A stretch of 36,421 nt of DNA, from positions 1 through 36,421 of the forward strand of contig DTUJ01000168.1 in the NCBI GenBank assembly GCA_012964235.1. The letters are read 5' to 3'. The stretch's first letter is position 1; each line of letters starts with the position of its first letter. The notes below the pieces were generated by a model. That model was not told the origin of the DNA and searched no databases. It saw only the letters and a list, made by a program, of their open reading frames with translations. Source of the DNA: Fidelibacterota bacterium (GTDB lineage: Bacteria; Fidelibacterota; Marinisomatia; Marinisomatales; UBA8229). A program made the position numbers and the translations under genes. Below are positions 1 to 36,421 of this stretch, piece after piece.

Positions 1-2
1 CG

Positions 3-422
3 ATTCGATGTGGAAAATTTACTATTGCCCTTATGGAAGAAACTCTCAGAACTTATCGTTCTGAAGAAGTCACCAAGGATAATTTGACGCTTTTACTCTT
101 ATCAACCAAAAGGGTCATGTTAAAGAAACGCGGTAGAAAAATAATTCAGAGTATTTCCACAAAAAGGAAATCCAGATTAGGTATCGCTTTAATTGAATCA
201 ACTGTTGAAGCCGGGAGTGGTTCTTTACCTGCTTGTGAAATTGAAAGCATGGCCTTGAGATTTTACCCAAAGAACCAAAAAATCTCAGAATTAGCGTACC
301 GATTCCGGACTGGAAAAACTCCTGTTGTAGGGTACATATCCGGCAATCGTTTCTTCATCGATTTGAAGACGATTTTACCCAATCAGGTTGCACTTCTGAT
401 TGATGTAATAAACCAGGTTTAA
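3..422 (+). CDS. selA: L-seryl-tRNA(Sec) selenium transferase, C-terminal part (5' end outside window)
   Basis: Frame is open from the window edge (IRCGKFTIALMEETLRTY...); C-terminal SelA-like residues (SLPACEIES, RTGKTPVVGYISGNRFFIDLKTILPNQ); directly followed by selB. Confidence 0.88.
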   Translation: MRCGKFTIALMEETLRTYRSEEVTKDNLTLLLLSTKRVMLKKRGRKIIQSISTKRKSRLGIALIESTVEAGSGSLPACEIESMALRFYPKNQKISELAYRFRTGKTPVVGYISGNRFFIDLKTILPNQVALLIDVINQV

Positions 423-425
423 GTA

Positions 426-2288
426 ATGAATCAAATTGTCATCGGGACTGCCGGTCACATTGATCATGGGAAGACAGCATTAGTCAAGGCCTTGACAGGG
501 GTTGATACAGATCGTCTTCAAGAAGAAAAATCTCGCGGTATGACCATTGACTTGGGATTTGCATTCCTCAATAAAGATATTACCATTATTGATGTACCTG
601 GACATGAGAAGTTTATCAGGAACATGGTTTCTGGTGTCTCGACTATTCATATTGCACTGGTTGTCGTGGCAGCGGATGATGGTGTCATGCCTCAGACTAA
701 GGAGCATCTTCAAATCCTTTCTTTGTTGTGTATTCCTCAGGGTGTGATTGCACTCACAAAAACGGATATGGTTAGCGATCCGGACTGGCTTGATCTGGTT
801 GAAATGGAAATACATGAAATTGTAGCTGGTACCAGTTTAGAATCTGCTCCTATTATTCGTACTTCTGTAAATCCAGAATCCGGGATTTCCGAATTGCGAC
901 AGGCACTGTTACATGAGGCTGGAAAAGTGAGGTTTACTTTGGACCGGGGATTTTTTCGACTTCCCATAGATCGAGTATTCCTAAAAACCGGATTTGGTAT
1001 TGTTGTAACAGGAACGGTCATTTCTGGTAGTCTTTCAGTCGGTGATGAGATTTATTGTCAGCCTGTTGGGCAACAATGCAAAGTACGAGGTCTTCAGAGT
1101 CATGGTGAAAAAACAGAAACAGTATCCATGGGTGACCGGGCTGCTGTGAATGTAGTAGGTATTGAGAAAAACCAGGCATGGCGCGGTGCTGAGTTAGTCC
1201 AATCGGGGTGGATTGCTTCAACTTCCATATTTATTGCTCATGTTCAAATGATTCCGGGAATTGGATGGGAATTGAAATCCAAACAAAGAGTTCGAATTCA
1301 TTTGGGGACTGCAGAAGTTCTTGGACGTGTAACTATTTCAGGAAAACGTCTGAAAACAGGGGAGTCAGGTATAATGTTAATCAGGTTAGAAAAACCTCTA
1401 GTTGCAGCAATGGATGATCGGTTTGTCATGCGCTCTTATTCTCCTATGCATACTATTGGTGGCGGAGTTATACTTGATCCAAATCCGAAAGGAAAATGGA
1501 ACGAAATACGTAATTGGATGAATACTCTATCTACAGTTAGATCCCAGCGATTCAACCAATTTATAGATCAGTTTTGGACACAACCAAAAACAAAAATGGA
1601 ATGGGGAAGAGTTTTTCATTGTTCTATTGAGGATATTCAACAGTTTATTACTGAAAATAGATTGGAGATAAGAAATAAGCTGGTATACAATCCAGAAAAG
1701 TTTTCGTTTGCGAAGAAAGTGTTTTTGGAGAGAATAAAGCAGTTCCACAAACAGCATCCATATCGAAAATCTATCAATGGAGATATTATTCGGAAGGAAC
1801 TACGTTTTAGTGAATCATGGTTTACAATGGTTATAAATGATTGTGTGAACGAAAATTTAATTTTGCCAATCGAAGCAGGATATGCCCTTAGGGATCATGA
1901 AATTTCCCTTTCTTCCAGTGACCAGAAGAAAGCAGATTTGATTTCTGAAGTATTAGCACGAAGCAGGTTTGCACCCCAATCCTTGAATGATATCTTGGAA
2001 AAAACCCAGTTAGAGGATGAATCTATTTTGGAATTACTCCATGTACTAAAAGGAAAGGAAAAATCGATTGAAATAAAAGCTGGACTTTGGTTGGAAAAAT
2101 CGAATTTTAATAAACTTATTTCTATGCTGAAATCATATTTTTTATCAAAGGAAAAACTGAGTGTCCCGGATTTTAAAACATTAACCCATCTTACTCGAAA
2201 AACTGCTATTCCTCTCCTTGAATATCTGGATAAAAGCGGGTTCACTTTCCGTAAAGAGAATGAACGGATTAAAGGTGACAGGTTGTGA
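426..2288 (+). CDS. selB: Selenocysteine-specific translation elongation factor SelB
   Basis: GTPase motifs [36 protein letters not shown]; long C-terminal winged-helix-like region; adjacent to selA. Confidence 0.96.
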
Positions 2289-4882
2289 GTAAAAAACCTG
2301 AGATTCCTGGTACACCGCTGATGAGGCAGTATCTTGAAGTGAAGAGTCAACACCCGGAAAGTATAGTTCTATTCCGGATGGGGGATTTTTTTGAAACATT
2401 TAATGAAGATGCAAAAATTACGGCTAAGATACTTGGTATCGTTCTCACCAAGAGAGCAAATGGAGCTGCCTCTGATGTTCCTCTGGCAGGATTTCCACAT
2501 CATGCTTTGGATAATTATCTTCCTAAACTGGTCAATGCAGGGCATAGAGTAGCTATTTGTGAGCAGGTTGAGGATCCAAAACTTGCAAAAGGAATTGTGA
2601 GGCGTGAAGTGATTGAGGTTGTAACTCCCGGGACTATTACCTGTGATCAGGCGTTGAATCAGAAATCCAATACCTACATCGCCAGTGTGTATTTTCATCA
2701 TAGTAATGCAGGATATGCTATTTTAGACCAATCCACCGGGGAATTTTTTTTAGGAGAATGTACCCTTTCCCAGCTCACAGAATCTCTACGAAAATTTGCT
2801 CCCAGAGAGGTTCTTTTGGGTGAAAATATTACCTATTCAACAACCGAATGGTATCGTGAACTCAAACCATTTGTGACTCAAGTAGAAGATTGGCTCTTCA
2901 ATTTTGATCAAAGCCATCGAACTCTCACAAGTCATTTCGAAACCAATTCATTGAAGGGTTTTGGTTGTGATGATTTGGTACACGGAATTACGGCTGGCGG
3001 GGTCGTTTTATACCATATAAGGAATACTCTAAACAGTACTCTTGATCATGTTACATCAGTTCGACCTATTTTTGAAGAAGAAGCCATGAGTCTTGATGGT
3101 TTTACACTCCGAAATCTTGAAGTATTTCAATCGTTGTCTACACAGGGTACTCATGGGACGTTGTTGGATGCTTTAGATGAGACTGTAACAGCGGGAGGTG
3201 GCCGTCTTTTGAAGCAGTGGTTAAATCAGCCATTGACAGGTTTGTCCCGCTTGAATATTCGGCAAAATATTGTTGAGGCTTTTGTTCAAAAGAAAAAATC
3301 TCTGCATGCTATCAGAAATTATTTAGGGAAAATATCTGACCTTGAACGAATTCTTGGAAAGATCAGCAGATTGAAAGCAACTCCAAGAGATGTGTGGGGG
3401 CTTGGATCGAGTTTAGGTTTAATTCCATTCCTGAAAAAGGACTTGGAGGATTCTGGTAATAAAGCACTTGCAGAGTTATCAAGTCAGTTCAAGGATCTGA
3501 AAAAAACAGTGAAACTTATTGTTGAGAAAGTAAAGGAAGATGCACTTGCTAGTTTAAAACGGGGCGGATTCATTAATCAGGATGTTGACAAGGAGTTGGA
3601 TGAACTCCGATCACTTTCATCTGGTGGAAAACAATGGATTTCAGATCTTCAGGATTCTGAGCGGGAAGCTACGGGAATTCCATCCTTGAAAATTAGTTTC
3701 AATAAAATATTTGGGTATTATATTGAGGTTACAAAGACTCACCAGCACAAGGTACCTGATTCTTATACTAGGAAACAGACATTGGTAAATTCTGAGAGAT
3801 ATATTACCTCGGAGTTGAAGCAATATGAAGAAAAGATTTTATCAGCTGAAGAAAAAATTGAATCAATTGAAATCCGGATATTTGAGGAATTATGCAGAGA
3901 CATTTTGCAGGAAACACGCAATATTCAAATTAACGCAAAGATATTGCACCGTCTGGATGTGTTATCCTCATTTTCCGCAAAGGCAGTCAGAAATCGTTAT
4001 GTAAGACCTAAGCTAATTACGGAGCCCAGTCTGGAGATAAAAGCAGGAAGGCATCCTGTAGTAGAACAACTTCTCCCCGCTACCGAGCGATTCATTCCAA
4101 ATGACACCTTGATGGATATAAAAACCAGTCAAATACATTTGATCACCGGACCAAATATGGCAGGGAAATCCACTTATCTTCGCCAAGTTGGACTTTTGGT
4201 ATTAATGAGCCAAATTGGTTCCTTTATTCCAGTAAAGAAAGCGAAAATTGGCATCGTTGACCGCCTGTTTACCAGGGTGGGTGCAAGTGATAATCTTGCT
4301 GGAGGAGAAAGCACTTTTCTTATTGAGATGAATGAAGCAGCGAATATTCTAAATAATGCAACCCCCCAGAGTCTCATTCTCCTTGATGAAATTGGAAGGG
4401 GAACAGCCACATTTGATGGATTGTCACTCGCTTGGTCAATCACGGAACATCTTCACAATCATTCAAATGTTGGTGCTCGTACCCTTTTCGCAACTCATTA
4501 CCATGAGTTGACGGATCTTGAAAATACCTTGGAACGTTTGGAAAATTTTCAGGCAGCAGTGAAGGAATTTGGCGATAAGATAGTTTTTCTTCGTACAATT
4601 TTACCTGGAATAAGCGACAAAAGTTATGGGATACATGTAGCTCAAATGGCTGGATTACCATCTGAAGTAATCGAAAGAGCAAAGGAGATATTAAACTTTC
4701 ATATCAGCCAAGAGAATATCCATGGAACGCGACAGGCCATTCCCGCTTCTAATCAGTTATCCATCTTTGATCAGAAAGAAAATGAGTTGAAAAAAGCCAT
4801 TTCAGCACTTGATCTGGACAAAATGACCCCTATTCAAGCCCTACAGACTTTGGATAAATTAAAAAAAGAGCATGGACTGTAG
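2285..4882 (+). CDS. mutS: DNA mismatch repair protein MutS
   Basis: N-terminal TPLMRQYLEVKSQHPESIVLFRMGDFFETF; Walker A TGPNMAGKSTYLRQ; LLDEIGRGTATFDG; FATHYHELT. Confidence 0.98.
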   Translation: MSKKPEIPGTPLMRQYLEVKSQHPESIVLFRMGDFFETFNEDAKITAKILGIVLTKRANGAASDVPLAGFPHHALDNYLPKLVNAGHRVAICEQVEDPKLAKGIVRREVIEVVTPGTITCDQALNQKSNTYIASVYFHHSNAGYAILDQSTGEFFLGECTLSQLTESLRKFAPREVLLGENITYSTTEWYRELKPFVTQVEDWLFNFDQSHRTLTSHFETNSLKGFGCDDLVHGITAGGVVLYHIRNTLNSTLDHVTSVRPIFEEEAMSLDGFTLRNLEVFQSLSTQGTHGTLLDALDETVTAGGGRLLKQWLNQPLTGLSRLNIRQNIVEAFVQKKKSLHAIRNYLGKISDLERILGKISRLKATPRDVWGLGSSLGLIPFLKKDLEDSGNKALAELSSQFKDLKKTVKLIVEKVKEDALASLKRGGFINQDVDKELDELRSLSSGGKQWISDLQDSEREATGIPSLKISFNKIFGYYIEVTKTHQHKVPDSYTRKQTLVNSERYITSELKQYEEKILSAEEKIESIEIRIFEELCRDILQETRNIQINAKILHRLDVLSSFSAKAVRNRYVRPKLITEPSLEIKAGRHPVVEQLLPATERFIPNDTLMDIKTSQIHLITGPNMAGKSTYLRQVGLLVLMSQIGSFIPVKKAKIGIVDRLFTRVGASDNLAGGESTFLIEMNEAANILNNATPQSLILLDEIGRGTATFDGLSLAWSITEHLHNHSNVGARTLFATHYHELTDLENTLERLENFQAAVKEFGDKIVFLRTILPGISDKSYGIHVAQMAGLPSEVIERAKEILNFHISQENIHGTRQAIPASNQLSIFDQKENELKKAISALDLDKMTPIQALQTLDKLKKEHGL

Positions 4883-4914
4883 GAAATATCTTTCTGCGTC
4901 AATCTTTATATGAA

Positions 4915-5967
4915 ATGATTATGAGTGGATTAATGAAAAAACTAATATTCCTGAGTTTTTTTGGAATTGCACAGTTTTCTTTTTCAGAAACAGTGTTTAT
5001 AAAATATGGGTGGCAAATATTCAGGAATGCAGGTGATGGCCGATCATTGGCTCTAGGAAGGGCTTTGACAGCTGGTGGTAAGGGTTTACCTGCCTCCTTG
5101 TGGAATCCCGCAAATTTGGTCGCAAATACAAAGAAATCATTTACATATGTTCATCAAAGCCGTTTTTCAGGAGTTGTTAACAGTGATTTGATATCTTTTC
5201 CGATACATAAATTTACTTCCAAGCCATTTGGATTTATCTTAATTCATGAGGAAGTCCCCGGTATTCCAGATACCCGCTTTGCGTTATTAGATGAGAATGG
5301 TGATGGTAAACTAAATGGAAATGAACGTTTAGATTCAAAAAATGTTACAGAATTTAGTCAGCATCAGTGGGGAGTGTATTTGAATCGGTCATGGGTTATT
5401 AACAAATCTCCCTCTATTGGATCAGTGCTTAGCCAAAAATCAGTATTATTAAGGGATGTCATTTTTGGAATTGGAGTGAAAGGGTTGATACACCAATTGG
5501 GAAGTCATACAGGTACAGGGTTTGGTTTGGATGCTGGTTTAAGAACATTATTTTGGAAAAGAGTACAAGCAGGAATTGTGATTCAGGATGTACTCACTTC
5601 TTGGCTGGTCTGGGATAATGGAACAAAAGAAATTGTCACTCCTCGTGTTTCGGTGGGAATTTCTGGGAACTATGATCTTCCCTTAATTCCAGTTACATTG
5701 GATTTGATGGCAGATATTGTAATAGAGACGGAAAAGTTCCGAATGGGAATGGAGTGGACCATCAGGGAAAATATTCAAATCAGATTTGGGGGAAATGAAA
5801 CCGGAATAATTTCAACTGGTCTTGGGTTGGTATGGTCCGATATTGAGATTAGTTATGCTCTTCAATTTGAACCAGAGGTATCTTCTTTAGGGAACAGCCA
5901 TTTACTTTCTTTTTCTATCAATCCGAAATTAATAAGGAGTGAGATATCACCTTCTCTGGATAATTAA
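4915..5967 (+). CDS. Secreted PorV/UPF0164-like outer-membrane beta-barrel protein
   Basis: Signal peptide, GDGRSLALGRALTAGGKGLPASLWNPANL (PorV-like N-terminal pattern), alternating beta-strand sequence to the C-terminus. Confidence 0.6.
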   Translation: MIMSGLMKKLIFLSFFGIAQFSFSETVFIKYGWQIFRNAGDGRSLALGRALTAGGKGLPASLWNPANLVANTKKSFTYVHQSRFSGVVNSDLISFPIHKFTSKPFGFILIHEEVPGIPDTRFALLDENGDGKLNGNERLDSKNVTEFSQHQWGVYLNRSWVINKSPSIGSVLSQKSVLLRDVIFGIGVKGLIHQLGSHTGTGFGLDAGLRTLFWKRVQAGIVIQDVLTSWLVWDNGTKEIVTPRVSVGISGNYDLPLIPVTLDLMADIVIETEKFRMGMEWTIRENIQIRFGGNETGIISTGLGLVWSDIEISYALQFEPEVSSLGNSHLLSFSINPKLIRSEISPSLDN

Positions 5968-6043
5968 TTTAGATGAATTTGGTTTTCATTGTTAGAAGCG
6001 TATATTACTCCGTAAATTTTTTGGTTTTTTTTGTTGAAAAATT

Positions 6044-6907
6044 ATGATTAAAAGTATGACAGGGTATGGCCGCAGTGCGGTCAAAAATGGCAGTGGTCAA
6101 ATTTCAGTGACTGTACGGGCAGTTAATTCCCGTTATTTCGATCTGAAAATTCGGGGTTTCGATCTTGATCCGGCTCTAGATTTGGATATCCGAAATCGAA
6201 CCCAGGAAATTCTTAAGAGGGGAAGTATACAGTTGGTTTTTGAAATGAATCACAATAGTGGAACTGAAGGATTATTACAATTGAATAAAAGTCGATTTGA
6301 AGCTATTGAATCGTTATTACAAACAATTCAGATGGAATATGGTCGCCACATTGAGCTGAGTCAAATCGTATCCCTTAAAGATTTGTTTTCGGAAAACGAT
6401 CAGGATAAAATTCAACCAAAAAATATTTTAAAAGGTTTAAATGATGCTTTGGGGCAGGCGGATGAAATGCGTTCAACTGAGGGTAAAATAATCCAAAAGA
6501 GCATGGAAGATCAATTAAAGTCATTTTGTGAAAAGATTGATAAACTTGAACAACAAGTAAAAAAGGCAGGCAAAATTCGTAAAGAAAAATACCAGAAGAA
6601 AATATCAGAGCTTTTAGAAACAGTTCCAGTTGATGAAACCCGTCTGGCTCAGGAAATTGCCATTCTTTCTGAAAAAGCAGATATTACGGAAGAGATCCTT
6701 CGGTGCCGGAGTCACATGGAACAATATTTATCATTTTTACAGGAGGTTGAACCTGTTGGGAAGCGGTTAAACTTTCTTTTGCAGGAAACACACAGAGAAA
6801 TCAATACAATTGGAGCAAAAAATTCTGATATGACCTTGACGAATCTTGTTATTGAATTGAAAAATGATACGGAAAAACTTAGGGAGCAAGCTCAGAATAT
6901 TTTATGA
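6044..6907 (+). CDS. yicC: YicC family endoribonuclease/stress-induced protein
   Basis: N-terminal MIKSMTGYGR and C-terminal GKRLNFLLQETHREINTIGAKNSD; next to gmk. Confidence 0.95.
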   Translation: MIKSMTGYGRSAVKNGSGQISVTVRAVNSRYFDLKIRGFDLDPALDLDIRNRTQEILKRGSIQLVFEMNHNSGTEGLLQLNKSRFEAIESLLQTIQMEYGRHIELSQIVSLKDLFSENDQDKIQPKNILKGLNDALGQADEMRSTEGKIIQKSMEDQLKSFCEKIDKLEQQVKKAGKIRKEKYQKKISELLETVPVDETRLAQEIAILSEKADITEEILRCRSHMEQYLSFLQEVEPVGKRLNFLLQETHREINTIGAKNSDMTLTNLVIELKNDTEKLREQAQNIL

Positions 6908-7479
6908 AGAATTTCATTGCAATATCTGGTCCTTCAGGAACGGGAAAAACAACATTATGTCGTGAATTACAGCGTAAAAAACAGGAGATTAACTTTTCAG
7001 TATCCTGTACAACCCGTCGTCAGCGTTACACAGAAGAAGATGGCGTAGATTATCATTTTATTTCCATGGAAGAATTTGAGGAAAAAGTCAACAAAAATGA
7101 ATTTATGGAGTATGAAGAGGTTCACGGAGATTATTATGGCACAATGAAGAAACCACTCGAAGATGCCATCAGGGGAGACAGGTTATTACTGCTTGAAGTT
7201 GATGTAAAGGGAGCTAAATCTATTCAATCATTATATCCGAAAAATACGGTTACAATTTTTATTTTGCCTCCCAATCTTGATGATCTCCGAAAACGGCTAA
7301 GAAGCCGTGGTACAGATTCGGAAAAAAGAATTAAAAAACGAATGGACCGTTTGGAATTGGAATTAAAAGAAAAAGATTGGTTTGATTATCACGTGATCAA
7401 CAATCAAATTGAACATGCTAGTAATGAATTAATTAAAATAATTGAAAAACAAACAGAAGGAGTGTTATATGAGTCTTAA
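6904..7479 (+). CDS. gmk: Guanylate kinase
   Basis: ISGPSGTGKTTLCREL P-loop, SCTTRRQRYTEEDGVDYHFIS, EYEEVHGDYYGT. Confidence 0.97.
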   Translation: MKNFIAISGPSGTGKTTLCRELQRKKQEINFSVSCTTRRQRYTEEDGVDYHFISMEEFEEKVNKNEFMEYEEVHGDYYGTMKKPLEDAIRGDRLLLLEVDVKGAKSIQSLYPKNTVTIFILPPNLDDLRKRLRSRGTDSEKRIKKRMDRLELELKEKDWFDYHVINNQIEHASNELIKIIEKQTEGVLYES

Positions 7480-7756
7480 GCCGTTGTCTTTTCGCCAGAT
7501 AGAAGAGCAGACAGGTGATATTTATGAAGCAGTAGTTGTGATGGAACGAAGAGCGAAGCAAATACTTCGCGATCGCCTTGTCGAAAAGATTATAAAAGAA
7601 GAAGAAAGCAGGGATATGGGTGTTTTTGATGAAGTCCCTGATGAAATAGATCCAGAAACGTACCAGGAAGTAGAAAAAGTAACAACTGTGGCTATTGAGG
7701 AATTTATTAATGGTGATTTAACGTGGGATAAACACCCACAAGATTCGGAAAAATAA
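7469..7756 (+). CDS. rpoZ: DNA-directed RNA polymerase omega subunit
   Basis: Small protein after gmk, MSLKPLSFRQIEEQTGDIYEAVVVMERRAKQI; start placed at the internal ATG. Confidence 0.75.
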   Translation: MSLKPLSFRQIEEQTGDIYEAVVVMERRAKQILRDRLVEKIIKEEESRDMGVFDEVPDEIDPETYQEVEKVTTVAIEEFINGDLTWDKHPQDSEK

Positions 7757-7762
7757 TCATAA

Positions 7763-8452
7763 ATGGGCCTAAGTGTGGCGGCGAATATCTATCATTTTCT
7801 CAGTCAAACCCGTGAATTATTTGGAGACGAAATTTTTATTCAATCATCTTTAGATAATATAGATCAAGGATCGGGTTATGATTTCCCTGGATCATTACAG
7901 GAATTTAATGACAAGATAAATTCTTGTCATAAATGCCAGTTAGGGGATGCACGAACAAAATTTGTTTTTGGTGTAGGGGATCCCAATGCGGATTTATTAT
8001 TAGTCGGAGAAGCACCGGGAGTTGATGAGGATCGTCTTGGTGAACCATTTGTAGGTCGTGCCGGGAAATTATTGGATAAAATTCTGGCCGCTATTCACCT
8101 CAATAGAACAAAAGGTGTGTATATCTGTAATGTTTTGAAATGCCGTCCCCCGAATAATCGGGATCCATTACCCTCTGAAGTTGACCAATGCGAACCATAT
8201 CTCCAGCATCAAATTAGCCTTATTAAACCTCAGTTGATTGTAGCGTTAGGACGGGTTGCAGGGAAAACTCTTTTAAAACAAGATCTTCCATTAAAGGCTA
8301 TGAGAGGGAAAATGTATCATTATGAAGGAATCCCTTTGATTGTCACCTACCATCCTGCGGCTCTTTTGAGAAACTCAGGATTTAAAGTACCAACGTGGAA
8401 AGATTTTCAATGGATTCAATCAATTCTTGATGGAAAAACAAATATTGGCTAA
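7763..8452 (+). CDS. Type-4 (Fe-S) uracil-DNA glycosylase
   Basis: [74 protein letters not shown]. Confidence 0.93.
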
Positions 8453-9812
8453 AAATAATCAATCAGAAATTTTGAATGTCCAGCCCCAGGCCTTGGAGGC
8501 AGAACAAGCTGTTTTAGGGTCAATGCTCATCAGTAAAGAAGCTGTCAGCAAGGTTTTACAATGGATTTCATCAGAACATTTTTATAAAGAAGCTCATGCG
8601 AAGATTTTTTCTACGATGATTGTATTATTCAATGAAAATGAACCAGTTGACACTATCTCTGTAACCGACCGATTAAAGAAGAATAAGGAACTGAAAGCAG
8701 TTGGAGGTGCATATTACATAACCGGATTGGTTGAATCTGTACCTACCGCAGCGAATGTAGAAAGTTATGCCAAGATAGTCCTGGAAAAAGCTGTATTACG
8801 CAGGCTGATTTATCTTGCTCATGATATGTCTAAAGAAGCTTATGATGATCGCCAAACAGTTGATGATATACTGGATAGTGCTGAGCAATCCATTTTTACT
8901 ATCACCCAAAACCGTTTAAAAGGCGGTTTTAAACATATCGAACCTATTCTTCATGAATCATTTGAAAAGCTTGATGCCATTAGTTCGAAAGCGGGATCTG
9001 TAATAGGAGTCCCATCTGGCTTGATTGATTTGGATGCGATGACAGCTGGTTTTCATCCTGGTGATCTAGTGATTATCGCAGGCCGTCCAGCAATGGGAAA
9101 AACCTCACTTGCTCTTTCAATAGCACGAAATGCCGCAGTTGATCATAAGGAAAGTGTTGGAATCTTCAGTCTGGAAATGGCTGATCATCAGATTGCCATG
9201 AGGCTTCTTTGTGCAGAATCAAAGGTGGATAGTCATCTTGTCAGGACGGGCAATCTCCCGAAATCTCAGTGGAAGAATTTGAGTATTCATGTGGGGACAT
9301 TAGCAGAGGCACCTATTTACCTGGATGATTCACCCGCAATTACCGTACTTGAATTACGAGCTAAGGCCCGGAGATTAAAAGCAGAACATGATGTAAAAAT
9401 GATTATTGTTGACTATCTTCAGTTGATGCAAGGTCCAAAAGGTATTGAGAGTCGGCAGCAGGAAATTTCTATTATTACCCGCTCTCTCAAGTCTCTTGCA
9501 AAGGACTTAAAAATTCCAATTGTGGCTCTATCCCAATTGTCAAGGGCAGTTGAAAGTCGAAGTGATAGACGTCCACAATTATCGGATCTTCGTGAAAGTG
9601 GGGCGATCGAACAAGATGCAGATGTTGTTATGTTTTTATACCGTCAATGGATATATTCGCGGGAAGATCAAGACAGAGGTAAAGCTCAAATAATAATCTC
9701 CAAACAGCGAAATGGACCTACTGGAACTGTTAATGTAACATTTATTGACCGTTTTGCTCGATTTGAGAATATGTCTGTTTACGAGAATGCTGAAGCTGAA
9801 GTACCCTTTTAA
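8427..9812 (+). CDS. dnaB: Replicative DNA helicase DnaB
   Basis: PQALEAEQAVLGSML, Walker A AGRPAMGKTSLAL, VDYLQLMQ, LRESGAIEQDADVVMFLYR. The start overlaps the preceding CDS and is uncertain. Confidence 0.97.
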   Translation: MMEKQILAKNNQSEILNVQPQALEAEQAVLGSMLISKEAVSKVLQWISSEHFYKEAHAKIFSTMIVLFNENEPVDTISVTDRLKKNKELKAVGGAYYITGLVESVPTAANVESYAKIVLEKAVLRRLIYLAHDMSKEAYDDRQTVDDILDSAEQSIFTITQNRLKGGFKHIEPILHESFEKLDAISSKAGSVIGVPSGLIDLDAMTAGFHPGDLVIIAGRPAMGKTSLALSIARNAAVDHKESVGIFSLEMADHQIAMRLLCAESKVDSHLVRTGNLPKSQWKNLSIHVGTLAEAPIYLDDSPAITVLELRAKARRLKAEHDVKMIIVDYLQLMQGPKGIESRQQEISIITRSLKSLAKDLKIPIVALSQLSRAVESRSDRRPQLSDLRESGAIEQDADVVMFLYRQWIYSREDQDRGKAQIIISKQRNGPTGTVNVTFIDRFARFENMSVYENAEAEVPF

Positions 9813-12010
9813 TGCCGAATCCCCTTTCCAAACTTATTCCTTACGTGGTAGGTGAATTCCCGAAACCTTTTCTAAATCTGTATGAAAAAATGGTTATTCC
9901 TAAAGATACCAACGGAAAAACCATAAAGGAGTCTTTGTGGAAAGCGTATGAATTTGGAACTGTCAGACATCAAGGCCAGAAACGTCGCTCAGGGAAACCT
10001 TATTTCAGTGATCATTGTCTTCAAGTAGCAAATATTTTAGCAAAATGGAAAATGGATCATATTACTGTCATGGCTGGGCTCCTTCATGATACTCTTGAAG
10101 ATACTGATACAACCTTAAAAGACTTAGAGGACTGCTTTGGCGAGGATATTACCAGGTTAGTTGACGGAGTAACCAAACTTGGAAATATTGAATTTTCAAA
10201 TCAGCAGGAAAAACAAGCAGAAAATTTTATGAAACTTCTGCTTTCAGTAGCAAAGGATCTCCGTGTCATTATTATAAAGTTTGCCGACAGACTTCACAAC
10301 ATGCAAACCATTGAATATATGTCAAAACTGAAGCAACGTCAAATTGCCAGGGAAACCAATGATATTTATGTTCCTTTGGCGCACCGTCTCGGAATGGCTT
10401 CGGTGAAATGGGAATTAGAAGACTGGGTATTACAAACGCTACATAAAAAATCCCATTTAGAAATTGATTCAAAACTGAAATCAACAAATCGGCAGCGATC
10501 ACGTTATATAAACCAAGTTATTAGCCCCATTAAAGAAGAGTTGAAAAAATATCAAATCCAGGTAGATATCTATGGAAGACCAAAATCCCATTCATCTATT
10601 TATAGAAAAATGATTGCAAGAGGGAAAACATTCGAGGAAATTTATGATCTCTTTGCTATCCGAATAATTGTCGAAAAGGTAGAGCAATGTTATCTTACCC
10701 TTGGAATTATTCACCAGGTATACTCACCGATCCAGGAAAGATTTAAAGATTTCATTGCTATGCCTAAATCAAACGGATATCAATCTATTCACACAACTTT
10801 AATTGGTCCTCGTGGGCACATGGTGGAAATCCAGATTCGAACCAGAGAAATGGAACAAACAGCAGAAATTGGGGTAGCCGCTCATTGGAGATATAAAGAA
10901 GGTAAAACTGTTACAGCAGATTTGGATTCAAATGTGAAGTGGCTCCGGGAATTGGTAACTATACTCCAGAATGAATCCAGTGATCCCAAAGAATTTATGA
11001 ATCTTTTGAAAATAGATTTGTTTGATGATGAAATTTTTGTTTTTACACCCAAAGGAGATTTAATTCAACTTCCTCTGAATGCTTGTCCGATTGATTTTGC
11101 ATTTCAAATCCATACCCAAGTTGGTTTGAATTGTCTTGGTGCTAAAGTTAATCATAAAGTAGTTCCACTTAATACAATCCTGAAAAATGGAGATATGTTA
11201 GAGATTCTTACAAGTAAAAATCAGCAGCCTAGTTATGGATGGTTAAAATTTGTCACCACATCCAAAGCGCGGACTAATATTAGTCGCTTCCTCTGGAGAA
11301 TTGAAAAAAAGGAAAGTGTAAAGATCGGTACGGAAATTCTTGAGAGAACGCTTAGAAAACTTAAGCAGTTTAAACTTTTGAAAACGATTAAGGAATCTTA
11401 CGAAATATGTGGGTACAACTCAACTGAGGCTCTTTTAGGAGCTATTGGAAATGGCTCTATCACCGTTCGAGATATTTTCAAGAAAATTCGACCACTGAAT
11501 GAAAATGTATTGGAAGAAGCAAAAGAGGAATCAACTGAAAATTTTATTGATTTTGCCCGGTCATCTGCAAAAGGGATTAAACTTCAGGGGATTAAAAACT
11601 TGATGGTTAATTTTGGAAAATGTTGTTCCCCAATTCCAGGTGATGATATGATTGGATTTATAACACGAGGAAGGGGAATTACTGTTCACCAAACATCCTG
11701 TAAAAGTCTTCCATTATTAAGTGAAGATTCTGATCGTTTGATTCCGGTAGAATGGGATGTGAGTAGAAAAGATTTATTCGCTGTTCAAATCAAAATTGTT
11801 TGTGAAGATCGAAAAGGTAGATTAAAAGAAATGACCGAGTGTATCGCAGGTGAGAATATTAATATTACAAGTGTTGATGCAAAAGTAAAAGACGGAGTGG
11901 GTATTTCACTCTTTGTTATTAAGGTTAATAATTTGCGTCAATTGGATAGATTAATCCGGAAATTAACTAAGGTCGATGGTATTGATTATGTAGAGAGAAC
12001 TGGGCGATAA
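9812..12010 (+). CDS. RelA/SpoT bifunctional (p)ppGpp synthetase/hydrolase
   Basis: HD domain (GLLHDTLEDT), synthetase (YGRPKSHSSIYRKM, FKDFIAMPKSNGYQSIHTTL), TGS and C-terminal ACT domains. Confidence 0.96.
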   Translation: MPNPLSKLIPYVVGEFPKPFLNLYEKMVIPKDTNGKTIKESLWKAYEFGTVRHQGQKRRSGKPYFSDHCLQVANILAKWKMDHITVMAGLLHDTLEDTDTTLKDLEDCFGEDITRLVDGVTKLGNIEFSNQQEKQAENFMKLLLSVAKDLRVIIIKFADRLHNMQTIEYMSKLKQRQIARETNDIYVPLAHRLGMASVKWELEDWVLQTLHKKSHLEIDSKLKSTNRQRSRYINQVISPIKEELKKYQIQVDIYGRPKSHSSIYRKMIARGKTFEEIYDLFAIRIIVEKVEQCYLTLGIIHQVYSPIQERFKDFIAMPKSNGYQSIHTTLIGPRGHMVEIQIRTREMEQTAEIGVAAHWRYKEGKTVTADLDSNVKWLRELVTILQNESSDPKEFMNLLKIDLFDDEIFVFTPKGDLIQLPLNACPIDFAFQIHTQVGLNCLGAKVNHKVVPLNTILKNGDMLEILTSKNQQPSYGWLKFVTTSKARTNISRFLWRIEKKESVKIGTEILERTLRKLKQFKLLKTIKESYEICGYNSTEALLGAIGNGSITVRDIFKKIRPLNENVLEEAKEESTENFIDFARSSAKGIKLQGIKNLMVNFGKCCSPIPGDDMIGFITRGRGITVHQTSCKSLPLLSEDSDRLIPVEWDVSRKDLFAVQIKIVCEDRKGRLKEMTECIAGENINITSVDAKVKDGVGISLFVIKVNNLRQLDRLIRKLTKVDGIDYVERTGR

Positions 12011-12041
12011 GTAGAGAGGATGAGGAAATTCCAGATAATAG

Positions 12042-12458
12042 GTGGGTAGATATTTAGGAATTGACAATGGAGAAAAGCGGGTTGGATTAGCCCTTTCCGA
12101 CCCATTAAAAATCATAGCTACTCCTTTCAGGACTCTTCTAGTTCATAATACAAATCAGGTAATCCGGGAATTGGATAAAATAATTGATGAACAGGATGTA
12201 GAATTAATTGTGGTTGGAAATCCCCTGGGAATGAAAGGGCAACAAACAGTTCAGACAAAACGAGTAATGGAATTTACAGATAAACTCAGGGACATTGGAT
12301 ATAAAGTAATGCTTGAAGATGAACGGTTATCTTCTGTATCAGCAAAACGTATAATGATTGAACAGGAAATCAAAACGGGATATAATAAAGAATTAATTGA
12401 TCAAACAGCTGCGGCGATTATTCTCCAACAATTTTTGGACAAGCAATCAAAAATGTAA
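12042..12458 (+). CDS. ruvX: Holliday junction resolvase-like YqgF/RuvX
   Basis: MGRYLGIDNGEKRVGLALSDPL, DERLSSVSAKR, DQTAAAIILQQFLD; GTG start. Confidence 0.92.
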   Translation: MGRYLGIDNGEKRVGLALSDPLKIIATPFRTLLVHNTNQVIRELDKIIDEQDVELIVVGNPLGMKGQQTVQTKRVMEFTDKLRDIGYKVMLEDERLSSVSAKRIMIEQEIKTGYNKELIDQTAAAIILQQFLDKQSKM

Positions 12459-13995
12459 GTATGGTCTATTTTTACAAGACTTATTTTTGTCTTTAATTTT
12501 TCATCTACCTTCTTGGCAGTTAGCCATCCTATCAGGCATATTGATTGGCTTGGCTTATCCCCCTCTTCATCTTGGTTTTTTGGCTTGGATAGGGTTCGTA
12601 CCTCTCATTTCTATCTTTTTAAATGAAAGCTCTTCCTCTGTTGCGAAGTATTCTTTTCTTTCTGCAATTACTGCTAATTTCATTTCACTATACTGGATAG
12701 GGCTTAATAGTGGAGCGGGATTTATTCCCGTATTTGCTTCTCTCATTGGAGCTATCCTTTACCTTGCCCTGTTTTGGACTATTCTTGGATTTCTACTTTC
12801 GAAAATTCATTCTTGGACGGGGAAAGGATTGTATGTCTTTCCCTTTCTTTGGGTTTCCATGGAATGGTTAAGGAGTTTTGGACCGTTGGGGTTTCCGTGG
12901 ATAAATCTCGCATTGACACAAACATCTTATTTACCGTTAATTCAAATGGCAGATTATGGTGGGAGTTATGGAATATCTTTTTGGATTATTTTCTTAAATG
13001 TAATTGTATTCCTGATTTTTACATCGTCTGTTAAGAACAGAAAGATGTGGATATTGCCATTTGGATTAATCTTAAGTTTGTGGATTATTGGATCTATTCG
13101 CATCTCCTTAATATCAAACCAAACTGAGGAATTGAACTTTGATGTCGCAGTAGTTCAACCGAATATTGATCCGAACCAAAAATGGGAACGGGACCACCGA
13201 CAGGAGACATTCGCAGTTATGCATGATTTATTGAATGAAGCAACACAGCTTCAGCCAGATTTGGTTTTATGGCCCGAAGTAGCAGTACCTTCCAATCTTC
13301 GTTTATCCCTTTCCGACCGGAGACCTATTCAGAATAAAGTGGTAGCATCTGGAATTCCCCTGTTGTCTGGGACAGTTGATCACACTGTAAATCAAAATGG
13401 AGAAAAAGAATATTATAATGGTTCAATAATGATGTACCCAGATGGAAATATACAAATGTACCACAAAGTTCATTTGGTTCCTTTTGCAGAATACATTCCG
13501 TTTTCAAGATATTTTCCAATATTGAAAAAACTAAACTTTGGTCAAGGAAACTTTTCGCAAGGAGAAGAGTACACGGTTTTTAAAGTAGATTCAATACAAT
13601 TTTCAAACATCATCTGTTATGAATCCAGCTTACCAGATATTATCCGGGAATTTATTAAGCGGGGTGCGCAGTTTCTGTCAATTCAAGCAAATGATGGTTG
13701 GCTGGGTAATTCATCTGGTCCGTACCAACATTTTGAGCTTGCAAAACTGCGTGCAGTTGAAAATCGAATCTCTGTTGTACGAAGCGCAAACACGGGTATT
13801 TCCGGTATTATTCTGCCAACAGGACGGGTGATGGAAAAAATTTCAATTGGTGAAAGAAAAGTAATTCATGGGGATATATCTTTCTGGAATGGAACAAGCT
13901 TTTATACTGCTTTTGGTGATATATTCGCGATGTTATGTACAATTGTAATTTGCATTGTTTTGGGAATCGGATGGTTCAGACATTATCTAAAATAA
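12397..13995 (+). CDS. lnt: Apolipoprotein N-acyltransferase
   Basis: Multiple TM segments plus nitrilase domain with VLWPEVAVPS, HKVHLVPFAEYIPF, NIICYESSLP. The annotated start overlaps ruvX; the true start is probably further in. Confidence 0.93.
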   Translation: MIKQLRRLFSNNFWTSNQKCKYGLFLQDLFLSLIFHLPSWQLAILSGILIGLAYPPLHLGFLAWIGFVPLISIFLNESSSSVAKYSFLSAITANFISLYWIGLNSGAGFIPVFASLIGAILYLALFWTILGFLLSKIHSWTGKGLYVFPFLWVSMEWLRSFGPLGFPWINLALTQTSYLPLIQMADYGGSYGISFWIIFLNVIVFLIFTSSVKNRKMWILPFGLILSLWIIGSIRISLISNQTEELNFDVAVVQPNIDPNQKWERDHRQETFAVMHDLLNEATQLQPDLVLWPEVAVPSNLRLSLSDRRPIQNKVVASGIPLLSGTVDHTVNQNGEKEYYNGSIMMYPDGNIQMYHKVHLVPFAEYIPFSRYFPILKKLNFGQGNFSQGEEYTVFKVDSIQFSNIICYESSLPDIIREFIKRGAQFLSIQANDGWLGNSSGPYQHFELAKLRAVENRISVVRSANTGISGIILPTGRVMEKISIGERKVIHGDISFWNGTSFYTAFGDIFAMLCTIVICIVLGIGWFRHYLK

Positions 13996-14630
13996 CTTTA
14001 ATTATTATTTTTATTCTTCAGGTTATTGTTGCTCAAGACCTGGTCTTGGAAAAGAATACACCAAAAGTAAAACTGGCACCTATTATAAAATCGTTAGTGA
14101 TACCAGGAACAGGGGAATTTTCTCTGGGTAATAAAACTCGTGGGCGAGTTTTTTCTTTAGTGGAAAGTGCTTTATGGATAACGACCATTGGGAGTTTTTT
14201 AATGTCGAATATAGATCAAAGGGAATTCCAGGTGTTTGCCTCCGAACATGCTAATGTATTTGTTTCAAGAAAGGATAGAGAATTCTGGGTTGATATTGGA
14301 AATTATGATACGCGGGAAGTCTTCATTCAGGAACACTTGCGTTTCCGTGATAATGACGCTGTTGAAAGATATAAGAACATAGAATGGGATTGGGATTGGA
14401 AGGGATCAACATCTCAAAGAGAATCTTTCGAATCAATGCGAATCAGCAGTGATCGTTGGGCTCTTGCAGGGAAATTTTTTATCGGTGGAATTGTCTTGAA
14501 TCATATCGTTTCAGCAATTGATGTACTTTATCTTCAGAATCGGTTTTTATCGACTGGAAAAATCACATTTGTTCCAAGGTATGATCCAGTAACTACGAAT
14601 CTTACCTATTCATTGATAGTTCAATTTTAA
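13971..14630 (+). CDS. DUF5683-like secreted/membrane protein, function unknown
   Basis: Signal peptide; KSLVIPGTGEFSLGNKTRGRVFSLVESALW. Start placed at the internal ATG. Confidence 0.5.
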   Translation: MVQTLSKITLIIIFILQVIVAQDLVLEKNTPKVKLAPIIKSLVIPGTGEFSLGNKTRGRVFSLVESALWITTIGSFLMSNIDQREFQVFASEHANVFVSRKDREFWVDIGNYDTREVFIQEHLRFRDNDAVERYKNIEWDWDWKGSTSQRESFESMRISSDRWALAGKFFIGGIVLNHIVSAIDVLYLQNRFLSTGKITFVPRYDPVTTNLTYSLIVQF

Positions 14631-14712
14631 TCTCAAAAAATGTTCTAATTTGCTGGTTCCAATGAGTGGTCATCATTTCACATTAAATTTCAGTACATTT
14701 CAATAATCAAAG

Positions 14713-15438
14713 ATGTTTCGAAATCCTCTGGTCCGGATTTGTTTTTATCTTAGTTTTTCACTGACAGTATTAATGAATCAAACAGTCTTAATACTTGGAA
14801 TTGGAGTAATTATTTTTTTTGGTTTACTTTATTTAAACCGAATTCTATTCCCTGAAGTTTTAGTTCGAATAACACCATTCTTCAGATTTTTTCCATATAT
14901 GGCAGTACTGTACGTTGGATTCTCCATTTTACTCACTACAGCGACGATGAGTGAAATTTTGATTGAGATTGGTTTTGCATCATTAAAAATATTATTAATG
15001 GTTTCAATCATGGCACTTTATATTGAACAATCATTGTCTTCAGGGGTTCTTATCGCTCTCAGGAGTTTATGGAGTACTCTAAACCGTCCTTGGAAATGGA
15101 TGGAAGACTTTTTCCTTTTTTTCGAATTGATCTTTCGATTTTTTCCTGCTTTTCAGAAGGAGTGGGAGTCAATCCATAAGGGGAAATCAGCTTTGGGGTT
15201 AAATGTTAACACAACCCGTTGGACTCAAATTCAGAATGTTGGGCATGATCTTCCGGGAATTGTTCTGAGAAATTATCGGAAAGCAGAGGAAACTGCAAAA
15301 ATGATGAAGTTGCGAGGTTATGGAAATCAGATTCCGAGGGGCGTAGCTTTTCCAATTAGATTTTATCTCAGTGACGGACTTTTTATCATTGGTATAATCT
15401 GTTGTTTTTTTGGAGTAAATTTTCTTGGCAAGATTTAA
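14713..15438 (+). CDS. EcfT/CbiQ-like energy-coupling factor transporter transmembrane protein
   Basis: Polytopic membrane protein with C-terminal cytoplasmic helix AEETAKMMKLRGYGNQIP, resembling the EcfT coupling motif. Confidence 0.65.
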   Translation: MFRNPLVRICFYLSFSLTVLMNQTVLILGIGVIIFFGLLYLNRILFPEVLVRITPFFRFFPYMAVLYVGFSILLTTATMSEILIEIGFASLKILLMVSIMALYIEQSLSSGVLIALRSLWSTLNRPWKWMEDFFLFFELIFRFFPAFQKEWESIHKGKSALGLNVNTTRWTQIQNVGHDLPGIVLRNYRKAEETAKMMKLRGYGNQIPRGVAFPIRFYLSDGLFIIGIICCFFGVNFLGKI

Positions 15439-16156
15439 AATCACCATACAATATGATGGAACAAAATTTTTCGGTTGGCAGTTTCAGCCGGCAAAAAGAA
15501 CAGTCCAGGATGAATTAGAAAAGGTAATCTCCACGTTCTCTGATGGAGAGAAAATTAAAGTCTTTGGTGCAGGGCGTACCGACACAGGCGTTCATGCTTT
15601 AAGCCAGGTAGCTCATTTTGATCTTAATACTGATTTGGATACTTGTAACCTGATTAAGGCATTGAATGCTCATCTTTCTGAAGATATTCTTGTTGAAAGT
15701 TTAGATGTTGTTCCTGCTGATTTTCACGCCCGATATTCTGCACAAATACGGTGTTATCGTTATCAATGTTACACCGGGAATAATGTATTATTTCGGAATC
15801 AGTCGTGGATAACAGGACAATTAGACCAGTCAATCCTTCAATCAGTGGCTGAGACGGTTGTTGGAGAACATGATTTTCTCTCCTTCTGTAAGTTCAGAAT
15901 TGATATGAAAAGTACTGTTTGTAAAATCTATGAATCCGTATGGAAAAAGCAAGATAAAATGTTAATTTACTATGTTTCCGGGAATCGATTTTTACATCAC
16001 ATGGTAAGATATTTAACTGGTACAATGGTAGAAATATCAAGAGGAAAATTCACGATTGAGTCATTTTTGAATCTATTGAATAATCCTGAAAAAAATGTTC
16101 AAATTTTTAAAGCGCCTCCTCAAGGGCTCATTCTTTATAAGGTTGACTATGCCTAG
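15425..16156 (+). CDS. truA: tRNA pseudouridine(38-40) synthase TruA
   Basis: QYDGTKFFGWQFQPAKRTVQDELE, GAGRTDTGVHALSQVAHF, FLHHMVRYLTGTMVEI; TTG start. Confidence 0.96.
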   Translation: MARFKITIQYDGTKFFGWQFQPAKRTVQDELEKVISTFSDGEKIKVFGAGRTDTGVHALSQVAHFDLNTDLDTCNLIKALNAHLSEDILVESLDVVPADFHARYSAQIRCYRYQCYTGNNVLFRNQSWITGQLDQSILQSVAETVVGEHDFLSFCKFRIDMKSTVCKIYESVWKKQDKMLIYYVSGNRFLHHMVRYLTGTMVEISRGKFTIESFLNLLNNPEKNVQIFKAPPQGLILYKVDYA

Positions 16157-17264
16157 ACTTGTTTTCAGATTGATTGTTCTTTTTCTAGTATTTTTTTGTT
16201 TTCTCCCCAGTCAAAATGATATTACCCAATCCAGAGTTACAGCTATCACCCGTGCGATCAAGAGAGTCAGTCCTTCTGTTGCAAGTATCAATGTAATTCA
16301 ACTCAAAGAAGTGACTACCCGCTCACCATTTAATGATCCATTTTTCCAAGATTTTTTTCCGTATGAGCTTCATCGTCAAAGGATTAAAAGTTCAGGATCG
16401 GGAGTTGTTGTTAGTCCTGATGGGTATGTAATAACAAATTTCCATGTTGTTGAAAATGCACTGGAAATTATTATTACTCTCCCAGGTGGTGAGGAATATG
16501 AGGCAGTTGTCATCGGCACAGACAGTATGACTGATTTAGCTTTACTTAAATTAGAGGGTGGGAATTTCCCATTTGCAACGCTTGGAAATTCTGATGAATT
16601 GATCATCGGAGAATGGGTAGTTGCGTTAGGAAATCCGTACGGTTTATTCGATGTGAACGATCAACCCACAGCTACTGCGGGAATAATCAGCGCAGTGAAT
16701 ATGGATTTCGGCCAGCAAAAATCAGGGCAGGTGTTTCAGAACATGATTCAGACCGATGCTGCGATTAACCCGGGAAATAGTGGGGGTCCTCTTGTGAACA
16801 GTCGTGGAGAGGTTGTGGGAATTAATACATTTATTTTTACCGGCTCTACAATGTCTCAGGGTTCGATTGGGATAGGATTTGCAATACCAATAAATCATGC
16901 GAAAAATATAGCTGAGGAATTAAAAACGAAAGGAAACATTGACCGCAGTTATTTCACAGGGATCCAGGTTCAACCATTAAACCAAAGGATCATTCGGTAT
17001 CTTGATATTCCTGTCAAATCTGGTGTAATCATTGTCGAAATCAAAAAAGGAAGTCCTGCGGAAAGAGCTAAGTTGAAATTAGCAGATATAATACTATCTG
17101 TGAATGGTATTAAGGTGAAAACCGCAGAGGATATCAAGGAGATTATTCTTAACCAAGATCTACGCTCTGGAGATGAATTAGATATTAAAATTTATAGAAA
17201 TAATCAAGAAAAGACTGTAACGATGAAATTAGGAAAAGTAAAAATGAAGTCGAGATATTGGTAA
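16149..17264 (+). CDS. HtrA/DegP-family serine protease with one PDZ domain
   Basis: TNFHVVENA (His), DLALLKL (Asp), NPGNSGGPLVNSRGEVVGINT (Ser), C-terminal PDZ. Confidence 0.95.
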   Translation: MPRLVFRLIVLFLVFFCFLPSQNDITQSRVTAITRAIKRVSPSVASINVIQLKEVTTRSPFNDPFFQDFFPYELHRQRIKSSGSGVVVSPDGYVITNFHVVENALEIIITLPGGEEYEAVVIGTDSMTDLALLKLEGGNFPFATLGNSDELIIGEWVVALGNPYGLFDVNDQPTATAGIISAVNMDFGQQKSGQVFQNMIQTDAAINPGNSGGPLVNSRGEVVGINTFIFTGSTMSQGSIGIGFAIPINHAKNIAEELKTKGNIDRSYFTGIQVQPLNQRIIRYLDIPVKSGVIIVEIKKGSPAERAKLKLADIILSVNGIKVKTAEDIKEIILNQDLRSGDELDIKIYRNNQEKTVTMKLGKVKMKSRYW

Positions 17265-17268
17265 AAAT

Positions 17269-17907
17269 ATGATTGCGAAAGAAGGAAGAAAAATCATCCT
17301 GATATTATTTTTTCTAACAATTTTTTTCCGTTTGGTTGGCAATATAAATGGATTCGAATGGTTGAGTTTCGTTTATCTTATCTCAGGCTTATTCTTTTTA
17401 TTTTCTCTCATCTTCTTTCGTGATCCAAAACGCAATATTCCCGCCGGGGATAATAGTCTTGTTTCTCCTGCCGACGGAAAGATAATTAACGTAGAACAAG
17501 TAAATGATCCAGATGTAGGAAAAGGAATACTGGTATCAGTTTTTCTTAATATATTCAACGTACATGTGAACAGGGTGCCTGTAACAGTGCTTATAAAAAA
17601 AACGGATTACAAACAGGGGAAATTTTTGGCAGCGTTTAATCATAAAGCTTCGGATGAAAATGAGCAAACAATTATACTTATGGAGTCATCAAAGGGGCTT
17701 ATGAAAGTAAAGCAAGTTGCTGGACTGATTGCACGACGCATCCATTGTTATGCTCAGGCAGGAAAAACGTTATTGAAAGGAGATCGCCTTGGATTTATTA
17801 TGTTTGGATCCCGTACTGATATTATTTTTCCCTCAGTCTATCAGGTGCAGGTGCATAAAGGTCAAAAGGTGACTGGGGGAGAAACCATTATTGCTAAATT
17901 AGACTGA
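17269..17907 (+). CDS. psd: Phosphatidylserine decarboxylase family protein
   Basis: FFRDPKRNIP, SPADGKIINVE, FNVHVNRVP, FGSRTDIIFP (pyruvoyl cleavage region). Confidence 0.93.
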   Translation: MIAKEGRKIILILFFLTIFFRLVGNINGFEWLSFVYLISGLFFLFSLIFFRDPKRNIPAGDNSLVSPADGKIINVEQVNDPDVGKGILVSVFLNIFNVHVNRVPVTVLIKKTDYKQGKFLAAFNHKASDENEQTIILMESSKGLMKVKQVAGLIARRIHCYAQAGKTLLKGDRLGFIMFGSRTDIIFPSVYQVQVHKGQKVTGGETIIAKLD

Positions 17908-17918
17908 ATAATTAAGCA

Positions 17919-18683
17919 GTGAAACCAAATAAAATGAATAAAAATCGCAAACGGTATATTCCTAACATTTTGACTGTGCTAAACATGTTTCTTGGATTTT
18001 CAGCAATCGGGATGTTGATTAAAGGTTATCCTATAAAGGCTGGTTGGCTGGTTTTATTCGCTGGTGTATTTGATGCAGTAGATGGAAAAATTGCTCGTTT
18101 ATTGGGAATTCCATCGAGGTTTGGGTCCGAATTTGATTCATTTGCCGATACAATTTCATTTTGTGTAGCACCATCGGTTTTGATATATACGACCTATGTC
18201 CAGGGATTGCCACCAATTTTAGGTGGATTAATCAGTTTTATCCCTTTGCTTTTTGGTACAATTCGTCTTGCACGGTTTAATGTATTACAGGAGAAAGATC
18301 CAAAACCCTATTTTATTGGTTTGACCACTCCATTGAATGCTTTGTTCATTTTTGGATATATGCTGTTTAGCGATAAAATATCAGGGAATACAGGGGATCC
18401 AAGAATTGCGATTCTCCTTGTGGTTATCATGGGGCTTTTAATGATCAGCCCCGTACGTTTTTCAAAATTTCCACTTATCTCTTTTCGAAAAGGTCGGAAA
18501 AACACCTATCGGTTGTTGGGAGTATTTACTTTATTGGTCAGCCTGATATTCCTCCGTGGAATTGTTTTGTTCCCACTCTTATCGGTCTATATTCTATGGT
18601 GTGTTGCAGCCTGGGTTATCAATCCTCATGAAATAGTTGATTCTATTTCTATCAAAAAGCCGTCGGAAAGAGAGTTTCTCTAA
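17919..18683 (+). CDS. pssA: CDP-diacylglycerol--serine O-phosphatidyltransferase
   Basis: CDP-alcohol phosphatidyltransferase motif region FAGVFDAVDGKIARLLGIPSRFGSEFDSFADTISF; adjacent to psd; GTG start. Confidence 0.94.
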   Translation: MKPNKMNKNRKRYIPNILTVLNMFLGFSAIGMLIKGYPIKAGWLVLFAGVFDAVDGKIARLLGIPSRFGSEFDSFADTISFCVAPSVLIYTTYVQGLPPILGGLISFIPLLFGTIRLARFNVLQEKDPKPYFIGLTTPLNALFIFGYMLFSDKISGNTGDPRIAILLVVIMGLLMISPVRFSKFPLISFRKGRKNTYRLLGVFTLLVSLIFLRGIVLFPLLSVYILWCVAAWVINPHEIVDSISIKKPSEREFL

Positions 18684-18971
18684 TTGAATAGGCGATCTAT
18701 CTTCCTCGTCATGTTTGGTCTTGGATGTGGAGCTCTTATTGGAACTCTTTTAGGAGAATTACTGGGAATGTTACTCCCTGTAGGAGTTGTTAAGGATTTT
18801 TTTCTTACAAGTATTAATTTTGATTTAGCAGGTTTGACAGGACAAGATTCAGGGGTAATAGTCTTGAATTTGATTATATTTACAGTAAAATTTGGTCTTT
18901 CATTGAAATTTAATTTCACTAGCCTAATCGGGTTAGCAACTGCATATTATCTACTGAGATTTTTCCGTTAG
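18684..18971 (+). CDS. Small membrane protein, DUF4321-like
   Basis: MNRRSIFLVMFGLGCGALIGTLLGELLGMLLP...; TTG start immediately after pssA. Confidence 0.6.
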   Translation: MNRRSIFLVMFGLGCGALIGTLLGELLGMLLPVGVVKDFFLTSINFDLAGLTGQDSGVIVLNLIIFTVKFGLSLKFNFTSLIGLATAYYLLRFFR

Positions 18972-19020
18972 TTGGATTATTGAATTAAGTTAAATTCAGA
19001 ATAGTTTAGGAGGAGAAATA

Positions 19021-19251
19021 ATGGATGAAAATAGATTAGTGTACGCGTTATTCAACCTTGGGCCTATGGAAATCTTTTTCATTGTAGTGGTTATTCTAGT
19101 TTTGTTTGGAGCGAAACGAATACCAGAAATTGCCAAAGGAATTGGGCAGGGGATTCGCGAATTTAAAGGTGCGGTAGATGGTGCAAAGAAAGATATTGAA
19201 AATGTTGGAAAAGAGATTGAATCTGAGGATGGTGAGAAATCACCTGAATAA
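19021..19251 (+). CDS. tatA: Sec-independent translocase TatA/E component
   Basis: GPMEIFFIVVVILVLFGAKRIPEIAKGIGQGIREFKGAVDGAKKD; RBS-like aggagg upstream. Confidence 0.92.
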   Translation: MDENRLVYALFNLGPMEIFFIVVVILVLFGAKRIPEIAKGIGQGIREFKGAVDGAKKDIENVGKEIESEDGEKSPE

Positions 19252-19431
19252 TTCTCCCCTCTAAGTAAAACTTCTACTATATTCAAACCCCTTCTTATTT
19301 AATTTTCTTTCTTAAAATAGACTGTATGTAATTCCTTGCGTTGTTGGGAATATTTTGTGTAGAAACAAATCTAATATTCAAACGTAGGGAATAAGTAAGA
19401 ATGTAAAAATCCTCTTTAAATTACTAATAGT

Positions 19432-20403
19432 ATGATTCAGTTTGCTCATCCATGGTTTTTATTGTTAGCGGTTATTATTCCTGCTCTGATATGGTGGTAT
19501 CGTTTGTATGGAAAAAATCAGGAAGGTACCCTCAGGCTTTCTTCAATTGATTTGCTTCAGGGAAGATTCATTAGACAGGGAAAAAGACGTGTAAGAATTT
19601 TATCATCGATACAAATCGGTGTCTTGCTGCTTATAGTATTGGCACTGGCGCGTCCGAGGTTTGTCGATACCCTTGAAGAAACGACTGTCACCGTTGTGGA
19701 TATTGTAATGGTTGTTGATATTTCGAGTAGTATGCTTGCTGAGGATTTCAAACCCAATCGTCTTGAAGCGGTGAAAAAGACAGCGGCAAAATTTATAGAA
19801 AAGAGACCGGGAGACCGGATTGGCCTTCTGGTATTTGCGGGAGAGACATTCATTCAGTGCCCATTAACGGTAGATGCGCAGGTATTAAAAACACTCTTAG
19901 CAGAGGTAACCGTTGCTGAAAAGGATTACGATGGAACAGCAATCGGGATGGCTATCGCCAATGCTACAAATCGATTGCGAAGCAGTAAAGCCAAAAGTAA
20001 AGTAATGGTTCTTTTGTCAGATGGAAGCAACAACGCCGGGGAATTGGATCCCCTCACTGCCGCAGGTTTAGCAGCTGAATTTGATATCAGGATCTACACA
20101 ATTGGTGCTGGAACGAACCAATCTGTAACATATATTCCTAACCGTGGCTATATCCGTAATGAAATTGACGAGAAAACACTTCAAGCGATCGCGGAGGAAA
20201 CTCACGGCAGGTATTTTCGTGCGACCGATGAAGAAACATTAGAAGATATTTATGAAGAAATCAATCAACTGGAACGAACGGAAATTGAAGTACGGGAATA
20301 TACCCGCTACGAAGAACTTTATGGTTGGTTTTTAATTCCAGCTCTAATATTCAGCTTTGGTTTTGAAATTTTAGAGCGATTTGTTTTCAGGAGAAAATCG
20401 TAA
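19432..20403 (+). CDS. batA: VWA-domain membrane protein BatA
   Basis: VDIVMVVDISSSMLAEDFKPNRLEAVK MIDAS motif; flanking TM helices; bat gene order. Confidence 0.92.
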   Translation: MIQFAHPWFLLLAVIIPALIWWYRLYGKNQEGTLRLSSIDLLQGRFIRQGKRRVRILSSIQIGVLLLIVLALARPRFVDTLEETTVTVVDIVMVVDISSSMLAEDFKPNRLEAVKKTAAKFIEKRPGDRIGLLVFAGETFIQCPLTVDAQVLKTLLAEVTVAEKDYDGTAIGMAIANATNRLRSSKAKSKVMVLLSDGSNNAGELDPLTAAGLAAEFDIRIYTIGAGTNQSVTYIPNRGYIRNEIDEKTLQAIAEETHGRYFRATDEETLEDIYEEINQLERTEIEVREYTRYEELYGWFLIPALIFSFGFEILERFVFRRKS

Positions 20404-21431
20404 TGGAGTGGAGATATCCATGGGTAATTATTTGTTTTGGGTTTTTACTTTTTTTCTGGATCGGACAGTTTTTAAGAAGAGGGCGTTCTCACTTTATCTT
20501 CAAATCAAGCACACCACAATTAGAGGCTAATTTATTGGGCAGGTTTGACCATCAAAAAAGATTATGGAAAAAGCGGATGGGTTTGTTTGGATTATCTTTT
20601 CTGATTGTTTCTGCTTCAGGACCCCAGATAGGAACAAAGGTAAAACCTATTGAGCGAAAAGGTGTTGATTTAGTTTTCGTTGTGGATGTTTCCATCAGTA
20701 TGGATGCTGAAGATGTAAAACCGAGCCGGCTTCAAAAGGCAAAATTCGAGATATCTCAAATAATCAAACAACTTAAAGGGGATCGGGTAGGAATCATAGT
20801 TTTTGCTGGCTCTAGTCACATATATCTTCCATTGACAGCAGATTACGAAGCAGCCCAATTATTTTTAGATGGTATTGACACAAATATGATTCCTACTCAG
20901 GGAACATCCATCAGTTCAGCCTTGAATTCAGGATTGACTGCATTTATTACTGAGGAAAGTAAAAAATATAAAGTTATTATAATTATTACAGATGGCGAAG
21001 ATCATGAAGGGGAAGCAGTCGAGATAGCAGAGAAAGCAGCAAGAACAGGAATCATCATTCATACGGTTGGAGTTGGTTCTGTAACAGGGTCTTTGATTCC
21101 AATCAAAAGTCAGAATGGGGTACCAAAGGAATATAAGCGTGATCGTCAAGGGAAACTCGTGACGTCAAAATTGAATGAAATGGCGCTCAGGGAAATTGCT
21201 GATGCGGGAAATGGTATATATGTCCGTTTTGACAACCGTTTAACAGGTCATCGGAATTTGATTCAAGCTATTGATTCAATGGAGAAAAAAATCATAAGTA
21301 CTCATGAATTTTCAGAATTTGAAGATCGGTATCAGGTTTTCGCAATCATTTCATTGTTATTTTTTATCATTGGTTTTATGTTCCCAACCAAAAAAATGCA
21401 GAAAGATACTTGGAGAGGTAGAATTGTTTAG
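20403..21431 (+). CDS. batB: VWA-domain membrane protein BatB
   Basis: VDLVFVVDVSISMDAEDVKPSRLQKAK; IIIITDGEDHEGEA; overlaps the batA stop. Confidence 0.92.
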   Translation: MEWRYPWVIICFGFLLFFWIGQFLRRGRSHFIFKSSTPQLEANLLGRFDHQKRLWKKRMGLFGLSFLIVSASGPQIGTKVKPIERKGVDLVFVVDVSISMDAEDVKPSRLQKAKFEISQIIKQLKGDRVGIIVFAGSSHIYLPLTADYEAAQLFLDGIDTNMIPTQGTSISSALNSGLTAFITEESKKYKVIIIITDGEDHEGEAVEIAEKAARTGIIIHTVGVGSVTGSLIPIKSQNGVPKEYKRDRQGKLVTSKLNEMALREIADAGNGIYVRFDNRLTGHRNLIQAIDSMEKKIISTHEFSEFEDRYQVFAIISLLFFIIGFMFPTKKMQKDTWRGRIV

Positions 21432-22245
21432 GAGAGGATTTAAAAGAGAATATTTGAAAAGCAGTACACTAGTGGTTCTTTTCCTGTTCGTTTCTCTGGC
21501 TTTTTCGGTGGATAAAGGGATGAAAGAATACAAACGAAATAATTTTGATGAAGCCAGAAAATATTATGAATCTGTTCTTGAGGAAAGGAAGAACGACTCT
21601 GCTGCTAATTTTGGATTAGGAGTATCAGCTTACCAACAAGGTGATATTAAATCGGCCATGGAAGCATTTGATCGTATACTAAGAGATGATGAGCCAGAAT
21701 TAAAAGCAAAATCTTATTACAATATGGGGAATATCCTATACGAACAGCAGAGGTCCGAAGAAAGTCTTGCATTTTTTAAAAAAGCCTTAGAGTTGGATCC
21801 TGACGATACAGATGCAAAATTCAATTACGAGATCCTCAAATATCATTTGCGGCCCCAAGAACAGCAACAGCAGAATGATAATGACAAAAATTCGGAGAAC
21901 CAGGAAGAATCGGAACAAAGCAAGCAGGAAAACCAAAGCACAGAAAAAGAAGAAGATAAAACTCAACAACAGTCTGAACAAGGAGATAAAGGGCAAGAAA
22001 AGGAAAAGTCAGAAAAAAACCAGGGAGAGAAAGACAAAGAACAGGAAAAAATGGCCCAAGAACAAGGGAAGGAAGAACAAGAGGGAAAAGGGATACCTGA
22101 ACCCCAAAAAAGCGAAGAAGACGGGGATAATCAGGATCGTATGAATGCCCAGGCCATTCTGGATGCATTAAAGGAAAAGGAAAAAATCCATCAGAAGCGA
22201 CAGATTGCACGAGCAAAATCCAAAAAATTGGAAAAGGATTGGTAA
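21424..22245 (+). CDS. batC: TPR protein BatC with low-complexity Q/E/K tail
   Basis: TPR repeats; EQQQQNDNDKNSENQEES...; probable TTG start at 21424 rather than 21304. Confidence 0.85.
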   Translation: MFRRGFKREYLKSSTLVVLFLFVSLAFSVDKGMKEYKRNNFDEARKYYESVLEERKNDSAANFGLGVSAYQQGDIKSAMEAFDRILRDDEPELKAKSYYNMGNILYEQQRSEESLAFFKKALELDPDDTDAKFNYEILKYHLRPQEQQQQNDNDKNSENQEESEQSKQENQSTEKEEDKTQQQSEQGDKGQEKEKSEKNQGEKDKEQEKMAQEQGKEEQEGKGIPEPQKSEEDGDNQDRMNAQAILDALKEKEKIHQKRQIARAKSKKLEKDW

Positions 22246-23975
22246 TGATTAAATTTCCACCTTCAATTTTATTATTGACAGTGTGCTTTGGATTACATTC
22301 CTATGCTTTTGCTGCAAAAGTTACTGCATCAGTAGATGCAACCAGTATCAGTCAAAATGATGTGTTTACGTTCAAGATAGAGGCAAAAGATGCAGAATCT
22401 AATCCCAAAGTCGATATTACACCTCTGTTGAAAAACTTTTCAGTCGTAAGTGGCCCAAGCCAACAGACCAGCATGTCCTGGATAAATGGGAAAATGCAGA
22501 CTTCACGTAATTTGACCTGGACCTTAGTTCCAATGAAAACCGGAACATTAACCATTCCATCATTGTCCGTATACGTAGGTAATAAATCTTTTCGGACGAA
22601 AACCATTCGAATGAAAGTATCTAGGGGTAAACAATTAGCTGAAGCAAAGGATCTTTTTCTAATGGTGGAATTGGATAAATCGGAAGTGTATCCAGGAGAA
22701 CAGGTAACAGTTATCTATAAATTATTTACAAGAGTAAACATGTCTATTCAAGACCTTGAAATGCCAAAATTTGTTGGATTCTGGGTTGAGGAATTGTTTG
22801 CTCCAAACCGTGTAGAATTTCGGAAGGTAAATTTAAAAGGCATTCAATATAATGTTGCCCAATTGTATTCTGCGGCTCTTTTCCCAACGAAAACCGGAGA
22901 GCTTTTTTTAGACCCAATGAAGGTAAAATGCAATGTTACTGTTAAAAACAAAAAGCGACGGAAAAGTATCTGGGATGATCCCTTCTTTGATTCATTTTCC
23001 CGTCAGCAAACTGTTCCTAAAGTTCTCCTTACAGAAAAAACTTTGATAAATGTTAAACCGTACCCAAATGGCAAACCAGCGGATTTCACCGGAGCTGTAG
23101 GATCATTTACTTTATCTGCATTTGCAGATATGAAGTCGGTCAAGGCTAATGAAGCTATTACTTTAAAAGTGAAATTACAGGGGACTGGAAATATCTCTAT
23201 GTTTAGTCTTCCAGAATTTGATTTTCCCCAAACTTTGGAGGTATTTCCACCTACTTCAACCATAAAAAAGGAACCATTGCGTGATAATATTACTGGATCG
23301 GTTTCTTGGGAATATATCTTGATTCCACGTCAAGAAGGGAGATTCATTATTCCCAGAATAGAATTACCATTTTTCGATTCTAAAACTGAAAAATGGAACA
23401 GAACATCCACCCGTCCAATTCAAATTTCAGTATTACCCGGTGAAACTTCTGCGGAAGTTTCCTCAGGATTGACAAAGGAGGAGGTTGTGCTTCTGGGAAG
23501 TGATATCCGTTACATCCGCAGGGAAATTCCTCAGTGGATATATAGAAAATATTCAGGCATTTCATTTGAAATTCTAACCCTTTATGGACTCTCACTCATT
23601 TTCTTTATTTCACCTGGATTTATGAAAAACATACAAAGAAAAAAAGGAGGGACTGAAGATATTCGTCGGTCAAAAAAAGCTTTAAAAACCGCCATGAGAG
23701 CTCTGAACAAAACTCAGGGAGACATTTTTTCACATGCATCCCGAATTCAGTATCGCTATTTGAAAGATAGATTTCTATTGTCCACGGATAATCTTGATCC
23801 TTTAACTGCGGAATCACTTTTAGCAAATAGCATTCCAGATGGTGAATTGAAAGAACTGGTTCATATGTTGAAGATCTGTGATACGGGACAATATTCCCCC
23901 GGGAAAAAAGCTGAAGAAAAGAACCTCATTACTGATGTAAAATCTCTCTTAAAACGGATTGATGCTCATGCATAA
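22239..23975 (+). CDS. batD: BatD-like protein
   Basis: Signal peptide, AKVTASVDATSISQNDVFTFKIEA, FSVVSGPSQQTSMSWINGKMQTSRNLTWTLVPMKTGTLTIPS typical of BatD. Confidence 0.92.
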   Translation: MVMIKFPPSILLLTVCFGLHSYAFAAKVTASVDATSISQNDVFTFKIEAKDAESNPKVDITPLLKNFSVVSGPSQQTSMSWINGKMQTSRNLTWTLVPMKTGTLTIPSLSVYVGNKSFRTKTIRMKVSRGKQLAEAKDLFLMVELDKSEVYPGEQVTVIYKLFTRVNMSIQDLEMPKFVGFWVEELFAPNRVEFRKVNLKGIQYNVAQLYSAALFPTKTGELFLDPMKVKCNVTVKNKKRRKSIWDDPFFDSFSRQQTVPKVLLTEKTLINVKPYPNGKPADFTGAVGSFTLSAFADMKSVKANEAITLKVKLQGTGNISMFSLPEFDFPQTLEVFPPTSTIKKEPLRDNITGSVSWEYILIPRQEGRFIIPRIELPFFDSKTEKWNRTSTRPIQISVLPGETSAEVSSGLTKEEVVLLGSDIRYIRREIPQWIYRKYSGISFEILTLYGLSLIFFISPGFMKNIQRKKGGTEDIRRSKKALKTAMRALNKTQGDIFSHASRIQYRYLKDRFLLSTDNLDPLTAESLLANSIPDGELKELVHMLKICDTGQYSPGKKAEEKNLITDVKSLLKRIDAHA

Positions 23976-24720
23976 ATGGATATCAGTATTTATCATTAAT
24001 GTTGTTCTGTTAACAGCACAACAAGCTGAAATAGATTCATTGTTCATGCAGGCAAACCAAGCAATGGATGAACAATCTTATAGACAAGCTGTGATTAATT
24101 ATGAAAAGATTTTACAAATGGGGATTGATCATCCGGATCTTTATTACAATCTTGGAAATGCATATTATAGGATGGGTATATATGGTCAAGCGGTTTGGGC
24201 ATATGAAAAGGGACTCCAATTCACTCCTCGTGATCCAGACCTGAATTTTAATCTTGATTTGACAAACACAAGGGTCCGGGATAGGATTGAAGTGCCGGAA
24301 ACATTTTTTCTGCTGGAATTTTACCGATCAATAAAAAATATGTTTACTATCCAAGATGCCATTTTTCTAGGAGCACTCTTTCTAGTCATTTCAGCTTTAT
24401 TATTTGGACTTGAAAAAATGAAATGGTTGAGGATTCCATTTTCATCCCGTATTATTGGCAGTTTCATTATTCTTTCTGTTCTGGTTCATGGAATCACACT
24501 GGATAAATATTTGGCTTTGTCAGAAGTCCATGAGGGCATTGTTGTCTTTAGAGAAGTAGAAGCTTTTTCTGCTCCGTTCCGCCGTGAGGATGCAGTATTA
24601 TTCAGAATTCATGAGGGTGTTAAACTGGAAATAAAACAGAAGCAACCAGAATGGATTGAAATTGTATTACTTGATGGGAAAAAAGGCTGGATTCAATCCA
24701 AATCAGTTAGAGAATTATGA
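23959..24720 (+). CDS. batE: BatE-like TPR + SH3-like protein
   Basis: DHPDLYYNLGNAYYRMGIYGQAVWAYEKGL TPR, two TM helices, SH3-like C-terminus (GWIQSKSVREL). Confidence 0.85.
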   Translation: MMLMHKWISVFIINVVLLTAQQAEIDSLFMQANQAMDEQSYRQAVINYEKILQMGIDHPDLYYNLGNAYYRMGIYGQAVWAYEKGLQFTPRDPDLNFNLDLTNTRVRDRIEVPETFFLLEFYRSIKNMFTIQDAIFLGALFLVISALLFGLEKMKWLRIPFSSRIIGSFIILSVLVHGITLDKYLALSEVHEGIVVFREVEAFSAPFRREDAVLFRIHEGVKLEIKQKQPEWIEIVLLDGKKGWIQSKSVREL

Positions 24721-25166
24721 AAATAATAACTGTGTTATTATATATTTCTCTCTTGTCTTGTATTGCTTTCAGTCAGGAGCAGGATGAATCGATTGATCCA
24801 AACACTTTAATTGATTATAAGCCCAATTGGCCTATCGTCGTTAATCCGCTTTTGGATATGGAAAATCTTAAAAATAATGAAGATGTGAGGGATACTTCGG
24901 AGATCATAATAGAAGGATATCGTGTCCAGGCTTTGGTTACCCGGAATACACATAGTGCAGATAGTATCCGTGCGGTTCTGTCTGATAAAATTGATGAGGA
25001 TGTTTATATAACATATGAAGTTCCATATTATAAAATTCGTGTGGGGAATTGCGTTGACCGAAAACAAGCGGAGGAACTTAAGCTGAAATTGGTGGAACTT
25101 GGTTATGCTTCCGCATGGATCATAAGAACCCGCGTGAAAGCTCCTGAATTTATCAGGGAATATTAG
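24717..25166 (+). CDS. Secreted SPOR-domain protein
   Basis: Signal peptide; GYRVQALVTRNTHSADSIRAVLSDKI...YYKIRVGNCVDRKQAEELKLKLVELGYASAWI. Confidence 0.75.
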   Translation: MKIITVLLYISLLSCIAFSQEQDESIDPNTLIDYKPNWPIVVNPLLDMENLKNNEDVRDTSEIIIEGYRVQALVTRNTHSADSIRAVLSDKIDEDVYITYEVPYYKIRVGNCVDRKQAEELKLKLVELGYASAWIIRTRVKAPEFIREY

Positions 25167-25254
25167 TTTTTTAATCTGGGAATATCTTTTTTGGGATTTA
25201 GATATATTTTATATTCACATCCTTATTTTTTACGGACATTTGTTGGTTTTATTT

Positions 25255-25327
25255 GGGGCCATAGCTCAGTTGGGAGAGCGCCTGAATGGCATTCAGGAGG
25301 TCGTCGGTTCAATCCCGTCTGGCTCCA
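25255..25327 (+). tRNA. tRNA-Ala (anticodon GGC)
   Basis: Acceptor GGGGCCA/TGGCTCC, anticodon arm CCTGAATGGCATTCAGG, T-arm TCGGTTCAATCCCG; CCA not encoded. Confidence 0.96.
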
Positions 25328-25371
25328 CTGATTTGAATAATAAATGTTAAACCACGATCTGACTTGATAAA

Positions 25372-25953
25372 ATGGAAATAAATCAGGACATGAATAAAGA
25401 AAATTATTCGTTAGAATCTTCAAAACTGGTAACCAGCAACATTGCTCCTATTTTTCATGTGTTGTCCAATGAGCAGCAAATTCTTCAGAGAACAGATCAA
25501 AAAGCGTTTACTATGCTTTCTATCTTAGGGGTCTTCATGGTGTTTTTTATTGTTCATTTTTTGAAAATCCAATTAGACTGGTTTAAATTTATAATGGTTG
25601 TCATTTATTTTATATCTGCATTTCTTGCAATCATAAACCTTGTTCTTGTTATAGTTCCAAAAGTGAAAAAACGTGAACCTCAGGAATTGAATCCAACCTA
25701 TTTTGGTGGTATCAGCCAGTTTGAAAACCAGGAAGAATATAGTTCACATTTTCGAGAAGTGTTTACCAATGACGATAAAACGTTCACAATGTTTGCAAAT
25801 CAGGTATTCGCCCTGGGAAGAATCAATGCGTATAAAAATCATGCAATAAAACGATCGATTTTATTTTTCATAATTGCCATTATTTCAGAATTATTTATTA
25901 TAATGGCTATGGCTTGGGGGCGAGCGGGTCCTTACCTGTTTCCAGGTGGGTAA
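25372..25953 (+). CDS. Hypothetical membrane protein
   Basis: Several hydrophobic segments; ORF with stop overlapping the next start (TAATG). Confidence 0.6.
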   Translation: MEINQDMNKENYSLESSKLVTSNIAPIFHVLSNEQQILQRTDQKAFTMLSILGVFMVFFIVHFLKIQLDWFKFIMVVIYFISAFLAIINLVLVIVPKVKKREPQELNPTYFGGISQFENQEEYSSHFREVFTNDDKTFTMFANQVFALGRINAYKNHAIKRSILFFIIAIISELFIIMAMAWGRAGPYLFPGG

Positions 25954-26468
25954 TGCAAAAGTTCGCCTTATGTTTGATATTATTTTTTGGGTGTATGTCC
26001 ACCACAACTGCGCCAATTGTTGGCCCAGCTGGTCCTCCTGGTCCTCAAGGTGAACAAGGTCCTGAAGGACCTTCAGGACAAAATGGAGAATCTGTTCCCA
26101 AAGAATTGGTTTTAGAACTTAAGAATACATTGGAAGAATTAAATAACTCCAAAAAGAGTTTAAGAGAAGAAATCGTTGGAACTGTACATTATGTTTTCGG
26201 AATTGCTCCTCCAAGAATCGGATTTTTAAGTTTGACATCATTTGGGAATCTTTATCAACTGAAAAATAAAAACCCAATCACAAGGGGAGACTCCTTTCTG
26301 TTGCTGGGCAGGATTGATTTAAGAAATGACTTTATTTCGCTTTCGGTACTTCCTGGATCAGATGATATTCAACAATCTTTTTTAGCAATCACTCAAAATG
26401 GAGAATCGTATGAGTCAGCTGATCTGAAAAATTGGTCTCAAAAGGAAAGAATTCCTCTAGAACAGTAA
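25953..26468 (+). CDS. Collagen-like-repeat lipoprotein
   Basis: MQKFALCLILFFGC lipobox; Gly-X-Y run GPAGPPGPQGEQGPEGPSGQNGES. Confidence 0.65.
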   Translation: MQKFALCLILFFGCMSTTTAPIVGPAGPPGPQGEQGPEGPSGQNGESVPKELVLELKNTLEELNNSKKSLREEIVGTVHYVFGIAPPRIGFLSLTSFGNLYQLKNKNPITRGDSFLLLGRIDLRNDFISLSVLPGSDDIQQSFLAITQNGESYESADLKNWSQKERIPLEQ

Positions 26469-26507
26469 TAATTTTCACCAAATTTCACTGTATCATACTA
26501 TCAAATA

Positions 26508-26843
26508 ATGAATCAAGACAAAAAATGCAATGTAGTTTATTCCACAGATCCGAATTTTGAGAATAATTATAATGATATAAATGATCCTGACACGATTGAA
26601 ACTTATAACCAGAATATTCGTATTTGGCTCGATCGTCGAGGCGGAGGGAAGATATTGACTGTGATAAAGGGATTTAAGGGGCCTGCTGCTGATCTGGAAT
26701 TACTTGGGAAAGAGTTAAAGAAACGTTGCGCTGTTGGAGGAACAGTTAAAGATAAAATGATCCAAATTCAAGGGGACCAGAGGGATAAAATCCTCAGAAT
26801 TCTAACTGAAAAGGGGATCAAAGCAAAAAAGGCAGGCGGATGA
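26508..26843 (+). CDS. yciH: SUI1/eIF1-like translation initiation factor (YciH family)
   Basis: IWLDRRGGGKILTVIKGFKGPAADLELLGKELKKRCAVGGTVKDKMIQIQGDQRDKILRILTEKGI. Confidence 0.92.
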   Translation: MNQDKKCNVVYSTDPNFENNYNDINDPDTIETYNQNIRIWLDRRGGGKILTVIKGFKGPAADLELLGKELKKRCAVGGTVKDKMIQIQGDQRDKILRILTEKGIKAKKAGG

Positions 26844-26916
26844 GTATAATACTGTTCGAAGTTTTGATAAAGATCACAATACATTTTTAATAAAAGGATC
26901 CATAAATTACCCTATT

Positions 26917-28092
26917 ATGAAAAGACTTAAAATCAGCATATTCTCAATTTTACTCCTTACGGGATTTTCCTGTGCAAAGAAGAACCATGAGGGTTCTTTA
27001 TCTTTCATAGTTACATCGAATGTCAGATGTCAACTTGATCCCTGTGGGTGAAAAAAGAATCCCATAGGCGGTCTGCCTAGAAGAATGAAGTACATTGAAT
27101 CTGTAAAGAAGGAAGGGAAGAACCCTGTTATTCTTGATGCAGGAGATGCTCTATTTGAATCATCAAATACAATCATGAAACAAAACCTAGCTTCCTCAAA
27201 ATTTAAAGCGCAGTCATTAGTGAAGGGATATGAAGTTATTGGGTATGAAGCGATCAATGTAGGTGCATTTGATCTTGCAGCTGGCTACGAATTTTTAAAA
27301 ACTGTTTCCGATGGCACATCAATTCCGTTTTTGTCGGCTAATTTAGTTGACAAACAATCAGGGGAAAGAGTTTTTGATCCATATATTATCGTTGAACGAC
27401 CTCCTTTCAAAATTGGGATAATCGGAGTCACAAATTTGCTTCCTTCAAGTGTAACTGAATTAACCATGAAAAATTACCTGCAGATTGGGAAATCGTTGAT
27501 AGAAACGCTTAAGCGAGAAGCAAATATCATTGTAATGCTTGTCAATGCGGATAAAAAAGAAAGGGGAATCATCAAAAAGGAATTTGCAGAGGCAGATTAT
27601 ATCATCTTGAGCAGGGAAATCCAAAGAACACGCCAAAACCAAGCTCAGGGAACAGGTCCTTTTATTTATTCGCCAGGGAAGCAGGGTAAATATTTAGCGG
27701 TTATAGATTTAAACATTGTAAACCTGGATTCGCCGTTTGTAGATGTTTCTTATTATAAACAACAGGTAAAAAACACGGAGACACGGATAGCAAGGTACAA
27801 AAAAAAGGAACCGGAAAAATCATTTGAGGAAATTTATGCCAATCAACCGAATATTCTTCGAAACATTGATGTGTTAAGAAAACAGAAACATACAGCTAAG
27901 GATCAATTGGATAGGGCAATAAATCAAAGTGAATATAAACTTGTGTCTATGAGTAGAAAAATCGGGGATGATTTAGACATGCTGACTTTTGTTGATCGTG
28001 TATTCAAGAAAGAAAACGAAATCAAAGGTATTCCAAATCTACCTCCAGGGAAAAAACTAAAAAGTCCAATCAGATCATTGAAAAATTATTGA
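26917..28092 (+). CDS. UshA/5'-nucleotidase-like selenoprotein (lipoprotein), Sec at residue 45 (in-frame UGA 27049-27051)
   Basis: Reads MKRLKISIFSILLLTGFSCAKKNHEGSLSFIVTSNVRCQLDPCG-U-KKNPIGGLPRRMKYIESVKKEGKNPVILDAGDALFE... The ATG at 26917, the UGA and ORF 27085-28092 share one frame. Lipobox GFSC lies upstream, a SECIS-like hairpin downstream, and selA-selB are in the window. The ORF track shows only the fragment from 27085. Confidence 0.9.
27049..27080 (+). promoter_or_regulatory. Bacterial SECIS element (UGA plus downstream SelB-binding hairpin)
   Basis: UGA at 27049-27051; stem UAGGC (27065-27069) / GCCUA (27075-27079) with loop GGUCU (27070-27074). There are 18 nt between UGA and GGUCU, as in E. 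coli fdhF (UGA-CACGGCCCAUCGGUUGCA-GGUCUGCACC). Confidence 0.88.
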
Positions 28093-28583
28093 AAAGGATA
28101 TTTATCCAAAATTCGCTGTTTCAAGTTTTATTTTTTTTAATCATTTCTGTTGTAATTGGATTTGGAAGTAATTGGCTGAAGGATGATCCAATTCCCCTTT
28201 TTGCAGTAAAGTTAAAAATTGCCACTACTGATGACCTTCTGTCTGATATTGTAACTGAATCGGTATTAAGAGCCATTGGTTTAGATCAGGCACGGAAATT
28301 CCATAACGAGGGTGTAGTTTTTGTGGATGCACGGGATTTAGAGTATTATGAGGAGGGACATATACCTGGGGCTTGGAATAGCAACCATTTTATGGAATTA
28401 ATTTTCAGGTTGGATTCACTTCAGGGGAAAGATAGAAGTATAGTCACATATTGCGATGGAGATGATTGCGGGTCAAGTGAAGATCTTGCATATGACTTAC
28501 AGAATGAGGGATTTACAAAAATTTTTGTATTTGTCGGTGGATGGTCGGAATGGCAACAAGCTGGCTATTCCATTAAAAAATGA
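28089..28583 (+). CDS. Membrane-anchored rhodanese-domain protein
   Basis: N-terminal TM; VVFVDARDLEYYEEGHIPGAWN, active-site loop VTYCDGDDCGSS, VFVGGWSEWQQAGY; TTG start overlaps the selenoprotein stop. Confidence 0.88.
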   Translation: MKRIFIQNSLFQVLFFLIISVVIGFGSNWLKDDPIPLFAVKLKIATTDDLLSDIVTESVLRAIGLDQARKFHNEGVVFVDARDLEYYEEGHIPGAWNSNHFMELIFRLDSLQGKDRSIVTYCDGDDCGSSEDLAYDLQNEGFTKIFVFVGGWSEWQQAGYSIKK

Positions 28584-29026
28584 GATTTATTACCCAAAGT
28601 TCAATTTTTATTATTTCATTTAGACTGATAATTGGAGGCATCCTTGTCTTTGCAAGTCTAGATAAAATATCCGCACCTGGAGAATTTGCACGGGATATTG
28701 CACATTACCATATTCTTCCACTGGGAACTGAAAATTTGTTAGCTCTTGTTTTACCATGGCTGGAACTAACCGTTGGGATAGGGTTAATCCTAGGTGTTTT
28801 TATAACTGGTGCGTCAATTTTGTCTATGACAATGATGGGAATGTTTATCATAGCAATTGGTTCCGCAATCTTGCGGGGATATAATATTGAATGTGGCTGT
28901 GGATTAAAAGAGGGGGAGATGGTTGGAGTTGGAAAAATTATTGAAGATTCAATTTACTTTTTACTTGCGTGGCTCATATATAAACGCAGCGGTAATTGGT
29001 TTGAAATATTGCCAAAGGCAGGTTGA
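28580..29026 (+). CDS. MauE/DoxX-like membrane protein
   Basis: Four hydrophobic segments, GGILVFASLDKISAPGEFARDIAHYHILP, PWLELTVGIGLILGV, ECGCG motif; ATGA overlap with the rhodanese gene. Confidence 0.82.
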   Translation: MRFITQSSIFIISFRLIIGGILVFASLDKISAPGEFARDIAHYHILPLGTENLLALVLPWLELTVGIGLILGVFITGASILSMTMMGMFIIAIGSAILRGYNIECGCGLKEGEMVGVGKIIEDSIYFLLAWLIYKRSGNWFEILPKAG

Positions 29027-29065
29027 CGGAAATATAATAGACTGGTAAATTCTGGTTCAATTTTT

Positions 29066-29137
29066 GCGGGAGTAGCTCAGTGGTAGAGCCCCACGTTGCC
29101 AACGTGGTTGTCGCGAGTTCGACCCTCGTCTCCCGCT
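29066..29137 (+). tRNA. tRNA-Gly (anticodon GCC)
   Basis: Acceptor GCGGGAG/CTCCCGC, anticodon arm CCACGTTGCCAACGTGG, T-arm GCGAGTTCGACCCTCGT; CCA not encoded. Confidence 0.96.
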
Positions 29138-29144
29138 CATTTTT

Positions 29145-29981
29145 TCATTCTGAAAGAATTTCCTTGGTTCCATTTGGCGTTACGCCATCAATTTGATCCG
29201 GAGTGCCACCTAGTTTTTTAAATACTGATCGTTTCATATTTTCCCACATATTTTTTGTCCAGATCTTAAAAGAAAAAATATACATGTTTCGTGGAAAATG
29301 CTGGTCCCGTTCTACTGGGCAGAAAAATTGGGTTCTGGTATCCTTATACAAATCATATATCATCCATCCAATTGTGGTTAGTGGAACTGCGAGGTTCATA
29401 GCCTGATATGTCTTTCCTCCAGGTAAGAGGTCTCCAATTTGAGAGGCAATACTATTCACATCCATCAGAATTTCAACCATGGTTCCTACTAGAAAAATTC
29501 CGGTTGATGATAAAAATCCTTTTCGTATTGAGTTTTCAATCATTGTGAGGTCAGATTTAACCTCATTTATTTCAAGAAAATTGAGAGATAAAACAGAATC
29601 ACTGGATGTTGAAAGGAAAACGTGTGGCTTTTCCATTTTCATATCAAAGCGGATTTTTTCAAAAGGAAAGGTCTCGTCATTTTTTGTTATCAAAATCCCT
29701 CCCCGTTGTTCAAGGAGCTCTATCCGCCCTTGTAAAGAATAGCTTTTATAAAAAAGTTTTTGAAAATCATTATAAATAAAATAGACTCTTTTTAATGGTT
29801 CAGCCCGGTGTTTTTTGATATCAAAATCGTGAAAATACACTGAATCTGCTGATAATGAGTCAATCAATCCTATGTCTGTCAATCCATTGGTATAAACAAT
29901 GACATGGTTTACATCTGCAAAGAGGTAAACATTCCAGAAAAATGCAAATATGAGGATGAGGATGTGAAAGTAATGCTTCAT
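29145..29981 (-). CDS. Hypothetical secreted/membrane protein
   Basis: 278-aa ORF with N-terminal signal peptide, long uninterrupted frame. Confidence 0.6.
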   Translation of the reverse strand: MKHYFHILILIFAFFWNVYLFADVNHVIVYTNGLTDIGLIDSLSADSVYFHDFDIKKHRAEPLKRVYFIYNDFQKLFYKSYSLQGRIELLEQRGGILITKNDETFPFEKIRFDMKMEKPHVFLSTSSDSVLSLNFLEINEVKSDLTMIENSIRKGFLSSTGIFLVGTMVEILMDVNSIASQIGDLLPGGKTYQAMNLAVPLTTIGWMIYDLYKDTRTQFFCPVERDQHFPRNMYIFSFKIWTKNMWENMKRSVFKKLGGTPDQIDGVTPNGTKEILSE

Positions 29982-30026
29982 TTTACCTTAATCTTATTAA
30001 CTTTACTGATTAAATAAAAACTCTAA

Positions 30027-30704
30027 ATGTTTCAAAACAGATATTTATTCATATTTTCTTTTTTTGCGGGAATTCTCTTTTCTCAGCCAAAATTTTCAAT
30101 TGGTATGGATGTGGGATATTATAAACCAGCAATGTCTGTTTCAAGTGAAAATCAACTCCCTCAAGCCTCTGGATTTTCAGCAGATGTCCTTCCAGGTTAT
30201 AGCATGTTCTATCAGTTCTTTCCAGGAGCAAGAGTAGGTTTTTCACATTCCTTTTCTATACACATAGACCAAACAAAATCTGGGACCCCGTTTTCCAGAA
30301 TTTTTTCCTATAGAATGTTCATTTTAGAAACATTCTTTTTGGCCCGGGAACGATTGGAATGGAATTTTTCCCTGGCACCCACATGGAATAAGGGGAGTAT
30401 TCACCTTGATGCTAAAGGAAATTTTACCGAATGGGACATTTTTTTAACTGGTTTTAATGATACACAGGGTTCTATTTCCGTAATTAGTTCAGATCAAATG
30501 ACAACTTACTGGTTCGGATTTGCCAGTTTTATTGGTTTAAGATATTATATCCGTTCCTGGTGCGCCATTGATATTAAAACCGGATTTATGAATAATTATT
30601 ATGACAACAAAAATTGGAAGTTTCAAGGCGAAAAAGTCGTTGGGCCTGAGATGACAATTTCTGGAGAACCGATTATTACAGTGAAAGTGATTTTTGGATG
30701 GTAA
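30027..30704 (+). CDS. Hypothetical outer-membrane beta-barrel-like protein
   Basis: Signal peptide (IFSFFAGILFSQ) and alternating amphipathic beta-strand pattern to the C-terminus. Confidence 0.55.
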   Translation: MFQNRYLFIFSFFAGILFSQPKFSIGMDVGYYKPAMSVSSENQLPQASGFSADVLPGYSMFYQFFPGARVGFSHSFSIHIDQTKSGTPFSRIFSYRMFILETFFLARERLEWNFSLAPTWNKGSIHLDAKGNFTEWDIFLTGFNDTQGSISVISSDQMTTYWFGFASFIGLRYYIRSWCAIDIKTGFMNNYYDNKNWKFQGEKVVGPEMTISGEPIITVKVIFGW

Positions 30705-31051
30705 AAATGAAAGTAATCATAGTCGTGGTTTTTATTCTTTTTTCTGTTACGAATGCCAAGCAAACAGAAAATGAGAGGAAAGAAAATCCTTGTAAATCTA
30801 CTTATATCAAAAAAGCACGAGAAGGCGGTTTACGGTCTTTGTCTATTTTTGAAATGCCTGTTTATTATTATGATGTGAGGCGATGTGAAGATGTGATAGA
30901 ATCCAATAAATTATTTGTGGATATTGAGCAGGAACAAATTACCGAAGATTTTACTCAAAGTAAACAGATGCGTAGTTGGACATCTACTTTCGCATATTGC
31001 ACAATCATTACATTAACTTCATTATATATGGATTTATTAATATCTAAATGA
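30698..31051 (+). CDS. Hypothetical small secreted protein
   Basis: ORF overlaps the preceding gene by a few nt; signal peptide. Confidence 0.45.
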   Translation: MVKMKVIIVVVFILFSVTNAKQTENERKENPCKSTYIKKAREGGLRSLSIFEMPVYYYDVRRCEDVIESNKLFVDIEQEQITEDFTQSKQMRSWTSTFAYCTIITLTSLYMDLLISK

Positions 31052-31162
31052 TTCAATAATAGGCCTGAATAATTAATTCCTTTTTAATTATCTTATTCCA
31101 GCGTTTGAATACTATTTCCTGGATTGGAAAAACTATTATCACCATGGTTAGATGAGAAATCG

Positions 31163-31390
31163 TTATAATTCATGGGTATCTTCTTCCGGGATAATATCAA
31201 GATCCCTGAAGATCAATTGAGAAATTTCCTTGGCAATATCATCTCCTTTGCAACCTTCGTTTATGAGTGCATCCCATGCTGTGTTCAGGATTGATAAATT
31301 ATCCTGATTACCAAAAAAATCATCCAATACTGAAATTGGAACATGAAAATCCCGTAAACGCTGATACCGATCAATATTTTTTGTTTCCAT
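31163..31390 (-). CDS. Hypothetical small acidic protein
   Basis: METKNIDRYQRLRDFHVPISVLDDFFGNQ...; start placed at the internal Met. Confidence 0.4.
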   Translation of the reverse strand: METKNIDRYQRLRDFHVPISVLDDFFGNQDNLSILNTAWDALINEGCKGDDIAKEISQLIFRDLDIIPEEDTHEL

Positions 31391-31536
31391 CAAAAGAATA
31401 TAGCCAATGAATATCTCTATTGATATAATTTTTGATTGGTGGAGAAGCATCACATTTGTATGATTGGAGGAAAAAAACAGAAGGTGTAAATTCTATCCCT
31501 TTATTAATATTGGAGGATAGTAAAACCAATATAATT

Positions 31537-31613
31537 GGCGTCGTACCCAAGTGGTTTAAGGGGGCGGTTTGCAAAACCGTTATTCACCGGTTCGAATCCG
31601 GTCGACGCCTCCA
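31537..31613 (+). tRNA. tRNA-Cys (anticodon GCA)
   Basis: Acceptor GGCGTCG/CGACGCC, anticodon arm GCGGTTTGCAAAACCG, T-arm CCGGTTCGAATCCGG, encoded CCA. Confidence 0.94.
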
Positions 31614-31621
31614 TTTATAGT

Positions 31622-31706
31622 GCCCGGGTGGTGAAATTGGTAGACACAAGGGACTTAAAATCCCTCGCCCGTATAGGGCATGTCGGTTCAAGTCCGACCC
31701 CGGGTA
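31622..31706 (+). tRNA. tRNA-Leu (anticodon TAA)
   Basis: Acceptor GCCCGGG/CCCGGGT, anticodon arm AGGGACTTAAAATCCCT, long variable arm, T-arm GTCGGTTCAAGTCCGAC; CCA not encoded. Confidence 0.94.
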
Positions 31707-31875
31707 CTTTTTTTAATAACTAGAAGAAACAATCCACTTTAAAAAGTATACAATACTTTTAATTTTGTCTAGAAGGATTCTTATTGAGTTAACATCGTTT
31801 GTGTTATTACGGATGATTAGATTGACGACCTTTCAGGGGCCCTATTATTTTTATAATGGGTAACTTCAGCCAAAT

Positions 31876-32511
31876 ATGAACAGTCGTGAACATATTAAAA
31901 ATGATCTTTTAGAAAGAAAGATCAGCGCCATCATCAGAGCGGAAAATCAAAAAGTAGCTGAGCAGGCCATGCAGGCAGCAGTAGATGGTGGATTTAGAGT
32001 TGTAGAATTCACACTTACAACACCTGGAGCACTGAATCTGATTACCCAATTCAGAGAAAATAATGATCTAATAGTAGGTGCAGGTACCGTTATGTCATCT
32101 GCCCTCGCACAAGAAGCGGTGGGTGCCGGTGCTCAGTTCTTGGTTTCACCAGTCTGCAACATAAATGTAATACAAGAAGCGGTAAAACTGGATGTGGTCA
32201 GTATTCCGGGGACATTCACTGCCACAGAAATGGAAACTGCGCACCAAGCTGGTGCTGATCTTGTGAAATTGTTTCCAGCACCGGCGAATGTGGCAGAATA
32301 TATCCGCTTTATCCTTGCACCTCAACCTTATCTCAAAATATTCCCTACATCCGGAGTTAATCTAGACAACATGATGGATGTTCTGGATTCCGGTGCGGCA
32401 GGTATCGGTTTTGTAAGACCGTTGTTCGATCCGGAAACGATCCGCAACAAAAACTATGATAAAATACGACAACGAGCTGAGGCAATTGTGGAACGTCTGG
32501 CTTCTCTTTGA
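31876..32511 (+). CDS. eda: KDPG/KHG aldolase (2-dehydro-3-deoxyphosphogluconate aldolase)
   Basis: VVEFTLTTPGAL, VGAGTVMSSALAQEAVGAGAQFLVSPV, DLVKLFPAPA, KIFPTSGVNLDNM. Confidence 0.93.
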   Translation: MNSREHIKNDLLERKISAIIRAENQKVAEQAMQAAVDGGFRVVEFTLTTPGALNLITQFRENNDLIVGAGTVMSSALAQEAVGAGAQFLVSPVCNINVIQEAVKLDVVSIPGTFTATEMETAHQAGADLVKLFPAPANVAEYIRFILAPQPYLKIFPTSGVNLDNMMDVLDSGAAGIGFVRPLFDPETIRNKNYDKIRQRAEAIVERLASL

Positions 32512-32539
32512 AGCCTACCTTTCCGTTTCGTCGCAATTG

Positions 32540-32560
32540 GGCTCATAACCCGATGGGTGG
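32540..32560 (+). repeat. 21-bp direct repeat, copy 1 (GGCTCATAACCCGATGGGTGG)
   Basis: Exact match to 34776-34796; structured (see findings). Confidence 0.9.
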
Positions 32561-32564
32561 ATAA

Positions 32565-32786
32565 TTATCCAGTTATGGGGGATTTTTTGGTGAAAAACAA
32601 AGTGGATTTATTAAATTTAGAATTGCTAATCTTGTTACCGATGGCAAGATAATTAGATTTGCAAGAATGAAAGCTTTTGATATGATAGATAATGATGCAA
32701 ATTTAAGTAAACCTGTTAATAAATTAATCAAAGAAAGATTTAACTCGGAGTATTTAAAACTTTTCTTAAAAACAACTGTTAATTAA
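32565..32786 (+). pseudogene. 5'-truncated gene remnant (C-terminal ~73 codons)
   Basis: Open frame with no convincing start: LSSYGGFFGEKQSGFIKFRIANLVTDGKIIRFARMKAFDMIDNDANLSKPVNKLIKERFNSEYLKLFLKTTVN*. It begins at the repeat edge and its stop overlaps the next ATG. Confidence 0.45.
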
Positions 32787-34720
32787 TGGAGAAAAAAATG
32801 AATAGAAAAAAACTGGAATTACTATATTTATTAAAAACACTTTTTGCACTAATCACTCTATTTTTATTTATTGCCTCGTGCACGAAAACCTATACACCCA
32901 CAAAGTATTTAATAGAACAATTCTACAAAAACAACCGGATAGGCGGTGGTGCCTTTTCCGATGATGAAACTAATTTGCTGGTTAGGAGCAATGAATCGGG
33001 AATCTTTAATGTGTATGAAATTGATATTGCTTCAGGGGAAAAAACACAAAAGACATTCTCAGAAAAGGAATCCTTTTTTGCTATCGATTATTTGCCAGGA
33101 ACCAATCAGATTTTGTATTCGGCCGATAAAGGTGGTAATGAACTAAGCCACATTTACTTAATGAACGAAGACGGCACAACTACTGATCTTACTCCTGGTG
33201 AAAACGAAAAGGCAAGGTTTGCTGGGTGGAGTAAGGACAAAAAATCGATGTACTTTACATCTAATAAACGAAATCCCCAGTTTTTTGATTTTTATAAAAT
33301 GAATATCGAGACTTGGGAATCTGAAATGCTTTATCAGAACGATAATGGTATTAATATCTCGAATATGTCGGAAGACGAAACTTGGTTCGCCTTTAGCCAA
33401 ACAATAACAACCAGCGAAAAAAAACTGTTCCTTACAAACAGAATCGATAACTCTACGATTGAATTATCTGAAGAATCAGGCAGTTATAATGCATCGGGCT
33501 TTAGCAAGGATAATAAGTATTTCTTTTTTATTACTGATGTTGATAAAGAGTTTTCATATTTGGTGAAATATAAAATTGAGACAGGAGAGAAAGAAGTTTT
33601 GTTCGAAACCAACTGGGATGTGATGTATAGCTATTTAAGTGAAAATGAGAGGTATCGTGTCATAGCTATTAATGAAGATGGGAAAAACACCCTATTCATT
33701 AAAGATTTAGTCAATAATTCAGATGTTTATTTTCCTGAAATACCAGATGGGGATATTAAAGGAGTCAGCTTTTCCGAAAGTGAGGAGAAAATTCGCTTGA
33801 CCATTGGTACCTCAAAAAGCCCGAACAACATTTATGTGTATGATATGGGTAGTAAGGAATTGAAGAAGCTTACCGAAACTTTGAATCCCGAAATAAATGC
33901 CAATGATATGGTTGCTGCTGAAGTGGTTAGATATCCATCGTTCGATGGTCTTGAAATTCCCGCCATTTACTATAAACCTATAGATGCAACTAAAAGAAAT
34001 AAAGTGCCAGCTCTGGTTTGGGTTCATGGTGGTCCCGGAGGACAAAGTCGCACAGGTTATTCATCCCTCATTCAATATTTGGTAAATCATGGCTATGCAA
34101 TTCTTGCTGTAAACAACCGTGGAAGTAGTGGATACGGCAAAACATTCTTCAAAATGGATGACCTTAACCATGGCGATAAGGATCTTAAAGATTGTATTTG
34201 GGGAAAGAAATGGTTGCAAGCTCAAGATTATATTGATGCAGAAAAAATTGGAATTATTGGAGGTAGTTACGGTGGCTATATGACTATGGCAGCAATGACG
34301 TTTACTCCCGATGAATTCAAAGTTGGTGTTAATATCTTTGGAGTAACAAATTGGCTGAGAACATTAAAATCAATTCCTCCATATTGGGAATCATTCCGGA
34401 ATGCACTTTACAAAGAATTGGGTGACCCTACTACGGCCGATTCTGTTAGGCTGTATGAGATTTCTCCGGTATTCCATGCTCATAAAGTAAAAAACCCAGT
34501 TATGGTACTTCAGGGCGCAAACGATCCACGTGTCTTAAAGATAGAATCGGATGAAATTGTTGCAGGTATTGAAGCAAACGGAATTACTGTTGAATATGTT
34601 GTTTTCGATGATGAAGGACATGGTTTTCGCAAGAAAGAAAATGAAATTGAAGGCTATGGAAAGGTTTTAACCTTTTTAGAGACATATCTAAAAGGTGAAG
34701 GAGGAACTTCACAAAATTAA
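32786..34720 (+). CDS. S9-family (prolyl oligopeptidase/DPP-like) peptidase, lipoprotein
   Basis: Lipobox LFIASC; beta-propeller region; catalytic GGSYGGYM (Ser), GANDPRV (Asp), DEGHGF (His). Confidence 0.93.
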   Translation: MEKKMNRKKLELLYLLKTLFALITLFLFIASCTKTYTPTKYLIEQFYKNNRIGGGAFSDDETNLLVRSNESGIFNVYEIDIASGEKTQKTFSEKESFFAIDYLPGTNQILYSADKGGNELSHIYLMNEDGTTTDLTPGENEKARFAGWSKDKKSMYFTSNKRNPQFFDFYKMNIETWESEMLYQNDNGINISNMSEDETWFAFSQTITTSEKKLFLTNRIDNSTIELSEESGSYNASGFSKDNKYFFFITDVDKEFSYLVKYKIETGEKEVLFETNWDVMYSYLSENERYRVIAINEDGKNTLFIKDLVNNSDVYFPEIPDGDIKGVSFSESEEKIRLTIGTSKSPNNIYVYDMGSKELKKLTETLNPEINANDMVAAEVVRYPSFDGLEIPAIYYKPIDATKRNKVPALVWVHGGPGGQSRTGYSSLIQYLVNHGYAILAVNNRGSSGYGKTFFKMDDLNHGDKDLKDCIWGKKWLQAQDYIDAEKIGIIGGSYGGYMTMAAMTFTPDEFKVGVNIFGVTNWLRTLKSIPPYWESFRNALYKELGDPTTADSVRLYEISPVFHAHKVKNPVMVLQGANDPRVLKIESDEIVAGIEANGITVEYVVFDDEGHGFRKKENEIEGYGKVLTFLETYLKGEGGTSQN

Positions 34721-34775
34721 ATATATCGACCCTAAATCGTCTTCCAGCTAATTGAAAATAGAAGAAGTTGCGTGA

Positions 34776-34796
34776 GGCTCATAACCCGATGGGTGG
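34776..34796 (+). repeat. 21-bp direct repeat, copy 2 (GGCTCATAACCCGATGGGTGG)
   Basis: Exact match to 32540-32560; forms ATAACCC-GATGGGT-GGGTTAT with the following bases. Confidence 0.9.
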
Positions 34797-34851
34797 GTTA
34801 TTGCCCATTAATTGGTTTTTTTTATTTGTGGGCAAATTGGTAGCTTCAGAT

Positions 34852-35226
34852 ATGAAATGGATTACAAAATGTTTAAAAAATTATGCAGTTTTTAATGGGA
34901 GGGCGGGTAGAGATGAATGCACCTATTTTTTTCTTTTCGTTACTTTCATCCAGGTTTTCTTCCTTACCATTGATTTGTTAATAGGTTGGAAGTTTCAGAA
35001 CATCATTGATGGAATACCATGGTATCCTTTATTTGAAATTTCTCGTTTATTAACTGTCCTTCCTGCATTTGCAGTTGGGGTCAGAAGATTGCATGATTTA
35101 AATAAGTCTGGATGGTGGATTTTGTTGATATTTACGGGTATTGGAATTATCCCAATTGTCTATTGGTGCTGCTTTTTGAATAGCGATAAAGATGATAACC
35201 AATATGGCTTAAGCCCCACCCAGTAG
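34852..35226 (+). CDS. DUF805-family membrane protein
   Basis: MKWITKCLKNYAVFNGRAGRDECTYFFLF...GVRRLHDLNKSGWWILLIFTGIGIIPIVYW. Confidence 0.85.
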   Translation: MKWITKCLKNYAVFNGRAGRDECTYFFLFVTFIQVFFLTIDLLIGWKFQNIIDGIPWYPLFEISRLLTVLPAFAVGVRRLHDLNKSGWWILLIFTGIGIIPIVYWCCFLNSDKDDNQYGLSPTQ

Positions 35227-35273
35227 CGGGATTTTTTAATTCCCCACGCTCCAAATTGATTTCTCTTAGATTT

Positions 35274-35813
35274 TTATTTCATTGGAAAATAGTAGGGCCA
35301 AACAATGGCATCCAGGATCATTGTCTGAATGCTAAAGGGAATAAGCCCTGCGATTCCCGCATAAAATAACCAAGAGCTTTTCTCAAAATTAGAAAAGAAA
35401 AATGCTAGAAATAATCCAATTGATGAAAATCCAACTGTAAATAGAATTATCCGAATTCCAATCCACAGTAAAACTGATGGATTACTGATCATTGCAAAAG
35501 TCATATATATCCACAAAGCAGATGGAATAAGAAAACCAGCATAGAGTAAGTTTATTATTGTGAAATTATAACAGCCAAAGATTTGAGTAGTGTCAAATGA
35601 TACATACTGTAATATATATCCTGTAAAGAAAAAATATCCGATTGCTGCTAGGAACATACAAATGGTATAGTAAGGTCGAATATGATCAGGTACAGCTCCC
35701 CAAAGTTCACTGCGCAATTCAGTGTTTTTCAAGAGCCCATGAGCATATGAACCCAATACAGCGCTTCCCCCTGTGAGGTTTAATAAAAGAAAAATAAGGG
35801 ATTGTTTATTCAA
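35274..35813 (-). CDS. Hypothetical polytopic membrane protein
   Basis: 179-aa ORF with about five hydrophobic segments. Confidence 0.6.
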   Translation of the reverse strand: MNKQSLIFLLLNLTGGSAVLGSYAHGLLKNTELRSELWGAVPDHIRPYYTICMFLAAIGYFFFTGYILQYVSFDTTQIFGCYNFTIINLLYAGFLIPSALWIYMTFAMISNPSVLLWIGIRIILFTVGFSSIGLFLAFFFSNFEKSSWLFYAGIAGLIPFSIQTMILDAIVWPYYFPMK

Positions 35814-35886
35814 TTAAATCAAAAGATTTCTTATTTATTATTTTTTTACCACCTAAAATTCCATTTTCTAAATATGAAAGAAACAA

Positions 35887-35912
35887 AAAACCCCGCCAGA
35901 TGACGGGGTTTT
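35887..35912 (-). terminator. Rho-independent (likely bidirectional) terminator
   Basis: AAAACCCCG-CCAGATGA-CGGGGTTTT hairpin immediately 3' of the minus-strand gene at 35930. Confidence 0.85.
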
Positions 35913-35929
35913 ATTAGTACGTTTAAATT

Positions 35930-36259
35930 TCAACTATTAAAAAATTTCCTGAAGAAGGATTTAATTGATGATTCCTTCTTTTCAGGTTCATTTTCAAGTG
36001 AGATATCAAAATCAGTTTTCTCACTAAGGATTTTTTTGATTTCTGCTGGGGTGATCCTCGCATCATCGTAACTCACTGTTGCTGTACTGGTTTCAAAATT
36101 CACATTACAGGACTCTATTCCGTCAACATCATTTAAAACCGATTTCACCTTATTTACGCAACTATATTGACACGCCATTCCTTTTACTTTCAGGTTGGTT
36201 GTAGTTTCACCTGCAACAAGGAATGTTAATAAAACGAATAGTGTAATAGAATATTTCAT
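35930..36259 (-). CDS. Secreted heavy-metal-associated (HMA) domain protein
   Basis: Signal peptide; TTNLKVKGMACQYSCVNKVKSVLNDVDGIESCNVNFETSTATVSYDDARITPAEIKKIL. Start placed at the internal Met (MKYSITLF). Confidence 0.85.
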   Translation of the reverse strand: MKYSITLFVLLTFLVAGETTTNLKVKGMACQYSCVNKVKSVLNDVDGIESCNVNFETSTATVSYDDARITPAEIKKILSEKTDFDISLENEPEKKESSIKSFFRKFFNS

Positions 36260-36313
36260 AGTGTACTCCTTTTCATAATACAATTGGGCCAATTTAAAAT
36301 AAAAATACTACTC

Positions 36314-36421
36314 TTACCACTGAAAATCATCATCGACTAATTTCCGTAAATACCAGGATGCTGTGGAACGAAACGGCTTCCATTTTTTTTTGCTTTTTCT
36401 ACCATGTATTTTTTATATGGA
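36314..36421 (-). CDS. 3' end of an unidentified CDS running off the window
   Basis: Minus-strand open frame ...MVEKAKKKWKPFRSTASWYLRKLVDDDFQW* reaching the window edge. Confidence 0.3.

Follow-up and report, generated by a model that had tools for sequence, protein, structure and literature searches.

A probable tRNA-fMet-anchored tandem array of integrase-less gene cassettes in one order of Ca. Marinimicrobia

Additive flexible genomic islands (fGIs) at tRNA genes have been described in Methylophilaceae, where the repeats of fGI-2 consist of the last 20 bp of tRNA-Lys (PMC10872708), and also in Ca. Actinomarinales (fGI1, PMC7771536) and Alteromonas (fGI1, PMC4119200). The Dehalococcoides ssrA islands target tmRNA and carry a serine recombinase in their integration module (PMC3146451). 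A displaced tRNA 3' half is the hallmark of tRNA-targeted integration in genomic islands, and in the Islander survey tandems were accepted only if each member had an integrase and a tRNA fragment, which left four tandems of at least three among 3919 islands (PMC4383910). Tycheposons are described as elements of 4-200 kb, and in Methylophilaceae a tRNA-Met serves as a border (PMC10872708).

Here we analysed a stretch of 36,421 nucleotides from a Fidelibacterota bacterium (GCA_012964235.1, contig DTUJ01000168.1; this whole stretch is called the window below), which belongs to Ca. Marinimicrobia (Neomarinimicrobiota, SAR406), ocean bacteria without cultivated members in which the acquisition of genes is poorly understood. 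The window contains two copies of a 21-bp sequence, and we consider it probable that these are attachment-site-like junctions in a tRNA-fMet-anchored tandem array of integrase-less cassettes, a kind of array found only in this order of Ca. Marinimicrobia. Each unit would start with CTCATAACCCGATGGGTGGAT, usually carry one gene in either orientation, and finish with one of two right ends, class A or class B. Crossover would fall at the 7-nt anticodon loop of tRNA-fMet (CTCATAA) or immediately beside it, which would make the tRNA-fMet gene the ancestral target; wherever an element end adjoins this old target, a displaced tRNA-fMet 3' half would mark the spot. Having no recombinase of their own, the cassettes would be moved in trans, as in the accretion of integrase-less islands, and the likeliest enzyme would be a tyrosine recombinase whose gene converges on the 3' end of tRNA-fMet. 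The window would then hold an S9-peptidase cassette with an acquired recG tail, placed between eda and a DUF805 unit.

Structurally, the array matches additive tRNA islands and the accretion of integrase-less units. As in additive fGIs, the target is a tRNA gene, repeated tRNA fragments lie between successively added units, and the cargo varies among strains; unlike in those islands, the Marinimicrobia junction is the anticodon loop instead of the 3' end, the unit's own arm (GATGGGTGG) consists of non-tRNA sequence, and the units mostly consist of one gene with two dedicated right ends that are common across genera. The Dehalococcoides ssrA islands (PMC3146451) and the integrase-less cis-mobilizable elements that move by accretion likewise consist of tandem units with a direct repeat from an RNA gene, and some Dehalococcoides units also lack an integrase and are presumed to be mobilised in trans; the Marinimicrobia units are CIME-like in lying between related att sites without a recombinase gene, whereas they are much smaller than the Dehalococcoides units, involve tRNA-fMet, and have a tyrosine recombinase as the candidate enzyme. 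With the anticodon-loop islands of Islander (PMC4383910) they would share a crossover in the anticodon loop, a displaced 3' fragment and possibly a restored tRNA gene, and as in tRNA islands generally the core is identical to part of a tRNA and a displaced tRNA 3' fragment is found at an element end; unlike Islander tandems, the units are without an integrase and most are without a tRNA fragment. Integron arrays resemble them in that cassettes of mostly one gene follow one another in the same orientation, each with a conserved site after it, but here there is no link to IntI, no attC consensus, and the site is tRNA-derived. Tycheposons, as described, are likewise cargo elements of marine plankton that have tRNA borders and a tyrosine recombinase (PMC10872708), whereas the Marinimicrobia cassettes are far smaller, recombinase-free and arrayed. 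Our literature search found no paper describing such arrays in Ca. Marinimicrobia.

The two copies of GGCTCATAACCCGATGGGTGG are exact, as the original prediction had stated, and a pattern search of the window with up to 3 mismatches returned no third match. The pair is 79% alike, ungapped, over 48 nt (32540-32587 and 34776-34823). Each copy indeed lies shortly after a stop codon, that of eda for copy 1 and that of the S9 peptidase (34720) for copy 2, and the claimed T-runs are present downstream of both. The features of the region are as follows.

31876..32511, plus strand: eda (KDPG/KHG aldolase, PF01081), left neighbour of the array junction
32511..32539, plus strand: shortened, B-like left flank of copy 1 (CGTCGCAATTGG), a weak assignment made by eye
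32540..32560, plus strand: copy 1 of the attachment-site-like core (exact repeat, order-wide family, tRNA-fMet anticodon arm)
32583..32786, plus strand: recG tail, last 67 codons, captured inside the cassette (NCBIfam NF008168, E 8.5e-11)
32786..34720, plus strand: S9 family (prolyl oligopeptidase type) peptidase, 644 aa, cassette cargo (PF00326, E 7.4e-47)
34726..34775, plus strand: class-B right end of the S9 cassette (CCCTAAATCGTCTTCCAGCTAATTGAAAATAGAAGAAGTTGCGTGA), by DNA identity to class-B ends elsewhere
34776..34796, plus strand: core copy 2, class B (exact repeat, family member)
34797..34846, plus strand: terminator-like sequence with a degenerate E-type junction (TGTGGGCAAATTGGTAGCTT), immediately preceding the DUF805 gene
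34853..35226, plus strand: gene for a DUF805 membrane protein, carried as cargo by the next unit (PF05656, E 1.7e-22)

The repeats thus enclose, as predicted, an S9 peptidase gene and a gene remnant, which we could identify as the tail of recG (75% identity over 81 bp to the recG of G129, a genome of the same genus). By eye, ATG at 34853 is the likelier start of the DUF805 gene, since the start of the listed open reading frame (TTG, 34768) would overlap the repeat. The left flank of copy 1, CGTCGCAATTGG, was compared by eye with GTCGCATTGG of contig G084:C70. At that locus (L174, ~8816-8998), a class-B end and a partial tRNA-fMet 3' half are followed by no more than the first ~110 bp of an eda resembling that of the window, and this piece is fused to another gene. 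The eda neighbour is itself variable, and broken gene pieces do occur at junctions, namely this eda start and the recG tail of the window.

The core, which resembles the scar of a recombination site, is identical to the anticodon arm in the middle of the initiator-tRNA (tRNA-fMet) gene, CGGG-CTCATAA-CCCG, and in copy 1 the loop CTCATAA (32542-32548) is fused to the cassette arm GATGGGTGG. Displaced tRNA-fMet 3' halves directly follow class A or class B ends in at least nine places, so the hallmark of tRNA-targeted integration is present here, at the anticodon-loop position; further contigs break off within the tRNA-fMet 3' half, which is what one would expect from its repetition. No junction joining the tRNA-fMet 5' half to the cassette arm was found, and 43 of the 44 tRNA-fMet genes seen were intact, on contigs too short to include both ends of one array; because the assemblies are fragmented, anchoring of a whole array is not visible. 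The missing 5' junction and the fragmented metagenome-assembled genomes (MAGs) were both weighed against the array model.

The original prediction had proposed searching the genome and its relatives for the repeat, and this search uncovered further copies, on other contigs of the window's own genome and in other genomes of the order. With up to 2 mismatches the core was detected in 21 of 130 genomes of the order; the 115 genomes from the phylum's other orders had no copy when up to 1 mismatch was allowed. Among ~85,000 genomes of prokaryote species, exact matches came from 14 stretches, all of them in Ca. Marinimicrobia. Such counts are lower bounds because the site searches had mismatch limits and class assignment used simple motifs. 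A plasmid collection gave chance-level matches only. Neither the core nor the E junction described below occurred as an exact pattern in IMG/VR viral contigs, and viral carriage was rejected on these grounds.

Two main classes of left flank, A and B, recur at the core. Class A consists of a terminator tail and TTTGTGGATTTAGGTCRG, the corresponding right end of the unit being terminator-TTTGTTTGTGGATTTAGGTCRG; class B consists of ..CTCCAGCCAATTTAAAATAGAAGAAGCTGCGTGAG and has no terminator T-run. The right flank of the core begins with GATGGGTGGAT and diverges thereafter. A third junction type, E (terminator-TTTTTTGTTTGT-GGGATGATGGGTAGATTTG), is found in the same arrays just before gene starts (L069:19408; L070:632, 1763; L180:457, 1438; L312:1503, 3099; L286:5547). 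Its lack of the tRNA loop was also weighed against the array model. In the window, an E-type match with 5 mismatches lies at 34827-34846, the stretch 34797..34846 also gives a terminator-like match, and contig G121:C215 has the same layout as window 34797..34846 (78% over 110 bp). In G044, where a tRNA-fMet gene is intact, an E-type junction directly follows the terminator of this gene.

Across 22 contigs, all 58 junctions, E-type junctions and tRNA halves included, were co-oriented; one weak opposite-strand match in L174 was left out of this count as a chance match. Co-oriented copies are spaced ~1-2.6 kb apart, mostly with single genes between them. Contig G125:C52 has seven junctions within 7.1 kb, and its cargo, named by eye, comprises DEAD-box helicase, phosphotransferase-like, nucleoside-phosphorylase-like and ferredoxin genes in both orientations.

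Movement is shown by comparison, for example with this contig. In G084:C28, a gene X, one class-A site and a DEAD-helicase cassette form an unoccupied junction, whereas G125:C52, from a different GTDB family, has exactly two extra cassettes between X and the helicase cassette. The flanks are 97.8% (X) and 96.4% (helicase cassette) identical, and the two matches share 27 nt, located exactly at the site; homology between the two genomes also breaks at an E-type junction. An empty site with a single repeat, which the original prediction had proposed to look for, was thus found for the repeat family; none was found at the window locus itself, eda being undetected at the DNA level in the same-genus genomes G127-G129. 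The S9 gene was not found in two of these three genomes (G127 and G129), while S9 relatives with proteins 87-90% identical are present in another family of the order. The right end of the S9 cassette shares 80-93% DNA identity with class-B ends that stand behind unrelated genes in many genomes, and its neighbour is DUF805 in the window, a module Z in G128 and, in G100, a 3' half resembling that of a tRNA(CAU). The left neighbour of module Z differs too, being the S9 cassette end in G128 and a class-A end in the window's own genome. Taken together, these genome comparisons show a family of sites with tRNA identity at which cassettes have been inserted and swapped. The units are interchangeable and have moved from one species to another in much the same way as the cassettes of integrons, though the site is another one.

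The rival reading that survives best, passive homologous recombination between dispersed repeats that shuffles neighbouring genes without a site-specific enzyme, is in our judgement unlikely. It would account for the dispersal of the repeats, for the broken gene pieces at junctions (the recG tail in the window, the eda start in G084) and for the fact that the arrays contain no enzyme. However, the common core of only ~20 bp is short for such recombination, it coincides precisely with the tRNA anticodon loop and its stem arms, displaced tRNA 3' halves adjoin the ends, and all junctions are co-oriented. The original prediction of repeat-mediated exchange stands insofar as a cassette bounded by direct repeats was probably acquired or rearranged there. 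Generic homologous exchange fits less well than site-specific recombination, since tyrosine recombinases use sites such as this repeat, which lies in the anticodon arm of tRNA-fMet.

For the tRNA-fMet-anchored array, a candidate enzyme can be named. In six genomes, genes of a distinct tyrosine recombinase family (PF00589, PF13102) face the 3' end of tRNA-fMet in convergent orientation. Their distance from it is 93-141 bp in G099, G047, G048 and G128, and 423 bp in G043, where an assembly gap intervenes; the G124 gene is found 90 bp past a tRNA-fMet 3' half that itself directly follows the class-A end of a multi-unit array. Comparison of these genomes shows that the family is co-located with tRNA-fMet. 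The copy in G099 retains the TGLR, HxFRH, H and IYTH motifs. Most copies are broken, and the site-bearing contigs tested first contained no dedicated tyrosine recombinase, G124 being the later exception; both observations were counted against the array model, as was the finding that, at the cut-off applied, several nearly complete site-bearing genomes yielded just XerC/XerD. In the window's genome the tRNA-fMet-linked recombinase was not detected, the search returning a Xer-like protein only. This recombinase may act on the sites and move the cassettes, and we infer the catalyst, the exact strand-exchange point, circular intermediates and current activity.

A lineage-specific cassette system, in which sites made of the tRNA-fMet loop and the cassette arm are served by the tRNA-fMet-linked recombinase as platform integrase, is a possibility that we advance tentatively, and it is with similar reserve that we suggest that such a system might represent a further way of building cassette arrays, beside integrons and classical islands. 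The linkage of recombinase, tRNA-fMet and sites makes the mechanism directly testable in vitro, and the arrays make it possible to test whether a tyrosine recombinase that targets tRNA can give rise to integron-like arrays. The recognisable junction sequence can also be used to delimit cassettes, list their cargo and measure between-species transfer in Marinimicrobia genomes.

Relatives of the recombinase were also observed convergent to tRNA-SeC, 145-495 bp from its 3' end (L347, L353, L355, L356), and other tyrosine recombinases lie directly beside tRNA-Gly, tRNA-Asp and tRNA-Lys genes (L243, L244, L169), the tRNA-Lys case coming from the window's own genome, where the fragment lies at the beginning of a contig.

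A true integron, with attC cassettes moved by an IntI integrase, is very improbable. The co-oriented array of mostly single-gene units with a conserved site behind the gene is what such a system would produce, and 14 of 130 genomes of the order encode a bona fide IntI above the TIGR02249 cut-off, with short IntI-like genes present too. However, only one of the 21 site-bearing genomes (G087) is among those 14, no core sites occurred in the stretches examined around IntI or short IntI-like genes, where the attI-like flank differs, and the core TCATAAC departs from the attC box RYYYAAC and has no conserved GTTRRRY partner. With neither a link to IntI nor an attC consensus, this explanation was largely refuted. 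The short IntI-like tyrosine recombinases (L076-L088, 13 genomes) match TIGR02249 except at positions ~180-239, which we take to be the part holding the extra insert of integron integrases, and each has a conserved attI-like upstream flank, CAACGTCTTGCTAAACCCAATTATTGCGTTTAGCGGGTTTA. They represent a separate integron-like system in the same order; given their own, different flank and the lack of nearby core sites, they were rejected as the enzyme of the tRNA-fMet-derived junctions.

Even less probable is a family of mobile hairpin or terminator (REP-like) elements, which the original prediction had proposed as an alternative. Intrinsic-terminator-like sequences do occur in class A and class E junctions, T-runs follow both window copies, and the predicted small hairpins are present in both. 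Across 41 core copies, however, the TGG..CCA hairpin was kept in six and the GTTAT partner in five, so that structural selection is not borne out, a downstream T-run was found in 14, and class B is without a terminator T-run. What moves appears to be whole gene units and not the repeat alone, as the whole-cassette difference between G084 and G125 indicates, and together with the unconserved hairpins this refuted the family as the main explanation. An Rfam search at the repeat gave no convincing match to a known RNA family.

A chance repeat or an assembly artefact has a negligible probability: many sites do lie near contig ends of fragmented MAGs, which are often broken at these sites, but the chance expectation for GGCTCATAACCCGATGGGTGG is zero (no match in 100 dinucleotide shuffles), the repeat recurs in independent assemblies from different studies, and one contig holds up to seven junctions, which together refute a chance origin.

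Another class of right end, GTAAGTC..GATATTGTTGAC..GTCGGG, was observed before displaced tRNA-fMet 3' halves at L277, L278, L280, L282-L284 and L296 (G007, G010-G012, G108), which suggests that other families of the order harbour a sister family of elements.
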